Positions 1 through 64,000 of a stretch of 64,000 bases of DNA are shown in pieces. Source of the stretch: Parcubacteria group bacterium ADurb.Bin192 (lineage in GTDB: Bacteria; Patescibacteriota; Patescibacteriia; 2-12-FULL-60-25). The position numbers were made by a program, and so were the translations under genes. How positions within the stretch are numbered: position 1 is the stretch's first letter; every line of letters starts with the position of its first letter. The notes under the pieces were generated by a model. It did not search any database. It saw only the letters and a list, made by a program, of their open reading frames with translations, and was not told the DNA's origin. The stretch lies in assembly GCA_002070095.1 (NCBI GenBank), contig MWCR01000006.1:1-64000 (forward strand). The letters are read 5' to 3'.

Positions 1-1073
1 ACGGTTTCTTCGGGCAGGGTTTGTATGGAGGCGCCGGGGAAGTAATGGTTCAAAAAAACACCGTCCAATAACACGTATTTTTTATTGTTCCAGACATACC
101 AGACGCCGGGTGAATCAGGTTTTTTGATCAGTGTTCCGTTTGGGATGGCGGAAATCGGTTGGATAACAGTCGGCAGCTTTAAATCTATTGCAGGAGAGGC
201 TTCTTGCCAACTAAAAGCTGACCAGGTCCATTTAGCCAGTCTTTCAGCAACCGCAAACATGTCCGCCCGTGTGGGCGCGCCCAAAACCACAATCATGAGT
301 TCGCGCTCGTCATCTTTGGCCGGGCGTACACGGTAGACTAAATTGTGCAGAGATTCGTCCAAATAGCCGGTTTTGCCCCCGGTAACATACAAGCCGTTTT
401 TAGGATCAAGCAGTAATTGGTTGGTATTGGAGATGGTTTTGATTTCACCCGTGTTACGGATGGTGAAGGTGTATTTGGCTGTGCTGGCCGGGGTTTGAAT
501 TTCGCTTCTATTAAACGCGGTTGCGGCAATGGTCAGCATTTCGCGGGCCGTGGTCTGGTTAGACGGATCCATGCCAGAAGAGTCATTAAAAAGGGACTGG
601 GTACAGCCCAAAGATTTAACTTTGGAGTTCATGGCTGTGATAAAGCCCGTGTAACCCAAGCCTGACAAACGCCCAAAAGCCGTGGCCGCGTTATTGGCAC
701 TGCCCGTAATGCTGGCGTACATCAAATCTTGGATGGACATAGTAGCTCCTTCGTCCACCCGCAAACGTCCGCCTCCAACCTCATCTGAGGCTTTTATGGA
801 CACGATAGCACTCCAGGAAGGTTGTCTGTCGATAAAAGTCAAAGCGCCAACTAGTTTGGTCAGGCTGGCGGGCACCCAAAGCTTATCAGCGTTATATTCA
901 AACAGTATTTTTTTGGTTTTGGCATCCATGACAACCGCGGCCGCAAAATCAGTTTCTCTAAAACTGAAAGCGGTTGACGACGTCTGGTACGGAATGGATT
1001 GGGCTAAAGATGGCCGGGCAAATAGTAAACAAAAAGCCATCAGAAGAAAACTAAAAAGACGGGTTGCGGGCAT
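1..1073 (-). CDS. D-alanyl-D-alanine carboxypeptidase (peptidase S11), C-terminus cut by window edge
   Basis: Penicillin-binding serine carboxypeptidase that trims the terminal D-Ala from peptidoglycan stem peptides outside the membrane. Seen: a signal peptide (residues 1-24, ending SLA), the SxxK motif S70-L-T-K73, the SxN motif S125-A-N127 and KTG near 234-236, in the order and spacing of the S11 family. About 357 codons are visible and no stop is reached, so the end lies outside the window. After the catalytic domain there is a short region with a Val-Trp-Tyr-Val-Trp core resembling the repeats of the surface protein at 53033-54076. The ATG at 1073 is chosen because a TATGAT -10 box lies 7 nt upstream. 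Divergent from cysS. Confidence 0.93.
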   Translation of the reverse strand, partial: MPATRLFSFLLMAFCLLFARPSLAQSIPYQTSSTAFSFRETDFAAAVVMDAKTKKILFEYNADKLWVPASLTKLVGALTFIDRQPSWSAIVSIKASDEVGGGRLRVDEGATMSIQDLMYASITGSANNAATAFGRLSGLGYTGFITAMNSKVKSLGCTQSLFNDSSGMDPSNQTTAREMLTIAATAFNRSEIQTPASTAKYTFTIRNTGEIKTISNTNQLLLDPKNGLYVTGGKTGYLDESLHNLVYRVRPAKDDERELMIVVLGAPTRADMFAVAERLAKWTWSAFSWQEASPAIDLKLPTVIQPISAIPNGTLIKKPDSPGVWYVWNNKKYVLLDGVFLNHYFPGASIQTLPEET

Positions 1074-1080
1074 ATAATCC

Positions 1081-1086
1081 ATCATA
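1081..1086 (-). promoter_or_regulatory. -10 box for the carboxypeptidase gene
   Basis: TATGAT on the minus strand, 7 nt before the ATG at 1073. This is the same spacing as several other genes in the window and predicts a leaderless transcript. No good -35 box is visible. Confidence 0.5.
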
Positions 1087-1196
1087 CTTGATGGAAACAA
1101 ATAATTAAAGTTGCTTTAAACCGGGCCTGACAAGACTTTTTCCACATCGTTGCTTTTCCATTACGGCTCATATAACATGTAACTTAACACAAAAAT

Positions 1197-2645
1197 ATGC
1201 TTAAAGTCTGGAATTCTTTATCTAGAACGCGTGAGGTTTTCGGCTCCATCATCCCGCATGAGGTCAGGATGTATACCTGCGGACCCACGGTTTACGAAAG
1301 GGCCTCTGTCGGCAATTTCAGAGCTTATGTGACCTGGGATATTCTAAAACGCTTGTTAAGATCCGAGGGTTTGCAGGTAACGCATTGCATGAACATCACG
1401 GACGTGGGTCATTTGGTGGGGGATGGGGACCAGGGTCAAGATAAAATGCAGGTCACGGCTCAAAAAACCGGTAAAGATGCTTGGCAAATTGCTAAAGAGT
1501 ATGAAGCTTTGTTTCTTCAAGACGCTGAAGCTTTGAATATAGAATTACCGCCCGCGCCTTTGCTTTGCCGGGCCACGGAACACATCGAAGAGCAAATTAA
1601 ACTGATCCAAATCCTGGCGGACAAGGGCTATACATATCAAACTTCGGATGGCATCTATTTTGATACCTCAAAATTTCCGGATTACGGCAAGCTCTCAGGG
1701 CAGTCTTTGGAGGAAAAGAAAGAAGGTGCGCGCGTGGAAACCAATGCCGAAAAACGCAATCCCACGGACTTCGCCTTATGGAAGTTCAGTTACCCCGGTG
1801 GAGTAGATCGTGAAACTTTATCCTCGACGTGGGACGAGCGACGCGGGACGCTGGACGACATTCATCCCAAGCGTCACATGGAATGGGAAAGCCCGTGGGG
1901 CTTGGGTTTTCCGGGCTGGCATCTGGAGTGCTCGGCCATGAGCCGCAAATATCTGGGACAGCCTTTTGATATTCATTGCGGAGGCGTGGATCACATACCC
2001 GTGCATCATGAAAATGAAATCGCCCAAAGTGTGGCCGCTTATGCCGTGCCTTTGGCCGAGTTTTGGCTGCATAATGAGTTTTTAACCATCGACGGGCAAA
2101 AAATGAGCAAATCATTGGGGAATTTTTATACTCTGGATGATTGCCGTGAGCATGGTATAGAACCTCTAGCTTTAAGATATTTTTATTTGGGCGCTCATTA
2201 TCGCTCCAAACTGAATTTTACCTGGCAAGCGGCCGAAGCCGCGCAAAACGCTTTGACCAAATTAAGGCAAACAGCCAGGGAATGGGACGCTCCAACCGAA
2301 GCGGACACCGCTGTACTGGCCGCCTTTAACGAACAAATGCACGATGACTTTAATACGCCGGCCGCCTTGGCGGTTTTATGGGAAATGGTCAAGTCCGACT
2401 TGCCCGGTGAACGCAAGGCCGCCACTTTGTTGCAGATGGATGAATTATTGGGCTTGAAACTGGACGAATATGTGGCCAAACCCGTGCAGATTCCCGAGCA
2501 TATCGCGCAGATCGCTCAAAGACGCTGGGAAGCGCGTGTCAGACAAGATTGGACTGAAGCGGATCAATTGAGACATGAGCTGGAAAGTTTGGGTTGGGTC
2601 ATGCAAGACCGTGAATCCGATTACACTCTCAAACCTTCCAGGTAA
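1197..2645 (+). CDS. cysS: Cysteinyl-tRNA synthetase
   Basis: Class Ia aminoacyl-tRNA synthetase that charges tRNA-Cys in the cytoplasm. At 482 residues it is slightly longer than the usual 460. Seen: the CGPTVY block with zinc ligand C28; KMSKS at 302-306; the WHLEC zinc cysteine near 245; and the [13 protein letters not shown] zinc/substrate loop near 268-280. Oddity: the HIGH signature reads S37-V-G-N40, so the first histidine, normally conserved in class I synthetases, is serine. No SD sequence precedes the ATG. An intrinsic terminator follows at 2663. Confidence 0.97.
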
Positions 2646-2662
2646 ACGGATCGTTTAAGATT

Positions 2663-2690
2663 AAAGCCGCCCGCCCGCGGCTTTATTTAG
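2663..2690 (+). terminator. Intrinsic terminator after cysS
   Basis: An 8-bp stem (AAAGCCGC/GCGGCTTT) with a 6-nt loop, followed by a short T-rich tail ending before the next promoter. Confidence 0.7.
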
Positions 2691-2691
2691 T

Positions 2692-2720
2692 TTAGGCTTT
2701 AAGTTTATTTGTGCTATAAT
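2692..2720 (+). promoter_or_regulatory. Extended -10 promoter for the 2751/3290 gene pair
   Basis: TGCTATAAT (TG at 2712-2713, TATAAT at 2715-2720) with a weak -35 (TTAGGC) 17 nt upstream. Transcription would begin near 2728, which excludes in-frame starts before 2751. Confidence 0.65.
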
Positions 2721-2750
2721 ATGGTTATAAACACGAGTTGTTTTTATTTT

Positions 2751-3287
2751 ATGACTTTACCCAGCCAGTCCTCGTCCGGCAGTCCTGAAAAACCGGATTT
2801 GGCGAAATTTAATTCGCATCCGGAACACGAAGTATCAGGTTTGGAAGCCGATGAATTGGCTTTTGAACAGACCGTGGAAACAGAAAAGCCTATCTTGGAA
2901 GCTGAAAAAGAAAATGCCGGTTCAAACAGTGCCGCTCATATTACTTCTTCCATCCCCACGCAGGCCCAGGTAACCGCTTTGGAAAAAGATCAAGTGACCA
3001 TTGAGGTTGAGCAAATCTTGGAAAAAAATTTGGCGGATATTTATCAATCTTTGCCCGAAGATGTAAAACCGGTTTTTAAGAAAAAAGGAGAACAGACCGC
3101 TTTGGCGATCACGGAGATGGTTAAAAGAGCGGCCGTTAAAATGAACGAGGTAATGCAATTGGTGATGGATTGGCTTAAAATTATTCCCGGAGTCAACCGC
3201 TTTTATCTGGAGCAAGAAGCCAAAATAAAGTCAGATCATATCGTGGCCCTGTCCGAACAAATAAAACAAGACCGCTTAACCAAATAA
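2751..3287 (+). CDS. Conserved coiled-coil hypothetical protein paired with TraG-like ATPase
   Basis: A 178-residue acidic protein of unknown function. No signal peptide or membrane helix is visible. The first 60 residues are Ser/Pro/Glu-rich and probably disordered; the last 110 look helical and amphipathic, ending in a charged coiled segment. The start is set at 2751 because the upstream in-frame ATGs lie at or before the -10 box (TATAAT, 2715-2720). It ends 2 nt before the ATPase gene and is almost certainly co-transcribed with it, so it may be an accessory or regulatory partner of that membrane ATPase. The functional link is inference from position only. Confidence 0.75.
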   Translation: MTLPSQSSSGSPEKPDLAKFNSHPEHEVSGLEADELAFEQTVETEKPILEAEKENAGSNSAAHITSSIPTQAQVTALEKDQVTIEVEQILEKNLADIYQSLPEDVKPVFKKKGEQTALAITEMVKRAAVKMNEVMQLVMDWLKIIPGVNRFYLEQEAKIKSDHIVALSEQIKQDRLTK

Positions 3288-3289
3288 CA

Positions 3290-5833
3290 ATGTTTAGTTT
3301 TAGCACTTTAGCCCTGCAAGTTGATTTGATGACGGATACCTCCGCCGGTTTTACGGTTAATTCTTTCATCAATCAGACTCTGTTATGGGAAATTTTTGGT
3401 ACATTGATTTTAATAACGGTCGTTTTCATAGTTTTGTTTTTAGTGCGCCGCTATTTGTTATTGCGCATTCAAACACAAAGAACTTTTGATATCATGGTGC
3501 TTAAAGTGAGGGTGCCCAAAGAGATTCGGCAGGAAGATGTTGAGCATTCCAAAAGTCTCCAGCAAATGCAGGAGTTGATCGGTTTCACGGAAACCATTTT
3601 TCAAACCATAGGCAGTTTGACGCCTAAAACCAGTTTTAAAACATGGTTGTTCGGCCGGAGCGATAATTTCAGTTTCGAGATGGTGGCTGAAAAAAGTCTG
3701 ATCAGTTTTTACATCAGCTGTCCGCGTTCCATGCACGAATTCGTGGAATCTCAAATTCAGGCTCAATATCCTCACGCTTCCATCGAAGAAGCTGAAGACT
3801 ACAATATTTTTAAACCCAACAGTATAATTTTAACCTCTCATCTGACTTTCAAACGTCCCAGCTATCTGCCCATCAAAACCTACAAAAAGATGGAGAGCGA
3901 CCCCATGAACAGTATTACCAACGCTTTGTCCAAGATAAAAGATCAGGACGGCGCAGCCATACAATTCATGATTCGTCCGGCGGCCAGAAGCTGGAACAGC
4001 GAAGGTTTGAGGATCGCGCGCGAAATGCAGCAGGGTAAAAAGTTTAGCGATGTTCAAAGCGGAGGCGGAGCTTTTTCCAAGGAGGCCATGAATGTTATCC
4101 GCGGCCCCAAAGATAAAACACAGGAAGAAGCGTATCGTCTTTCTCCTCTGGAGGAGGAAATGGTCAAAGGACTGCAAGAAAAAGCCAGTAAGGCGGGCTT
4201 GGAAGTCAATATCAGAGTGGTCACCAGTTCTCAATCGGCCCAAACCTCGCGCCGTTATCTGGATGATATTTTAAATGCTTTCGGCCAATATAATATTTTT
4301 GAATTCGGCAATACTTTCAGTGTCAGGACTCCGGGCAATCACGCGCTGACCATCTCGCATTTTATTCATCGTCATTTTGATCCGCGCTATAAAATTATCT
4401 TAAACAGCGAGGAGCTGGCCTCTTTGTATCATTTGCCTTTGGCTTCAACCGAAACCCCCAATATCGATTGGCTGCTGGCCAGAAAAGCGGTACCGCCTTC
4501 CAATTTGCCCAGAGAAGGTCTTTTGTTGGGTTTATCCGAATACAGGGGCCATGTTTACGAGATTCGCATGAAAGATCCGGACAGGCGCCGTCACATGTAT
4601 ATCATCGGTAAGTCCGGCGGCGGTAAATCGGTCTTGCAGGTCTCGATGATCAAGCAGGACATAGAAAACGGCAAAGGCGTGTGTGTTATCGACCCTCATG
4701 GTGACTTGGCGGCGGAATGCTTGGAGTACGTGCCCAAAGAGAGGGCTGAAGATGTTATTTATTTCGATCCTTCGGATTTTGAACGCCCGATCGGCTTGAA
4801 CATGCTGGAGTTTGATGCTTCACAGCCTTATCAAAAAACATTTGCCACCGAAGAGATGTTGAAGATTTTTGATCAACTCTATGATCTAAAATCAACCGGC
4901 GGTCCCATGTTCGAGCAATACATGCGCAATGCCATGATGCTGATCATGGACGATCCGGAGTCAGGCTCGACTTTGCTGGATGTGCCCAAGGTTTTGGCTG
5001 ATGAAGAGTTTAGACGATACAAGTTGTCCAAGTGCAAAACTCAAACCGTCCGTGATTTTTGGACCAAAGAAGCTCAAAAAGCCGGCGGTGAAGCTTCCTT
5101 GGCCAACATGGTTCCTTATATCACGTCCAAGTTAACGCCTTTTATCGCCAATGATTTCATGCGGCCGGTTATTTCACAGCAAAAAAGCGCTTTTAATTTC
5201 AGGCAGGCCATGGATGAGGGTAAGTTGATTTTTTGCGCTTTGAATAAGGGTAAACTGGGTGATATCAGCGCTTACTTGATCGGCATGATCGTCATCGGCA
5301 AAATCCTCATGGCCGCCTTATCGCGCACTGACATGGATCCGGCCAAGCGCAAAGATTTTTATCTGTATATTGATGAGTTTCAAAACTTTTTAACCGATTC
5401 GATTACCGCTATTTTGTCAGAAGCCAGAAAATACGGACTTAACTTAATCATAGCTCATCAATTTATCAGCCAATTGACTCGCAAAGGAGGGGACACTCTA
5501 ATCAGAGATGCGATTTTCGGCAACGTAGGCACCATGGCCGCTTTCAGAATCGGCGCTGATGACGCGGAGTTTTTGGAAAAAGAATTCGCGCCGATTTTTT
5601 CCAAATATGATTTGGTTAATACCGAGGCCTTTACGGTTAATATCAAATTATTAATTGATAATACGGCCAGTAAAGCTTTTAACATGAAAACCATCAAACC
5701 GAATTCCGGCAATAAAGAGCTGGCCAATATGATTAAAGAGTTGTCACGCTATAAATACGGCCGGAAACGTGAATTGGTTGAGATGGAAACCATGGAGAGG
5801 TACTCATCTTTAAATAAAATGATCAATGATTAG
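3290..5833 (+). CDS. Membrane-anchored TraG/VirD4-like type IV secretion/conjugation ATPase
   Basis: An 847-residue P-loop ATPase of the conjugative coupling-protein superfamily. Seen: one hydrophobic segment near residues 30-57, then a roughly 350-residue cytoplasmic region; Walker A G440-K-S-G-G-G-K-S447; a CVIDPHGDL strand after it; Walker B YLYIDEFQ with D695/E696 in a segment resembling the TraM-recognition region of TraD/TraG; and a following HQF sensor-like motif. Such ATPases are widespread in CPR genomes and are usually proposed to move DNA or protein across the membrane. No relaxase, VirB4 or pilin gene is visible nearby, so the substrate is unknown. Co-transcribed with the upstream coiled-coil gene. 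Confidence 0.88.
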   Translation: MFSFSTLALQVDLMTDTSAGFTVNSFINQTLLWEIFGTLILITVVFIVLFLVRRYLLLRIQTQRTFDIMVLKVRVPKEIRQEDVEHSKSLQQMQELIGFTETIFQTIGSLTPKTSFKTWLFGRSDNFSFEMVAEKSLISFYISCPRSMHEFVESQIQAQYPHASIEEAEDYNIFKPNSIILTSHLTFKRPSYLPIKTYKKMESDPMNSITNALSKIKDQDGAAIQFMIRPAARSWNSEGLRIAREMQQGKKFSDVQSGGGAFSKEAMNVIRGPKDKTQEEAYRLSPLEEEMVKGLQEKASKAGLEVNIRVVTSSQSAQTSRRYLDDILNAFGQYNIFEFGNTFSVRTPGNHALTISHFIHRHFDPRYKIILNSEELASLYHLPLASTETPNIDWLLARKAVPPSNLPREGLLLGLSEYRGHVYEIRMKDPDRRRHMYIIGKSGGGKSVLQVSMIKQDIENGKGVCVIDPHGDLAAECLEYVPKERAEDVIYFDPSDFERPIGLNMLEFDASQPYQKTFATEEMLKIFDQLYDLKSTGGPMFEQYMRNAMMLIMDDPESGSTLLDVPKVLADEEFRRYKLSKCKTQTVRDFWTKEAQKAGGEASLANMVPYITSKLTPFIANDFMRPVISQQKSAFNFRQAMDEGKLIFCALNKGKLGDISAYLIGMIVIGKILMAALSRTDMDPAKRKDFYLYIDEFQNFLTDSITAILSEARKYGLNLIIAHQFISQLTRKGGDTLIRDAIFGNVGTMAAFRIGADDAEFLEKEFAPIFSKYDLVNTEAFTVNIKLLIDNTASKAFNMKTIKPNSGNKELANMIKELSRYKYGRKRELVEMETMERYSSLNKMIND

Positions 5834-5858
5834 GCTTGGTTGGAAATTTGTTAGTCAT

Positions 5859-5886
5859 TTGACTTTTTCCAATGGCCGAGTAAACT
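5859..5886 (+). promoter_or_regulatory. Promoter for the gene at 5956
   Basis: TTGACT (5859-5864), a 16-nt spacer, and TAAACT (5881-5886). A transcript would start near 5893, giving a leader of about 60 nt to the ATG at 5956. Confidence 0.5.
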
Positions 5887-5955
5887 TTAAGTAATAAAAA
5901 TCCAAATGTGGATAATTGCCAAAATAGCCATTATTCGCTCAACCAAACAAAATAT

Positions 5956-6633
5956 ATGACTACTTACCTGGATCCCCAAGACGAAAACAATCTCCAAGAT
6001 ATGGCCGAAGACAGCGAAAATACCGAAATGGAGTTAATACAGCCCAAAGTGCAGGCGGAAGATCAAGCCGAGGGCGGGTCTGGTTTGAGCTCGATAGATA
6101 CAAAACTGGCTTTGGCCCAAAAAATTATCAGTAATTTAAAGAATGATCTAGCCAATTTGGAGCGTTTGCTGGCCAGTGATGCCGAATCAGCCGATATTGA
6201 ACAGTTTATCAGGCATACCAATACTGAGGACGGAGAATTAATGCATCCCATCAACGAAGGTAAGATTTTGGAAGGTGTGTTTGACGGTCAAAATATGATC
6301 GGTTCAGATGGCAAGCTTTACATGGTTCCGCCCAATTACGCCTCCAAATCCAAGTTGGTGGAGGGTGATATTATGAAGCTATCCATCCAGCCTAATGGCA
6401 GTTTCATGTATAAACAGATCGGTCCGATAGAACGTCAAAGGGTTATGGGGGTCTTAACCAAAGATGAAGTCACAGCTGATTGGAAAGTGGTGGCTGATGG
6501 CCGTAAATACAACATTTTAACCGCTTCGGTTACCTATTTTAAAGGCAATGCGGGGGATGATATTGTGATTTTAATACCCAAGAACGCCCCCTCAAAATGG
6601 GCGGCGGTGGAGAATATCATAAAAAGAGACTAA
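5956..6633 (+). CDS. Conserved hypothetical protein, helical N-part plus beta-rich C-part
   Basis: A 225-residue cytoplasmic protein that I do not assign to a named family. Residues 1-45 are acidic and low complexity; about 45-85 form a helical segment with heptad-like leucines; about 95-225 are beta-rich with many Gly/Val/Ile positions, suggesting a small barrel or nucleic-acid-binding-like fold. The ATG at 5956 is preferred over one at 5908, which would leave only a 15-nt leader from the predicted promoter and adds a poorly conserved-looking 16 residues. A terminator at 6664 isolates it from dnaX. Confidence 0.7.
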   Translation: MTTYLDPQDENNLQDMAEDSENTEMELIQPKVQAEDQAEGGSGLSSIDTKLALAQKIISNLKNDLANLERLLASDAESADIEQFIRHTNTEDGELMHPINEGKILEGVFDGQNMIGSDGKLYMVPPNYASKSKLVEGDIMKLSIQPNGSFMYKQIGPIERQRVMGVLTKDEVTADWKVVADGRKYNILTASVTYFKGNAGDDIVILIPKNAPSKWAAVENIIKRD

Positions 6634-6663
6634 AGGACTCAAAATATAATTAAAAAAATAAGA

Positions 6664-6690
6664 ACTTGGCCGTATGGCCGAGTTTTATTT
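6664..6690 (+). terminator. Intrinsic terminator before dnaX
   Basis: An 8-bp stem (ACTTGGCC/GGCCGAGT, one T-G wobble) with a GTAT loop, followed by a T-rich run. Confidence 0.75.
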
Positions 6691-6756
6691 TAGGTAAAAT
6701 TTTAATACCCATTTGTTCTTTTATCTTTTTTTCTTTGGTGCTAAGGTATTGGCCGT

Positions 6757-8379
6757 ATGGCAAATTTAAGCCGGCAATACAGGCCAAAAAAATTCCAAGA
6801 TATTTACGGGCAAAGCAATATCGTTGAGACTTTACGTAAAGAGGTTGAACAGAATAAACTGGGTCATGCCTATCTTTTTTCCGGTCCACGCGGCGTGGGT
6901 AAAACCACAGCTGCCAGAATTTTTGCCAAAGCCGTTAATTGTCTCGCTCCCACCCAGGGAGAACCTTGCTTAGAGTGTGAAGCGTGTAAAAAAACATCCT
7001 TGGGCGGCTGTATAGATATTATAGAAATGGATGCGGCTTCGCATACCGGGGTTGATAATGTGCGCGAGGCGATCGTCGAACATGTCAGGTTTGTGCCGGT
7101 TGAGCTCAAATACAAAGTTTATATCGTGGATGAAGCTCACATGCTGTCCAATTCAGCCTGGAATGCTTTGCTTAAAACCATCGAAGAGCCGCCCGAGCAC
7201 GCTATTTTTATTTTTGCGACCACAGAGAAGCATAAGGTGCCGGCCACCATTGTTTCCCGCTGTCAGAGGTTTGATTTCAAAAAAGTCAGCCGTGAAGACA
7301 TTGTTAAACGTCTCAAAGAGTTGGCTTCCAATGAAGATTGCCAAGTTGATGATGTCGTTTTAAAAAATGTGGCCGTCAAATCAGAAGGCTGTTTAAGAGA
7401 CGCGGAAAATATTCTGGGGCAGTTGTTGAGTTTAGGCGAAAAAAACATCACTTCTGATATAGCATCTTTAATCATCCCGGCTTCCAATTTGCCGCATGCC
7501 TTGGGTCTATTGGCGGTTTCTTCGGGCAGAGATGTAAAGAATGCTCTGCATGAAGTCCAAAGGCTGGAGGACGAAGGTATTTCCTTGATGCCTTTGTTTG
7601 ATGATTTATTGACTACGGCACGGGAATTGATGGTCTACAAAGCTTCAGGTAAAACGGACATCCTGGATTCAGGAGTTGAATCCCTAAAAATTATCCAAGA
7701 TGTTTGTCGGGTTTTCAGTCATCAGGAGTTAATAAATATTTCTTTATTGCTGATGGAAAGACGTAAAGATGCCAAACAAGGATTGGATCCGCGTTTTGCT
7801 TTGGAAATGGCCGTCGTGGCCGTGGCCGTGGGTGCTACCGGCGAGTTCTCGTCTACAAATCAAATGGCCGGGCCCGTTACAGCAACCGAGTTAAGAGTGC
7901 GCGATTCCGGGGCGACAGGAGCGGTAAATGAAATGGCGGGACTGCCCGAAACGGTAGCACCCAAAGACTCGCCCGAACTGCCGGTTCAGCCGGCAGTCGT
8001 TGACCGGCCGCCGGTAGCGGCACAGGCAGATGCATCAAAACAAGTCCTTTCTTTGGACGAAGTCATTAAAATTTGGAGCAAGTTGCTGCAGTCCTTGGAA
8101 GATCATAAATCATTGGTTTTTATTTTGAAACTCTGCCGGCCAAGGAGCGTGCAAGGTGAAAAAATCATTTTGGAGTTTCAGTATCCTTATCATCAGCAGA
8201 CCATTTTGCAAAATCAAAAAAATAAATTACTGATCGAAGATTCTTTGCGTAAATTGAGCGGTCTCCCGAGTTTAAGTATTGACGGCTTGGTGAATAGCTC
8301 GGCCGATTCAACCGAACCGGGTAAAAAAGATATGGCCAGCAATTTGATAAATGCCTTTGGCGGCCGGCTTGTTTCTTGA
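6757..8379 (+). CDS. dnaX: DNA polymerase III subunit gamma/tau (clamp loader ATPase)
   Basis: AAA+ motor that loads the beta sliding clamp at replication forks. Seen: Walker A GPRGVGKTT at 43-51; the four zinc-knuckle cysteines C62, C71, C74 and C77; DEAH Walker B at 125-128; the sensor 1 region FATTEKHK; and the SRC motif with its arginine finger. Residues about 360-425 form an Ala/Pro/Val-rich linker, and the C-terminal 110 residues match the place of domain V/tau. The length (540) fits a tau-type product. I see no obvious slippery A-run that would direct a gamma frameshift. It ends 34 nt before tRNA-Gln. Confidence 0.96.
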   Translation: MANLSRQYRPKKFQDIYGQSNIVETLRKEVEQNKLGHAYLFSGPRGVGKTTAARIFAKAVNCLAPTQGEPCLECEACKKTSLGGCIDIIEMDAASHTGVDNVREAIVEHVRFVPVELKYKVYIVDEAHMLSNSAWNALLKTIEEPPEHAIFIFATTEKHKVPATIVSRCQRFDFKKVSREDIVKRLKELASNEDCQVDDVVLKNVAVKSEGCLRDAENILGQLLSLGEKNITSDIASLIIPASNLPHALGLLAVSSGRDVKNALHEVQRLEDEGISLMPLFDDLLTTARELMVYKASGKTDILDSGVESLKIIQDVCRVFSHQELINISLLLMERRKDAKQGLDPRFALEMAVVAVAVGATGEFSSTNQMAGPVTATELRVRDSGATGAVNEMAGLPETVAPKDSPELPVQPAVVDRPPVAAQADASKQVLSLDEVIKIWSKLLQSLEDHKSLVFILKLCRPRSVQGEKIILEFQYPYHQQTILQNQKNKLLIEDSLRKLSGLPSLSIDGLVNSSADSTEPGKKDMASNLINAFGGRLVS

Positions 8380-8413
8380 CAGCGCGCCTTAAAAGTGGCA
8401 AAATCAGCCCTAT

Positions 8414-8487
8414 TCCGGGGTCGTCTAATGGTAGGACAACAGACTCTGAATCTGTTTATCGGGGTTCGAGTCCCTGCCCCGGAGCCA
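8414..8487 (+). tRNA. tRNA-Gln (anticodon CTG), CCA encoded
   Basis: The acceptor arm TCCGGGG pairs with CCCCGGA (8414-8420/8477-8483). D-arm, anticodon arm with loop CTCTGAA (anticodon CTG), and T-arm with TTCGAGT are all intact. The discriminator G and CCA are templated (8484-8487). A terminator follows at once. Confidence 0.95.
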
Positions 8488-8518
8488 ACCTCCAGCTTAA
8501 CCAGCCGGAGGTTTTTTT
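8487..8518 (+). terminator. Terminator directly after tRNA-Gln
   Basis: A 7-bp stem (AACCTCC/GGAGGTT) with a 13-nt loop and a run of seven T. The first stem base overlaps the encoded CCA. Confidence 0.8.
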
Positions 8519-8533
8519 GCAGGGACTCGAACC
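8519..8533. repeat. 15-bp inverted copy of the tRNA-Gln T-arm
   Basis: Bases 8519-8533 are the exact reverse complement of 8463-8477 (T-arm of tRNA-Gln). They lie immediately after the terminator T-run. Origin unknown; could be a remnant of an integration or rearrangement. Confidence 0.8.
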
Positions 8534-8618
8534 AATAAAGAATGTATATTGGACATGTTTATGCGAGATTATTATCATAATTAATGTTAAGGCTAAATAT
8601 TTTAAACAGAAGATAAAA

Positions 8619-9140
8619 ATGAATGCCATCATAGGCTTGGTCGGGCCCAGCGGTTCCGGTAAATCAACTCTTATTCAAGAGATGGTTAAGATTTTTCCAA
8701 AGATTGAGATTGCCAAATCACTGACCACCAGACCGCGGAGAAGTGATGAGGATTCTTTGTTTTATGATTTTATCAGCCTTCAGGCATTGCGCTTGTTGGA
8801 AAAGGAAGGGCGGCTGACTCATGTATCTGAATACGCGGGTTATTATTATTCCAATGATAAACAGTACCTCGATTCTTTACTGAAAAATCATTACGGTATT
8901 ATGGCTTTGGTGGAATCCGGAGTTGAATACTTGAGGCAGTCCGGCTATGAAGTCAGAATAATTAAAATTCAGCCGGCAGATTACGCTTTGACGGCCGACA
9001 TTGGGCGGCAAAAAGCCGACCGTCAAAGAGCTTTGAGTCATATTAAATCAGATTTTGAGATAATTAATTCTTTTCAGCCCGGAGGATTGGAAAAATCAGT
9101 TAAGACTTTAACTGATTTTATAAATTCTTGGCTTGTTTAA
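8619..9140 (+). CDS. Guanylate kinase-like nucleotide kinase, short and divergent
   Basis: A 173-residue P-loop kinase most like GMP kinase, which would make GDP from GMP. Seen: P-loop GPSGSGKST at 9-17, the TTRPRR motif of the GMP-binding lid, and a GYYYSN segment corresponding to the usual G-x-Y-Y-G-T. Deviations: the GExxGxDY motif reads DEDSLFYDF, so the conserved Gly and Asp are missing, and the protein is about 20-30 residues shorter than typical Gmk. The start at 8619 is the ATG directly before the P-loop strand; earlier in-frame ATGs run through the tRNA. It overlaps the convergent gene at 9118 by 23 nt. It could be the genome's Gmk or a paralogue with altered specificity. Confidence 0.75.
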   Translation: MNAIIGLVGPSGSGKSTLIQEMVKIFPKIEIAKSLTTRPRRSDEDSLFYDFISLQALRLLEKEGRLTHVSEYAGYYYSNDKQYLDSLLKNHYGIMALVESGVEYLRQSGYEVRIIKIQPADYALTADIGRQKADRQRALSHIKSDFEIINSFQPGGLEKSVKTLTDFINSWLV

Positions 9141-9996
9141 AAGCCTTAAGCAGAGCTTGATGGTCTAGGTTGGAGATAGATAACAAATAAAACAGTTCCG
9201 GGCCTTTTAGCAGCAGTATCGAGCCTGTGGAGCTTATTTTGGAGTAACAGCGCGGTTTGGGAATTTCATTTTTTAAATATTGGTACATGTCTTTAACTGA
9301 TTGCGCGGCCAAAAGCATGTCCGGTCCGATTTGATATTTTAATAAAATTTTGGCCTCCAGATAGCTTAATATTTTAATTTCTTCCAGTTCATCAAAATTG
9401 ATGGTTATCAATGAACGGTTTTCGGGCTGATGAATATTTTTGACTTTCAAATCCAGAATGATTTGCTGGTTTTTGAGTTCATAACCGGGCAATTGCCGGT
9501 CTGCAAGCTGGTTGATTCTTTGCAGCAGGGGATGTATGGCCGGCACCAGTCTTTTACGGATAAAGATGTAAAAAGACATCAAGATTAACTGTGAGTAAGA
9601 CAGAGCGCACAGGGTCAGGGGCTTGCCGGCGTTTGACGCGACCAATAGATAAAGGATGCCGGACAAAAACAAGACGAATAACGGATAACTGATCAGATTC
9701 ACGTAAGCCCGCCAGAGAGCTATATGACCGGCCGTTTTGGACAATCGATTGGCATCGTTCGAACTCTGGACATGGTTTGATCGCATGGCTCGGCTCTTGT
9801 TTATCCAAAACAATCCGGTTTCAATCAAACCCAAAGCCAAAATGCCGGCCGCCAGCCAAAGAATGATTTCCAAGATGGAACAAGGAGAGTCATCAAGCAG
9901 TGTTAAATAGAAGATGGCCAGCCATAAAAATACGCCAAAAGTCGCAATAGCCAAACCGGTTGACGCTTCAGCTATTAAACGAAATTTGATAAACAT
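9118..9996 (-). CDS. Membrane protein of unknown function downstream of the Kef-type antiporter
   Basis: A 292-residue protein with four predicted membrane helices (about 10-34, 42-64, 97-118 and 124-147), followed by a soluble C-terminal domain of about 140 residues. I recognise no family motif. It lies 3 nt after the antiporter gene on the same strand, so the two form an operon. A regulatory or accessory role for the transporter is possible but only inferred from position. The tail overlaps the convergent kinase gene by 23 nt. Confidence 0.75.
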   Translation of the reverse strand: MFIKFRLIAEASTGLAIATFGVFLWLAIFYLTLLDDSPCSILEIILWLAAGILALGLIETGLFWINKSRAMRSNHVQSSNDANRLSKTAGHIALWRAYVNLISYPLFVLFLSGILYLLVASNAGKPLTLCALSYSQLILMSFYIFIRKRLVPAIHPLLQRINQLADRQLPGYELKNQQIILDLKVKNIHQPENRSLITINFDELEEIKILSYLEAKILLKYQIGPDMLLAAQSVKDMYQYLKNEIPKPRCYSKISSTGSILLLKGPELFYLLSISNLDHQALLKAFKQAKNL

Positions 9997-9999
9997 ATC

Positions 10000-11376
10000 T
10001 TATACGGCTTCTTTTTGTCTTTTTAGCAAAAAGGCTAAAATAGGAGGCGTCAACAAAGTGGTTAAGATAACTACTATTACAATAACAGAAAAAACCGCAT
10101 CTGACACCACGCCCAGGGATTTACCGATGCCCGCGAAGATAAGCCCCACTTCTCCGCGGGGGATCATGCCGGCTCCGACCAGGAGTTTGTTGCACTTGCC
10201 GGCTGCCAGACCGGCCATCATCTTTGTGACAAACGCGGCCAGGGTTATCGCCAAAGCGACCATGAGTATGGGCAGATTAAACATGGTTTCCAGTTTAACG
10301 GCCATGCCCGTCATCACAAAGAAGATAGGGATTAGAAAATTGCCCAAAGGTTCAATTAAATCTTCAATGTGGCGGTGAGAATGTTTTTCCATGACTTTCG
10401 CCACTCGGTCCTTAAGAGCAGAATCCGCTTCTTGCAGTTCGTCCTTGATGTCGCGCAAAGCTTTGGGATCTTTAAAATATCTGAAATGCACGGGATCCAA
10501 TACCAAGCCGGCCGCGAAAGCACCGACAATAGGAGCCAGTCCAATCTTTTGAGCCAAATAAGCAAAAGCTAAACAAAAGCTGATAGCCAAAGTAAACTTC
10601 ATGGCAACTCCGGTATGTATTTTTGAGAAAATTTTGCCCAGCCAGGGAGCTGCTATCTGACCCAAAACCACAGCGCCCGCTAAAAACAAAATGGATTTGG
10701 CAATAATCCAAGCTACCAGACCCAAACTGACGGCGCCCAAGGTGACAATGGCGGTTACCACGGCTAAAATAATCAAGCCCAGCACATCGTCTATCACAGC
10801 CGCACCCAAAACGATCTGAGCTTCTTTGGTCTGCAATTTATTCAGGTCTTTGAAAACACGTGCCGTGATGCCGACCGAGGTGGCCGTTAAAGTTGCGCCC
10901 AAAAAGAGATAGGCATTGGAAGACAGCCCGGGCATGAGCCAGGGCCCTATTAGATAAGTCCCGGCGATAAACGGCAAGATGACTCCCACGATAGCTACTA
11001 AAAAAGCCGTTTTACCGACTTTGGCCATTTGTTTAATGTTGGATTCAAGACCGATTTGAAAAAGTAAAATGATAACGCCCAGTTCACCTAAAAATGCAAT
11101 AATGGAATCGTGTTTAAGCGGTTCAAAATAATGGAAACCCAATAATCCAAGATTACCCAGCAGAACGCCGACCAATAGCTCTCCCAGTACGGTTGGTTGC
11201 CCTAACTTGGCGATCAAGCCCGATACCTTGGCCGCTATTAAGATTAGCGCTATCCATAAAAATACCATGGCTTGAGAGCCGTGCCCCGAGGCTTCACCGC
11301 CGCCTCCCGCGGCATGCGCGTAACCGGCCGCTAAAATAATCGGCAGAGAGTAGACCAAGGCTTTTTTGATTGGCAT
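10000..11376 (-). CDS. Kef/CPA2-type cation:proton antiporter
   Basis: A 458-residue sodium/hydrogen exchanger-family membrane protein, exchanging Na+ or K+ for H+ across the cytoplasmic membrane. Seen: about 12 hydrophobic segments with the family pattern GELLVGVLLGNLGLLG, the LGA(A/T) and VIDD segment in the ion-binding core (ALGAAVIDDVLGL-like), and GIxPRGEVGLI near the end. The N-terminus looks like a signal peptide (AAGYAHA) followed by a Gly/His-rich stretch, so it may be processed or form an extra first helix. No TrkA-N regulatory domain is attached, unlike KefB/C. Ion preference cannot be read from the sequence. Confidence 0.92.
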   Translation of the reverse strand: MPIKKALVYSLPIILAAGYAHAAGGGGEASGHGSQAMVFLWIALILIAAKVSGLIAKLGQPTVLGELLVGVLLGNLGLLGFHYFEPLKHDSIIAFLGELGVIILLFQIGLESNIKQMAKVGKTAFLVAIVGVILPFIAGTYLIGPWLMPGLSSNAYLFLGATLTATSVGITARVFKDLNKLQTKEAQIVLGAAVIDDVLGLIILAVVTAIVTLGAVSLGLVAWIIAKSILFLAGAVVLGQIAAPWLGKIFSKIHTGVAMKFTLAISFCLAFAYLAQKIGLAPIVGAFAAGLVLDPVHFRYFKDPKALRDIKDELQEADSALKDRVAKVMEKHSHRHIEDLIEPLGNFLIPIFFVMTGMAVKLETMFNLPILMVALAITLAAFVTKMMAGLAAGKCNKLLVGAGMIPRGEVGLIFAGIGKSLGVVSDAVFSVIVIVVILTTLLTPPILAFLLKRQKEAV

Positions 11377-11444
11377 ATCAAAGATTATTTTTATTAGAGC
11401 AACAGATTACACCAATTTAGACAAATAATCAATGCCCTGACTTT

Positions 11445-11487
11445 TTGATTTTTTTGCATGGTCTGTGTATAAAAGATGTGTTACAAT
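11445..11487 (+). promoter_or_regulatory. Two overlapping promoters for the DUF333 lipoprotein/pgi unit
   Basis: TTGATT (11445-11450), 17-nt spacer, TATAAA (11468-11473) is one candidate. An extended -10, TGTTACAAT (11479-11487), sits 7 nt before the ATG and would give a leaderless mRNA. Confidence 0.6.
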
Positions 11488-11494
11488 TCGAAAC

Positions 11495-12283
11495 ATGAGT
11501 AATAAATTTTACGCTGGATTAAGCGTGGCGGCAGTTTGCCTCATGCTTTTGACGGGTTGTGGACGGGAGAAGGCCCAAGTTTCGTCTGAACCAGTAACCG
11601 AAACAGTGGAAGAGACGACGATGGACACGTCAAAGACCAACGAACTGGCGCAGGATACGGCTTTGAGCAATCCTGCTACGGTCTATTGTCTGCAGGAAGG
11701 CGGAGAGTTTGTCATGAAAAAAACATTGGATGGTGCTACCGAGGGTTTTTGCATCCTGCCAAACAATATTACTTGCGAAGTTTGGGTTCATTATCAGGGC
11801 AATTGCCCAACCAAACAGCCAACCGTAAAAGAAAATGAAGCGGAAAAAGAGACTGAAGAGAGGCTGAGCCCGAAGGAGGAAGGATTTGAAGATGCCGCCC
11901 CTTCAACTTTGGAACAAGATGGTCAGAATCAGGGTGACTCATCTCAAAAACCGGCTGATGAGACTAAGGATGGGGAGTCAACCGATATAAAAGATGAAAA
12001 TGATTTGGAATTGAGTGTTGAAGTCGGGGAAGATCCGGGCGAGCTGGTAAGTTCCTGGAAAACCAATGGCTTAAAAGCGCCGGAGGGTTTTTATGTTATG
12101 TTGTCAGGTGACAATAACATTGAGTATCCAACCAAGTACACGCATGAATTGAAAAATTCTCAATCCAGATCTTTCGTATGGACAGGCTTAACACCTCAAA
12201 AAACTTATTACTTCAGGGTGTGTATTATCGAAAAAGGGGATTGCCGGCATTACAGTCCCGTGATTTCGGGTACGGTTCAATAA
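11495..12283 (+). CDS. Secreted lipoprotein with DUF333 and fibronectin-III-like domains
   Basis: A 262-residue lipoprotein. The signal peptide ends in the lipobox LTGC with lipid-acceptor C22. Residues about 60-110 match the DUF333 pattern (NPAxxYCxxxGG ... GFCxLPN ... CEVWxxxxGxC). A long acidic Glu/Asp/Ser linker (about 112-180) follows, then a C-terminal beta domain ending in a TPQKTYYFRVCI segment typical of fibronectin type III folds. It probably sits on the outer face of the membrane. The start at 11495 is chosen because it follows a -10 box by 7 nt and is directly before the signal peptide. It lies 4 nt before pgi. Confidence 0.85.
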   Translation: MSNKFYAGLSVAAVCLMLLTGCGREKAQVSSEPVTETVEETTMDTSKTNELAQDTALSNPATVYCLQEGGEFVMKKTLDGATEGFCILPNNITCEVWVHYQGNCPTKQPTVKENEAEKETEERLSPKEEGFEDAAPSTLEQDGQNQGDSSQKPADETKDGESTDIKDENDLELSVEVGEDPGELVSSWKTNGLKAPEGFYVMLSGDNNIEYPTKYTHELKNSQSRSFVWTGLTPQKTYYFRVCIIEKGDCRHYSPVISGTVQ

Positions 12284-12287
12284 ACAT

Positions 12288-13577
12288 ATGTCAAAAAAGC
12301 TGTTTGAATATCAAGATGAGCACATGAGAACGGATTTGCCGGCCAACGCGCGTATCAACCCTCAAGACATGCGACGTGCCAGGCAGGCTGTTATCAAACT
12401 GCATGAAACCGGCCAACAGGGCTGGCTGGATATTCTGGAAGACGAAAAATATTGGAGCTTGGTTAAACAAAAAACAGCCGGTTTCAAAAAATTCAAGCAT
12501 TGTTTGGTTTTGGGTATCGGCGGGTCTGACTTGGGTGCCAGGGCTATTTTATCGGCAGTCAAGCCCAAGTCCGGAGCTGCGCGGCTGTGGTTTGCGGGTG
12601 ACACCACTGATCCGGATAAAATCGAAGAAGTCTTTGCGGCCATCCCTTGGAAACAGACGTGTATCAACGTTATCAGCAAGTCCGGAGGCACGCTCGAAAC
12701 CATGTCCGTCTTTTTTGCGGCCAAAGAAAGGCTGGAAAAGGCGGTAGGCAAAAACAAAGCGAATAAGTGCATTATCTGTACCACTGACCCGGAAGAAGGT
12801 GAATTGCTGAATTACGCGCAGCTTATGGGCTGGGCAACTTTGCCCATTCCCAAAAACATAGGCGGCAGATTTTCTGTCCTGACGGCGGTGGGAATATTTC
12901 CTTTGTCCCTGGCCGGCGTTGACATTAAATCATTGCTGGAAGGCGCTCAAGCTATGAAAAACGATTGGCTGGCAAGCTCCGGGCCGCATATGACTGACAG
13001 GTTTGCCGCCTGGCAGTTGGCGCATGATAAACACAAAAAAAGGAATATTCACGTCATGTTCGCTTATTCCGCCAAGTTGGATTCCATGATTCATTGGTGG
13101 CGGCAAATTTGGGCCGAATCTTTGGGTAAGGCGCGCCGGCGCGATGGACGGAGCAATGAGTTCGCCCCTACGCCCGTGGCTTCGATCGGTCCTACGGATC
13201 AGCATTCCCAGCTTCAGCTTTATCAAGAAGGTCCGAACGACAAAATTTACACCTTCCTAACGGTCGATATTTTTCTTTCAAAAACAAAGGTGCCAAAAAC
13301 CGCAGTTAAATTCCAGCCCTTGGCTTACGCGGCCGGAAAAGATTTCAGTTCAATCATCAAGGCCGAGGCTCAAGGCAGTATGCAGGCCTTGATCCAAGCC
13401 AGACGTCCGGTCTCATTAATAAAATTGCCGATTATTAATGAATTTCAACTGGGAGCTTTAATCGTATTTTTCGAAATCGCCACAGCCATGGCCGGTGAAT
13501 TTTACAATATCAATGCTTTTGATCAGCCCGGAGTAGAGGAGAGTAAACAGCGCGCCAAACAACTGTTGACAGGTTAA
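12288..13577 (+). CDS. pgi: Glucose-6-phosphate isomerase
   Basis: Interconverts glucose-6-phosphate and fructose-6-phosphate in the cytoplasm. At 429 residues it is a compact bacterial form (E. coli 549). Seen: the sugar-isomerase phosphate-binding loop VISKSGGTLET, the SIGPTDQHSQ signature of the PGI family (around residue 300), and the C-terminal QPGVEESK motif carrying the catalytic lysine. It follows the DUF333 lipoprotein by 4 nt, so the two are co-transcribed. It indicates at least a partial sugar-phosphate pathway. Confidence 0.95.
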   Translation: MSKKLFEYQDEHMRTDLPANARINPQDMRRARQAVIKLHETGQQGWLDILEDEKYWSLVKQKTAGFKKFKHCLVLGIGGSDLGARAILSAVKPKSGAARLWFAGDTTDPDKIEEVFAAIPWKQTCINVISKSGGTLETMSVFFAAKERLEKAVGKNKANKCIICTTDPEEGELLNYAQLMGWATLPIPKNIGGRFSVLTAVGIFPLSLAGVDIKSLLEGAQAMKNDWLASSGPHMTDRFAAWQLAHDKHKKRNIHVMFAYSAKLDSMIHWWRQIWAESLGKARRRDGRSNEFAPTPVASIGPTDQHSQLQLYQEGPNDKIYTFLTVDIFLSKTKVPKTAVKFQPLAYAAGKDFSSIIKAEAQGSMQALIQARRPVSLIKLPIINEFQLGALIVFFEIATAMAGEFYNINAFDQPGVEESKQRAKQLLTG

Positions 13578-13635
13578 AATGCATAAATGCCAGATTAGTG
13601 GTAAAATACAATCATTAAAAGTTTAATTTATTTCT

Positions 13636-14028
13636 ATGGCCACAACCAAAAAGAAGCCGGCCGTCAAAGCCGGGGTTAAATCCAATGCCAAAAAGCCCGC
13701 GTCCAATGCCAAAAAAGGACTGCTGGCCGCCGGATTGGTAGCGGGCGCCGCCTTAGGCGTAGCCACTGCTTACTATCTTAATACACCCAAGGGCAAGAAG
13801 ATGCTCCAACAAGCTGAAAAGAAAGCGTTGGAATTGCAAAAAAAGCTCATGAAAGAGCTGTCCAAGACCAAAAAACTGACCAAGCAGAGCTATGAAGAAG
13901 TGGTTGAAAAATTAATGAGCTACTACGTAAAAACCAAAGATATCAGCGCCTCTGAGGTGCCTGAAATCAGAGACTATTTGATGAGCAAGTGGAAGCAGAT
14001 AGAAAAAGAGTACAAATCCGTTAAATAA
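13636..14028 (+). CDS. YtxH-like single-pass membrane protein
   Basis: A 130-residue protein. A Lys/Ala-rich basic N-terminus (1-30) is followed by one glycine/alanine-rich membrane helix (about 32-50), the NTPKGKKM motif typical of YtxH-domain proteins, and a lysine-rich amphipathic helix to the end. YtxH proteins are associated with general stress or envelope functions; the precise role is unknown. A TGGTAAAAT extended -10 lies at 13599-13607. A bidirectional terminator separates it from convergent clpB. Confidence 0.75.
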   Translation: MATTKKKPAVKAGVKSNAKKPASNAKKGLLAAGLVAGAALGVATAYYLNTPKGKKMLQQAEKKALELQKKLMKELSKTKKLTKQSYEEVVEKLMSYYVKTKDISASEVPEIRDYLMSKWKQIEKEYKSVK

Positions 14029-14030
14029 AC

Positions 14031-14058
14031 AAAAATCCCGTCAACTGACGGGATTTTT
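14031..14058. terminator. Bidirectional terminator between YtxH-like gene and clpB
   Basis: Near-perfect palindrome: an A5 run, an 8-bp stem TCCCGTCA/TGACGGGA and a T5 run. It can serve both convergent genes. Confidence 0.88.
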
Positions 14059-14073
14059 AGTCGGTATGATGAT

Positions 14074-16719
14074 TTATTTTTTCTTGACGATTGATATTTT
14101 ACCGCTTTTAACATCTATCAAGACATGGTCGCCCTCGGCCAATTTACCCTCGATGATTTTGAGCGACAGCTCATCTAAAATCAAATCTTGAATGGCTCGT
14201 TTTAACGGCCGGGCGCCATAAGCCGGATCATAGCCTTTTTCGATCAGGAGTGATTCGGCTTTATCACTGAAAGAAATTGTGATTTTTCTGTCTTTTAACC
14301 TTTTAGCCACTTCGTTCAGTTGAAGTTCAACTATGGATTTAAGGTCGGTTTTGGACAGGGCATGGAAAATGATGGTTTCATCAACTCTGTTCAAAAACTC
14401 GGGCCGGAACATGTCGCGCAGCATTTCCATGATTTTTTCCTTCAAGCCATCTTCGCCCTGACCGGTGCTCGCTTCACCGTCATTGAAACCTATGGCCTGA
14501 CCCTTGGTGCCGAAATTAAGAATCATGTCAGAGCCGATATTTGAAGTCATGATAATGACCGTGTTTTTAAAACTCACGGTTCTGCCTTTGCCGTCCGTCA
14601 ATCGGCCATCATCCAAAACTTGCAGTAAGGTATTGAAGATTTCGGGATTGGCTTTTTCGATTTCGTCCAATAAAACCACGGAATAAGGTTGCCGGCGAAT
14701 TCTGTCGGTCAGCTGTCCGCCTTCATCATAACCCACATAGCCCGGAGGTGAACCGATCATGCGGGCGACCGAGTGCTTCTCTCCATACTCGCTCATGTCC
14801 AGCCGGATGACAGCTTCTTCATTATCAAACATAGCTTGAGCCAAGGCCTTGGCCAGTTCGGTTTTACCCACGCCGGTGGGACCTAAAAACAGAAATGAAC
14901 CAATGGGTTTTTTAGGCTCGGATAACCCGGCCCGGGACCGTCTGATGGCATTGGCCACGGCCCGCACAGCTTCTTTTTGTCCGATAACACGCTTGCTTAA
15001 TTCATCTTCCAGTTGAGCCAGTTTTTGCGCTTCTGATTCCAGCATTTTGGACACGGGTATGTGCGTCCAACGGCTGACCACGGTGGCGATATCTTCTTCG
15101 GTAATGGAATCCCTGAGCAACCCTCTTTTGCCTTGCAAATGTTTGAGCTTTTGTTCGGCTTTTTTCAGATTTTTTTCTTTTTCCGGAATGGAGCCGTACC
15201 TTATTTCCGATACTTTTTCCAGATCTCCGTTTCTTTCGGCTATCTCGGCTTGGCTTTTCAGTTTTTCAATATCTTGTTTCAAGCTTCGGATGTTATTCAG
15301 GATGTCTTTTTCGGCTTTCCAAGATAATTCCAGATCATCGGATTTTTCACGTATTTCGGACAGGTGTTTATCCAGCTGTTTCAGTCTGTCTTTGGAGTCA
15401 GCATCATCTTCCTTGACCAAGCTTCTTTTTTCGATTTCCAGCTTAATCATCTCGCGTTTGTATTTATCCAGTTCTTCGGGCATGGAACCGATTTGCATGC
15501 AAAGCCCGGATGCGGCTTCGTCCATCAAATCAACCGCTTTGTCCGGCAGAAAGCGATCAGTGATATAACGTGATGACAATTTGACTGCGGCAATCAAGGC
15601 CGCGTCAGTGATACGCACCCCATGATGCAGCTCGTATTTATCTTTGATGCCCCGCAAAATAGTCACCGCGTCTTCTTCACCCGGCTCTTCAACCATTATC
15701 GGCTGAAAACGCCTCTCCAAGGCCGCGTCTTTTTCTATGTGTTTTCTATATTCTTTAATAGTGGTAGCTCCAACCGCCCGTAATTCACCGCGCGTCAAAG
15801 CCGGTTTCAGCAAATTGGAAGCATCCATGGTTCCGCCTTCGCCCGTGGCTCCGGCGCCGACCAGGGTGTGGAGTTCGTCAATAAACAAAATCACCCGGCC
15901 ATGGCTGTTTTGCACTTCTTTGATCAGAGCTTTCAGCCTTTCTTCAAATTCACCTCTGAATTTGGTGCCGGCCACCAAAGAGCCCAGGTCCAGGGAGACG
16001 ACCTCTTTGTTTTTAAGTGATTCGGGCACATCACCGGACACGATACGCTGTGCCAAGCCTTCAACAATGGCGGTTTTGCCTACACCGGCTTCACCGATAA
16101 GCACGGGATTGTTTTTGGTCCGGCGGGATAGAACTTGCATGATACGGCGGATTTCATCGTCCCGGCCAATCACCGGATCTAATTTTTCTTGGCGGGCCAG
16201 TTCGGTTAAGTTGCGTGAATATTTTTCCAAAGCTTGATATTTACCTTCGGGTTCCGGCGAATCCACTTTGGCACTGCCTCTCAAATCTTTTAAGGCTGAC
16301 AAAACCGCGTCTACCACCACTCCATGCCGGTTTAACAGCTCACCGACTTTGGTGGGGGAATCGGCCAAGGCTAACAGCAGATGCTCGGTCGAGATGTATT
16401 CATCTTTGAAAAATTGCGCCACTTTTTCAGATTGTATAATTACACGGGCCAAGTCTTGACTGAAAACTATTTGCTCAACCGAACCCAGGCTGGTGGAAAC
16501 TTGCACGGCTTGAGTTAACATAAATTCCACCTCTCCGCGCAAAGCACGGTCATCTATCTGCAATTTTTTTAAAATGGACGGGACAACACTGCCTTCTTGA
16601 TTTAATAAAGCTAAACATAAGTGCACCGGCTCCAAGGCTTGCTGACCGTTTTCCTGGGCGATTTTATGCGCCAATTGCAAGGCTTCTTGGCTCTTTGTAG
16701 TAAAATTTTGGGGGATCAT
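14074..16719 (-). CDS. clpB: ClpB disaggregase (Hsp100 AAA+ chaperone)
   Basis: An 881-residue hexameric disaggregase that extracts proteins from aggregates, normally with DnaK. Seen in order: two Clp-N repeats (1-145), AAA1 with Walker A GEAGVGKT (about 204-211) and FIDELH Walker B, a coiled-coil middle domain rich in Glu/Lys (about 400-530), AAA2 with Walker [10 protein letters not shown], and the C-terminal D2-small domain. The start is the ATG at 16719; an in-frame TTG 15 nt upstream lies inside the CIRCE operator and is unlikely. No ClpP-binding IGF loop was noticed, as expected for ClpB. Confidence 0.97.
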
Positions 16720-16723
16720 ATGG

Positions 16724-16750
16724 TTGGCACTCAATATAAGAGAGTGCTAA
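16724..16750 (-). promoter_or_regulatory. CIRCE operator (HrcA binding site) of clpB
   Basis: TTGGCACTC-N9-GAGTGCTAA on the plus strand matches the CIRCE consensus TTAGCACTC-N9-GAGTGCTAA with one mismatch. It starts 5 nt upstream of the clpB ATG and spans the predicted transcription start. HrcA bound here would block clpB until heat shock. Confidence 0.92.
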
Positions 16751-16752
16751 TA

Positions 16753-16781
16753 TTAATATCATAATCCCAAATTCTTAGCAA
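16753..16781 (-). promoter_or_regulatory. clpB promoter
   Basis: On the minus strand: TTGCTA (16781-16776), 17-nt spacer, TATTAA (16758-16753). The predicted start falls inside the CIRCE operator at about 16745. Confidence 0.65.
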
Positions 16782-16790
16782 TCCCAAAAG

Positions 16791-16819
16791 TTGATAAATA
16801 CGCGCTGATTAGCTATTAT
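16791..16819 (+). promoter_or_regulatory. Promoter of the CruF-like gene
   Basis: TTGATA (16791-16796), 17-nt spacer, TATTAT (16814-16819). The ATG at 16829 is 9 nt downstream, so the mRNA would have at most a 2-3 nt leader. Confidence 0.7.
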
Positions 16820-16828
16820 TGCAGACAT

Positions 16829-17632
16829 ATGAACATTACTGATTGGCAGCATAGATATCAAAAAGCCACTTTAACCATTTGTTTGGGCTTGATAATTTGG
16901 GCTTTGGCCGGTGTTTTTACATCGTCTTTTAACGTGACTTCTTATTGGGGTGTGGGGCTGGGCGTGGTTTTTTTATGGTTATTCTCCCTGGGTTTATTTG
17001 TCAGGCAATTCGGTTTAAAGAAAGGCGCTCTGGGCCTGCTTGTAATTTTGGGGGTTGTAACCTTTTTTTTAATATTTAATCAGTATAGAGGCTGGCCCTT
17101 TGGCCTTAAAACCTTCCATGATATTTTGGGCTGGAAATTATCTTGGGGCATATCCTGGCCCATTCCGGTTTTTTGGTCATTCATGACAGCCGCCGCCTTG
17201 TTGATCAACCAACCCAAACAAGTTACTCCGGATCCTAAAAAACTTTTTTCCTGGGCCTTTGATTCTTCGGTTATGGTTCTGATGATTTCTTTTATAATAG
17301 AACCGATTTTAGCCAATACTTCGGCTGTCAGCTGGTCCATGCCCGGAGCTGTTTTGGGCGTGCCTTTCTCCAGCTTTATCGGCTGGTTTATCGTCAGTTT
17401 CGTAGCCTCTTCTTTGTTTGTTTTTTTAATCAAACCCCCGATGGAGCAAAAAATATCGCTTAACCCCTTATTAAGCGTCTTATTGTTGTTGAGTTTGTTG
17501 AGTTTATCCGTTTCGCACGTCACGCGTTTGTCGCTGATCAAAATATTTTCCATTTTGGCCGTTTTATCGGTTTTGGCTTTGTTTTATTGGAACAGAAAAA
17601 AGACCCTGCCGCCGGCTGAAGCTCAATCTTGA
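16829..17632 (+). CDS. Carotenoid-biosynthesis family (CruF/DUF422-like) membrane protein
   Basis: A 267-residue integral membrane protein with 7-8 hydrophobic segments. The region around residues 150-195 has the DUF422/CruF pattern: an acidic IIEPI segment, a Ser-Trp pair, then GVPFSSFIGWF, corresponding to the family's G-(I/V)-P-x-(S/N)-N-F-x-G-W. Family members hydrate the psi-ends of C50 or C40 carotenoids (bisanhydrobacterioruberin hydratase, gamma-carotene hydratase). No phytoene synthase or desaturase is visible here. The protein may act on an imported isoprenoid or have another role. Its tail overlaps the convergent gene at 17623 by 10 nt. Confidence 0.65.
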   Translation: MNITDWQHRYQKATLTICLGLIIWALAGVFTSSFNVTSYWGVGLGVVFLWLFSLGLFVRQFGLKKGALGLLVILGVVTFFLIFNQYRGWPFGLKTFHDILGWKLSWGISWPIPVFWSFMTAAALLINQPKQVTPDPKKLFSWAFDSSVMVLMISFIIEPILANTSAVSWSMPGAVLGVPFSSFIGWFIVSFVASSLFVFLIKPPMEQKISLNPLLSVLLLLSLLSLSVSHVTRLSLIKIFSILAVLSVLALFYWNRKKTLPPAEAQS

Positions 17633-18387
17633 GACGCGGCTTCCAGTTCCGGAGATCTTAATTCAAGCCAAGGCAAACGCGGACGCTCGATTAAAAACAG
17701 AGCATTGTAATCTTGATATTCGGACATGACTTCACCCTCGGGCAGGGCGGTTTTGATGCTGACGATCTGACGATTGTCATCAATGCAGAATTGAATGTCG
17801 TACCGATTGTCATTGGAGATGTACTGCGTTTTATACAAAGTACATTTTTTGGCCAAATCTTCTTTGGTTTCTATAGCCGCGTCATCCGGTATGCCAAAAG
17901 AGGCCGGCGTATCATCCGACGTCAACATGGAGGCGAAAAATTTAAGACCGAAATCTTTTGCGAAAGAATTATCAGTCATCTCCCACTGATCCAAGCCTTG
18001 ACGCACATAAACGGTTTCGCCGATGATAATGGTATCAAAATATTGATTATCAGGCAGAGTCAGAGAAGCTCTTAAACGCAATGGTTTGACATATTCCAGC
18101 TGCCCGGTAACTTCTTGGCCTTCAATATTTTGTCTGATTTTGACTCTAAAACTTTTGGCCGTCCTGAATTTTTTGACAGCTTCGGCCAAAATCATTTTTT
18201 TGACAGCTTCAGGATCAGCCTCTTGTTGGTCATCTTCATACAAAAAAGGCTGTGGCCCGGAATTATCATTTTGCCGGTTCTGACCGTCGGTCAAAGCTTT
18301 GTGGCGCATGTATTGCCAGCTCAACAGGCCCAGAGCTACCACCAATGGACCGACAATCAACCAGATTAAGTATTTTCTATAAATCAT
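17623..18387 (-). CDS. Membrane-anchored LolA/LppX-like protein
   Basis: A 254-residue protein: one N-terminal membrane helix (about 6-24), a polar linker, then about 180 residues whose strand pattern (KIRQNIEGQ... GQLEYVKP.. LRASLTLP... VYVRQG) resembles LolA/LppX-type lipid-binding half-barrels. It would sit outside the membrane with its lipid-binding domain facing the wall. This is fold-level recognition by eye, not a firm family call. It has a TGCTATAAT box 8 nt before the ATG and is divergent from rsmI. Confidence 0.6.
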   Translation of the reverse strand: MIYRKYLIWLIVGPLVVALGLLSWQYMRHKALTDGQNRQNDNSGPQPFLYEDDQQEADPEAVKKMILAEAVKKFRTAKSFRVKIRQNIEGQEVTGQLEYVKPLRLRASLTLPDNQYFDTIIIGETVYVRQGLDQWEMTDNSFAKDFGLKFFASMLTSDDTPASFGIPDDAAIETKEDLAKKCTLYKTQYISNDNRYDIQFCIDDNRQIVSIKTALPEGEVMSEYQDYNALFLIERPRLPWLELRSPELEAASQD

Positions 18388-18395
18388 ATGGAGTG

Positions 18396-18404
18396 ATTAT
18401 AGCA
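18396..18404 (-). promoter_or_regulatory. Extended -10 of the LolA-like gene
   Basis: TGCTATAAT on the minus strand; the ATG follows 8 nt after the -10 hexamer. Leaderless transcript predicted. Confidence 0.65.
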
Positions 18405-18434
18405 AAAAAATCGTAATCATGGCACCATATTCAG

Positions 18435-19118
18435 ATGCCAGGAACACTTTATGTGGTTGCCACGCCCATCGGCAATCTGCAGGATATCAGTTTGCGTGCC
18501 AAACAGGTTTTGGAATCAGTGGACACCATTGTCTGCGAAGATACGCGCGTCACGGCCAAATTGCTGGCTTTTTTGGAAATTCACAAGCCGCTTAAGTCTT
18601 GGCGGCAAAGATCTGATGATAAGGTTATGGAAGAAGTGATCAATCTTTTGGTCCAAGGCCAAAACCTGGCCTATGTGTCAGATGCCGGCACGCCCGGAGT
18701 CAATGACCCGGGAGGCAAGTTGTCAGCTTTAGCGCAAGACCGGGGGATTCAAGTAGTGCCCGTACCCGGAGCGTCCGCCATAACCGCGGCCATTTCGGTT
18801 TGCGGGTTTCCCATGGAAAATTTTGTTTATCTGGGGTTTCCTCCGCACAAAAAAGGCCGGGAAACATTTTTTAAAGATTTGTGCGCGCGCGAAGAAGCGG
18901 TAATTTTTTTTGAATCCACCCATCGCCTGCAAAAAGCGCTCGAAGCTTTGGTCAAACTGCTTGATGCCGGACGGCCGATTTTCGTGGGCCGGGAACTGAC
19001 CAAAATGCATGAAACTTTATATCGCGGAGAGCCGTCGCAAGTCTTGCAACAGATTCTTCAGACCAGCATCAAAGGTGAAGCGGTTATTGTGGTAGCGCCC
19101 AAAAAATTCACTTCATAA
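18435..19118 (+). CDS. rsmI: 16S rRNA (cytidine1402-2'-O)-methyltransferase
   Basis: SAM-dependent methyltransferase that 2'-O-methylates C1402 in the ribosomal P-site region. 227 residues; the family is usually 270-290, so this is a short version lacking part of the C-terminal extension. Seen: the N-terminal VATPIGNLQDIS motif, VCEDTR, the AYVSDAGTPGVNDPG loop characteristic of RsmI, VPVPGAS, and FLGFPPHKKGR-type residues near 130. It is followed after 6 nt by a nucleoside-transferase-like gene and likely co-transcribed with it. Confidence 0.95.
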   Translation: MPGTLYVVATPIGNLQDISLRAKQVLESVDTIVCEDTRVTAKLLAFLEIHKPLKSWRQRSDDKVMEEVINLLVQGQNLAYVSDAGTPGVNDPGGKLSALAQDRGIQVVPVPGASAITAAISVCGFPMENFVYLGFPPHKKGRETFFKDLCAREEAVIFFESTHRLQKALEALVKLLDAGRPIFVGRELTKMHETLYRGEPSQVLQQILQTSIKGEAVIVVAPKKFTS

Positions 19119-19124
19119 TCAATT

Positions 19125-19514
19125 ATGCGAACAGTTGTTATCTGTGGGTCAAAAAAATTCAGGCATGAATTGCGGGCTTTCGCAGCCGAGCTTGAAAAAC
19201 AGGGTGTAGTGGTTTTTGAACCTAATTTTAAAGAACCTTTGCCAGAATATTTTAAAGCAGACTCTGAAAACATAACCCAAATTATTTTTAAAGGTTTGAC
19301 CTTGGAACATTTTGATTGGATTCGTAAAGCCGATGTTTGTTTTGTTTACAATCAAGATGATTATGTAGGTACGAGTGTGACCATGGAGATGGCCTATGCC
19401 AGCGCACTTAGTAAGCCGATTTATGCGCTTAACTCTAAAACTGGGGATCCATGCCGTGATACTTTGATTGACAAGGTGGCATCTACGCATCAAGAATTGT
19501 TAAAACTTTTATAA
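19125..19514 (+). CDS. Nucleoside 2-deoxyribosyltransferase-like protein
   Basis: A 129-residue Rossmann-like protein. Seen: VVICGSKKF at the N-terminus, an Asp-Trp-Ile segment, then YNQDDYVGTSVTMEMAYASAL and KPIYAL, the pattern of small proteins in the nucleoside 2-deoxyribosyltransferase superfamily (the Glu in TxxE-M is the likely catalytic or substrate-binding residue). These act in nucleotide salvage or clearance; the substrate here is unknown. It sits between rsmI and the HD hydrolase with gaps of 6 and 10 nt. Confidence 0.7.
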   Translation: MRTVVICGSKKFRHELRAFAAELEKQGVVVFEPNFKEPLPEYFKADSENITQIIFKGLTLEHFDWIRKADVCFVYNQDDYVGTSVTMEMAYASALSKPIYALNSKTGDPCRDTLIDKVASTHQELLKLL

Positions 19515-19524
19515 AACCGGATCT

Positions 19525-20481
19525 ATGCGGGTGACTGACAGACTATATGGATCTCATGAGATCGATGAACCGGTCCTGGTTGACCTAATCAATTCACAGC
19601 CTCTGCAACGTTTAAAGGGCATTGCCCAGTTTGGAGTGCCGGATAATTATTATCACTTAAAAAATTATTCGCGCTACGAACATTCCATTGGCGTTCTGCT
19701 GTTATTGCGTTCTTTGGGCGCGGGACTAAACGAGCAGATTGCGGGCTTGCTGCATGATGTGTCGCATACGGCTTTTTCGCATGTTTACGATTGGATTATT
19801 AAAGAGTCCGGCGGAGCTGAAGAGGCGCAGGATGATCATCATACTTGGTATTTCAAACATTCTGATTTGCCGCCCATCTTGAAAAGGCATGGCATACCGC
19901 CGGAAGAAGTTTCGGATTGTCACAGTTTTACTTTATTGGAATTATCGGCGCCCGACATTTGCGCAGATCGCGTAGATTACGCTTTACGGGAAATGCCAGT
20001 GGACGTTGCCCAAAGATGCCTCACGGGATTAATTGCAGAGCGGGGGAAGGTGATTTTTAACAATTCGGCGACCGCCCTGGTGTTCGCTGATCAATACTTG
20101 GATCTTCAAATCAGTCATTGGGGCGGGCTTGAATCCACCAACAGATATTATTATTTGGGACAAGCCATGCGGCGAGCGCTGAAAATCGGATGCCTTGCGC
20201 CTCATGATTTTTGGCAAGACGATGATTTTGTCATGAACAAAGTTCAAGCCTGCGGCGACAAGGAAATAGATCGAATTTTATCCGGCTTGCAGATCAAAAA
20301 CTGGAGTGGTCTGCCTCACGGCGATTTGAAGATGAATAAAAAATTTCGCCATGTGGATCCGCTGTGCCGGTCGGGCGAAGGTATTGTAAAATTAAGCGAG
20401 ATTAATTCTGAATTTAAACACCGGCTCGAAAAAGAGCGGCAAATAAATTCCCAAGGCTTGCCCATAGTTATTATTCCTTAA
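19525..20481 (+). CDS. HD-domain phosphohydrolase (dGTPase/SAMHD1-like)
   Basis: A 318-residue metal-dependent hydrolase. Seen: YSRYEHSIG with H53, LLHDVSHTAFSH with H77-D78, and a later Asp in the ADRVDYAL segment near 150, giving the H...HD...D metal site. The sequence style matches the SAMHD1/dNTP triphosphohydrolase branch of HD proteins, which degrade dNTPs or related nucleotides. Its neighbour is a nucleoside-transferase-like gene, supporting a nucleotide-related role. The substrate is not provable from sequence. Confidence 0.82.
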   Translation: MRVTDRLYGSHEIDEPVLVDLINSQPLQRLKGIAQFGVPDNYYHLKNYSRYEHSIGVLLLLRSLGAGLNEQIAGLLHDVSHTAFSHVYDWIIKESGGAEEAQDDHHTWYFKHSDLPPILKRHGIPPEEVSDCHSFTLLELSAPDICADRVDYALREMPVDVAQRCLTGLIAERGKVIFNNSATALVFADQYLDLQISHWGGLESTNRYYYLGQAMRRALKIGCLAPHDFWQDDDFVMNKVQACGDKEIDRILSGLQIKNWSGLPHGDLKMNKKFRHVDPLCRSGEGIVKLSEINSEFKHRLEKERQINSQGLPIVIIP

Positions 20482-20505
20482 AATCTGATATAATTTAAAC
20501 ACAAT

Positions 20506-20694
20506 ATGTCTGAAGCAAAACAAGATACTTACAGCTACAAAGGCTGGATGAATTCCGACTCTTTTATTAAAAGGGCTTTTGGAGTTTATGGCTACGGTCT
20601 GGTCGCGAGTTTCATTATCAGCGCGGTTGTCATGACTGTGTTAGTAGCTTTAGCCGTGCTCATGGGCGGAGCCGGCTACCTCTTAAGCCGTTAA
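20506..20694 (+). CDS. Small membrane protein
   Basis: 62 residues: a polar 25-residue N-terminus with aromatic residues, then a single long hydrophobic segment (about 30-60). It has its own extended -10 (TGATATAAT at 20486-20494), 11 nt before the ATG. It is followed by a short terminator-like hairpin, so it is a one-gene unit. Function unknown. Confidence 0.65.
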   Translation: MSEAKQDTYSYKGWMNSDSFIKRAFGVYGYGLVASFIISAVVMTVLVALAVLMGGAGYLLSR

Positions 20695-20714
20695 TCCGGC
20701 CAAACAGCCTCCAC

Positions 20715-20736
20715 AGCCGTTTTTCGGCTTATTTTT
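20715..20736 (+). terminator. Short intrinsic terminator
   Basis: A 5-bp stem AGCCG/CGGCT with a T5 loop, followed by TATTTTT. Weak but well placed before the metG promoter. Confidence 0.5.
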
Positions 20737-20737
20737 G

Positions 20738-20766
20738 TTGACTTTAGCCCAATAACAACGTAATCT
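20738..20766 (+). promoter_or_regulatory. metG promoter
   Basis: TTGACT (20738-20743), 17-nt spacer, TAATCT (20761-20766). The metG ATG begins exactly 7 nt after the -10 box, predicting a leaderless mRNA. Confidence 0.78.
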
Positions 20767-20773
20767 TTTATCC

Positions 20774-22381
20774 ATGTCCAACAAATTTTACGTCACCACG
20801 CCCATATATTACGTGAATGACAAACCGCACATCGGGTCAACTTACACCACGGTTATTGCCGATGTTTTGGCGCGGGCGCATAGGTTAAGAGGCGACAAAA
20901 CTCTGTTTTTGACGGGAACGGATGAGAACAGCCAAAAAAATCTGGAAGCCGCTCAAAAAGCCGGTTTTGATAATTTACCGGCCTACTTGGACAGTATGGC
21001 CGAAATTTGGCAGACGACCTGGAAAACCTTGGGCCTGACTTATGATGATTTCATCAGAACCACCGAAAAACGCCACCATCAGGGCGTTGAGCGATTTTGG
21101 CGGGCGGTTCAAAAATCGGGCGATATTTATAAAGCGGAATACGAACGAGATTATTGCGTGGGCTGCGAAGCTTTTAAGACGGCTCACGAATTGACGGACG
21201 GGCGCTGTCCTTTGCATCCCAACAAGGATTTGGAAAAAGTTAAAGAAGAAAATTATTTTTTTCGAGCTTCAGCTTATAAAGATGATTTGTTAAAGCTTTA
21301 TCATGAACACCCGGAATTTATAGAACCCAAATCCAGAATGAACGAAATCAGGAGTTATGTTAAAGAAGCGTTTGAAGATTTTTCGATTTCACGGGAATCC
21401 GGAAAATTAGCCTGCGGCATACCCGTGCCGGATGATGATTCACAGCGTATTTATGTTTGGTTTGACGCTTTGCTGAATTACATGACGGCCGTGGGTTATG
21501 GCACGGACGATAAATTGTTCAAAAAATGGTGGCCGGCCGATGTTCATCTGATCGGCAAAGACATCATCAAGTTCCACTGCGCCCTGTGGCCGGCTATGAT
21601 TATGAGCGCGGCCAAATCAGACCCGGCTCTGTTGGATGAAACAGGCGCCGTGCTTTTGCCCAAGTCAGTTCATGTTAACGGTTTTTTCACGGTTGACGGA
21701 CAAAAAATCAGCAAGTCTTTAGGCAACGCCATAGATCCTTTGGATTTGATTCAAGAATATCCGTTTGACGTGATACGCTATTTCATCTTACGAGAAATAC
21801 CTTATGGCGAAGACGGTGATTTTTCGAAAACCCGCTTGGCCGAAAGATATAATTCTGATCTGGCCAACACGCTGGGCAATTTGGTTAACCGCGCTGTGGC
21901 CATGAGCCGCAAATATTTCAATGGACGCGTGCCCGATGTCAAACCCGAAGACGCGAAAACAGCCTTGCCTGATACGGAATGGGGCGGCGCCGAGTGCCTG
22001 GAGATTTTATGGCAAACGGTTGACCGTTATCTGGATGCATCGCGCGCGGATTTGGCCCTGGAATCCATCTGGTCGAGTAATGATTGTTCACTGAATTCAG
22101 CTAACCGTTATGTGGAACAGACCAAGCCCTTTAAGCTCGTCAAAGAAGAACCGCAAAAGGCGGCCTTGGTTTTATATACTTTATTGGAAGCTTGCAGGCA
22201 CTTTGCCTGGATGATTTCGCCCATGATGCCGGACATAGCCCGCAAAATAATCTTGCAGCTGGGCCAGGATCCAAAGAAAGAAGAACAAAAAAGCGCCAAA
22301 GACTTGCGTCAATGGGGCGGTTTGGCTCCGGACAGCGAACTGCCTGAACCGGCCATTCTTTTCCCCAGACTGACAGAATAA
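20774..22381 (+). CDS. metG: Methionyl-tRNA synthetase
   Basis: Class Ia synthetase that charges initiator and elongator tRNA-Met. 535 residues, without the C-terminal EMAP-like dimerisation domain found in longer forms. Seen: the HIGH motif as H19-I-G-S22; a zinc knuckle with C128, C131, C145 and H148; the ATP loop KMSKS variant K311-I-S-K-S315; and the WFDALLNY tryptophan patch of the methionine pocket. Promoter spacing indicates leaderless translation from this ATG. Confidence 0.97.
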   Translation: MSNKFYVTTPIYYVNDKPHIGSTYTTVIADVLARAHRLRGDKTLFLTGTDENSQKNLEAAQKAGFDNLPAYLDSMAEIWQTTWKTLGLTYDDFIRTTEKRHHQGVERFWRAVQKSGDIYKAEYERDYCVGCEAFKTAHELTDGRCPLHPNKDLEKVKEENYFFRASAYKDDLLKLYHEHPEFIEPKSRMNEIRSYVKEAFEDFSISRESGKLACGIPVPDDDSQRIYVWFDALLNYMTAVGYGTDDKLFKKWWPADVHLIGKDIIKFHCALWPAMIMSAAKSDPALLDETGAVLLPKSVHVNGFFTVDGQKISKSLGNAIDPLDLIQEYPFDVIRYFILREIPYGEDGDFSKTRLAERYNSDLANTLGNLVNRAVAMSRKYFNGRVPDVKPEDAKTALPDTEWGGAECLEILWQTVDRYLDASRADLALESIWSSNDCSLNSANRYVEQTKPFKLVKEEPQKAALVLYTLLEACRHFAWMISPMMPDIARKIILQLGQDPKKEEQKSAKDLRQWGGLAPDSELPEPAILFPRLTE

Positions 22382-22402
22382 AAGACATTTACCGTCCGGG
22401 CA

Positions 22403-22411
22403 TGGTAAAAT
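22403..22411 (+). promoter_or_regulatory. Extended -10 of the CvpA-like gene
   Basis: TGGTAAAAT, with the ATG 7 nt after the hexamer. Leaderless transcript predicted. Confidence 0.6.
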
Positions 22412-22418
22412 ACAAAAT

Positions 22419-22895
22419 ATGCTGCTATTTAATATAGTTTTAATTTTGGCTCTACTGGCTTTTATCGGACAGGGCCTGAAAGATGGTTTTATTTTTTCAT
22501 TAGGCAGAATAGCGGGTGCGGTAATCGGTTTTTTGGCGGCGCGCGCTTGGTATGTGGGCATATCCATTATTTTTACGCCTTTTATGCCCGCGGCCTGGTC
22601 CAAAGTGCTGGCCTTTGTTCTGATTTTTGCTTTGGCCTCCTGGATTATGGGCTTGATTTTCAAGTCATTGGACAAAACCTACAATTTTCTGGCCCGCCTG
22701 CCGTTTATGAAGTCGGCCAATAATTTACTGGGCGCTTTTTTGGGCTTAATCGTTGGTATTATCATTATCGGAGGTATTATCTGGATCATTAAAACCTTTA
22801 ATCTTCTGCCGTTTCTATCCACTTATCTAACCAACTCTCTGGTCGCGGTTTGGATCCATAAAGTTTTTACTTCTTTGCTCTGGATTTTACTTTAA
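22419..22895 (+). CDS. CvpA-family membrane protein
   Basis: 158 residues with four hydrophobic segments (about 3-19, 28-50, 62-85 and 103-130). The pattern GLKDGFIFSLGRIAGAVIGF followed by a long hydrophobic C-half matches the CvpA (colicin V production) family, small proteins of the cytoplasmic membrane linked to envelope homeostasis. It lies between metG and tatD with its own -10 box. Confidence 0.75.
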   Translation: MLLFNIVLILALLAFIGQGLKDGFIFSLGRIAGAVIGFLAARAWYVGISIIFTPFMPAAWSKVLAFVLIFALASWIMGLIFKSLDKTYNFLARLPFMKSANNLLGAFLGLIVGIIIIGGIIWIIKTFNLLPFLSTYLTNSLVAVWIHKVFTSLLWILL

Positions 22896-22951
22896 TCTTA
22901 TCAAGATAAACCTTCTCTGTTGCAAGTGTGAACAGCTTGATTATTTGATTT

Positions 22952-23809
22952 ATGCTAATCGATACCCACAGCCATCTGCATTTTGCCAAATACGATGAAG
23001 ATCGCGCGGTTGTTCATGCCCGCATGGCAGAATTTGATGTTAAAACCATTACCGTGGGCACAGCCTTAAATACCAGCAGGCAAGCCGCAGAGTACGCGGA
23101 CAAGTATCCGGACACTTGGGCCTCGGCCGGCTACCATCCGGAACACGTTACCGGTGATTATGAAGATGAAGATGAAAAAGGAGCACTGGACGAGGGCTAT
23201 GACCTTAAAAAATTGGAGGCCATAGTTTCTTCGTCACCACGTGTTTTGGCTGTCGGGGAGTGCGGTTTGGATTATCACTACTTCTCACAGACTCCGGAAT
23301 TTGAAATTGAAAAGGCCAAGGCTGATCAACGGCGGGTTTTTTATGAACAGGCGGATTTGGCCGCGCGCTACGACAAGGCTCTGATCGTGCATTCACGTGA
23401 TGCCGGGCAAGACATGGTGGATGCTGTCAGTGATTTAAGATCCAAACATCCTTCCTTGCGGGTTGTTATCCATGGGTTTTCTGACACCTGGTCCCAGGCC
23501 CGGGCTTTTTTGGATTTGGATTGTTATTTGGGCATCGGCGGCATCGTAACTTTTAAACCCCGCCGGGACACTTTGGAGCAGGATATCTTGTCGAATATTG
23601 TCCGCAAAATGCCGCTCGAGCGCCTGTTGCTGGAAACCGACGCTCCTTGGCTGGCGCCCGTGCCCGTCCGGGGCGAACGCAACGAGCCGAGCCGCGTCAA
23701 GCATGTGGCCGAATATGCGGCCGGCTTAAAAAATATGAGCTTGCAAGCGATCAGCGAAGTGACGACACAAAACGCCATGCTTTGTTTTAAATGCGATTTT
23801 CTGAATTGA
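22952..23809 (+). CDS. tatD: TatD-family metal-dependent DNase
   Basis: 285-residue TIM-barrel nuclease/hydrolase. Seen: the H6-x-H8 metal pair in DTHSHLH; the GECGLDYHY segment with the conserved Glu/Asp; HSRDAG with a metal-binding His; HGFS; and the closing LLLETDAPWLAP motif. TatD proteins are 3'-5' exonucleases in DNA repair or quality control. Longer than the usual 260 because of an acidic insert near residues 68-85. Possibly monocistronic. Confidence 0.93.
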   Translation: MLIDTHSHLHFAKYDEDRAVVHARMAEFDVKTITVGTALNTSRQAAEYADKYPDTWASAGYHPEHVTGDYEDEDEKGALDEGYDLKKLEAIVSSSPRVLAVGECGLDYHYFSQTPEFEIEKAKADQRRVFYEQADLAARYDKALIVHSRDAGQDMVDAVSDLRSKHPSLRVVIHGFSDTWSQARAFLDLDCYLGIGGIVTFKPRRDTLEQDILSNIVRKMPLERLLLETDAPWLAPVPVRGERNEPSRVKHVAEYAAGLKNMSLQAISEVTTQNAMLCFKCDFLN

Positions 23810-23833
23810 CAAATAAACATCAGCTTGTAAATT
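23806..23833 (+). promoter_or_regulatory. Promoter of the 23852 lipoprotein gene
   Basis: TTGACA (23806-23811), 16-nt spacer, TAAATT (23828-23833), overlapping the tatD stop. A strong SD (GGGAGG at 23841-23846) follows before the ATG. Confidence 0.55.
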
Positions 23834-23851
23834 GCCAACCGGGAGGATGAA

Positions 23852-24289
23852 ATGAAAAAAGGTCATTGGGTGATTTGTCTATTTTGTCTAACCATAGGTT
23901 GCGCGGCGCAACAACAGCCGGCCGAACGTTCGGCCGGAGCCTGCCCCATGAGACCGACCACGACCGCCAAAAAAATAGTGGCCGGGCAGCTTACCTGGAT
24001 AATCGTAACCGTTGTTCACCCCCTGAATCGGGCTGTGAGCTGTGAGGGCGATTATCAAGGCGGTGAATCTCTCAAAAACCTCATCCGGCTGGCCGGCCGC
24101 GAGCGAGGTCGAGAAGATCCGGCCCGCGGATCCTATTATGGCCTCAGCATCCTTGACTGTGTGTGCGAAGGCGAACATGGCTATACTTCTTTCATCAGAC
24201 AGGGAACGCCGGTTGTTTATTGTCTTTCTCCGGAAGAGGCGGTAGCCATACGGACAGCCAAAGATGAAACCGCTCACCGCTCGGACTAG
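23852..24289 (+). CDS. Small secreted lipoprotein, SD-led
   Basis: A 145-residue protein with a short signal peptide ending in the lipobox LTIGC (lipid cysteine near 17) and several later Cys residues (about 30, 63, 102, 104 and 124) that could form disulfides. I do not recognise a family. Expression signals differ from most neighbours: a canonical SD (GGGAGG) 5 nt before the ATG, a TTGACA promoter and a terminator overlapping the stop codon. It is a self-contained unit between tatD and the ATP synthase operon. Confidence 0.7.
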   Translation: MKKGHWVICLFCLTIGCAAQQQPAERSAGACPMRPTTTAKKIVAGQLTWIIVTVVHPLNRAVSCEGDYQGGESLKNLIRLAGRERGREDPARGSYYGLSILDCVCEGEHGYTSFIRQGTPVVYCLSPEEAVAIRTAKDETAHRSD

Positions 24290-24304
24290 AGCGGTCTTTT
24301 TTTA
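24276..24304 (+). terminator. Intrinsic terminator overlapping the lipoprotein stop codon
   Basis: A 7-bp stem ACCGCTC/GAGCGGT with a 6-nt loop and a T8-9 tract. The 3' arm begins at the last base of the TAG stop. Confidence 0.88.
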
Positions 24305-24318
24305 AAAAAAAGCGACCA

Positions 24319-24347
24319 TTGACTTATCCGTTTGACGCGCTTATAAT
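24319..24347 (+). promoter_or_regulatory. ATP synthase operon promoter
   Basis: TTGACT (24319-24324), exactly 17 nt, TATAAT (24342-24347). Predicted start near 24355, about 11 nt before the first ATG of the operon. This is the closest match to the sigma-70 consensus in the window. Confidence 0.85.
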
Positions 24348-24365
24348 CTTGGCGTCTTTTAAAAC

Positions 24366-24665
24366 ATGACAATAGAGCCAAAAGGTCAAAAAATTGACCA
24401 AAAAATCGCTGTGGATAACGGATTATCTCTTATGCAAGCCCTTAGCCTGGCCTGGCAGATGGGATATTTATTGGCCATCCCTTTGATAGTTTTGGCTCTG
24501 GCCGGGCGCTTGCTCGATAAAAAATGGGACACAAGTCCGCTTTTCTTGCTGATTGGCATAGGCCTCTCCATAATCATCTCGTCGATTCTGGTGGCTAAAA
24601 AAGCCCTGGAAATAATCGGCGAAGTTTCAAAAACGGATTCAACCCAAAAAACCACTAATCAATAA
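24366..24665 (+). CDS. AtpZ/AtpI-like accessory membrane protein
   Basis: 99 residues, two membrane helices (about 33-53 and 59-79) separated by a short loop with DKKWDTS. This is the AtpZ/AtpI pattern: first gene of many F1Fo operons, helping c-ring assembly or Mg2+ supply. Polar N- and C-terminal tails are probably cytoplasmic. It precedes atpB by 7 nt. Confidence 0.8.
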   Translation: MTIEPKGQKIDQKIAVDNGLSLMQALSLAWQMGYLLAIPLIVLALAGRLLDKKWDTSPLFLLIGIGLSIIISSILVAKKALEIIGEVSKTDSTQKTTNQ

Positions 24666-24672
24666 AAAAAAC

Positions 24673-25527
24673 ATGCTAGCCATCTCAATCGGACCGGAAG
24701 TCATAGCCAATATAGGGGGTTTCCCCATCACCAACACCATGCTGGTGGCTTTTGTCTTGTTCTTTGTGTTCATGTATATCGCTTGGACGGTTAAGAAAAA
24801 CGCCTCGTCTGATAAACCGCCCAAAGGTTTAGCCGGTTTAATGGATGTTTTTACGGAAATTTTTTTGGATTTTATCGACTCAATTACCAATGATCATAAC
24901 AAGTCAATTCGTTTCTTTCCGATCGTGGCTTCAATTTTCTTGATTGTTTTGCTGTCCAATTTGGTAGAGCTGGTACCGGGTATGGGATCTATCGGCGTTT
25001 GGGGCTTGCATCATGGAGAAACGGTTCTGATACCGTTTATCAGATCCATGTCAGCCGACCTGAACTTTACTTTTGTGGTGGCAATTTTTGCCATGGTTTC
25101 GGTGCAGGTGATGGGCATGCGGTTTTTAAAAGTGGGACCATATTTGAATAAATTTTTCGTGGCGCCCTGGAAAAAGCCTTATGTCATCGGTTCGTTCGTA
25201 GGTCTGCTGGAGTTCATGTCCGAATTTTCCAAAACCGTATCCTTTGCCTTTCGTTTATTCGGCAATATTTTCGCGGGTGAAGTATTATTGGCGGTTATCG
25301 GATCTTTGTCACCGTTTTTAGCACCCTTGCCGTTTTTGTTTTTGGAGTTGTTCGTGGGCTTTGTGCAGGCCTTGGTGTTTTCCACCTTGACCATCGTGTT
25401 TTTAAGCATGGCTACCACTGGCCACGAACACGAAGACGAGCATGCTCCGAGAGCGGATTATTCCAAGGCCACCTTTGGAGGCAAACCGGGCGGCATCAGA
25501 ACCTTGGAACACAGAGTGCATCAGTAG
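24673..25527 (+). CDS. atpB: ATP synthase Fo subunit a
   Basis: 284-residue proton-channel stator of the Fo motor. Five to six membrane helices. The conserved helix with FAFRLFGNIFAGE (around residues 193-205) carries the essential arginine (in the SFAFR-LFGN context) that faces the c-ring carboxylate. It lies between the accessory gene and atpE, with an unusual 122-nt gap before atpE. Confidence 0.95.
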   Translation: MLAISIGPEVIANIGGFPITNTMLVAFVLFFVFMYIAWTVKKNASSDKPPKGLAGLMDVFTEIFLDFIDSITNDHNKSIRFFPIVASIFLIVLLSNLVELVPGMGSIGVWGLHHGETVLIPFIRSMSADLNFTFVVAIFAMVSVQVMGMRFLKVGPYLNKFFVAPWKKPYVIGSFVGLLEFMSEFSKTVSFAFRLFGNIFAGEVLLAVIGSLSPFLAPLPFLFLELFVGFVQALVFSTLTIVFLSMATTGHEHEDEHAPRADYSKATFGGKPGGIRTLEHRVHQ

Positions 25528-25649
25528 GGGACTGCGCAGTCTTACTTAGGCAACCTGGGTGAGACTTTCATTCCCTTACGTTTGGCCGGCGACGATTAAT
25601 AAAAAACCATCATATCGTAGCGCGCGGCCGGCGTTAATTAATCACTCTT
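25528..25649 (+). other. Spacer between atpB and atpE with inverted repeats
   Basis: 122 nt without a gene. Contains the palindrome GACTGCGCAGTC (about 25529-25540), a direct repeat GGCCGGCG, and an ACGAT/ATCGT stem. Such an RNA structure could set processing or translation of atpE, whose product is needed in excess; this is inference. Confidence 0.4.
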
Positions 25650-25904
25650 ATGTCAGCAGAAGCAAACATCGTGGCTTCCAATCTGGATTCCATCAAGCTG
25701 ATCGCCATGGCTTTCACTATCGCGGTCGGCGGTATGATCCCGGCCTTGAGCATCGGCAAAGTAGGTGCCAAAGCCATGGAATCAATCGGACGTAACCCGG
25801 AATCAGCTTCCAAGGTTATGACGGCCATGCTTATCGCGGCGGCTTTTATCGAAGCTATCGCCATTTACGCCTTGGTCGTGGCTTTGATCATTAAATTCGT
25901 GTAA
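25650..25904 (+). CDS. atpE: ATP synthase Fo subunit c
   Basis: 84-residue double-helix hairpin that forms the rotor ring. Helix 1 spans about 14-40 with a polar loop ESIGRNPES, helix 2 about 57-83. The ion-binding carboxylate is Glu in AAFIEAIAIY. The positions that mark Na+-coupled rings (Gln in helix 1, Ser/Thr directly after the Glu) are occupied by Ile and Ala, so proton coupling is expected. 81-nt gap before atpF. Confidence 0.96.
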   Translation: MSAEANIVASNLDSIKLIAMAFTIAVGGMIPALSIGKVGAKAMESIGRNPESASKVMTAMLIAAAFIEAIAIYALVVALIIKFV

Positions 25905-25985
25905 TCAAATTCGCCTTCGTGTCCGTCCGTCAGTCGCTGGCGGCCGGCAACGAACCGCGAATAAAAGCGGATCGAAAAAAAATAT

Positions 25986-26483
25986 ATGTCTGAAATGCTC
26001 GTAAAATTGGGATTAGACGGCAAGCTGTTTATCGCGCAGCTGGTCAATTTTTTGATTTTATTTTTGGTACTGCGCGCTTTCGCGTGGAAGCCTTTGGTCA
26101 TGGCCTTGGAACAAAGACGAGGGAAAATCAAGCAAGGAATTGCCAATGCCGATCAAGCCGAACGCAAGCTCAATGAACTGGAAATAGAGCGTGAAGAAGT
26201 GCTGGCCAAAGCCCGGACCGAGGCTTTAAGGATTTTGGAACAAGCCGAGCAAAAAGCTCAAGGTCTGAAAGAGGAAAAATTAAAGATGGCCAAGCAAGAA
26301 ATCGAATCGCAAGTGAATGACGCCAAGGAGCAGATCATGGGTGAACGGACAGCTTCCTACAACGCTTTAAAACAAGATATTGCCAAACTGATTACCGCGG
26401 CCACCGGCAAAATAGTCAAAGATTTGGACGAAAAGGCGCATGAAAAATTAATCCAGGCCGCCATTCAGGATCTGGAGAAATAA
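25986..26483 (+). CDS. atpF: ATP synthase Fo subunit b
   Basis: 165-residue peripheral stalk subunit. One N-terminal membrane helix (about 14-34, FIAQLVNFLILFLVL), then a long charged alpha-helix rich in Glu/Lys/Ala that forms the b-dimer reaching to subunit delta. Ends 2 nt before atpH. Confidence 0.95.
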   Translation: MSEMLVKLGLDGKLFIAQLVNFLILFLVLRAFAWKPLVMALEQRRGKIKQGIANADQAERKLNELEIEREEVLAKARTEALRILEQAEQKAQGLKEEKLKMAKQEIESQVNDAKEQIMGERTASYNALKQDIAKLITAATGKIVKDLDEKAHEKLIQAAIQDLEK

Positions 26484-26485
26484 TT

Positions 26486-27031
26486 ATGTCCAAGCAAAAC
26501 ACGCGATTTTTATCGGATTTGGCGCAAGGTACCATATTAGCGGCCAAATCAACCCAACAAACGGATGAAGTAATCCGCGATTTGCTTTTGCTTAAAAAAA
26601 TCTTGGAAGAAAACCCAGAGATTGTCAGCCTGCTGTCCAATCCGAGCCTGTCTTTGGAAGACAGACAAAAAAGTTTAAAAAATGCTTTTAAGGATGATTG
26701 GCACGACATCAGTTATCGAGCGGCCTGCGCGCTTATGGAGCAAGATTTATTGCGTGTTTTCGGAGATTACTGCGACTTATTGATTAAAAACGCGCGCGAA
26801 TTGGCCAACCATCACATCTGCACCGTCAGTTCGGCCATTCCCATTGATGACACGTATCGTGAGCAAATAAAAATGGCTTTAACTAAAAAATTTAACGGCA
26901 CGGTACACGTGGAATACACGGTGGACCCGAGCGTCATCGGGGGCCTGGCCATCAGCTCCGGGGACTGGCGCTACTTGGGTACGGTCCAAGCCAAACTCAA
27001 GCAATTAAGCAGACATCTAATAACAACGTAA
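26486..27031 (+). CDS. atpH: ATP synthase F1 subunit delta
   Basis: 181-residue stator subunit connecting b to the top of F1. Seen: the helical N-terminal domain and the C-terminal family motif with a [15 protein letters not shown]-like segment (about 149-163). Typical length. In operon between atpF and atpA. Confidence 0.93.
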
Positions 27032-27053
27032 AAGAATCAGTTATAACAACCAT

Positions 27054-28583
27054 ATGGCAACCACTAAAACCAACGCTACGGCGGCCGCCAGAATAGCCGA
27101 ACAGTTAAAGAGTGAAATTCAATCCTTTCAACCGCGCAATACCACGGAAGAAATAGGTATTGTCAGAGAAGTCGGCGATGGCATTGCTTCCATCAGCGGA
27201 TTAAAAAACGCCAAATCCATGGAAATGTTGTCTTTTGAGGACGGTTCGGTGGGCGTGGCTTTAAACTTGGAGCAAGACCGCGTGGGTGCCATGGTTTTAG
27301 GCGAATGTACCGGTATCAAAACCGGTCAAACGGTTCAGGGTACGGGGCGTATTTTGTCTTTACCTGTAGGTGAATCCTTACTGGGAAGAGTGGTTAATCC
27401 ATTGGGTGAAGCTTTGGACGGTAAAGAGGCTCCCAAGTCCACCACCGAATATCCGATCGAAAAAATCGCTCCGGGCGTGATGACCAGGCATCCGGTTGAT
27501 ACTCCGCTCATGACCGGCATCAAATGCATCGACGCCTTGATCCCCATCGGCCGCGGACAACGCGAATTGATTATCGGTGACCGTCAAGTGGGTAAAACCG
27601 CCATTGCCGTGGACACAATCATCAACCAAAAAGGCAAAGATGTGATGTGTATTTATGTGGCTATCGGGCAGAAAGAGTCCAAAGTAGCTAAAATCGTGGC
27701 CAAACTCAAAGAAGCCGGGGCCATGGATTACACCGTGGTGGTTTTAGCCGGCGCTTCTGATCCGGCCTCACTGCAATACATTGCTCCTTACGCCGGCTGT
27801 GCCATCGGTGAATATTTTATGGATCAGGGCAAGAATGCTTTAGTGGTTTATGATGATTTATCCAAACATGCTTGGGCCTACCGCGAAGTATCGTTGCTCT
27901 TGCGCCGTCCGCCGGGCCGCGAAGCTTATCCGGGAGACGTCTTTTATCTGCATTCTCGTTTGCTGGAAAGAGCGGTTCGTTTATCCAAAGAACATGGCGG
28001 CGGTTCTTTAACGGCCCTGCCCATCATCGAAACGCAGGCGGGCGATGTTTCCGCTTATATTCCCACCAATGTCATTTCCATTACGGATGGTCAAATCTTT
28101 TTGGAAGGCGACTTGTTCTACCGCGGTGTCAGACCGGCTCTGAATGCCGGTTTATCGGTTTCCCGCGTGGGCGGTGCCGCTCAATTTAAAATCATGAAAA
28201 AAATCGCGGGTCCGGTGCGTTTGGACCTGGCTCAATTCAGAGAAATGGAAGCTTTCGCGCAATTCGCCACGGACTTGGACGCGTCAACCAGAGCCATGAT
28301 TGAACGAGGCCGCAGAACCGTGGAAATTTTGAAACAAAATCAATACGAACCCATGAACTTGGGCCATCAAATCGTGTCTCTATTCGCCGTTACTAACGGT
28401 TTGTGCGACGAAATTCCGGTTGAACAAATCCAAGCCTGGGAAAAAGGCCTGCATGATTATATTGATTCCGAAGAACAGTCGATCTTAGCCGAAATCGAAG
28501 ACAAAAAAGAGATGAACGACGATCTGAACGCGGCTTTAACCAAGGCTGTCAAAGATTGGAACAAAGCTTTTGCTCAAAAATAA
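27054..28583 (+). CDS. atpA: ATP synthase F1 subunit alpha
   Basis: 509-residue non-catalytic nucleotide-binding subunit of F1. Seen: P-loop [11 protein letters not shown] near residues 177-187, the AIGQKESKV strand, the [28 protein letters not shown] region with the arginine that completes the beta active site, and an alpha-helical C-terminal domain. Normal family length. The ATG is the first after a 22-nt gap. Confidence 0.98.
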
Positions 28584-28586
28584 TTT

Positions 28587-29543
28587 ATGGCAGTCTCTAC
28601 ACGCCGCATAAAAGCGCGCATTAAATCCATTTCCAATACGCGCAAGATAACCAAAGCCATGGAGCTCGTATCGGGCGCTAAAATGAGGCGGGCCGTGCAG
28701 ATGACCGTGGACAGCCGTCATTACAGTACGGGTGTTAAAGGTATTGTGGAAAATGTTTTACCTTTGATAAAACAAAAGTCGCATCCTCTTTTATACGGCC
28801 GCAAACAAGCGCTCAATACCATTCTGATTGTGGTGGCTTCGGACAGGGGTTTGTGCGGAGGCTTCAATACCCAGCTCATAAAAAAGGCGGCCGAATTCCT
28901 TAAATCACGTCAAGAAAAGGTATCGGTTATCACCATGGGCAAAAAAATCGAATCGCCTCTCAAAAAATTTGCCCCGATCTTAGCCTCTTTTCCGTCCATT
29001 TCCAATGCGCCCGGTTATGAGCGCACCAAAAGCGTAGGCCAATTGGCTTATGATGAATTTCTGCAAAACCGAGCCGACAGAGTTTTTCTGTGTTACGCGG
29101 ATTTTAGAAGCGCCATTTCTCAAGTACCGACCATTGTCCAGCTCCTGCCCATCATTCCGGAAGATCAACTGCACGCGGTAACGGATGAAGAGATAGATGA
29201 AGAAGCGCTGTTAAGAGAAAAAATGACCGAAACTCAAAGGCTGGCCTATGACCGCAAAAAATTAAACCGGGAAAATTTCGACTCGGCCGTGACCTTTGAG
29301 CCTACGCCCCGGTATGTTCTGGATCAGCTTTTACCTCGGCTTATAGACACCCGCTTGTACCAAGCCATGCTGGAATCAACCGCTTCGGAGCATTCCTCCC
29401 GCATGTTGGCCATGCGCAATGCCACGGATTCAGCCACGGAAATGCTGGACACTTTGACCTTTACCTTCAATCAAGCCCGCCAAGCCAGCATCACACGTGA
29501 AATTTCGGAAATTTCGGCCGGTAAAGCCTCATTGGAGAGTTAA
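28587..29543 (+). CDS. atpG: ATP synthase F1 subunit gamma
   Basis: 318-residue rotor shaft. Seen: the N-terminal helix ISNTRKITKAMELVSGAKMR, the SDRGLCGGFN motif near residue 90, and the C-terminal coiled helix with MRNATDSATEML. Slightly longer than the usual 290, through an insert around residues 200-235. Starts 3 nt after atpA. Confidence 0.96.
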   Translation: MAVSTRRIKARIKSISNTRKITKAMELVSGAKMRRAVQMTVDSRHYSTGVKGIVENVLPLIKQKSHPLLYGRKQALNTILIVVASDRGLCGGFNTQLIKKAAEFLKSRQEKVSVITMGKKIESPLKKFAPILASFPSISNAPGYERTKSVGQLAYDEFLQNRADRVFLCYADFRSAISQVPTIVQLLPIIPEDQLHAVTDEEIDEEALLREKMTETQRLAYDRKKLNRENFDSAVTFEPTPRYVLDQLLPRLIDTRLYQAMLESTASEHSSRMLAMRNATDSATEMLDTLTFTFNQARQASITREISEISAGKASLES

Positions 29544-29563
29544 AATTTCGCATTACGAATTAA

Positions 29564-30949
<1,386 letters not shown>

Positions 30950-31093
30950 AATCAAAAATCAACTATCATAATGTTAAAATATAAAATCCGGTTAACTTCG
31001 TTATCCATGCTATATGGCAGCGCAACCGAAGACAGCTCTGCTAAAATTCCTGATTTGATATTTTATATTTGATTATTTGAAATCCAATACCAT
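30950..31093 (+). other. AT-rich spacer atpD-atpC
   Basis: 144 nt, AT-rich, without a gene, strong promoter or terminator that I can see. Operon continuity is therefore likely. Confidence 0.4.
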
Positions 31094-31576
31094 ATGTCCA
31101 CTCAACTGAAATTCGAACTGATTACACCGGAAAAGGTGGTGTTCAGCACAGAGGTTGACCAAGTGACCCTGCCTACCATGGACGGTGAAATTACGATTTT
31201 ACCCGGTCATATACCATTAGTGGCGCAGTTGGTCCCCGGAGTGGCCAGTTTAAAAATTAACGGCCGAAACGAAGACGTGGCGGTTTCAGGTGGGTTTATT
31301 CAGGTAGACGGCCAAGGCAAGGTCACGGCTCTGGCTGACACGGCCGAAAGAGGAGTTAATCTGAACTTGGAAGATATTGAGAAGGCCAAACAACGAGCCG
31401 AAGAAGTAATGCACAGCGCCGCCCGAGGCGACGATGAAACTTTTGCCAGAGCCGCAGCTGAACTGGAAAGAGAGCTGGCCCGCTATCGTGTAGCCTTAAA
31501 ATACCGCCGAGAACCCAAAGCAGATGCCGGTTCCGGCCAAAATTTGGAATTGACGGATGACACCGGACCCGTATAA
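31094..31576 (+). CDS. atpC: ATP synthase F1 subunit epsilon
   Basis: 160-residue central stalk subunit. The N-terminal beta-sandwich has the family pattern LITPEKVVF, TMDGEITILPGHIPLVAQL and VSGGFIQV; the C-terminal helical hairpin (about 90-140) can act as an inhibitory arm. The extra 20 residues at the end are polar. Last gene of the operon. Confidence 0.94.
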   Translation: MSTQLKFELITPEKVVFSTEVDQVTLPTMDGEITILPGHIPLVAQLVPGVASLKINGRNEDVAVSGGFIQVDGQGKVTALADTAERGVNLNLEDIEKAKQRAEEVMHSAARGDDETFARAAAELERELARYRVALKYRREPKADAGSGQNLELTDDTGPV

Positions 31577-31615
31577 GTTATATGTAGTCCGTGCACCTGA
31601 CGGACTGCAAATAAT

Positions 31616-32158
31616 ATGCGGTGCTTTTTGGGAATACCCGTGCCGGCTGATGCCCGGAATAAAATCAGAGACAGCTGGACCGTTCCGGAACATGAACGTG
31701 CTTTTTTGAAGTTGACCGACCCGGGACAATGGCATATTACTTTAGCGTTTTTCGGAGAGGTGGCCTATGATCAATTGATTAACTTGGTTCAATTCATTGG
31801 ACAAGCCCTGGAAACTCCACCTCAAGGAGCCTTTCAGATCAAATCCATCCAAACCTTTCCCGCTAAAAAACCCATCTTCTACGTGGCTATGTGCGAACCG
31901 GAGCAAGAGGCCATGTGGCAAAGAACCATTGACCAGCTGATAGAAATTTCTTCGCTCAGCGCTCCGCAAACCGATCGCAAACCCTGGATTCCACATATAA
32001 ATTTGGCGCGTTCGCGGTATAATCGACTGCTGGAACCCATGGAATTGCAGCTGCAAGGTATTGGCTGGGTGCCGGAATTTGCCACCCTGTTCAGAAGCGA
32101 GCCTACGGTTAACGGTCACAAATATATACCTTTACATGAATACCGCCTCAACCTTTAA
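31616..32158 (+). CDS. thpR: RNA 2',3'-cyclic phosphodiesterase (2H family)
   Basis: 180-residue 2H phosphoesterase that opens 2',3'-cyclic phosphates at RNA ends. Seen: the first HxT motif as WHITLAFFG (around residues 41-49) and the second as PHINLAR (around 125-131), in which the usual Thr is Asn. The N-terminus RCFLGIPVP matches the family start. The last 23 nt overlap the glycosyltransferase gene. Confidence 0.85.
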   Translation: MRCFLGIPVPADARNKIRDSWTVPEHERAFLKLTDPGQWHITLAFFGEVAYDQLINLVQFIGQALETPPQGAFQIKSIQTFPAKKPIFYVAMCEPEQEAMWQRTIDQLIEISSLSAPQTDRKPWIPHINLARSRYNRLLEPMELQLQGIGWVPEFATLFRSEPTVNGHKYIPLHEYRLNL

Positions 32159-32888
32159 TTGCTTTGGCCTGGTAATACATGGCTATGATCTGAATCATAT
32201 CCGGACCTATCTGCAAACCCGGGCCGCTGATCACCAAAAAACCTGGATCGTCACGGCAAATCCGGAAATTTTGCTTTATGCCAAACAATCGCCCGAGTAT
32301 TGGGAGGTTTTGCATCAAGCCGATCTGAGAATCGTAGACGGTAAGGGCCTGCAACTGGCCGGCCGGTTAAAAAAAGCTCGTGCTGAACGCGTAACCGGAG
32401 TTGAGCTGGCCGAAGCGGTAGCTGATTTATGCGCTAAAAACAACTGGTCACTAGCTTTAATCGGAGGAGGAGAAGGAGTGGCTGATAAAGCGGCTTGGTT
32501 TTTAAGAAAACAATGGCCCGGTTTAAAAGTCTATGCCGAAAACGGAGGTTCGGTCAGTCAGCAAGGCATGGCTGACGAAGAAGCCGAAAAGGCCGTCATC
32601 CGATTAGCAGAATATGAACCGGATGTCATCCTGGCGGCTTACGGACACCCCAAACAAGAATTTTGGATAAACAGATATGCCCAAAACTTTCCTAAAACCA
32701 AACTGTTTATGGGTGTGGGCGGAACTTTTGATTTTTGGTCCGGTCAAGCTAAGCGAGCGCCGCGCTGGTTGAGAGTGTTAGGACTTGAATGGTGCTGGCG
32801 GTTGATGACCCAGCCCTCGAGATGGAAGAGAATTTATCGGGCCGTCATCGCTTTTCCTTGGGCTGTAATTAGAGATAAAAGCTCTTGA
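32136..32888 (+). CDS. WecG/TagA/CpsF-family glycosyltransferase
   Basis: A 250-residue cytoplasmic-face glycosyltransferase (GT26) that adds an N-acetylmannosamine-type sugar to an undecaprenyl-linked intermediate. Seen: TANPEILLYA with the (T)xN motif, ADLRIVDGKGLQLAGRL, ERVTGVEL, LIGGGEG, the LAAYGHPKQEFWI block and GVGGTFDFWSG. The start at 32136 is chosen because it directly precedes the family's N-terminal strand and overlaps thpR by 23 nt. The target polymer (wall teichoic-type, capsule or other) is unknown; no other surface-glycan genes are adjacent. Confidence 0.88.
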   Translation: MNTASTFNCFGLVIHGYDLNHIRTYLQTRAADHQKTWIVTANPEILLYAKQSPEYWEVLHQADLRIVDGKGLQLAGRLKKARAERVTGVELAEAVADLCAKNNWSLALIGGGEGVADKAAWFLRKQWPGLKVYAENGGSVSQQGMADEEAEKAVIRLAEYEPDVILAAYGHPKQEFWINRYAQNFPKTKLFMGVGGTFDFWSGQAKRAPRWLRVLGLEWCWRLMTQPSRWKRIYRAVIAFPWAVIRDKSS

Positions 32889-32921
32889 TATAGGCCGGCG
32901 GGGAGGCTAAGATGAAGGCCT

Positions 32922-34403
32922 ATGTCAGACAAACGAGTACGCACCAGATTCGCGCCCAGTCCCACGGGCTTTTTACATATAGGCGGTGTCAGAACCGCCC
33001 TTTACGCTCAACTGCTGGCCAAAAAACACGGCGGAATTTTTTTATTGCGGGTGGAAGATACGGATCAGGCCAGAATGGTACCCGGAGCCGTGGAAAATTT
33101 ATGCCGGACATTGCAGCAATTGAACATCACGCCCGATGAAGGAGTGTGGCTGGATGAAAACGGAGCGGTTACGGAACGCGGGGAACACGGACCATACACT
33201 CAATCCAAACGCCAAGCCATTCATCAAAAATACGCCCAAGAACTGGTAGCCATGGACAAAGCCTATCCCTGCTTTTGTACTGCCGAACGCTTGGAAGAGC
33301 TCCGGCAAACTCAAGAAATCACCAAACGGCCAACCGGTTATGATGGTCATTGCCGAAATTTGGATAAACAAGAGGTGCAAAACCGGATAGCCAACGGAGA
33401 AAAACATGTTATCCGCTTAAAGTTGCCCAAAGAAGGGAGCGTGACCATTAACGATGTTATCCGCGGGGATGTTATTTTTGACTGGAAACTGATTGACGAC
33501 CAGGTCATTATCAAGTCTGACGGCATGGCCACCTACCACCTGGCATCCATGGCCGATGATCATGACATGGCCATCACCCATGTTATCCGCGGCGAAGAAT
33601 GGCTGTCTTCCGCGCCCAAGCATGTTTTTATTTACGAAGCTTTTGGCTGGGAATTGCCGGTCTTTGCCCATCTGCCTTTGATTCTCAACCAGGACAAAAG
33701 CAAGCTCTCCAAGCGGCAAGGCGACGTAGCGGCCGAGGATTATCTGCAAAAGGGCTATCTGCCACCGGCGTTGATTAATTTTTTGGCTCTTTTGGGCTGG
33801 AATCCGAGCGGAGAACGCGAAATCTATTCACATGATGAATTAGCTGAATTGTTTAATCTGGAAAAAATTAATAAAGCCGGCGCTGTCTTTAATCTGGAAA
33901 AGCTGAATTGGCTGAATAATCATTACTTGAGGCTTTTGCCGGATGAAGAATATTTGGCCTTGATTAACCCGCACCTGCCTGCCGCCGAGCAAGACCTGGA
34001 ATTCAAGAATCGGATCGCCTTATTGTTCAGAGAACGCCTGATTTTGCCCTCTGAAATCAGCGTTTGGTCAGAGTTCTTTTTTGCGGATAAGCTGGATTAT
34101 TCGGCCGTCAAATTGAATTGGAAAGATCATTCTACAAACGAAGCTATAGAACGGCTTAAAGCCGCCAAAACATGGATAGCAGAGCTAACCGAAGAGCAGG
34201 AACACGATGCTGGCGCCATCGAAACCATTATCAAAGACAAAATACAGACTCAAGGATGGGGCAACGGAGACACTTTATGGCCCTTGCGCGTAGCTTTGTC
34301 CGGAGCTGAAAAATCACCCAGCCCGTTTGAGCTGATCGCCACCTACGGTCCAAAAAGATCTTTAGCACGTATCGACGAAGCCTTGGCTTTTCTGCTAAAA
34401 TAG
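32922..34403 (+). CDS. gltX: Glutamyl-tRNA synthetase
   Basis: 493-residue class Ib synthetase. Seen: FAPSPTGFLHIGG with the HIGH variant H19-I-G-G22, VEDTDQAR, KLSKRQG at 261-267, and a C-terminal helical anticodon-binding region. Charging of tRNA-Gln depends on whether this enzyme is discriminating and whether gatCAB or glnS exists elsewhere; neither is visible here. A GGAGG about 18 nt upstream and GAAGG about 5 nt upstream may aid initiation. Confidence 0.97.
   Translation: MSDKRVRTRFAPSPTGFLHIGGVRTALYAQLLAKKHGGIFLLRVEDTDQARMVPGAVENLCRTLQQLNITPDEGVWLDENGAVTERGEHGPYTQSKRQAIHQKYAQELVAMDKAYPCFCTAERLEELRQTQEITKRPTGYDGHCRNLDKQEVQNRIANGEKHVIRLKLPKEGSVTINDVIRGDVIFDWKLIDDQVIIKSDGMATYHLASMADDHDMAITHVIRGEEWLSSAPKHVFIYEAFGWELPVFAHLPLILNQDKSKLSKRQGDVAAEDYLQKGYLPPALINFLALLGWNPSGEREIYSHDELAELFNLEKINKAGAVFNLEKLNWLNNHYLRLLPDEEYLALINPHLPAAEQDLEFKNRIALLFRERLILPSEISVWSEFFFADKLDYSAVKLNWKDHSTNEAIERLKAAKTWIAELTEEQEHDAGAIETIIKDKIQTQGWGNGDTLWPLRVALSGAEKSPSPFELIATYGPKRSLARIDEALAFLLK
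34393..34401 (+). promoter_or_regulatory. Extended -10 of the murein hydrolase activator gene
   Basis: TGCTAAAAT, overlapping the gltX stop; the ATG is 6 nt after the hexamer. Leaderless transcript predicted. Confidence 0.6.
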
Positions 34404-34407
34404 TTAC

Positions 34408-35658
34408 ATGCTTATCAATTTAAGACGATTTTTAGCCATTATTTGCATCTGTGCTTTAACCGGCGCTTTTTTGTATGTTGATAAAACCGAAGCGCAAACC
34501 CAAGCCAAGGAATTAAAAACCGAAGCCGACGAACTGAATCGCGATTTAAACAGTAAAAAGGGCCGGGTTAAAGAAATCCAGGGCATGATTAACACTTATC
34601 GCGACCGAATCAACTCTCAAGAAACAGAACAGCTTAATTTAAGCAATCAAATCTTATTACTGGACAACCGCATCAAGGAAAAAGAACTGCGCATCGAAGA
34701 AGCCAAGGTCCAAATTGAAGTTTTAACCATGGAACTGCAGGTGCTGAATAAAAATATCGAACGCCAAGAGGGCCGCATGTCGACTCAAAAACAACTGATT
34801 CAGGATCTTCTCAGGCGCATCCGGCACGCGGATGATATTGATGTTTTGCATGTTTTTTTAAGCCGGCCGTCACTCTCGGCGTATTTTGACCAAACCGAAC
34901 AAATCAAAAGACTGGACGGCGATCTGGCTCAAGCCATGGAACGAGTAAAACAGGAAAAAATCAATTTGGAAAACGATAAAAACGCACGCGAAGCCAAACG
35001 AATCGGCTTGGAGAATACTCGCAAGTCTCTAAAACATGAAATGACCAACCTGGAATCAGAACGTTATGCCAAGCAGTCTTTGTTGGCGCAAACCCAGAAC
35101 AAGCAAGAAGAATTCAGGCGCATGCTGGATGAACTGCGGCAGCAGAACGAAAGCACGGTTGATGAAATCGCCAATTTGGAAAAGACTTTAAAAGATAAAC
35201 TGAATGCCATTGATGAAGCTTTGGCCAAAGGCCAGACCTTACTGCTCTGGCCCGTGCCCGTACGCAAGGTGACCGCCACTTTTCATGATCCGACCTATCC
35301 CTTTAAACACTTGTTTCAGCATCCCGGTATTGATTTGTGGGCCTCTGTGGGCACACCTATTAAAGCGGCCGGCGGAGGATATGTGGCCTGGACCAAACAA
35401 GGCAAGTCATATGGCAATTACATGATGATCATCCATCCGGGTAATTTTGCCACGGTCTATGCTCATTTAAGCAAATTCCAGGCCAAGGCCGGTACTTATG
35501 TTGAAAGAGGGGATGTTATCGGCTACACGGGCGGTATGCCCGGCCAGCCGGGAGCCGGCCTGTCCACGGGACCGCATTTACACTTTGAGGTTCGCCACGA
35601 CGGCATTCCGGTTGACCCTATGGGTTTTTTACCGGAAGTTATTGAATTGGACGACTAA
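34408..35658 (+). CDS. EnvC-like murein hydrolase activator with LytM/M23 domain
   Basis: 416-residue secreted protein. Signal peptide 1-28; a long coiled coil (about 30-270) rich in Glu/Lys/Gln with heptads; M23 (LytM) beta-domain from about 285. The zinc-ligand positions of active M23 enzymes are present: H305 and D309 in HPGIDLW, and H390-L-H392 in GPHLHFEV. The protein could therefore be an active endopeptidase rather than the degenerate EnvC type. Role: cleaving septal peptidoglycan or activating amidases during division. Confidence 0.9.
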   Translation: MLINLRRFLAIICICALTGAFLYVDKTEAQTQAKELKTEADELNRDLNSKKGRVKEIQGMINTYRDRINSQETEQLNLSNQILLLDNRIKEKELRIEEAKVQIEVLTMELQVLNKNIERQEGRMSTQKQLIQDLLRRIRHADDIDVLHVFLSRPSLSAYFDQTEQIKRLDGDLAQAMERVKQEKINLENDKNAREAKRIGLENTRKSLKHEMTNLESERYAKQSLLAQTQNKQEEFRRMLDELRQQNESTVDEIANLEKTLKDKLNAIDEALAKGQTLLLWPVPVRKVTATFHDPTYPFKHLFQHPGIDLWASVGTPIKAAGGGYVAWTKQGKSYGNYMMIIHPGNFATVYAHLSKFQAKAGTYVERGDVIGYTGGMPGQPGAGLSTGPHLHFEVRHDGIPVDPMGFLPEVIELDD

Positions 35659-35696
35659 CACTCGCCACAGATGAGGAGGTGAGATGATAACGGTTC

Positions 35697-35798
35697 TGTC
35701 ATTGCCAGGAATCCGACGACGCAGCAATCTGCTCAAAAAGTCAGACTGGTAAGTGAGATTGCTTCGTCACTCGTCGGACTCATTCCTCGCAATGACAA
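35697..35798. repeat. Dispersed palindromic repeat, family A, copy 1
   Basis: Ends are inverted copies (TGTCATTGC ... GCAATGACA). Inside each arm is a CCGACGA/TCGTCGG block, with a GCAATCTGC...GAGATTGC core. Related copies at 35879, 39987 and (half) 43611. Part of a 458-nt gene-free region (35659-36116) that holds only repeats. Confidence 0.85.
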
Positions 35799-35840
35799 CG
35801 TTGGTTTTTGAATTAGGATATTTTAATGATTTTGTGATGA

Positions 35841-35861
35841 GATCCTGAACTAAATTCAGGA
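35841..35861. repeat. Small palindrome, family B (ATCCTGAA...TTCAGGAT)
   Basis: 8-bp arms ATCCTGAA/TTCAGGAT with a short loop. Further copies, some with inserts, at 39914-39970, 43559-43583, 51430-51485 and about 55713-55731. Confidence 0.8.
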
Positions 35862-35878
35862 TGACGAGTCAACAATCA

Positions 35879-36009
35879 TGTCATTGCGAGGAATGTAATC
35901 ATGACGTGGCAATCTGCTTAGACGACTAGCCAATAAGCGAGATTGCCACGGCACGGAGTTCGCGAACGCCGTGCCGTGGCACTCGTCGGACTCGCTCCTC
36001 GCAATGACA
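35879..36009. repeat. Family A palindromic repeat, copy 2, with nested hairpin in the right arm
   Basis: 131 bp from TGTCATTGCGAGG to CCTCGCAATGACA. The right arm carries an extra GC-rich hairpin (GCCACGGCACGG...CCGTGCCGTGGC, about 35945-35980). The core CTTAGACGACTAGCCAATAAG is also found in copy 3. Confidence 0.88.
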
Positions 36010-36065
36010 ATGTTAGTTTTGACGTAGGACGCGGGAAATTGGGTTGTTTGTTACATGCTACATGT

Positions 36066-36120
36066 TACATGTTTTGTGACGTGCGACGTTATGTACGTGA
36101 GAGAACGCGAGGTACGTCAT
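36066..36120. repeat. Family C repeat fragment (ACGTGAGAGRACGCGAGGTACGT)
   Basis: Fragment of the repeat seen more fully at 40167-40268 and inverted at 52760-52860. Ends at the dusB stop codon region. Confidence 0.6.
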
Positions 36121-37076
36121 GTACGCCCTATCGTCTCGATCAACTCCTCAAGTTCATTGAGCGTAGTGATACGCACGGCCTGTGCTCGAAATTGACGGAA
36201 ACCTGGTATACCTTTGAAATACCAAGGGAAGTGTTTTCTTAGTTTAATCAATCCATTTTGACCGTAGTGTTCTATCTGCAGCTCCGCGTGACGACGTAAA
36301 TAGGCCATTTTTTGTTGGATGCTTGGCTGTTCCAGCGTGCCATGACCGGATAATGAGGCGCTGATTTCCTGAAAAATCCAAGGATGACCCAAAGCCCCGC
36401 GCCCTATGAGCAAGCCGGCCGCGCCGGAAACCACTAGAGCTTGTTGGGCGGTTTGTGTATCCACAATGTCACCATTAACCAAAACCGGAATTTTAACCTC
36501 TTTAACCACTCGGCCCACCATTTGCCAATCGGCCCGGCCCGCATAACCCTGATCTTTGGTGCGGCCATGAACTTCCAAAGCATCAGCGCCCGCATCTTCA
36601 ACTGATTTGGCAAATTTTAAGATTTCATCCGGCCGGCTCCAGCCTAGACGGGTTTTAACACTCAAGGGTACACTGACAGCGCTTTTCATGGCCCTGATGA
36701 TCTGGGACGCCTTGTCAGGTTCGCGCATCAAAGAAGCACCGTTAAAATTGGACACGGCTTTATGTACCGGGCAGCCCATGTTGATATCCAGACCTTCGGG
36801 CTTAACCCTCTTTTCTACAATCAGAGCGGCCTCGGCCATGGCTTGAGGATCGGAACCGAACAGTTGTTGTACGACCGGCCTTTCCGAAGCGTGGATATCC
36901 AATGATTTGAGAGTTTTTTTATTACCCCTGACCAAGGCCTCGGCCGAGACCATTTCCCTGAAAATTACTGTCTGTTGAGCCCCGCATTCACGAATTAAAC
37001 GACAAAAAGGCAGGTCCGTAAAATCCGCCATAGGGGCCAAGCCGATGATCGGCTTTTCATAATCCATCCAACGCAT
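36117..37076 (-). CDS. dus: tRNA-dihydrouridine synthase
   Basis: 319-residue FMN-dependent enzyme that reduces specific uridines in tRNA D-loops. Seen: LAPMADFTDLPFR-like start, the INMGCPV motif with the catalytic Cys, KTRLGW, the EVHGRTKDQGYAG FMN/tRNA segment, VLVNGDI, and IGRGALGHPW. Closest by eye to the DusB branch. A TGTTAGACT box lies 8 nt before the ATG on its strand. Its 3' end abuts the repeat region. Confidence 0.94.
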   Translation of the reverse strand: MRWMDYEKPIIGLAPMADFTDLPFCRLIRECGAQQTVIFREMVSAEALVRGNKKTLKSLDIHASERPVVQQLFGSDPQAMAEAALIVEKRVKPEGLDINMGCPVHKAVSNFNGASLMREPDKASQIIRAMKSAVSVPLSVKTRLGWSRPDEILKFAKSVEDAGADALEVHGRTKDQGYAGRADWQMVGRVVKEVKIPVLVNGDIVDTQTAQQALVVSGAAGLLIGRGALGHPWIFQEISASLSGHGTLEQPSIQQKMAYLRRHAELQIEHYGQNGLIKLRKHFPWYFKGIPGFRQFRAQAVRITTLNELEELIETIGRT

Positions 37077-37084
37077 GGTAAACT

Positions 37085-37093
37085 AGTCTAACA
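37085..37093 (-). promoter_or_regulatory. Extended -10 of dus
   Basis: TGTTAGACT on the minus strand; the ATG at 37076 is 8 nt after the hexamer. Confidence 0.5.
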
Positions 37094-37120
37094 AAACAAA
37101 TATTAATCGTCGAGTCTTGT

Positions 37121-37684
37121 ATGAACCTTTTGAAAAATCCCGTTAAACACAAATCCGGCCAGGAAATGAGCGGCGGCATGGAAAAGTTAATAAAAATCAT
37201 TAATTGGCAGGGACGCATCATTGTTTTACTGACAGCTTGCATCTTGCTTGTTATTTTTATTCGGCTGGAAGATGTGCAGTTGCCAAGCCAAGAAGCCGTT
37301 CAGACCGCGCCTCCGCTCCAGGAGGAAGATATCCAATATACGAATTTCATCTATCACAACACACAGCCCGTTAAGCATAGTGAGACCATCCATGAACCTG
37401 ACGTCGTCATTATGGGGCAAGTATATGACTGGCAAGAAGTTAAAGATCAATGGCCGGACATGGATTTTGTGGTCAATGGAGCCGTGATACCGCTTGACCA
37501 AAACGGTTCATACAATGTTGAATTCAGGCTTAAAGATGGGGCCAATGTGGTTGAAACCGGCATCAGGTTAAACGGTAGAGATCTGATGCGCCGGCAGAAT
37601 ATCGTAATTTATGAACCTGCGGCTAAAATTTCCGGCCCTGAAATCAGCGCTATCGTAGGGCCCGTAATCAATCATGACCAATAA
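37121..37684 (+). CDS. Membrane-anchored protein with Ig-like extracytoplasmic domain
   Basis: 187 residues. Basic N-terminus (1-30), one membrane helix (about 31-49), a Pro/Gln/Glu linker, then a roughly 85-residue beta domain with VVIMGQVYD, DFVVNGAVIPLDQNGSYNVEFRLKDGANVVET. This resembles small bacterial Ig-like/glucodextranase-type domains that follow membrane anchors. The function is unknown. Its last 11 nt overlap uvrB, so the two are translationally linked. Confidence 0.7.
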   Translation: MNLLKNPVKHKSGQEMSGGMEKLIKIINWQGRIIVLLTACILLVIFIRLEDVQLPSQEAVQTAPPLQEEDIQYTNFIYHNTQPVKHSETIHEPDVVIMGQVYDWQEVKDQWPDMDFVVNGAVIPLDQNGSYNVEFRLKDGANVVETGIRLNGRDLMRRQNIVIYEPAAKISGPEISAIVGPVINHDQ

Positions 37685-39785
37685 AAACAATTTCAATCTC
37701 AAACAGCCATATGAACCGGCCGGCGACCAACCGGAAGCTATTTTAAATTTGACCGAACGGCTAAAAAAAGGCGATAAAAAACTGACCCTGCTGGGAGCCA
37801 CAGGCACAGGCAAAACCTATACCATGGCTCATGTAATCAATAATTTACAGAAGCCTACTCTGGTAATTGCGCATAATAAAACTTTGGCCGCTCAATTATG
37901 CAATGAATTCCGTGAATTTTTTCCGGACAATGCCGTGGAATATTTTGTGTCTTATTATGATTATTATCAGCCAGAGGCTTATATCGCCAAAACCGATACT
38001 TATATTGAAAAAGAAGCTCAAATCAACGAAGAGATAGACCGCTTGCGCCATAGCGCCACCCAAGCTCTTTTAACCCGCAATGACGTGATTATTTGCGCTT
38101 CAGTCTCTTGTATTTACGGCTTGGGAGCTCCGCAAGCTTACGCGGCCACCAATCTGCATCTTGAGACCGGCCAAAGTTTTACGCGGGAGCAAGTGATAGA
38201 AAAGCTGATAGACATGCAATTTATCAGAACCAATGCCGATTTGACGCGCGGCTCTTTCAGGCTGACGGGCCAAGTTTTAGAACTCATGCCGGCTCACGAA
38301 AGCCATGTCTACCGCATGGAAACCGTGGGCGGCCGCTTGGACGGCATCAGCCGTATAGATCCGGTCACGCGCCGGGTAACCGGAGAATTACATGATCTGT
38401 GGGTCTTCCCGGCCAAACATTTTATAACCGGCGGCCCGGAAAAAGAACGGGCTCTGCAGGCCATCCGCCGGGAACTCAAAGAAAGGCTGGCCTGGTTTGA
38501 AAAAAACGGCAAGCTGTTGGAGGCGGAACGCTTGGAGAGGCGCTGTAAATATGATTTGGAAATGATCGACACCCTGGGCTATTGCTCGGGCATTGAAAAT
38601 TATTCACGTCATCTCTCTGGGCGCGGAGCCGGAGAAGCTCCGGATACTTTATTTTCTTATTTTCCCAAGAACTTCCTGCTTTTGGTGGATGAATCACATG
38701 TTACAATCCCGCAAATAGGCGGTATGTACGAAGGCGACCGGTCGCGCAAAGAGAACCTGATAGAACACGGCTTCAGATTGCCCAGCGCCAAAGACAACCG
38801 TCCTCTGACCTTCAAAGAGTTTGAGGAACGCTTGGATCAAGCTGTTTTTGTATCAGCCACACCCGGCCTTTACGAGCTAAAAAATTCAGCCGGCGTAATC
38901 GAACAAATTATCAGACCTACGGGCTTGGTGGATCCGGAAGTGATTATTAAAAAAATAACACCTCTTAAAAATCCAAAGAATAAAGAGGATAGTTTAAGCC
39001 AAGTGGATGATGCCATCAACAGAATTGAAATAACTACCAAAAAAGGGGACCGCACGCTGGTGACTACTCTGACCAAAAAGATGGCCGAAGATTTGTCCAC
39101 TTTCTTAAAAGAAAAGAACATCAAAGCCTGTTATTTACACTCGGATATCAAAACGGTTGAACGCCTGGAAATTTTGTCTGACTTTCGTAAGGGCGAATAC
39201 GATGTCTTGGTAGGCGTCAATCTTTTACGTGAAGGTTTGGATCTGCCGGAAGTGTCTTTGGTGTGTATTTTAGATGCTGACAAAGAAGGTTTCTTGAGGT
39301 CAGACACCTCTTTGATCCAGACTATCGGCCGGGCGGCCCGCAACGTGTCCGGTCAAGTGGTGCTATATGCTGACCATATCACGCAGAGCATGCGCCGAGC
39401 CATGGACGAAACCGACCGCCGGCGTGAAAAACAACTGGCCTACAATCAAAAACACGGCATTACCCCGCAAACCATTCGTAAAGCCATCAAAGACATCCGG
39501 GGGTCGCTGGGCTTCGCTGATCCCAAAGACATTAAAGAAATACTGAAATTGGAATTATCAGCTGAATCAAAGGCGCTGGAAGATGTCATGAAACAAAAAG
39601 AAGTTGAGATGAAAACCGCGGCCCTGGAACTGAATTTTGAATTGGCCGCCATCTTAAGAGATGAAATCGTGGTTATTAAACAAGAACTGGGCAAAAGAGA
39701 TAAAAAGAAAACCGCTTTGCCCGATCCCATTAAGCCGGACAATCCAAAAATCAAAAAACCGCCACGGCATGGAAGGACGAGATAG
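37674..39785 (+). CDS. uvrB: Excinuclease ABC subunit B
   Basis: 703-residue DNA-damage verification helicase of nucleotide excision repair. Seen: Walker A GATGTGKT at 41-48; the beta-hairpin region YYDYYQPEAY; LLVDESHVTIPQIGGMY; the helicase motifs VSATPG, TTLTKKMAE, GVNLLREGLDLPEVSLV and QTIGRAARN; and a C-terminal UVR (coiled) motif (about 610-660) for UvrC binding. Slightly longer than E. coli UvrB. uvrA and uvrC are not in the window. Confidence 0.98.
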   Translation: MTNKNNFNLKQPYEPAGDQPEAILNLTERLKKGDKKLTLLGATGTGKTYTMAHVINNLQKPTLVIAHNKTLAAQLCNEFREFFPDNAVEYFVSYYDYYQPEAYIAKTDTYIEKEAQINEEIDRLRHSATQALLTRNDVIICASVSCIYGLGAPQAYAATNLHLETGQSFTREQVIEKLIDMQFIRTNADLTRGSFRLTGQVLELMPAHESHVYRMETVGGRLDGISRIDPVTRRVTGELHDLWVFPAKHFITGGPEKERALQAIRRELKERLAWFEKNGKLLEAERLERRCKYDLEMIDTLGYCSGIENYSRHLSGRGAGEAPDTLFSYFPKNFLLLVDESHVTIPQIGGMYEGDRSRKENLIEHGFRLPSAKDNRPLTFKEFEERLDQAVFVSATPGLYELKNSAGVIEQIIRPTGLVDPEVIIKKITPLKNPKNKEDSLSQVDDAINRIEITTKKGDRTLVTTLTKKMAEDLSTFLKEKNIKACYLHSDIKTVERLEILSDFRKGEYDVLVGVNLLREGLDLPEVSLVCILDADKEGFLRSDTSLIQTIGRAARNVSGQVVLYADHITQSMRRAMDETDRRREKQLAYNQKHGITPQTIRKAIKDIRGSLGFADPKDIKEILKLELSAESKALEDVMKQKEVEMKTAALELNFELAAILRDEIVVIKQELGKRDKKKTALPDPIKPDNPKIKKPPRHGRTR

Positions 39786-39824
39786 CAGTCATGTCATTGC
39801 GAGTGAGTCCGACGAGCGCGGTAC

Positions 39825-39887
39825 GGGTCGCCCGCACCAGATCCTTCATTAGCACTCAGGATGACGGGGCGACCTCGGAGTGACATG
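39825..39887. repeat. Family D repeat (GGTCGCCCGCACCAGATCCTTCAT...), copy 1
   Basis: About 63 bp, nearly identical to 51356-51417. Lies in the 536-nt gene-free region 39786-40321 that contains only repeats and the dnaG upstream sequence. Confidence 0.82.
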
Positions 39888-39910
39888 ACTGTGGTTTTTA
39901 ATGGTTTAGT

Positions 39911-39976
39911 GATGAGATCCTGAACCCCCACTATGTCTTACGACTTCGAGGGGCACGGTGAATTCAGGATGACGAG
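39911..39976. repeat. Family B palindrome with internal insert, copy
   Basis: GATGAGATCCTGAAC ... GAATTCAGGATGACGAGT with about 35 bp (containing TATGTCTTACGACTTCGAGG) between the arms. The same composite is at 51426-51487, and the insert appears inverted at about 55626-55656. Confidence 0.8.
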
Positions 39977-39986
39977 TCAACAATCA

Positions 39987-40114
39987 TGTCATTGCGAGGA
40001 GTGAGTCCGACGAGTGACGTGGCACGGCTTTCGCGAACGCCGTGCCGTGGCAATCTGCTTAGACGACTAGCCAATAAGCGAGATTGCCGCGTCGTCGGGC
40101 TCCTCGCAATGACA
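39987..40114. repeat. Family A palindromic repeat, copy 3, with nested hairpin in the left arm
   Basis: 128 bp with the same ends and the same-orientation core as copy 2. Here the GC-rich nested hairpin (GGCACGGCTTTCGCGAACGCCGTGCC) lies in the left arm instead of the right. Confidence 0.88.
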
Positions 40115-40166
40115 TGACTATAATCCCCCTTTGATTCCCCCCTTTATCAAGGGGGTTTATAGCTTT

Positions 40167-40268
40167 AACGTAGGACGTTATGTCCCGACACTCGCAAAAA
40201 AATACGCTCGATCGGGATCCCGATCGCAGCATCGGGATACGTGAGAGGACGCGAGGTACGTTAGGTAC
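40167..40268. repeat. Family C repeat, plus orientation
   Basis: Contains GGACGTTATGTCCCGACACTCGC, then a palindrome GATCGGGATCCCGATC, then ACGTGAGAGGACGCGAGGTACG. The reverse complement is found at 52760-52860. Confidence 0.8.
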
Positions 40269-40321
40269 GTTAAGTAAGTCAAGTTCTTGTCAGCCACCGA
40301 ACCACAGTCTAAGCTAGTCCC

Positions 40322-42109
40322 ATGGACACTGTTGAAGAAGTAAAATCCAGACTTGATATCGTTGATATTGTGGGTGAATATCTGCCCTTAAAGCCGGCCG
40401 GGACCGGTAGTTTTAGGACCAACTGCCCGTTTCACAACGAGAAGACTCCCAGTTTTTTTGTTAACCGTTCGCGCCAGTCCTGGCATTGTTTTGGCTGCAA
40501 TATCGGAGGGGACATGATCTCCTTTGTGCAACAAATCGAAGGCCTGGATTTTATCGACGCCTTGGAGCATCTGGCCGGCAAGGCCGGAGTTACTCTGCCT
40601 TCGTATAACCCGCAGACATCGGGCCTTAAAAAAAGATTGCAAGCGTTGAATGATTATGCGGCCAAATTAATGCGCCATGTGTTAATCAGCGACCCGGAAG
40701 CCGGCTTTGCCAGACAATATGTGGCCAACAGGGGAGTGGACGACCTGACCGCGGACTTGTGGCGGTTGGGCTACGCACCCAAAGACTGGCATTCATTGGA
40801 AAAGAAATTTTACGCCCAAGGCTATACGGCCGATGAATTGGTCAAAGCCGGCTTAGCTTCTTTAAAAGACAGCGGTTCGGGCATTTATTTTCGTTTTCGC
40901 GAGCGCTTAATGTTTCCCATCAGCGATGCCATGGGCCATGTGGTGGGTTTTACGGGCAGAATCTTATCTCAAGAAAAAGTGGCCAAATATGTGAATACAC
41001 CCGAGACCATACTCTATAAAAAAAGCATGATTTTATACGGTCTGGACAAAGCCAAAACCGACATCAAGCGTGAAGACTTGGCCATTATCGTGGAGGGCAA
41101 CATGGACGCCATCACCTCGCATCAATTCAAAGTAACCAACGTAGTGGCCAGTTCGGGCACGGCTTTGACTCAAGATCAATTACAATTGTTAAAACGCTAT
41201 ACCGGCAACATTGCCATTTCTTTTGATTCGGACGAAGCGGGTTTAGCCGCGACATTGCGCGGTTTGGATACGGCCAGGCAGATGGATTTTAATATCAAGA
41301 TCATTTCGTATGATCAAAACCTGGGCAAAGATCCGGATGAGTTGATCCGTAAAGACGTTAAGCTGTGGCAAGAGGCGGTCAGCCGGGCCAAACCCATCAT
41401 GGAATGGATCTATGCCAAAGCTTTTGAGCTCTACCCGGCCACCACTCCGGACGGCAAGAAAAAAATCGCGCAATTCGTATTGAACGAATGCCGTTATGTG
41501 GCTCACCCCGTGGAAAGAGATGCCTGGATAGGCAAGTTGGCCAAAGCTTTGGACGTGGATCCCGAGTCTTTAAGACAGGCTCTTAAGAGACAGCCGGCCG
41601 CGGAGCTCAAAACCAAGGCAGACCAAGCACCCGAACCGGCCAAACCGGCCAAAACCCTCAACACTCAAGACAAGACTACCAACGAACTGGAGGCTATTTG
41701 GCTGGCCATTGTGCTCACCAAGCCTCAATTGTTTGCCAAAACAGACATCCACTGGATCCATCCACCCCATGCCAAGCTTTACAATCTCTTAGAACAAAGC
41801 TATAATTCGCCCATTCCGGGTCAAAATCAGGAACCAAGTCTTTTACAAGACAGCATCGCCGCATCAGCCAGCCTGGAGGAGGATGTCAAGCGATTAGTGG
41901 ATTATTTGGCCATATTGGCCGATCGTGAGTTCCAGGACGCTGCCAATGATGCCATCGGCCTGGAGTTTTCCAACATAGACAAGCGTCTCAAGGAACTCTC
42001 CGTCCATGCCCAAAGACAATCATTGGAATTTCAGATGCGCGAAGCCGAGCGTCTCGGTGATACCGAGAAAATCAACGCCCTGCTCGAGCAGTTTAGCAAA
42101 TTGACGTAA
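40322..42109 (+). CDS. dnaG: DNA primase
   Basis: 595-residue replicative primase that makes RNA primers for the fork helicase. Seen: the CHC2 zinc finger with C35, H38, C56 and C59; the primase core; the TOPRIM motifs VEGNMDAI (V257-E258-G259) and ISFDSDEAG; and a C-terminal helical region for DnaB binding preceded by an Ala/Pro/Lys-rich linker (about 420-450). It precedes rpoD by 74 nt, the classical dnaG-rpoD arrangement. Confidence 0.97.
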   Translation: MDTVEEVKSRLDIVDIVGEYLPLKPAGTGSFRTNCPFHNEKTPSFFVNRSRQSWHCFGCNIGGDMISFVQQIEGLDFIDALEHLAGKAGVTLPSYNPQTSGLKKRLQALNDYAAKLMRHVLISDPEAGFARQYVANRGVDDLTADLWRLGYAPKDWHSLEKKFYAQGYTADELVKAGLASLKDSGSGIYFRFRERLMFPISDAMGHVVGFTGRILSQEKVAKYVNTPETILYKKSMILYGLDKAKTDIKREDLAIIVEGNMDAITSHQFKVTNVVASSGTALTQDQLQLLKRYTGNIAISFDSDEAGLAATLRGLDTARQMDFNIKIISYDQNLGKDPDELIRKDVKLWQEAVSRAKPIMEWIYAKAFELYPATTPDGKKKIAQFVLNECRYVAHPVERDAWIGKLAKALDVDPESLRQALKRQPAAELKTKADQAPEPAKPAKTLNTQDKTTNELEAIWLAIVLTKPQLFAKTDIHWIHPPHAKLYNLLEQSYNSPIPGQNQEPSLLQDSIAASASLEEDVKRLVDYLAILADREFQDAANDAIGLEFSNIDKRLKELSVHAQRQSLEFQMREAERLGDTEKINALLEQFSKLT

Positions 42110-42183
42110 TCAAATTACGTCCGCTCTCCGTTTACGCCGGTCCGTAATCCGGACTCGCGATTCAGGAGTGCTAACCATTTTCT

Positions 42184-43485
42184 ATGCCCACCAATAAGAA
42201 ATCTTCTTCCGCGTCCCGCTCATCAAAAAACACGGCTCGCGGTTCTTCCAAAATTAAGGCCAAAAAAAACCCGCCCAAAAAACAGGTTGCCAAAAAACCC
42301 GCGCCGTCCGCCAAACACAAGCCGGTTCAGAAAGCAAAAAAAGCGCCGGTCAAGCAACAGCAGCCGCCCAAGACGCCGTATATAAAAACTCCGCCTCCTT
42401 CGGACGAGGATTTGGAGAATCTTTTTTTAAAAGCCAGAACGCGCAGTTTCTTGACTGAAAATGAAATTCTTTACGCTTTTCCGGATATCGAAGACTACAT
42501 ACCGGTTTACGAAGCATTTATAGATCGCCTCGATGCTTCGGGTATCGCGGTAGTGGAAATGAAGGAAGGCATCTTAGGCAAAAAACAAGACCGCAATCTA
42601 ATCCTTGAACAGATGAACAGCGCGGTGCCTGAATTCGGCATTAAAGTCGATCCTTTTGATTTAACGGCTGATCACATCCAAATTTATTTAAGAGAAATCG
42701 GAAAAATACCGTTGCTTAAAGCGGATGAAGAAATCGCTTTGGCCAAAAGAAAAGAAAAAGGGGATAAGGAAGCAGAGAAAAAACTGATTGAGGCCAACCT
42801 GCGTTTGGTAGTATCCATCGCCAAAAAATTCATGGGCAAATCCCTGGCTTTATTGGATTTGATCCAAGAAGGCAATATCGGCTTGTTTAGAGCGGTTAAA
42901 AAATTCGAATACAGAAAAGGCTACAAATTCTCCACTTACGCCACCTGGTGGATCAGACAGGCCATCACCCGCGCTCTGGCCGACCAAAGCAGAACCATCC
43001 GCATCCCGGTGCACATGGTGGAAACCATTAACAAGTTCCAGCAGATAGAAAGACAGTTGATTCAAGATCTGGGACGTGAGCCGTTACCTGAAGAAATCGC
43101 GGCCGAAATGGGCGAAGAAGTGGACAAGGTTCGCCACATTATCAAAATTTCACAAGATACGGTTTCCCTGGAAACTCCGGTGGGCGACGAAGATGAAGAT
43201 TCGGCTTTGGAAGATTTTATCGAAGACATCAAAAACGTCACTCCTGACCGCGCGGCCGGTTTGCAACTCTTAAAAGATTACGTTAAAGACATTATTAAAG
43301 ATCTTTCACCCCGCGAACAAAAAATTCTGGAAATGCGCTTTGGTTTGGTGGATGGCGTGGGTCACACCTTGGAAGAAGTAGGTAAAGAATTTGATGTTAC
43401 CCGTGAACGTATCCGTCAGATCGAATCCAAGGCTCTGGAAAAAATTCAACAGCACCCGTTGATCAAGCGTTTGGCAGATTACTAA
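42184..43485 (+). CDS. rpoD: Primary RNA polymerase sigma factor (sigma-70/SigA)
   Basis: 433 residues. The N-terminal 75 residues are Lys/Ser/Pro-rich and low complexity. Then a region 1.1-like piece (about 78-130); region 1.2 [16 protein letters not shown]; region 2 with [20 protein letters not shown] and [15 protein letters not shown] (-10 recognition and melting); region 3; and region 4 with [10 protein letters not shown] (-35 recognition helix). This fits the TTGACN/TATAAT-like promoters seen across the window. A TGCTAACCA sequence 6 nt before the ATG may be its -10. Confidence 0.97.
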
Positions 43486-43558
43486 CGTACATAACGTCCT
43501 ACGTCGCTCGTCCCAGTCGTCCCACGTCAGAAACCTTCCACCGTCCTAAACCCTCCGT

Positions 43559-43583
43559 CATCCTGAACTTGTTTCAGGATCTC
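43559..43583. repeat. Family B palindrome copy after rpoD
   Basis: TCATCCTGAACTTG...TTTCAGGATCT; the arms ATCCTGAA/TTCAGGAT are conserved and the loop differs from other copies. Confidence 0.75.
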
Positions 43584-43610
43584 AACACTAAACCATTAAA
43601 ACCACAGTCA

Positions 43611-43649
43611 TGTCATTGCGAGGAGTTCGACGACGTGGCAATCTGCTTA
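43611..43649. repeat. Truncated family A repeat (left half only)
   Basis: TGTCATTGCGAGGAGTTCGACGACGTGGCAATCTGCTTA matches the left half of the family A elements and stops in the core. Confidence 0.75.
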
Positions 43650-43729
43650 TTAAACAAATGCATAATATAAATCCAAAAATTTATATTTGATATTTGAAAA
43701 TTGGTTCGATATTTATCCACAGGCTGTCA

Positions 43730-43758
43730 TTGACGGCCTTTTCGGTTTGCTCTAATCT
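43730..43758 (+). promoter_or_regulatory. Promoter of the large structured RNA
   Basis: TTGACG (43730-43735), 17-nt spacer, TAATCT (43753-43758). The -10 hexamer and spacer length are identical to the metG promoter, which calibrates the start to about 43766. Confidence 0.75.
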
Positions 43759-43765
43759 TTTATTC

Positions 43766-44556
43766 TCGGCACCTTGAGAATCCGGGAATGATCTTGTCGG
43801 GTAAAACCGGCCATCTATAAGCGAAAACGGAGCGCCTCAGCCCAAGGGCAATATTGAGGACTTTCCGCAAGCCAAGATGCGAGCCACAGCTCGAAGATAA
43901 ACCGGGCAGAGTTCGAGTGAATGCACCCGAAACCCTGAATACGAGCGTCTGTCAGAAAAAACAAACAACATGACTGAGACTGATGAGTTAGTAGGGCGAC
44001 CGAAAGCTTACCGTCTGACGCCGTAATCAGAATGTACGATGGACGTGATGGCCAACCCATCGCAGAAATCGCACAGTGAGACGATCAAGAGGGATGACGC
44101 GCGACTAACAACGCGCATGCGAATGGGGGAAACCCTAATAGCTAGTCCCGAATGAAAATCTCGGTCCAGGGAGAAACAACCAACTCGAACTCGGTCTGTA
44201 GTTGTATGCCAAGACCAAAGGCGCAAGCCCAAAAGTCAAAGCACGCAGAATGCAGAGACGGCACCAAGCAGCAGCCACCGCCGCCCTCGCAACCTGAACG
44301 GTCGTAGCCAATCCATCGACGCGACCGCCAAGGCAATCGGTTACCCAGCCGATTGAATCATTCACCCAGCAGTGGATGAACTGCAAATACAACTTAAGAG
44401 AAGGATTAAACGGCGGCGACAGACCCGCCACTGAGCACAGCGACAAAGGGCCGGTTCGGTCCCAAAGCGACTTAGCTCAGTCCGACTCTCACATACTCAA
44501 GTGTGCCACCTACTTCGCGTGCGCTGTGCCAAAACACGGCGCCTTCTTTTTTTACT
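43766..44556 (+). ncRNA. Candidate large structured non-coding RNA, about 790 nt, family not identified
   Basis: Stretch between rpoD and tRNA-Asn with no plausible coding sequence, bounded by a sigma-70 promoter and an intrinsic terminator on the same strand. Many local helices are visible: CCTCA/TGAGG enclosing GCCC/GGGC (43835-43859), GTCTGTCA with TGAC..AGAC (about 43947-43980), CGATGG/CCATCG (44037-44062), CGGTCG/CGACCG (44299-44327), CAATCGG/CCGATTG (44334-44355) and ACTGAGC/GCTCAGT (44430-44481). Loops are purine-rich, including GAAA and GCAA tetraloops, on this strand only. Size and position next to a tRNA recall the large ornate RNAs GOLLD and ROOL, but I cannot match it to either. 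The tmRNA and RNase P signatures are absent. Confidence 0.72.
44521..44556 (+). terminator. Strong terminator of the structured RNA
   Basis: An 8-bp stem GCGCTGTG/CACGGCGC (one T-G wobble) with loop CCAAAA, then CTTC and a T7 run. Confidence 0.88.
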
Positions 44557-44638
44557 AAAAATCAGATCATTTTAGATCTTGCAAAAAATAAGATAACAGT
44601 TTATTATATTCAACGCCGTAAATAAGCCAAAAATCCTG

Positions 44639-44651
44639 TTCCGGGGTAGCT
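44639..44651 (+). repeat. Duplicate of the tRNA-Asn 5' end
   Basis: TTCCGGGGTAGCT is repeated exactly 70 bp downstream at 44709-44721, where it begins tRNA-Asn. The upstream copy continues into a different sequence with GTAGCT/AGCTAC and CCCAC/GTGGG stems and a CCCGG end, not a functional tRNA. Confidence 0.75.
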
Positions 44652-44709
44652 TCCCACTTCGCTAATTTAGCTACGTGGGACAAGACGCTGCCCGGCTATT
44701 CAACCCTAT

Positions 44710-44784
44710 TCCGGGGTAGCTCAGCGGTAGAGCAGTTGACTGTTAATCAATTGGTCGTGGGTTCGAACCCCACCCCCGGAGCCA
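44710..44784 (+). tRNA. tRNA-Asn (anticodon GTT), CCA encoded
   Basis: Acceptor TCCGGGG/CCCCGGA, D-arm GCTC/GAGC, anticodon loop CTGTTAA (anticodon GTT), T-arm GTGGG/CCCAC with TTCGAAC, discriminator G and templated CCA. All arms pair fully. Confidence 0.96.
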
Positions 44785-44794
44785 TAATACAATG

Positions 44795-44820
44795 CCCCAC
44801 GCGAGTGGGGTTTTGTGTTT
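44795..44820 (+). terminator. Terminator after tRNA-Asn
   Basis: CCCCAC/GTGGGG 6-bp stem with a GCGA loop, followed by TTTTGTGTTTT. Confidence 0.82.
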
Positions 44821-44840
44821 TAGGGCGCCCGCTCGCCGGA

Positions 44841-44869
44841 TTGACATTTTTCAATAACCATGGTAAACA
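44841..44869 (+). promoter_or_regulatory. Promoter upstream of the 38-codon peptide and ABC exporter
   Basis: Perfect -35 TTGACA (44841-44846), 17-nt spacer, TAAACA (44864-44869). Gives a leader of about 20 nt to the peptide ATG at 44896. Confidence 0.6.
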
Positions 44870-44895
44870 AACAGCATAATTAACTCCCATAATCT

Positions 44896-45012
44896 ATGAA
44901 TATGAATTTGTCAGAGATTAAACATGGAAACCCTAATGCCACAGGGATGCGCAATTTTAGCGCCGTTGCCGGCGGGGTTTTGGATATGGGAGGCAAGACG
45001 TTTTTAATATAA
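44896..45012 (+). CDS. 38-residue peptide upstream of ABC exporter (or structured leader RNA)
   Basis: Small open frame of 38 codons ending in TAA. The peptide begins Met-Asn-Met-Asn-Leu-Ser-Glu-Ile and contains two Gly-Gly pairs (residues 26-27 and 32-33), ending Lys-Thr-Phe-Leu-Ile. The hydrophilic first part, then Gly-Gly and a short C-terminal part, recalls double-glycine leader peptides. There is no SD, so an internal ATG at 44902 may be used. The same DNA can fold as RNA: AAACCC/GGGTTT (44928-44933/44975-44980) enclosing GCC/GGC and a GCGC hairpin. A terminator separates it from the ABC gene. Either reading (peptide or leader RNA) is possible. Confidence 0.4.
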   Translation: MNMNLSEIKHGNPNATGMRNFSAVAGGVLDMGGKTFLI

Positions 45013-45039
45013 TTGAGTAAATTGGCTTTATATACTCAA

Positions 45040-45072
45040 AAAAACGTCCTGCCCAACCAGCGGGGCGTTTTT
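45040..45072 (+). terminator. Terminator/attenuator between peptide frame and ABC exporter
   Basis: About 11-bp imperfect stem (AAAAACGTCCT with GGGGCGTTTTT, two wobbles) ending in a T5 run. Read-through would be needed for the ABC gene unless it has its own promoter. Confidence 0.7.
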
Positions 45073-45087
45073 AAATACCGCAAACCC

Positions 45088-45105
45088 ACGACCGAGGAGA
45101 GTCGT
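45088..45105 (+). promoter_or_regulatory. SD sequence displayed in a hairpin loop, ABC exporter
   Basis: ACGAC/GTCGT (5 bp) closes the loop CGAGGAGA, which carries the SD GAGGAG; the ATG follows 2 nt after the hairpin. Could expose or regulate the ribosome-binding site. Confidence 0.6.
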
Positions 45106-45107
45106 AC

Positions 45108-46904
45108 ATGACAACCAAAGAAACTTCACCCAAGCCAGGCAGCAACCCGGTCACCTACCTCTTCCGGATGCTTTGGAGATACTCTGATGGCAATCGCCGC
45201 AACGTGGTGATCTACTGGTGCATGTTTGTTGCGGCCAACACTCTGGACTATCTGGCTATTCCATTCTTAATGGCCATGGTTATGGACAAGGTGGCCGAAG
45301 GAGTAACCGCCGCCACTTTGAGCGCCATTGTGATACTGTTGATTCTCAAACCATTGGCTGAAATCGGTTTCTGGGCTTTTCATGGTCCGGCGCGCGTCAT
45401 TGAAAGACTGAACGCCTTCAAAGCCAAGGCCAACTACCGCGCTCATCTGTTGAAAGGCGTCATGAAGTTTCCCATGGCCTGGCACACGGACAGACAATCG
45501 GGCGATACGATTGATCGAATTGAAAAGGGTACGCAAGGATTGAACAACTTCGCCGAATCTTCTTTCGAAGTCATCAGTCTGACCATCCGCCTGATTGTCA
45601 GTGTCTGCGTGCTGGCTTACTTCAGCTTGGTTTCAGCCGCCATTGCCGCCATCATGATCGCGATCAGCACCTGGATAACCCTGCGTTTTGACCGGGTGCT
45701 TATAGCACAATACAAAAAACTCAACCACCAAGAAAATCGCATCTCCGCCAGCGTGTTCGATGCGATCAGCAACATTACCACCGTCATCATCTTGCGCGTG
45801 GAAAAACTCATTTTCGAGGCCATTGTGCGCAAGATCTGCCAACCGTACTCGCTCTTTAAAAAGAACGCGGTCATCAACGAACTTAAGTGGTTCTTGATCA
45901 ACATGGTTTCCACCGCCATGGCCGTAGTCATTCTTATTATCTACATCAGACAAAACGTGCACAGCTCCGAAGGCGTTCTGGTTGGCAACATTTACCTGCT
46001 GATCAGATATGTTGAGCAGATCGGAGAAGTGTTTTACCACTTCACCCGTATTTACGGCGATCTGGTGCAATACCAATCCAAGGTCATGAATGCCGAAGAA
46101 CTGGCTGAACAATTCAAGCCCGGCAATCTGACCAATCACAAACTGCCCGTTAACTGGCAAACAATCGAAGTACGCGACCTAAGCTTCTCGTATCACAACG
46201 AGACCGCCGAGCCTCACCTTTCGCGGATTGCGTTTTCTTTGGCCAGAGGTGAGCACGTCGCTTTTGTGGGCGAGAGCGGGAGCGGCAAAACCACGCTCTT
46301 AAAAATCATGCGCGGTCTGTATCAGCCATTGGAACTGCGACTGACGGTTGACGGAAAGAGGCTCTCAGATGGCTTTGACGGCATCTGCCGCGACATCACT
46401 CTTGTTCCACAGAATCCCGAGCTCTTCACGACCACCATACTGGAAAACATCACCTTGGGCGCGGATTACGATCCGGCTAAAGTCAGACAATATACGGACA
46501 TGGCTTGCATCACGGACGTTATAGACAAACTGCCGCGCGCCTTCGAGTCTTCGGTCAACGAAAAGGGCGTCAACTTGAGCGGCGGACAGCAGCAACGCCT
46601 GGCACTGGCCCGCGGTCTGCTGGCCTGTGAAGGCAAATCCATCGTTTTGCTGGATGAACCGACCTCAAGCGTGGATCCGGCCAACGAGATCCGCATCCAT
46701 CAAAACATCTTCAAGGCTTTTAAGGATAAAGCCATCATCTCGTCCGTGCACCGCCTATACCTCCTGCCTCTGTTCGACCGAATCGTCATGCTCAAAGAGG
46801 GGAAGATACTGGCTACCGGCACCTTGGAACACCTGCTCGCTATCTGCCCGGAGTTCAAAGAACTTTGGGAACAGTGCAGTGAGCAAGACAATTCAACGAA
46901 CTAA
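45108..46904 (+). CDS. ABC exporter (fused membrane and ATPase domains)
   Basis: 598-residue half-transporter, acting as a dimer to export a substrate from the cytoplasm. Six membrane helices (about 33-310), then the ATPase: Walker A G388-E-S-G-S-G-K-T395, Q-loop VPQNPELF, signature L490-S-G-G-Q494, Walker B D516-E517, H-loop H548. There is no N-terminal C39 peptidase domain, so it would not itself cleave a leader peptide. It has an SD (GAGGAG) and a private terminator. The substrate is unknown; candidates include lipids, drugs or the small peptide encoded upstream. Confidence 0.93.
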   Translation: MTTKETSPKPGSNPVTYLFRMLWRYSDGNRRNVVIYWCMFVAANTLDYLAIPFLMAMVMDKVAEGVTAATLSAIVILLILKPLAEIGFWAFHGPARVIERLNAFKAKANYRAHLLKGVMKFPMAWHTDRQSGDTIDRIEKGTQGLNNFAESSFEVISLTIRLIVSVCVLAYFSLVSAAIAAIMIAISTWITLRFDRVLIAQYKKLNHQENRISASVFDAISNITTVIILRVEKLIFEAIVRKICQPYSLFKKNAVINELKWFLINMVSTAMAVVILIIYIRQNVHSSEGVLVGNIYLLIRYVEQIGEVFYHFTRIYGDLVQYQSKVMNAEELAEQFKPGNLTNHKLPVNWQTIEVRDLSFSYHNETAEPHLSRIAFSLARGEHVAFVGESGSGKTTLLKIMRGLYQPLELRLTVDGKRLSDGFDGICRDITLVPQNPELFTTTILENITLGADYDPAKVRQYTDMACITDVIDKLPRAFESSVNEKGVNLSGGQQQRLALARGLLACEGKSIVLLDEPTSSVDPANEIRIHQNIFKAFKDKAIISSVHRLYLLPLFDRIVMLKEGKILATGTLEHLLAICPEFKELWEQCSEQDNSTN

Positions 46905-46906
46905 AC

Positions 46907-46932
46907 ACCGCCTGAAAACGGCGGTTTTTTTA
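46907..46932 (+). terminator. Terminator of the ABC exporter gene
   Basis: ACCGCC/GGCGGT 6-bp stem, loop TGAAAAC, T7 run. Confidence 0.88.
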
Positions 46933-46935
46933 TGA

Positions 46936-46966
46936 TTGACAAATTCAAAAATAACAGTATTATAAT
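46936..46966 (+). promoter_or_regulatory. Promoter of the zinc-ribbon gene
   Basis: TTGACA (46936-46941) with TATTAT at 16 nt or TATAAT at 19 nt (46961-46966). Followed by a strong SD (GGAGGAG) before the ATG at 46997. Confidence 0.7.
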
Positions 46967-46996
46967 TCAACTCAATATAACCTGGAGGAGAGAAGG

Positions 46997-47275
46997 ATGC
47001 CACAACTCACCAAAGAATGCTGCCGTTTCAACCTGTGCGTCATGCCCAGTATCCACTACTGCCTAACCTGCGGCGACGCCGTATCGGACAAACATAACGA
47101 TCCCCAGCGCACCCCCTCGGATATTCTGTGTCACGACTGCAATGTGAGCGGAATTTATCGCCTGATATTCAAAGGTGTGGGGGTGCACTGCCCCAACTGC
47201 GGTCGCAAAACCGGAAAAGGCCTATGCGACCCCAAAGGCTTCATGGCATGCATGGGGCATATCGGCATCCGCTAA
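46997..47275 (+). CDS. Cysteine-rich zinc-ribbon protein, SD-led
   Basis: 92 residues with 13 cysteines arranged as CC-x4-C, CLTCG, CHDC, CPNCG and two C-terminal single Cys, which suggests two zinc ribbons/knuckles. Soluble, no signal peptide. I do not recognise a family. It has a TTGACA promoter, a GGAGGAG SD and its own terminator. Possible roles include nucleic-acid binding or metal handling; none is proven. It lies 92 nt after the ABC exporter. Confidence 0.75.
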   Translation: MPQLTKECCRFNLCVMPSIHYCLTCGDAVSDKHNDPQRTPSDILCHDCNVSGIYRLIFKGVGVHCPNCGRKTGKGLCDPKGFMACMGHIGIR

Positions 47276-47280
47276 ACTTC

Positions 47281-47305
47281 ACCCGTTCTTCGGGTTCTTT
47301 TTTTT
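47281..47305 (+). terminator. Terminator of the zinc-ribbon gene
   Basis: ACCCG/CGGGT 5-bp stem with loop TTCTT, then TTC and a T8 run. Confidence 0.8.
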
Positions 47306-47332
47306 GCTCATTAAGCATTCACTTGTTATGAT
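47304..47332 (+). promoter_or_regulatory. msrA operon promoter
   Basis: TTGCTC (47304-47309), 17-nt spacer, TATGAT (47327-47332) with TG one base before the hexamer. The ATG is 8 nt downstream; leaderless predicted. Confidence 0.7.
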
Positions 47333-47340
47333 TAGATCCT

Positions 47341-47871
47341 ATGTCAGTTATGCAGACAATCGTACTAGGAGGAGGTTGTTTTTGGTGTACTGAGGCGGTT
47401 TACAAGCAATTAAAAGGCATTGTAACCGTCACTTCTGGTTATGCTGGCGGAAAAACAGAACATCCGACTTACGAACAAGTATCCACCGGAAAAACCGGAC
47501 ATGCGGAAGTTATAAAAATTGAATACAACCCTGAAGATCTGGCCACCAAAGATTTATTGACTGTATTTTTCGCTGTGCATGATCCGACGACTTTAAACCG
47601 GCAGGGTAGCGATGTGGGCACGCAATACCGTTCCATTATTATGTATACTAATGACGAGCAAAGAAAAGTTGCTGAGGATTTAATAAACGCATTGAATCAA
47701 GAAGGACCCAAGGTTGTCACTGAACTTAAGACTTTTGATAAATTTTTCCCAGCCGAAGGTTATCATAAAGATTACTATCAAAATAATCAGGAGGCGCCTT
47801 ATTGTAAAATAGTCATCAATCCCAAATTGGAGAAGCTAAAACATAGATTCCAACAACTCATAAAAATATGA
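47341..47871 (+). CDS. msrA: Peptide-methionine (S)-S-oxide reductase
   Basis: 176-residue repair enzyme that reduces S-methionine sulfoxide in oxidised proteins. Seen: the catalytic GGGCFWC with C13, the conserved YAGG, the FFAVHDPTTLNRQG and DVGTQYRS segments, and a C-terminal Cys in APYCK as a likely resolving residue. It overlaps msrB by 4 nt (ATGA). A start at 47350 (M4) is possible, but the first ATG fits the promoter spacing. Confidence 0.97.
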   Translation: MSVMQTIVLGGGCFWCTEAVYKQLKGIVTVTSGYAGGKTEHPTYEQVSTGKTGHAEVIKIEYNPEDLATKDLLTVFFAVHDPTTLNRQGSDVGTQYRSIIMYTNDEQRKVAEDLINALNQEGPKVVTELKTFDKFFPAEGYHKDYYQNNQEAPYCKIVINPKLEKLKHRFQQLIKI

Positions 47872-48263
47872 TCCATAAAATCATTAAAACCGAAGAAGAG
47901 TGGAAAAAAATACTGACTCCAGAGCAGTTCGCCGTGATGCGAGAAAAGGACACAGAGAGGCCCTATACCTGTGAACTCAATGAATATCAGGGAGAAGGTG
48001 TTTTTAGTTGCGCGGCTTGCAATCTGCCCCTCTTTAAATCCGGTGTTAAATTCCATTCGGGCACTGGCTGGCCGAGTTTTTACGAACCCGCAGCCCAAGA
48101 AAATCTAATTTTTGAAGATGATAGCAGCCTGGGCACGGAAAGAACCGAGGTCAGGTGCGCCGGGTGTGATTCACACTTAGGCCATGTATTTAATGATGGA
48201 CCACCCCCCACAGGCAAGCGTTATTGCATAAATGGCGTGGCTTTAAAGTTTATTAAGGCTTAG
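47868..48263 (+). CDS. msrB: Peptide-methionine (R)-S-oxide reductase
   Basis: 131-residue partner of MsrA, acting on the R-epimer. Seen: two CxxC zinc pairs (SCAAC and RCAGC), the GTGWPSF substrate motif, HLGHVFNDGP, and catalytic C120 in RYCINGVAL. Translationally coupled to msrA. Together they repair oxidised methionine. Confidence 0.97.
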   Translation: MIHKIIKTEEEWKKILTPEQFAVMREKDTERPYTCELNEYQGEGVFSCAACNLPLFKSGVKFHSGTGWPSFYEPAAQENLIFEDDSSLGTERTEVRCAGCDSHLGHVFNDGPPPTGKRYCINGVALKFIKA

Positions 48264-48266
48264 ATT

Positions 48267-48881
48267 ATGCTAAAAGCAATTTTATTAGATGCGGATGGTA
48301 TTGTGATCCAAGGCAGGCAAAAATATTTCAGCGAGATACTGTCTGAAAAACAAGGCGTCGAATTAGAGGTTGTGCTGGATTTTTTTAAGAAAGATTACAA
48401 AAAATGCGTTTTAGGCCAAGCAGATCTCAAACAAGAAGTCGCCAAGTATCTAGATAAATGGAAATGGCAGGGTACAGCCGATGAACTGCTGAGTTTTTGG
48501 TTTTCAAAAGATGGACATCCGTCACCACAGATTCTAGAAATAATAAAACAGCTGCGCAATCAAGGCATGAAAGTTTATATCGCGTCCGATCATAGCCAAT
48601 ACAGAGCTCATGACATCCTGCAAAACATGAACCTGAAAGAATATTTTGACGGTTCGTTCTTCTCATGTAATCTTGGCACCACAAAAAAAGATTCTGCTTT
48701 TTACATCCAAGCAGCTCAAGAATTAGGCCTTGATCCAAATGAAATCATGTTTTGGGATGATGAAATGGAAAATGTTGAGGCGGCAAAAAAAGCAGGATGT
48801 ATGGCTTATTTTTATGAAGGATTTAAGAATTTCGCGGCAAATCTTACAAAGGAGTTAAATTTAAGATTGAAAACCAAGTAA
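48267..48881 (+). CDS. HAD-superfamily hydrolase
   Basis: 204-residue phosphatase-like protein. Seen: motif I D8-A-D10-G with the nucleophile Asp; motif II around IASDHS; a Lys near TTKKDS for motif III; and the FWDDEMENVEAAKKAG motif IV. A helical cap is inserted after motif I (about residues 18-80), the HAD subfamily I pattern. The substrate is unknown. It lies 3 nt after msrB, in the stress operon. Confidence 0.85.
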   Translation: MLKAILLDADGIVIQGRQKYFSEILSEKQGVELEVVLDFFKKDYKKCVLGQADLKQEVAKYLDKWKWQGTADELLSFWFSKDGHPSPQILEIIKQLRNQGMKVYIASDHSQYRAHDILQNMNLKEYFDGSFFSCNLGTTKKDSAFYIQAAQELGLDPNEIMFWDDEMENVEAAKKAGCMAYFYEGFKNFAANLTKELNLRLKTK

Positions 48882-48882
48882 T

Positions 48883-49221
48883 ATGTCAGATCAAAACATA
48901 ATCGGCTTCGCCAGTGAACTAGTCGATTCGGTCAAAAATGGCACAAAAACCCTGACTTATCGCCTGGGTGATAAATATGACTTTCTAAAGCCGGGTGATG
49001 TCATTAAAACCAAGGACAGTTCCACCGGAGAAGTGTTTGGCGAACTTACGATTACGGAAAAATCAGTTTGCGAGTTTAAAGACTTGGCCTTAGATCTTCC
49101 TGGGCATGAGGCGTACAGCAATCTGGAAGACGCGCGACAGTCTTTTGAAAGACTTTACAACCGGCCGGTTAAGGATGACGAACGGGTAGTGATTTTAAAT
49201 TTTAAATTTAAGAGCCTATGA
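48883..49221 (+). CDS. ASCH-domain protein
   Basis: 112-residue PUA-like beta-barrel of the ASCH type. Seen: an N-terminal FASELVDSVKNGTKTLTYRLG motif (the conserved G-x-K-T of the ASCH pocket), FLKPGDVIKTKD, and a closing hydrophobic strand VVILNFKF. ASCH domains bind RNA or act on modified nucleosides; no specific activity can be assigned. The end overlaps the Nudix gene by 4 nt. Confidence 0.78.
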   Translation: MSDQNIIGFASELVDSVKNGTKTLTYRLGDKYDFLKPGDVIKTKDSSTGEVFGELTITEKSVCEFKDLALDLPGHEAYSNLEDARQSFERLYNRPVKDDERVVILNFKFKSL

Positions 49222-49769
49222 AAATACCCGAAACTGCCAAGTTGGTGCACAAAGGAATTGTTTTTGATGTTTACCAATGGGAGCAGGAGTTGTTCGATGG
49301 AACGAAAACAACTTTCGAAGGCTTGAAAAGGCCTAACACGGTTCAAGTTATACCTTTGCTGGGAGATAAAATCGTTTTAGCTAAAGAACAACAACCTTTG
49401 ACCAGAGAACGTTATACTTTCTTGGGCGGCAGACAGGAACCCGGCGAAGAGCCTCTAGAGACGGCTAAAAGAGAGTTACTGGAAGAGGCGGGTTTGTCAT
49501 CTGACAACTGGGAGATGATCAGTGCTTATGAACCATCAGGAAAAATAGAATGGACGGTCTGTATTTATGCAGCCAGAGATTGTCAAAAAATTTCGGAGCA
49601 AAAACTGGACGCCGGAGAAAAAATTGAGCTGGAAGAAGTAACTTGGGATGACTTCGTCGACAAAGTATCTTCCCGTAATTTCTGGGAGAAAATGTGCTCT
49701 AACGATGTCTTCAGAATGAAATACGAAGGCGGACTGGAAGAATACAAGCAAAAAATCTACGGAAAATAA
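49218..49769 (+). CDS. Nudix hydrolase (ADP-ribose pyrophosphatase-like)
   Basis: 183 residues. The Nudix box [23 protein letters not shown] matches G-x5-E-x7-REU-xEE-xGU exactly (about residues 71-94 including the preceding Gly). The N-terminal [21 protein letters not shown] segment is like ADP-ribose/NDP-sugar pyrophosphatases. Likely hydrolyses a nucleoside diphosphate linked to X in nucleotide clearance. Overlaps the ASCH gene by 4 nt. Confidence 0.9.
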
Positions 49770-49798
49770 TTATAAATCAGAGATTTAATTATAAAAAT

Positions 49799-50542
49799 AT
49801 GACCAATCCACAAGACACTAAAAACATTGTTAAGGATTTTTATCAAAAAGCCGCTTCAGGACAAGGCTGCGGGTGCTGTTGCTCTAAAAAAGCCGAGAAT
49901 GCGGCAATAGCCAAGAGTATCGGCTATGCGGATGAAGAGATCGCTGCGGTGCCGGAGGCCAACCTGGGTTTGGGCTGCGGAAACCCTACGGCTTTAGCCA
50001 GCATACGGCCGGGTGATACGGTCTTGGATTTGGGATCCGGAGCCGGCCTGGATTGTTTTTTGGCGGCTAAAAAAACAGGGACCTCAGGCCAAGTGATTGG
50101 GGTGGACATGACCGAAGACATGATTAAAAAGGCGCAAGACAATGCGCAACGCTACGGTTTTGGTAATGTCAGCTTTAAATTGGGCGACATTGAAGATTTG
50201 CCCGTGGAAAGCAGTTCGGTGGATGTGATCATCAGTAATTGCGTGATCAATCTGGCGCCGGATAAATCTAAAGTTTTTAATGAGGCTTACCGAGTATTGA
50301 AAACAGGCGGCAGCATGTATGTTTCAGATATAGTCTTACTGGCCGAACTCACGCCCGAACAAAAAAATGACCATGAACTGATCGCCGGCTGTGTAGGTGG
50401 GGCCGTGTTAAAAGACGCTTATTTGGCCATGCTCGAAAACGCGGGCTTTAAGGTGAATATTTTGGACGAAGACAAAGAGATCAACAAAAGACAATACCAA
50501 GGCATTGCTTTGGAAAGTCTTAAAATTCAAGCTGTTAAATAA
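49799..50542 (+). CDS. arsM: Arsenite methyltransferase-like SAM methyltransferase
   Basis: 247-residue methyltransferase that would convert As(III) to methylated arsenicals, or a close relative. Seen: a Cys-rich N-terminal cluster (C24, C26-C28), the LGLGCGNPT cysteine, the SAM motif V75-L-D-L-G-S-G81, and the two core arsenic-binding cysteines C148 (SNCVINL) and C198 (AGCVGGA). All ArsM cysteine positions therefore appear to be present. The AT-rich 29-nt gap upstream suggests continued transcription from the stress genes. Confidence 0.88.
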
Positions 50543-50554
50543 TTTTTATTATAT

Positions 50555-51112
50555 ATGCGTAAATTCATTACTTTTTTAGCCGTTCTGTCTTTTATGGCGG
50601 CCGGCTGCCAAAACACCAGTCCTGCCGGAGGAGTCTTGCCAGGCGCATCCTCAAGCCAATCTTATGACCCCTGTGAATTATTACAGTCATCCGATTTCGC
50701 GTCTTATTATCCGGGCGAAGAATACAAGCAAACCAAGCATGATACGGAAGCCAATGCCGTGGGGCAAAAAATTTGCTTTTATGATATTGGCGAAGACATG
50801 AAATTTGTTCAACTCTCCATTGTGTCAGATGCTGACATGCCGGAAAAAACCAAGGCCGGCGGGCAAAACTCGGAAAAAATCTATACTCAAGGCAAAGACT
50901 TGTTGGAAGACACTCAAACGGTCACGGGCCTGGGGGACGAAGCTTATTATGGAGGCAGCGGTCTGGGTTTGGGTAAGGGCTTAACCGTATTGGTTAAGGG
51001 CAAGGGCGTGCATTTTAACGTAGTGATAGGCTTGGGCTTTGGCAATGACGATCAAGCCAAGCATCTGGAGATTGAAAGCGCCATCGCGAAAAAAGTTTTG
51101 GAGAGGCTTTAG
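50555..51112 (+). CDS. Small lipoprotein of unknown function
   Basis: 185-residue lipoprotein: signal peptide ending in the lipobox AAGC (lipid Cys near 18), then a mixed alpha/beta domain with DPCELLQSSDFASYY and a Gly-rich LGDEAYYGG region. The arrangement (Cys in a C-E-L-L motif, later Cys in ICFY) resembles DUF3558-type surface lipoproteins, but I am not certain. Close behind arsM (12 nt). Confidence 0.7.
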   Translation: MRKFITFLAVLSFMAAGCQNTSPAGGVLPGASSSQSYDPCELLQSSDFASYYPGEEYKQTKHDTEANAVGQKICFYDIGEDMKFVQLSIVSDADMPEKTKAGGQNSEKIYTQGKDLLEDTQTVTGLGDEAYYGGSGLGLGKGLTVLVKGKGVHFNVVIGLGFGNDDQAKHLEIESAIAKKVLERL

Positions 51113-51189
51113 TTGTCTTGAATGTCATCTCAACTGCCGTGGAGGGATCTCTTGTCATCCTCGCGAAAGCGGGGATCCAGTTTATAAAC

Positions 51190-51249
51190 TCACCCTACCC
51201 TCTCTTAAGCCTGCCCTGAGCGCAGCCGAAGGGATTAAGAGAGGGTGAA
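51190..51249. repeat. Long imperfect palindrome CACCCTACCCTCTCTTA...TAAGAGAGGGTG
   Basis: Arms of about 17 nt around a 25-nt loop. Similar to the palindrome at 54124. The whole interval 51113-51499 (387 nt) has no gene, only repeats. Confidence 0.7.
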
Positions 51250-51278
51250 GCTCTCGGAAGATCCAAGCCTGTTAACTG

Positions 51279-51335
51279 AAATCCCCCTTGCTGCGCCCTA
51301 CGTAGCTTTAGCGAAGGAGGGACAAAGGGGGATTC
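51279..51335. repeat. AATCCCCCTTG...CAAAGGGGGATT palindrome
   Basis: 11-12-bp arms around 30 nt. A related shorter form lies at 40123-40160. Confidence 0.65.
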
Positions 51336-51355
51336 CAGCGAGATGGCTAGGGGTT

Positions 51356-51417
51356 CGGTCGCCCGCACCAGATCCTTCATCAGCACTCAGGATGACAGGG
51401 CAACCTCGGAGTGACAT
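51356..51417. repeat. Family D repeat, copy 2
   Basis: Nearly identical to 39825-39887, ending in CGGAGTGACATG. In both places it is followed within about 30 nt by the composite family B copy. Confidence 0.82.
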
Positions 51418-51425
51418 GGTTGGTT

Positions 51426-51487
51426 GATGAGATCCTGAACCCACATTATGTCTTACGGCTTCGAGGAGCACTGTAAATTCAGGATGG
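51426..51487. repeat. Composite family B palindrome, copy 2
   Basis: GATGAGATCCTGAAC ... AAATTCAGGATGGC with the same internal block as 39911-39976. Confidence 0.8.
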
Positions 51488-51499
51488 CGAAGTGTTGTA

Positions 51500-52738
51500 C
51501 TAAACATCCACAGCACTCTTGCCGGCCAAACGGCCAGTACACCAGGCGGACTGAAGGTTGAAACCTCCAGTAAAGCCATCGATATCCAAAATTTCACCGG
51601 CCAAAAACAAACCCGGACAGATTTTTGATTCCATGGTCGAAGGATTGATTTCCGCCAAATCAACCCCGCCGGCTGTTACAAACTCATCTCCGGCCACACG
51701 CGAGCTGATGTTTAAAGGTACGGCTTTGAGCCAAGCCGCGCAACGCATCAAATCTTTTTTGGAAACAGCGGCTATTTGAGCATCAGCCTCCAAAGACAAG
51801 TCGTCCAGCATACATTCGACTAAAGTTTTAGGAACGAGCATGGCCAACACATTGCACAGACTCTTTTTAGTGTACTTGGAAGCGTTAAACTGAATTCTTT
51901 TAAGCAAGACATCTTGGTTCACGCCGTCAAACAGATCTATCTTGACGGCCACGGGCCGTTCGGGAGTGAGCTGATGAAAAGCCAGCAGGGAAGACAGGGC
52001 AAAAACAGCCGGTCCGCTGATGCCTTTATGCGTAAAGATAAAAGGTCCTTGGCAGGTGATTTTGGGGTCACCGGCCAGGCTGAAACGAGCTGTTGGAAAA
52101 GACAGCCCGGCAACACGGGCCGGCCAGGATTCTTTGGTCTGCAAGGCGCTTAAACCGGGCGCCAAATCCGTAATCTTGTGTCCCAAAGACTGAGCAAAAG
52201 CATAGCCATCTCCCGTGGAACCCGTATTTCTATAAGCTTGTCCGCCCGTAGTCAAAATGACCCTATCAACTGTCAGCGCGTTTTTTGAGGCCTTTAACTT
52301 AATAGCAAAGCCATTATCTCGCTTGGTAATACCTATAACATTGGCATTAAACAAAACTTTAATCCCTGTTTGTTGGAATAATTTTTCAAAAACGCGTACC
52401 ACATCTCGTCCGTCATTGGAGCAGGGAAAAACCCGCATGTCTTTTTCGGTCTTAACTTTGACCCCATGATCTTCAAACCAAACCCTGACGCTTTTAGGCG
52501 GAAAGGCATACATGGCTTTGGACAAAAATTTACTGCCGCGGGGATAATTGGTTAAAACCTGACGAGTGTTCTCAACCCCGGTCGTTAAGTTACATCGGCC
52601 GCCGCCTGATATAATTACTTTTTTGCCTAATGAATCATTTTTTTCAATCAAAAAAATCTCCACTGTGTCAGACTCCTCCCTAGCGGCGGCCGCCGCCATC
52701 AACCCGGCCGCCCCGCCCCCAATAATCGCGATTTTCAT
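51500..52738 (-). CDS. BaiN/HI0933-like FAD-dependent oxidoreductase
   Basis: 412-residue flavoprotein. Seen: the N-terminal FAD-binding GGGAAG (7-12), ISGGGRCNLT (a hallmark of the HI0933/BaiN family), the LTTGGQAYRNTGSTGDGY segment, the FTHKGISGPAVF motif, and the C-terminal GLFLAGEILDIDGFTGGFNLQSAW FAD closing region. It likely uses NAD(P)H; the true substrate is unsettled in the family. The start at 52738 sits directly before the Rossmann strand and 7 nt after a TACAAA -10; longer readings run through repeat DNA. Confidence 0.92.
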   Translation of the reverse strand: MKIAIIGGGAAGLMAAAAAREESDTVEIFLIEKNDSLGKKVIISGGGRCNLTTGVENTRQVLTNYPRGSKFLSKAMYAFPPKSVRVWFEDHGVKVKTEKDMRVFPCSNDGRDVVRVFEKLFQQTGIKVLFNANVIGITKRDNGFAIKLKASKNALTVDRVILTTGGQAYRNTGSTGDGYAFAQSLGHKITDLAPGLSALQTKESWPARVAGLSFPTARFSLAGDPKITCQGPFIFTHKGISGPAVFALSSLLAFHQLTPERPVAVKIDLFDGVNQDVLLKRIQFNASKYTKKSLCNVLAMLVPKTLVECMLDDLSLEADAQIAAVSKKDLMRCAAWLKAVPLNISSRVAGDEFVTAGGVDLAEINPSTMESKICPGLFLAGEILDIDGFTGGFNLQSAWCTGRLAGKSAVDV

Positions 52739-52745
52739 AACACAA

Positions 52746-52754
52746 TTTGTACCA
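52746..52754 (-). promoter_or_regulatory. Extended -10 of the BaiN-like gene
   Basis: TGGTACAAA on the minus strand; the ATG at 52738 is 7 nt after the hexamer. Confidence 0.55.
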
Positions 52755-52759
52755 TGATC

Positions 52760-52860
52760 ACGTACATGACGTACATAGCGTCCTCTCACGTCTCCCGATG
52801 TCGCAATCGGGATCCCGACCGAGTGTATAATTTTTTGCGAGTGTCGGGACATAACGTCAT
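52760..52860. repeat. Family C repeat, inverted copy
   Basis: Reverse complement of most of 40167-40268: GTCCTCTCACGT, the GATCCCGA palindrome core, and GCGAGTGTCGGGACATAACGTC. Followed (about 52865-52977) by another inverted pair TCGTACAACG...CGTTGTACGA. Confidence 0.8.
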
Positions 52861-53018
52861 ACGTATCTCGTACACCGTACTTCGTACAACGTGGTGCAGG
52901 CAGATGGTCTGAATAAATGCGCCATGGCACACACATTCCTAACGCCGTATCGTTGTACTTTGTACGTTGTACGAGGCACATTAAGTGCATCTCGCTTCAA
53001 CCTTTTGTCTTTACCCTG

Positions 53019-53024
53019 TATAAT
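53019..53024 (+). promoter_or_regulatory. -10 box of the surface-protein gene
   Basis: TATAAT preceded directly by TG; the ATG at 53033 is 8 nt downstream. Leaderless predicted. Confidence 0.6.
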
Positions 53025-53032
53025 ATCATTAT

Positions 53033-54076
53033 ATGAAATCCGCACACTTTAAAATCATGGGCATCGCTTTATCAGCCTTTGCTCTTGTAGCCGTCGCGTC
53101 GCAGGCTCAAGCAGCGACTCTGGCGGACCGCCTGGCCGGCCGCATACTTATTCAAGCTCAAAACAAGGGCCAGGCCTGGTACGTCCATCCCGCTACCAAG
53201 CAAAGACAATTTTTATATCATCCATCACAGGCTTTTCAGGTTATGCGGGAGCAGGGGATAGGGATAACCAATGCCGATCTGGAAAAGATACCCTTGGGCC
53301 TAAGAGAATACAGCGGAACCGACACGGATGGCGACGGTCTGCCGGATGCTTTTGAGGAGGCTATCGGCACTGATCCGAATAAAGCAGACACGGATGGCGA
53401 CGGCTATGATGACAAAACCGAATTATCAGCCATCTATAATCCCAAAGGTCCGGGCATGATGCCTTATAACGCCCAATTTGCCATGCAGCAAAGAGGAAAA
53501 ATATTTTTACAAGTGGAGTCGCACGGTGAAGCCTGGTGGGTCAACCCGGATGAAGACAAGCGCTATTTTCTAGGCCGCCCGGATGACGCGCTGGCTTTGA
53601 TGCGAGCCTACGGCAAAGGCATCAGTGATAACGACATCAAGGCCATACCTATCACTAATAACAAGATGGACTGTCTGACGGACCAAGACTGTTTAATCGC
53701 GGCCACCGAAGTCGGACAACCAACACGAGTGGCCTGGAATATGATGGCTAATATCTATGGCATTATCATAGACAGTGACACGGACATGGAAATCACCTCC
53801 GAAGCCGCGCGCCACCGCTACCAACAAAAAACCATGCGCATTCAGACCATGCTTAGTGATGAATTAAAAGAAGCGTTAAGAGAAGACGGTAAAACCGAAG
53901 AAGAGATTGCCCAAGTCGAAACCGAAGCCCAAACCAGTGCTCAAGAAGCCGTGGGCACCATGATGACTTGCCATTTTGGAGATAACAACCAAATGGTCAA
54001 CCTCTTAAGGCAATGGCAGGCCGGTAATTTCACGGATGACGATTTATCGTTTGCCGAGTGCACAACGCAGGAATAA
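53033..54076 (+). CDS. Secreted surface protein with two WYV-type repeats and a calcium-binding loop
   Basis: 347 residues. Signal peptide to AQA (residues 1-25). Two homologous roughly 50-residue repeats (about 33-83 and 150-200) share GRIL/GKIF, an aromatic Trp-Tyr/Trp-Val core, F/Y-L and a closing DLEKIP/DIKAIP. Between them is an Asp-rich D-T-D-G-D-G...D-T-D-G-D-G segment (about 97-128) of thrombospondin type 3/EF-like calcium-binding type. The C-terminal third is helical and Gln/Glu-rich. Likely attached to the cell surface; function unknown. The repeat type also appears at the end of the carboxypeptidase at the left edge of the window. Confidence 0.82.
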   Translation: MKSAHFKIMGIALSAFALVAVASQAQAATLADRLAGRILIQAQNKGQAWYVHPATKQRQFLYHPSQAFQVMREQGIGITNADLEKIPLGLREYSGTDTDGDGLPDAFEEAIGTDPNKADTDGDGYDDKTELSAIYNPKGPGMMPYNAQFAMQQRGKIFLQVESHGEAWWVNPDEDKRYFLGRPDDALALMRAYGKGISDNDIKAIPITNNKMDCLTDQDCLIAATEVGQPTRVAWNMMANIYGIIIDSDTDMEITSEAARHRYQQKTMRIQTMLSDELKEALREDGKTEEEIAQVETEAQTSAQEAVGTMMTCHFGDNNQMVNLLRQWQAGNFTDDDLSFAECTTQE

Positions 54077-54123
54077 ACCCCCACCAGATAACTGCACCCT
54101 CACCCGGTCGGCCAGAGGCGACC

Positions 54124-54154
54124 ACCCTCTCCCAAAATTGGGAGAGGGTTTTTT
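54124..54154 (+). terminator. Terminator after the surface-protein gene
   Basis: 10-bp stem ACCCTCTCCC/GGGAGAGGGT with loop AAAATT and a T6 run. Confidence 0.85.
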
Positions 54155-54156
54155 AA

Positions 54157-54184
54157 AATCCCCTCCTTGGTCAAGGAGGGGATT
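54157..54184. terminator. Second strong palindrome between convergent genes
   Basis: 13-bp arms AATCCCCTCCTTG/CAAGGAGGGGATT with a 2-nt centre. With the previous hairpin it fills the gap before the convergent prohibitin-like gene. Confidence 0.65.
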
Positions 54185-54210
54185 GGGGTGGTTTGAACTG
54201 ACTGACCAAA

Positions 54211-55020
54211 CTATCTCGCCATCAAGCTCTTCAAATCGATCAATGACGAAGCATCACCTGTAACCAACGGCATCTTGCCATCCCATTTTTCCAAAGCTCT
54301 TAACTGCAAAATCTGCGGATTATTTTTAAGCGCTTCTGACTCAACGCGCAAAGCCTCGGCCTTGCCTCTGGCTTCGGCAATTTTTTGATCAGCTTCAAAT
54401 TTAATCTGCTCCAATTTGTTCTTAGCCGCCAAAGCCGATTGTTCGGCCGTCACCTTGGCTTCAATTGATTCATTAAACGAGGCGCTGAAATGAAAATCCA
54501 CGATATTAAAATCATCCACTTCAATACCGCGCGGAATCAATTTATTTTTGATATGCGCCTTAATTTCTTCTTTAACTTCTTCTCTTTTGGTAATCAGTTC
54601 TTCAGCCGTGTATTTGGCCGTGGAAGCTTTAACCGATTCCTGCAAAGCAGGATCGATCAATCTGGTTTTGTAATTCACGCCCACTTCCTGATAGATCAAA
54701 GCCGCTTTTTCCGGCACGATATGAAAGTTCAAAGCCACTTCACTGCTCACGCTCTGCAAATCTTTGGACGCGGCCGAAGACTGAACCTGTTCTTTTTGGA
54801 TTTTGACGTCCATGAGCACCACCCGGTCCATGATGGGCACGCGCACATACAAGCCCTCATCGATCACCTTGTCCGTCACGGCCCCCCAGCGCAGTAAAAC
54901 GCCCCTCTCGCCGGCCCCGACCGTGCCAAACGGCCAGAAGATGATTAAAAGGATTAAAGCCCCCAAAAGAGCGATTAGCGCCTTGTAATAAGGCTTGATA
55001 ACTATGGTTGTCATTTGCAT
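54211..55020 (-). CDS. Prohibitin/SPFH (Band 7) family membrane protein
   Basis: 269 residues. One N-terminal membrane helix (about 10-28), then the SPFH domain (RGVLLRWGAVTD..., about 35-190) and a long Ala/Glu-rich coiled coil (about 190-245). The family forms ring assemblies on the membrane that organise lipid domains and protease quality control. The C-terminus ends soon after the coil, as in prohibitins. Monocistronic and convergent with the surface-protein gene. Confidence 0.92.
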   Translation of the reverse strand: MQMTTIVIKPYYKALIALLGALILLIIFWPFGTVGAGERGVLLRWGAVTDKVIDEGLYVRVPIMDRVVLMDVKIQKEQVQSSAASKDLQSVSSEVALNFHIVPEKAALIYQEVGVNYKTRLIDPALQESVKASTAKYTAEELITKREEVKEEIKAHIKNKLIPRGIEVDDFNIVDFHFSASFNESIEAKVTAEQSALAAKNKLEQIKFEADQKIAEARGKAEALRVESEALKNNPQILQLRALEKWDGKMPLVTGDASSLIDLKSLMAR

Positions 55021-55090
55021 ATACTGGTAGTTAAGAGGAAAATGGGGGAGTGGTCAACTCAAATGTAAAATTTTTGAATGAACCGAGTTA

Positions 55091-55588
55091 ATGACTCATA
55101 TGTTCCTAGCTCACTTACCGGCCGGCTACATCTTAACCAATTATTTGCAAAAAAAGCTGAATACCAATCGCTTTCTTTGGGTCGGGTTAGTGGCCAGCAT
55201 TTTACCTGATATCGACTTGGTCTATTTTTATTTCTTCGATCATCGGCAGACCTTGCATCACAGCTACTGGATTCATGTTCCATTTTATTGGTTGATATTG
55301 GGCTTATTGACGTTAATCATCATCCGCCTGACAAAAAAACAAGCTTACTTGGCGGCCACAATCATATTTTTTGCCAACATCTTCCTGCATTTACTGCTTG
55401 ATACCATAGTGGGCAAGATAGAGTGGCTTCAGCCATTATCATCATACGCCTATTATTTATTTGATGTTCCGGCAAAATACGACTTTTGGGTCTATAACTT
55501 CATTTTCCATTGGACTTTTTTGCTGGAAATCACCGTCATCGTATGGGCCGTGTATTTGTTGTTTAAGAATTACAAATCTAAAAATTGA
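55091..55588 (+). CDS. YdjM-like membrane-bound metal-dependent hydrolase family protein
   Basis: 165 residues with about four hydrophobic segments. Conserved polar positions fit the YdjM/DUF457 group: an early His (MFLAHLPAG), SILPDIDL, HHSYWIHVPFYW, and HLLLDTIVG, providing several His/Asp for metal binding inside the membrane. The enzymatic substrate is not known for the family. A start at 55100 is also possible. Confidence 0.75.
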   Translation: MTHMFLAHLPAGYILTNYLQKKLNTNRFLWVGLVASILPDIDLVYFYFFDHRQTLHHSYWIHVPFYWLILGLLTLIIIRLTKKQAYLAATIIFFANIFLHLLLDTIVGKIEWLQPLSSYAYYLFDVPAKYDFWVYNFIFHWTFLLEITVIVWAVYLLFKNYKSKN

Positions 55589-55617
55589 TGATTTTATAAG
55601 GAGATTAGCGTCATCCT

Positions 55618-55735
55618 AAACCTGCCGCGCCCCTCGAAGTCGTAAGACATAGTGGGGATTCAAAACATCTCTGACTAAATCATGTTTAATTAGAATAGTA
55701 AGTTTAGAGATCCTGAAATTAATTCAGGATGACAT
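55618..55735. repeat. Inverted fragment of the composite repeat plus a family B copy
   Basis: CCCCTCGAAGTCGTAAGACATAG is the reverse complement of the block inside 39911-39976. A family B palindrome (ATCCTGAAATTAATTCAGGAT) ends the segment. No gene in 55589-55811. Confidence 0.7.
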
Positions 55736-55811
55736 ACGAATGGACTGAAAACAAAAAAAGAGATAATCTGAATATGTTTTCTAAACATATTTAACCAGCC
55801 ATAAAAACCAT

Positions 55812-56003
55812 ATGCCTAACTTTGACCCGTCAATTTTAATCTGGCTTATCCCTCTTATGATTTGGGAGGCTGTCTGGAAGGGGATTGCCCTCTGGAAAAG
55901 CGGACGCAACAATCAACTGAAATGGTTTATTGCCATTTTCATTTTTAACACGGTTGGTCTGCTGCCCATTGTTTATCTGAAATTTTTTCAAAAAAAGTCT
56001 TAA
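55812..56003 (+). CDS. DUF5652-like small membrane protein
   Basis: 63 residues, two helices (about 8-26 and 37-56). Pattern: W-E-x-x-W-K-G-I-A-L-W-K, RNNQLKWFIAIFIFNTVGLLPIVYL. This is the DUF5652 signature (aromatic and lysine-rich hinge, then N-T-x-G-(L/I)-L-P-I) common in CPR bacteria. Role unknown. First of a run of small co-directional genes. Confidence 0.78.
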   Translation: MPNFDPSILIWLIPLMIWEAVWKGIALWKSGRNNQLKWFIAIFIFNTVGLLPIVYLKFFQKKS

Positions 56004-56013
56004 ATCAATCCTC

Positions 56014-56430
56014 ATGAAAAAATTTTGGGCCGGAGGATTTTTATATAATCCGGACAATAACAGCGTTTTATTGCATCAACGCGACGCCAACACCCGATTC
56101 AATCCCAATACCTGGGCTTTTTTCGGCGGCTTGAACGAAGGGACGGAAACTCAGTTACAATGTTTCATCCGGGAGCTGGAAGAGGAACTGGGATGTAAAC
56201 TTGAAGATAAAAATATTATTCCTTTGGTCGATTATTTTAATGAAGAATTCCAAACCCACAGATACGTCTTTTACGTGCTTAGCGTTCAACCTAAGTCCGA
56301 ATTCACCTTGTCCGAAGGCCAAGATTTTGACTGGGTCAGTCTGGACAAGCTGGATGAATACAATTTAACTGAAAAAACCACTAAAGATTTGAAATTTTTT
56401 ATTGATTCTATTCAAGAATATGCCCAATAA
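56014..56430 (+). CDS. Nudix hydrolase
   Basis: 138 residues. The N-terminus FWAGGFLYNPDNNSVLLHQRD is typical of mutT-type Nudix enzymes. The Nudix box G-L-N-E-G-T-E-x7-R-E-L-E-E-E-L-G fits the consensus (about residues 45-66). Likely hydrolyses a nucleotide or nucleotide-sugar; the substrate is unknown. Overlaps the next gene by 11 nt. Confidence 0.88.
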   Translation: MKKFWAGGFLYNPDNNSVLLHQRDANTRFNPNTWAFFGGLNEGTETQLQCFIRELEEELGCKLEDKNIIPLVDYFNEEFQTHRYVFYVLSVQPKSEFTLSEGQDFDWVSLDKLDEYNLTEKTTKDLKFFIDSIQEYAQ

Positions 56431-56812
56431 TAAAACCTTGATTTATTCTCTCCTAGCGGCATTCGTCGCGATTGCGGGGGTAATTTTTATTTGGAACAAT
56501 TATCAAATCCAGATTCAAGACCGAACCGACAAACCTATTGAAATACCAAAGTCCGTCTCTAAACAATGCGGTATTGAATCTTGCCATGGCCTGAACATCA
56601 CCTGCGGACCCAATGTACCGGAAGTTTGCACCATGATGTACATGGCCGGAGATAACTGCCGTCAATTCGTCAATTGCGAAGTCATCGACCATCAATGCCA
56701 GCAGACCGCCTCACCGAAATTCGATACATGCAAAAGTTGCGTGCAAAAATGCGAGCAAGATTTTAAAAATGATTCAATAAAATTTTTCGAGTGCGAAAGC
56801 CGTTGCGTTTAG
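56420..56812 (+). CDS. Membrane-anchored cysteine-rich protein
   Basis: 130 residues. One membrane helix (about 7-25), then a soluble extracytoplasmic part with 13 cysteines in pairs (CGIESCHG, CTM, C-R-Q-F-V-N-C, CKSCVQKCEQD, CESRC), likely disulfide-bonded. No known family recognised. The start at 56420 overlaps the Nudix stop region by 11 nt; an earlier in-frame ATG at 56402 adds six residues only. Confidence 0.7.
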   Translation: MPNNKTLIYSLLAAFVAIAGVIFIWNNYQIQIQDRTDKPIEIPKSVSKQCGIESCHGLNITCGPNVPEVCTMMYMAGDNCRQFVNCEVIDHQCQQTASPKFDTCKSCVQKCEQDFKNDSIKFFECESRCV

Positions 56813-56902
56813 ATATAATATTATCCATCATCACGGATGACCGCCTCACGCTTTCAGTAAACAAGACCATCCTAATAAATATTCTCAATATCAATCCTCC
56901 AT

Positions 56903-57091
56903 ATGAAACTCAAACAACACATTTATTACGAATTATTATTTATTGTTGGTTCAGTCTTTGTTTTCAGGGGACTGTGGACATTGATGGACCGAGTCCCGAT
57001 CTTGAACGACTCCCTGGCCCACGCCGGTTTATTGATATTCGGCATCATCCTAACCGTCTACGGCATCACTAAACTGACTCATAAAAATTAA
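56903..57091 (+). CDS. Small two-helix membrane protein
   Basis: 62 residues: helices about 9-27 and 38-56 with an RGLWTLMDRVPILND loop between them. No family recognised. It lies 5 nt before the next small membrane gene and is probably co-transcribed with it. Confidence 0.65.
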   Translation: MKLKQHIYYELLFIVGSVFVFRGLWTLMDRVPILNDSLAHAGLLIFGIILTVYGITKLTHKN

Positions 57092-57096
57092 CAAAT

Positions 57097-57342
57097 ATGA
57101 AAATACAACCCTGGGCCATGGAAGCTGTCGGCTGGTATGGAACCGTGGTCATCGTCGGAGCTTTCGCACTGGTCAGCCTTGAACTGCTGGCTCCCACCAG
57201 CTTGTGGTACCTGATTTTAAATTTGACCGGGTCCCTGGGTATTGTTTTCATCTCTTTTAAAAAGAAGGCTTTCCAACCCGGAGTGCTGAACGCGATTTGG
57301 GCTCTTATAACCGGAGCGGCCATCTTAAAATTGATGATTTAA
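57097..57342 (+). CDS. CBU_0592-like small membrane protein
   Basis: 81 residues, three short hydrophobic segments. Pattern: AVGWYGTVVIVGAFAL, then a Trp/Tyr-containing loop, LNLTGSLGIVFISFKKKAFQPGVLNAIWALI. The N-L-x-G-(S/A)-L-G and (F)QPxxLNxxW motifs match CBU_0592-type membrane proteins. Function unknown. It ends 5 nt before the HIT gene. Confidence 0.72.
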   Translation: MKIQPWAMEAVGWYGTVVIVGAFALVSLELLAPTSLWYLILNLTGSLGIVFISFKKKAFQPGVLNAIWALITGAAILKLMI

Positions 57343-57347
57343 ACCGT

Positions 57348-57773
57348 ATGAAACAACAATTCTCCAAAAAAGATTTGGGCATGATGATTAGAAAGTTTAA
57401 ATACTGGACCCTCTATCTTTCTCCCAATCAATATTATTTGGGCAAGTTAAGACTGGTTTTAAATGACCCTAAAATTGATTTATGCGAGCTAAGCAAGCCG
57501 GAAGAACAGGAATTGATGAGCATTATCAAAAAGTCAAAAAAAGCCTTAGATCTTTGTTTTAAGCCGGATTTATATAACTACGCCACCCTGGGCAACTGCA
57601 TAAGGCATCATCACTGGCATATCATTCCCAGATATCAAACACCTCGATTCATTGATAACGTAAAATTTGAAGATAAAAATTGGAACAAGCCCCCCTGGCC
57701 GGCACCGGCCAAAAAAATAAATCTTAAAATCATGAAACAGATCCATAAAATAATAGCCGGCAGTTTACAATAA
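57348..57773 (+). CDS. HIT-family nucleotide-binding protein
   Basis: 141 residues. The HIT signature H87-H-H89-W-H91-I-I-P-R gives the H-x-H-x-H active site; NYATLGN before it is the nucleotide-contact strand. HIT enzymes hydrolyse or transfer AMP from dinucleotides or adenylated substrates. The start is set at 57348, after the upstream stop; a longer reading would overlap that gene by 46 nt. Followed by a Nudix gene. Confidence 0.87.
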   Translation: MKQQFSKKDLGMMIRKFKYWTLYLSPNQYYLGKLRLVLNDPKIDLCELSKPEEQELMSIIKKSKKALDLCFKPDLYNYATLGNCIRHHHWHIIPRYQTPRFIDNVKFEDKNWNKPPWPAPAKKINLKIMKQIHKIIAGSLQ

Positions 57774-57832
57774 TAAATACGAAGTATACCAAAATTTTTA
57801 TTGTTTAATTCTTAATTGTTGATTGATTAATT

Positions 57833-58228
57833 ATGCCTAAAATCATCATCGCCTCCGGGCCGGTCATCGTGGAAGACGGAAAAGTCCTGGTTAACAAGCA
57901 CGGGGACACGAACTTTTGGAAGTTCTGCGGGGGCAAAGTGGAGGATTTCGAAACCGACCTTAAAACCAATGCCGCGCGCGAAGCCAAAGAAGAAATCGGC
58001 ATTGACCTGGAATTTGAAAACCGCGAGCCGTTCGTGATGCACACCGGCAAACAGACCGAACAAGGCCTGATTGATGTGTTATTAGTCCACTATCTAGCGC
58101 AGAGAATAGGGGAGATTAAACTCGGTCCGGATATCCGCGAATATGCTTGGCTGGATATAAAAAATCTACCGGAAGACGTTGGCCCCAACATCATTCCGGC
58201 TTTGAGATATTTTGGATTTTTAGACTAA
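57833..58228 (+). CDS. Nudix hydrolase
   Basis: 131 residues. MutT-like start PKIIIASGPVIVEDGKVLVNKH; Nudix box CGGKVEDFE-x8-REAKEEIGI, one residue longer than the strict G-x5-E-x7-RE spacing. Closes a run of nucleotide-processing genes (Nudix, HIT, Nudix). Substrate unknown. Convergent with the gene at 58244. Confidence 0.87.
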   Translation: MPKIIIASGPVIVEDGKVLVNKHGDTNFWKFCGGKVEDFETDLKTNAAREAKEEIGIDLEFENREPFVMHTGKQTEQGLIDVLLVHYLAQRIGEIKLGPDIREYAWLDIKNLPEDVGPNIIPALRYFGFLD

Positions 58229-58243
58229 CAGGACGAAAAACAA

Positions 58244-59413
58244 TTAATCGCCGGGCAATTCGATATTCTTTTGAAAGATGGATATTTTTTTGTATCGGGC
58301 CAAAATTCTGAACAACAAAAAGTAGACCAGTATGGAGACGGTGATGGCCAAGCCTCCAAAAACCAGCACGCGATAAACATCAACCATCAACAACCCGCCC
58401 AAAGATATAATGGCCGCGACCGTGGAAACCAAAAATAATTTTTGTAAATTGGCCAAATTTTTATGCTCACTGTCACTGTAAAGAAAATTGATCAAACTGA
58501 CCGTGGAATTTATGTAATTGGCCAACATGGCCCATAATTCTTGCAAATATTTTTGGGAAGAATGCAAAGACATGAAAAAACGTTTAAACGTTTCATTCAG
58601 ATTGCTGTCCAGCACGTATTCATCGATTAATTTACCGCGCCAATCCAAAAAATGCTGCATCTGATTAAGCCTGGCGCGAAAAAAATTGGCCTGATTCTGA
58701 ATATTCAAAATCCTGTCATGCACCACGGGCAAATCTTGCTGCTGAAAATACTTTTGGTTCCTGATGCCCTCAACCTTATTCCACAAAACTTCATAACCCT
58801 TGACAAATCTTTCCAGCTGGATTTCGTACACTCTGGCGAACAAAAGGTGTTCGACGGCTTTATCCAGAACATCCTGATTGAATCTGGAGTTGTTAATGAC
58901 CGCTAAATTCTCGCCAATCCAAACCTCTCCTTGTTCCAGATCTATTTTTTTATGCGGAATGGTGTTAAAAATCTCAAAAAACTTTTCCATTTCGGCGCTC
59001 GTGGCTTTGCTGACAGTTAACAGCAAAGGATGGCGTGATTCTATTTCATCAAAGACTTTGGGCCTGGCCGCACCGCGCGAGAACAAATTGTCCCACAGAT
59101 TAATCATCTTTTTATTCAAAAACTGCTCCAGTCTTTGCGCGTCCTTTTCCGGGTCTTCGGCCGGCTGGCTTAATATTATCAAACCGTCTTCCGAAACTCT
59201 GAAAAACAAACGATTATCGAATTGACCCTCAATAACATTAATTGACTCCGGCAGATAATCGATATTTTTAACCTGCATGTCTTTAAGCCAAGTCCTGATT
59301 TCCCGGCGCTTAAAATATACAGACTCCCATCTGGCCAAAGCTCTGTAATATTCTTTTAAATGCAAAGTTGAACTGGGCGCCCAAGATGCAATGTAAATAT
59401 TGGTAAATTTCAC
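58244..59413 (-). CDS. CorA-like-topology membrane protein of unknown function
   Basis: 389 residues: a long soluble N-terminal part (about 1-315, helical and Glu/Gln/Arg-rich towards its end) and two C-terminal membrane helices (about 322-342 and 348-370). This is the topology of CorA/RMD1-like proteins, but the GMN signature of CorA is absent. The start is set at a GTG (59413) because a TATAAT lies 6 nt upstream, matching the leaderless pattern of this genome; the only longer reading needs a TTG inside the promoter. Confidence 0.65.
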   Translation of the reverse strand: MKFTNIYIASWAPSSTLHLKEYYRALARWESVYFKRREIRTWLKDMQVKNIDYLPESINVIEGQFDNRLFFRVSEDGLIILSQPAEDPEKDAQRLEQFLNKKMINLWDNLFSRGAARPKVFDEIESRHPLLLTVSKATSAEMEKFFEIFNTIPHKKIDLEQGEVWIGENLAVINNSRFNQDVLDKAVEHLLFARVYEIQLERFVKGYEVLWNKVEGIRNQKYFQQQDLPVVHDRILNIQNQANFFRARLNQMQHFLDWRGKLIDEYVLDSNLNETFKRFFMSLHSSQKYLQELWAMLANYINSTVSLINFLYSDSEHKNLANLQKLFLVSTVAAIISLGGLLMVDVYRVLVFGGLAITVSILVYFLLFRILARYKKISIFQKNIELPGD

Positions 59414-59419
59414 AAAGAT

Positions 59420-59425
59420 ATTATA
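59420..59425 (-). promoter_or_regulatory. -10 box before the CorA-like gene
   Basis: TATAAT on the minus strand, 6 nt before the GTG start at 59413. Confidence 0.55.
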
Positions 59426-59470
59426 AAGCCTCAAGACACATTAGACCATAATATTCGGAATAATATGTTT

Positions 59471-60016
59471 TCAATAAACTTCGATGGTAATTTTTTTCGC
59501 GCCAAACCTGACCGCCTGCCCTTTGGTGGGCAGCCAGACATCAATACGATTATACCCATATCTGGCGTTCATTCTGTCACGCACCACAAAAACTTGATCG
59601 CCGTATAGTTCGGGAATTTTGACGATGGCATGCAGAGGTAAAAAATTGGAGGCAATGGTATTGGCCGCCCCGTATTTGGCGTAATTTTCGCACACATCAT
59701 AACCCGTGGCCGTAATGCAGGGAGTATCATCGGTTTGTGCCACTTCGCTGGAATAAGCCGTGGCAATAACTTGATAAGTTCTATTGGGCTCGGCCACTTC
59801 GCGGCAGGGAGGGGCGGCACTTAAATCGATTTCTTCCTCCCAAACCAATTTGGGCAATTTTATGTTCTGCAGAGCTGAAACCGCACCTGCGCCCAAAGAG
59901 ACCGTAATCATCAAAACCACAAAAACAGACAGACCTAACAAAAATTTGATACCGACCGGCATGTCTACGGGATGCTTTTGACGCTTTTTAAAACCGCGCG
60001 GATCGATAACCTTCAT
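59471..60016 (-). CDS. 3D-domain (RlpA-like barrel) cell-wall protein
   Basis: 181 residues. One membrane helix (about 24-48) anchors an extracytoplasmic 3D domain (about 85-181): TAYSSEVAQTDDTPCITATG, LPLHAIVKIP, VVRDRMNARYGYNRIDVWL, with the conserved Asp residues of the double-psi barrel. Such domains cleave or bind peptidoglycan. The ATG at 60016 follows TGTTATAAT by 7 nt; the longer frame to 60154 is ignored. Confidence 0.82.
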   Translation of the reverse strand: MKVIDPRGFKKRQKHPVDMPVGIKFLLGLSVFVVLMITVSLGAGAVSALQNIKLPKLVWEEEIDLSAAPPCREVAEPNRTYQVIATAYSSEVAQTDDTPCITATGYDVCENYAKYGAANTIASNFLPLHAIVKIPELYGDQVFVVRDRMNARYGYNRIDVWLPTKGQAVRFGAKKITIEVY

Positions 60017-60023
60017 CGTATGT

Positions 60024-60032
60024 ATTATAACA
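60024..60032 (-). promoter_or_regulatory. Extended -10 of the 3D-domain gene
   Basis: TGTTATAAT on the minus strand, ATG 7 nt after the hexamer. One of the best examples of the leaderless arrangement. Confidence 0.72.
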
Positions 60033-60166
60033 TAATAACCAATAAACAAATTCCAATAACCAAAAAATGAAATGGGTTGAAAATCGATTGACACCAAAGG
60101 AAGTGATTGACCGAAACCATAATTTATGAAAACATGCTTAAAAATATAAGACACGAGCCAAAATAT

Positions 60167-61090
60167 ATGACCGACAATACCTCACCGCTTATACAACCGA
60201 CTACTGATCGTGCCTTGGAACCGGCCGAACCCAAACCCGAACTTCAAGCCGCTGCGCCAAGCATCTTGCTCGAACAAAACAATAAGCCCGCGGAGAGTCA
60301 AAACTCCGCCCCCAAGAAAGACTATGCTTTAATCACGGGTGCTTCTTCAGGCTTGGGCTTGGCTTTTGCCAGAATTTTAGCTTCAAAAAAAAAGCCCCTG
60401 ATTCTGGTTGGCAAAGATGAACATAAACTCAAACAAATCTCCTATGAGCTTAAAGACAAAGAGGGGATAGACGTGCGCTTTTTGCCCATAGATCTGGCCC
60501 GCTCCAAAGACTTGCCCAATCTGCCGGATAAACTGCAACGCATGGGCCTTAAAGTGGATGTTTTGATTAACAACGCGGGTTTTGGCAAATTCGGACCGGA
60601 AACTCACATCCGATACGAAGACGCGCTCAACATGATTAATTTGAATTGCCGGGCCACCCTGGCCATGACCAAATTATTTCTCCCCGGACTGCTTAAGCAG
60701 AAAAAAGGCGCCATCATCAACATCGCCGACACCGCCGGTTTTATACCGGTGCCCAAGCTGGCGGCCTACGCGGCCACCAAGGCCTTTGTCATCAACTATA
60801 CCGAAGCTCTGGCCCAGGAAGTCGCCGGCCGGGGCGTAAAAGTTCTCTGCGTTTGCCCCAGCCCCATGTCCACTTCCTTTTTCACCAAGGCTGACATCAA
60901 CACCTCAACCCACCAACACCTGCAGCAGCTGACAGATCCCGAATCAGTGGTGGAACAGGCGCTGACCGCTTTAAAGACGGGCAAGACTTTAATCGTGGCG
61001 GGCCAACCGTCTTTTTGGATGAAAATAGCACCCACACTCATGACGCGCTCTTGGCTGCGCAAAATAGGTTTCGGTTTATTTAAAAATTGA
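60167..61090 (+). CDS. SDR-family oxidoreductase with substituted catalytic serine
   Basis: 307 residues. The first 50 are Pro/Glu/Gln-rich and low complexity. Then a classical short-chain dehydrogenase: NAD(P) motif T57-G-A-S-S-G-L-G64, NNAG, and Y201-x3-K205. The catalytic serine position (N-I-A-x) is Asp188 (N185-I-A-D188), so activity may be altered. A hydrophobic C-terminal stretch may touch the membrane. Start at 60167 chosen over 60107, which overlaps the divergent gene's promoter area. Confidence 0.85.
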   Translation: MTDNTSPLIQPTTDRALEPAEPKPELQAAAPSILLEQNNKPAESQNSAPKKDYALITGASSGLGLAFARILASKKKPLILVGKDEHKLKQISYELKDKEGIDVRFLPIDLARSKDLPNLPDKLQRMGLKVDVLINNAGFGKFGPETHIRYEDALNMINLNCRATLAMTKLFLPGLLKQKKGAIINIADTAGFIPVPKLAAYAATKAFVINYTEALAQEVAGRGVKVLCVCPSPMSTSFFTKADINTSTHQHLQQLTDPESVVEQALTALKTGKTLIVAGQPSFWMKIAPTLMTRSWLRKIGFGLFKN

Positions 61091-61110
61091 ACAGACGGCT
61101 GAAACGAACG

Positions 61111-61137
61111 CGCTCGTTATCACCGACGAGCGTTTTT
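61111..61137 (+). terminator. Terminator after the SDR gene
   Basis: 7-bp stem CGCTCGT/ACGAGCG, 8-nt loop, T5 run followed by GTGTT. Confidence 0.82.
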
Positions 61138-61138
61138 G

Positions 61139-61147
61139 TGTTATAAT
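61139..61147 (+). promoter_or_regulatory. Extended -10 upstream of the 61211 gene
   Basis: TGTTATAAT directly after the SDR terminator. The transcript would carry a leader of about 56 nt to the ATG at 61211, longer than most here. Confidence 0.6.
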
Positions 61148-61210
61148 AATCAGGTCTTATTCCGCCCGGATGATTGTTGGGTAACAATAAACCGGCGGAC
61201 CAAGTTCTTT

Positions 61211-62062
61211 ATGTCCAAATCTTTCAAAAAATCCAACCGCCCGGCGCCAAAAACTTCAAGTTCAGCCTCGGTGTGGGCGGTCGTCAGCATTTTAAGTTTC
61301 CCCACGGTAGCTTTATCTCTGGCAACCTTGGGCTGGAACTCTCTGGCAGCCTTTCTGCTGGCTTGTTTGGCCACCATCTCTATTTTGATACTGGAAGCTT
61401 TTACCAGGGGCAAAGTCTGGATTTTTGATGATAAATTCCGCCATATTTTTGATCACGAAGACACGCCTTTCAGAATCATAGTGGTCGCCGGGGGAATGTT
61501 GCTGATCCTGGAAACCATTCTAATCGTGGAAACTTTCAGAAACCCGGCCTTTGACGGTTTTATTTTAAACATCATGGCCAAAAAACAATGCGCATCGCCC
61601 ACCAGCTATGTGGCGAAAATAATTTGTCCGCATTATACGGGCTCAACCGCCACTCAATCCAAAAATTTAAAGCAACGGGAGTTCCCGCTTAAATATTCTT
61701 TGGAGCAAGCCGCCAAAACCCATCTCTTACCCAATGCCGTGGCCGGTTCTTGCGCGATTTTGCCGGCCCAGTGGCCGAATTACGCTCAAGACGACCGGTC
61801 CGTTAAATTTTTCGCCTATTGCAAACAAAGTCCGGCCGGTTCTTGTACGCCCGGCGGTGAAAGCGTGTCCGCCATCATCACCACGGAACTCATGCGCAAT
61901 GAACTCGGATACTACGTGCCTCTTACCTGGCAGGAAGACCGTCAAAGCCAAGCCTATCAAAACATCATCAACCATCCGGAGGCCGTAAAAATGATGGACG
62001 ACTATTTGAACGAACGCTGTAAAAACATAACCCAAGTTTTTCTCAAGCCTTTGGGTGAATAA
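61211..62062 (+). CDS. Membrane protein of unknown function with extracytoplasmic domain
   Basis: 283 residues. Basic N-terminus, membrane helices about 20-64 (probably two) and 93-111, then a roughly 165-residue soluble part with several cysteines (about residues 127, 139, 181, 203 and 212) and YVPLTWQEDRQSQAYQNIINHPEAVKMMDDYL. The last third resembles small lytic-transglycosylase-like helical modules, but I see no certain catalytic motif. Start at 61211 chosen because it precedes the basic segment and follows the promoter. Confidence 0.65.
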   Translation: MSKSFKKSNRPAPKTSSSASVWAVVSILSFPTVALSLATLGWNSLAAFLLACLATISILILEAFTRGKVWIFDDKFRHIFDHEDTPFRIIVVAGGMLLILETILIVETFRNPAFDGFILNIMAKKQCASPTSYVAKIICPHYTGSTATQSKNLKQREFPLKYSLEQAAKTHLLPNAVAGSCAILPAQWPNYAQDDRSVKFFAYCKQSPAGSCTPGGESVSAIITTELMRNELGYYVPLTWQEDRQSQAYQNIINHPEAVKMMDDYLNERCKNITQVFLKPLGE

Positions 62063-62087
62063 ACCGGCTGAAATTTTCGGCCATTCG

Positions 62088-62096
62088 TGTTAAAAT
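62088..62096 (+). promoter_or_regulatory. Extended -10 of the beta-CASP nuclease gene
   Basis: TGTTAAAAT; the ATG at 62103 is 6 nt downstream. Leaderless predicted. Confidence 0.6.
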
Positions 62097-62102
62097 GGAA
62101 AA

Positions 62103-63461
62103 ATGAAAATAACCCCTTACGGAGCCGCCAGAGAAGTAACCGGCTCTTGTTATTTGATTGAAACCGAAAAAGCAAAAATATTGGTGGACTGCGGCTTGTT
62201 CCAAGGCTATTCTTTGGCTTTTTCCAAAAATTTCGAACCCTGGGCTTTCGATGCTTCCACGGTGGACGCTGTTTTTATTACCCATGCGCACTTGGACCAC
62301 ACGGGCAGACTGCCATTTTTATGCAAAAGCGGATTCACGGGACCGGTTTATTTGACCCCGCCCACGGCCAAACTGGCGCAGTTGATACTGGAAGACGCGG
62401 AAAACATCATGGAAGAAGATTTTCAAAGAACGCACGCTCCCAAACTTTACGACCGTCATGATGTGGACTGTTGCGTGGATCGCTTTAAACCCATGAGCGA
62501 CGAAAGCGCTATTTGTGTCAAAGACCTGAAAATAACCTTCCATAACGCCGGCCATATTTTTGGCAGTGCTTTTATCTGTCTGGAAGACATGAAAGGCCAC
62601 AGAGCCGTCTTCTCGGGAGATCTGGGCAATGTGGACACACCGCTGGTCAAACCCAAACATGAACTTTGCGATGCCGATGCGCTGTTCATCGAATCCACCT
62701 ATGGCAATCGCATTCACGAAGACCAAGCCAGCCGGGTGCAACTGCTTAAAAAAACCATTATCGAAACAGTTAAACGCAATGGAGTCTTGCTCATTCCCGC
62801 TTTTGCCGTGGAAAGAACGCAAGAACTCTTGTATGAGCTGAACCACTTGGTTGAGAACAGGCTGATGCCGGCCGTGGACATTTATCTGGACAGCCCTATG
62901 GCCATCAAAGCCTCCCGCATTTTTGACGATTATCCTGATTACTACAGCCGGGATGCTTTTAAATTAATCGCCTCGGGCGATGAATTGTTTGATTTTCCGG
63001 GTTTGACGCTCACCATGTCCAAAGATGAATCCAAGGCCATCAATCAAGCCCCCTGGCCCAAGGTGATTATCGCGGGATCGGGCATGATGTCCGGGGGCCG
63101 GATCATGCATCACTTGGTGCGCTATTTGGGAGATCCGAAAACCACTTTGCTCATTATCGGTTATCAAACTGAAGGCACGCTGGGACGAAAACTCTACTCG
63201 GGTGAGAAAAAAGTCTGGGTCTTGAATGAGATGATAGAAGTCAAAGCTCAAATCGTAAGTATCGGCAGTTACAGCGCGCACGCGGATCAACACATGTTGA
63301 TCGACTGGATAAAATCAGCTGACCAGCCGCCCAAACATATTTATTGTGTGCACGGAGAAGAAAACGCGGCCGCGGCTTTGGCCACGCGCATCAGAGAGGA
63401 ACTGCGTTTAAAAGCCGACGTGCCCAGATTCGGGCAAACCATTGAGACTGAAAATATATGA
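62103..63461 (+). CDS. Beta-CASP metallo-beta-lactamase ribonuclease (CPSF-like)
   Basis: 452-residue RNase of the MBL fold with beta-CASP insertion. Seen: H61-x-H63-x-D65-H66 zinc motif, the Asp-Leu-Gly strand (FSGDLGNVD), FIESTYGNR, the beta-CASP segment with IPAFAVERTQELLY, AGSGMMSGGRIMHH, GYQTEGTLGRKL, and the closing SAHAD and VHGE histidines. This is the YSH1/CPSF-73-like bacterial group acting on RNA ends. It overlaps the next gene by 4 nt (ATGA). Confidence 0.93.
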   Translation: MKITPYGAAREVTGSCYLIETEKAKILVDCGLFQGYSLAFSKNFEPWAFDASTVDAVFITHAHLDHTGRLPFLCKSGFTGPVYLTPPTAKLAQLILEDAENIMEEDFQRTHAPKLYDRHDVDCCVDRFKPMSDESAICVKDLKITFHNAGHIFGSAFICLEDMKGHRAVFSGDLGNVDTPLVKPKHELCDADALFIESTYGNRIHEDQASRVQLLKKTIIETVKRNGVLLIPAFAVERTQELLYELNHLVENRLMPAVDIYLDSPMAIKASRIFDDYPDYYSRDAFKLIASGDELFDFPGLTLTMSKDESKAINQAPWPKVIIAGSGMMSGGRIMHHLVRYLGDPKTTLLIIGYQTEGTLGRKLYSGEKKVWVLNEMIEVKAQIVSIGSYSAHADQHMLIDWIKSADQPPKHIYCVHGEENAAAALATRIREELRLKADVPRFGQTIETENI

Positions 63462-64000
63462 CCTGGATAATCATCGCCATTTTGGGACACGCGGCCAACG
63501 GTTTCGCTTTTATCATAGACAAGATACTGCTGAATAACGCTTTTAAGCGCAGCGCCACTTATGCCGGCCTGGTAGGGCTTTTATCAGCCTTGGCTCTGGT
63601 TCTGATTCCCTGGGTAACGGCTTGGCCACTGGGCGGTGATTTATTGCTGGCGATTTTAAGCGGTCTGACCTTTATGGCCGCTCTCTGGACTTTTTTTGCG
63701 GCTCTTTCCAGAGGAGAAGCCAGCCGGGTCATACCCATTATCAGCGCCCTGATTCCCATCATGACCCTGATTGGAACCTCCTTATTTTTAGCCGAACGGC
63801 TGTCTTTTTATGAACTGCTGGGATTTTTTATGTTGATCACGGCCACGGTTATCCTGGCCGGGGGCAAAGCTCAAAACCGTCTTACTTTAAACGCCTTGCT
63901 CTTAAGCCTGCTATCAGCTTTTCTGTTCGCGGTCAGTTCGGTTAGCGGCAAAGCCGTCTACGACAGCGTAGGTTTTTTGGGCGGCTTTACGACCACGCGC
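63458..64000 (+). CDS. EamA/DMT-family transporter, 3' end beyond window
   Basis: 181 codons visible. Six hydrophobic segments are seen so far (about 3-22, 30-49, 58-78, 86-104, 112-132, 144-165), the 10-helix drug/metabolite transporter pattern, with ALWTFFAALSRGEASRVIPI (EamA motif near the third/fourth helices) and an SLFLAERLSFYELLGFFM segment. Likely exports a small metabolite. Translationally coupled to the nuclease gene. Confidence 0.85.
   Translation, partial: MTWIIIAILGHAANGFAFIIDKILLNNAFKRSATYAGLVGLLSALALVLIPWVTAWPLGGDLLLAILSGLTFMAALWTFFAALSRGEASRVIPIISALIPIMTLIGTSLFLAERLSFYELLGFFMLITATVILAGGKAQNRLTLNALLLSLLSAFLFAVSSVSGKAVYDSVGFLGGFTTTR

Follow-up and report, generated by a model that had tools for sequence, protein, structure and literature searches.

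Large housekeeping RNAs such as RNase P RNA and tmRNA have ends that are closed by long-range pairing, and the members of the GOLLD class have a variable part in addition to what they share. In known members of GOLLD the common part is universally conserved, and the RNA assembles into a homo-oligomeric nanocage (PMC12286853). The ROOL class reaches in one strain an abundance equal to that of 16S rRNA (PMC12286853). Here we compare with these systems an RNA locus in a stretch of 64,000 nt from Parcubacteria group bacterium ADurb.Bin192 (GCA_002070095.1, contig MWCR01000006.1, positions 1-64,000, forward strand), which we call the window. The host is an uncultured bacterium with a small genome (G000), and the locus, W in the following, occupies positions 43766-44553 of the + strand in a neighbourhood formed by dnaG, rpoD, a single tRNA-Asn and an ABC transporter, with the housekeeping gene rpoD adjoining it. 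The open-access literature searched gave no description of an RNA of this kind from the lineage. The elements of the locus are the following, all on the + strand and in window coordinates:

42184-43485, +, rpoD, primary sigma factor and upstream neighbour (ORF of 433 aa; orthologues in 53/57 genomes)
43721-43739, +, hairpin that by its sequence looks like the rpoD terminator and holds the -35 of the W promoter
43730-43758, +, W promoter TTGACG-17-TAATCT (TTGACG 43730-43735, TAATCT 43753-43758)
43766-44553, +, W transcription unit, large structured RNA of ~785 nt (start inferred within a few nt)
43768-43778, +, 5' strand of the terminal helix P1, GGCACCTTGAG, containing the start motif GCACCTTGAGA (pair probability 1.0)
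43909-43918, +, 5' strand of a long-range 10-bp helix, GAGTTCGAGT (partner 44183-44192; pair probability 0.97)
44183-44192, +, 3' strand of the same helix, ACTCGAACTC (partner 43909-43918)
44496-44507, +, 3' strand of P1, CTCAAGTGTGCC, with one bulged U (pairs with 43768-43778)
44503-44515, +, 3' linker GTGCCACCTACTT, resembling GTGCAACYACTC of sister RNAs
44521-44553, +, intrinsic terminator (8-bp GC stem 44521-44528/44535-44542, CTTC, T7 at 44547-44553)
44579-44607, +, promoter-like site of the downstream tRNA's own, TTGCAA-17-TATTAT (such sites are at chance level in the region)
44710-44784, +, tRNA-Asn (GTT), downstream neighbour

This anatomy agrees with the original prediction, made from the sequence of the window, of a large RNA with its own promoter and terminator. 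The -10 and the 17-nt spacing recur at 20738, presumably the metG promoter with which that of W had been compared; the 8-bp GC hairpin with its T7 tail was confirmed at 44521-44553; and the claim that no plausible reading frame spans the RNA is borne out by the longest ORFs within W, for which Pfam gives nothing even at E<=1. The embedding of the -35 in a hairpin resembling the rpoD terminator is found also in three related genomes (G002, G003 and G005). We consider it very probable that W is a genuine structured RNA gene and stands alone.

Searches for DNA similarity gave no match for W among 50,697 phage records and nothing convincing among 96 relatives, phages and plasmids. Those of its weak 3'-end matches in relatives that were inspected proved to be due to chance, and four matches of an exact 16-mer in viral contigs, the flanks of which are unlike W, were taken as chance too. 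Since DNA similarity gave no homologue, the rpoD loci of relatives were read downstream, where the original prediction had suggested collecting homologues, and four species of the same genus (Patescibacteria, near Ca. Uhrbacteria; G001, G002, G003 and G005) were found to have ORF-less structured units in the gap between rpoD and tRNA-Asn, as tandem pairs in G001 and G003 and with a promoter and a terminator on each unit. The units are 290-789 nt long and have fold z scores of -1.9 to -6.2; those of the four species, each folding better than shuffles, lie at -1.9 to -4.7. All of them start with GCACCTT or GCACTTG right after the -10, and most have a linker like GTGCAACYACTC at the 3' end. The complementarity of their ends has p values, which are not independent of each other, of 0.0025-0.012 (W, L033a, L033b, L036a and L036b), 0.036 (L034) and 0.086 (L035). 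W fits the traits of this rpoD-downstream group in site, promoter with GCACYTT start, terminal helix, GTGC..CYACTC-like linker and terminator. The five carriers form one clade on the rpoD tree (support 98/94). The unit is absent from the site in G004 and G008, where rpoD directly adjoins tRNA-Asn, and in G006, where the site holds an open frame, so that it is not essential in the genus. As a separate observation, tRNA-Asn itself is split by an insert at three loci, L034:3-599 (G002), L045 (G029) and L052 (G018); the insert of G002 contains a group I intron (RF00028, 72 bits).

The start motif extends well beyond these RNAs. The pattern TTGAC-N-TANNNT-N-GCACCTT occurs at 39 sites in 41 genomes of the family versus 2 in the reversed control, with GCACCTT lying 4-9 nt past the -10 of TTGAC-type promoters; two of the sites lie in ADurb.Bin192 (C9:18298-18337 and C14:25268-25307). 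Because it precedes 16S rRNA, tRNA-Gln, rpsL and many apparent mRNAs (the mRNAs, that of rpsL included, having been identified by eye), GCACCTT is a general promoter-linked motif and not a mark specific to W. Its placement suggests that it is possibly a promoter element, or an initially transcribed element, of the lineage, and in the rpoD-downstream RNAs it doubles as the 5' strand of P1. A longer version, GCACYTTGAGA, precedes the large RNAs of three carriers of the genus, out of five, and that of G020, a member of another genus; in a class-wide search for promoter plus GCACYTTGAGA, the matches examined outside the family were not RNA genes, since they were located within or ahead of long open frames or had no sensible promoter. 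The same start motif was seen on the reverse strand of L072 (G036), upstream of an rpmE-like gene, at a stretch of ~620 nt with no obvious protein, the ends of which have an 11-bp match (ACATCAGGAGA/TCTCCTGATGT) and the fold z of which is only -1.6.

Covariation could be followed in three sister RNAs, L033a, L034 and L035, of which L033a is clearly homologous to the other two. The 3' domain common to the three comprises 171 positions with 92% of cells paired, and contains 13 pairs changed on both sides, a number reached by 0/500 shuffles and compared with 0-4 in slid structures; in its helix 1 all pairs are compensated (5/5). Between L034 and L035, which are 87% identical, 181/207 pairs of the L035 MFE structure are kept, permuted substitutions keeping 174 on average and 181 at most. 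The covariation of the 3' domain, drawn from three sequences of which two are close, offers good but limited evidence that selection maintains structure in these sister RNAs. Out of 381 genomes in the class, a covariance model of this domain (R1) matches only G002, G003 and G005; it does not match W, its best score there being 4.4 bits with filters off, and L036 is likewise unmatched. For the fold of W, the comparative support is that of P1, the 5' strand of which coincides with the promoter-associated motif.

No alignable homologue of the W interior was found among relatives: the identity of W with its syntenic counterparts is the same as with shuffled sequence, and global alignment gives a z of ~2.3 at best. 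W, L036a/b and L033b cannot be aligned with one another in their interiors, k-mers common between lineages reveal no clear conserved core, and a MAFFT alignment of all 3' ends is poor. Between ADurb.Bin192 and the four other carriers, RNase P RNA is 83-87% identical and rpoD 80-81%. That the interior is unalignable despite a conserved RNase P RNA means either extremely fast divergence or replacement of the RNA, and on sequence grounds the homology of the W interior to those of its neighbours is putative only.

Replacement is central to the explanation that competes best with ours, namely that the site downstream of rpoD accepts replaceable cassettes, with unrelated structured RNAs (mobile or defence-related, for example) being swapped in and having only the promoter and the ends in common. 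Such swapping would fit the lack of alignment between W, L036a/b and L033b in their interiors, and the tandem units of G001 and G003, the variation in length from 290 to 789 nt and the sister lineages without an insert fit it as well. The carriers, however, form a single clade, the position and promoter type of the units are constant, L033a is clearly a homologue of L034/L035 and the phage records gave no match, so that we regard the swapping of cassettes as unlikely, if still deserving attention.

We return to the reading of W as a stand-alone structured RNA gene and to its fold. The MFE of W is -275.4 kcal/mol (z -6.45 versus shuffles); once the terminator is removed it is -261.8 (z -8.5), with 0/20 shuffles as good, and the fold is specific to the + strand (z -6.3, versus -2.5 on the - strand). 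A makes up 56% of the unpaired bases and T 10%, a composition beyond that of controls from the same genome (A/T of 45/22% in the RNase P stretch and 39-46/18-21% in 23S rRNA stretches). The longest helix is 10 bp, and the complementarity behind P1 exceeds that of shuffled 3' segments (p=0.006). Among the helices originally listed, ACTGAGC/GCTCAGT, CAATCGG/CCGATTG, CGGTCG/CGACCG and GCGCG/CGCGC recur with mean pair probabilities of 0.91-1.00, whereas CGATGG/CCATCG has 0.00 and is replaced by a predicted, shifted pairing GTGATGG/CCATCGC; both P1 and the helix 43909-43918/44183-44192 had been overlooked.

Other ORF-less gaps of the genome reach z -5 to -12, and for this reason the fold z alone is weak evidence here; most of these gaps contain 14-25-bp inverted repeats, have the signal on + and - alike, or coincide with rRNA or RNase P. 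The frequency of such gaps would suit the notion that W folds well by chance and either has no function or is a protein gene that escaped detection, and a 112-codon open frame is indeed present on its minus strand. Against this stand the strand asymmetry, the unpaired composition, the helices of <=10 bp, the promoter and terminator, P1 and the syntenic structured units with their covariation, which leave this reading highly unlikely. A scan of 449 kb (31%) of G000 revealed no second copy resembling W; the gaps of the most RNA-like appearance proved to be rRNA, RNase P or small coding genes, and inverted repeats are present in most of the others with low z. Two other places in the window fold well on both strands: the intergenic stretch 39786-40321 before dnaG, with very strong hairpins (240-nt z -11.1 and -7.9), and 8900-9160, inside a guanylate-kinase-like gene, where folding is unusually good (z -5.5 and -5.1).

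A separate giant RNA is present in two other genera of the family: at L078:1535-2320 in G034 (785 nt, z -8.0) and on the reverse strand of L193 in G020 (628 nt as delimited, z -6.0), in both cases adjoining a trypsin-like protease gene, as judged by eye. Global alignment shows them to be homologous (z 7.7); by blastn only their first 80 nt are alike, and a long hairpin is kept there. A covariance model of this 5' hairpin (R2) finds only G020 and G034 among 381 genomes and does not match W.

The location of W between rpoD and tRNA-Asn in 5/5 carriers might suggest a cis-acting element, which would serve tRNA-Asn as a long 5' leader or attenuator or belong to rpoD as a long 3' UTR. Yet an intrinsic terminator precedes tRNA-Asn, for which a promoter-like site of its own is present, the W promoter is overlapped at its start by a hairpin resembling a terminator, rpoD and tRNA-Asn are adjacent without a W-type unit in G004 and G008, and each tandem unit has its own promoter and terminator; the probability of a cis-acting element is in our opinion very slight.

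How, then, might a stand-alone W work? Proceeding from its gene anatomy, fold statistics and synteny, and from the covariation of its sisters, we infer an expression level, an action in trans and an assembly. W may be transcribed strongly, because the GCACCTT start motif is found also at the promoters of the 16S rRNA operon, tRNA-Gln and rpsL, and its zipped ends and terminator would produce a discrete, nuclease-resistant RNA. This RNA would act in trans, and not on rpoD or tRNA-Asn. On the whole we lean towards a stand-alone large structured RNA that is trans-acting, highly expressed and structural. It could then serve as a protein scaffold, or build a self-assembling RNA complex like ROOL and GOLLD; a role in scaffolding or self-assembly is a possibility to which we give somewhat less than even weight, and the data analysed contain no pointer to a partner protein or target. 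A useful role is suggested by the persistence of a chromosomal RNA in small-genome Patescibacteria, in which space is scarce. Selection might act only on the overall fold and the ends, and the interior would therefore be free to change quickly.

In evolutionary terms, W looks, by its sequence features, like an undescribed, narrowly distributed and very fast-evolving large structured RNA. We propose, as a rather doubtful extension, a new class of giant RNAs in which compactness and an outer frame of promoter, zipped ends, linker and terminator would be kept while the interior changes faster than rpoD and RNase P RNA. If true, this might be the pattern expected of a self-assembling RNA shell, or of an RNA that takes part in an arms race against phages. 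Ends and foldability that are retained around an unalignable interior, all in one genus, run contrary to the slow evolution usually expected of large structured RNAs, and would account for the failure of homology searches to find such genes.

It remains to compare W with the described families. None of the 4227 Rfam families matches W at E<=10 (window 43480-44800), including GOLLD, ROOL, OLE, RNase P and tmRNA, the five for which a search had been proposed, and six related loci gave no relevant match at E<=5. The sole RNase P RNA match of the genome is elsewhere (C7:14186-14686, 176.7 bits, class A model), as is its tmRNA (C3:29849-30242, 103.6 bits), ARAGORN finding none in the window. Comparable size, a multi-branched fold, A-rich loops and a nearby tRNA would be compatible with a very divergent member of GOLLD, ROOL or OLE, but the lack of Rfam matches for W and its related loci, the housekeeping context and the absence of a phage match make this extremely improbable. 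Of the original interpretation, the large structured RNA gene, possibly of an undescribed CPR class, is upheld by folding, composition, syntenic relatives and the covariation of these; kinship with GOLLD or ROOL is not supported, the locus being a housekeeping one and not a phage tRNA island, with no relevant phage or plasmid match and no Rfam match at E<=10.

Like RNase P RNA and tmRNA, W is large, structured and closed by a terminal helix; its interior differs from RNase P RNA, which is well conserved in the genus. With OLE it has in common that it is a large structured chromosomal RNA, but it has no match to the covariance model and belongs to another lineage. GOLLD resembles W in being ornate and ~800 nt long; W differs in lacking a covariance-model match and a context of phage, prophage or tRNA island, and shares with its syntenic counterparts no core beyond the terminal helix and the linker. 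ROOL is also a large, multi-branched, stand-alone bacterial RNA without known protein partner and often near tRNA genes, and its high abundance may be paralleled by the rRNA-like start motif of W, which suggests strong expression. In contrast to ROOL, W has no covariance-model match and lies outside phage or prophage, its interior is not kept even within the genus, and its relatives are confined to one family of Patescibacteria. While membership of W in either class fails on covariance models and context, ROOL and GOLLD may, by analogy, be considered its nearest functional counterparts.
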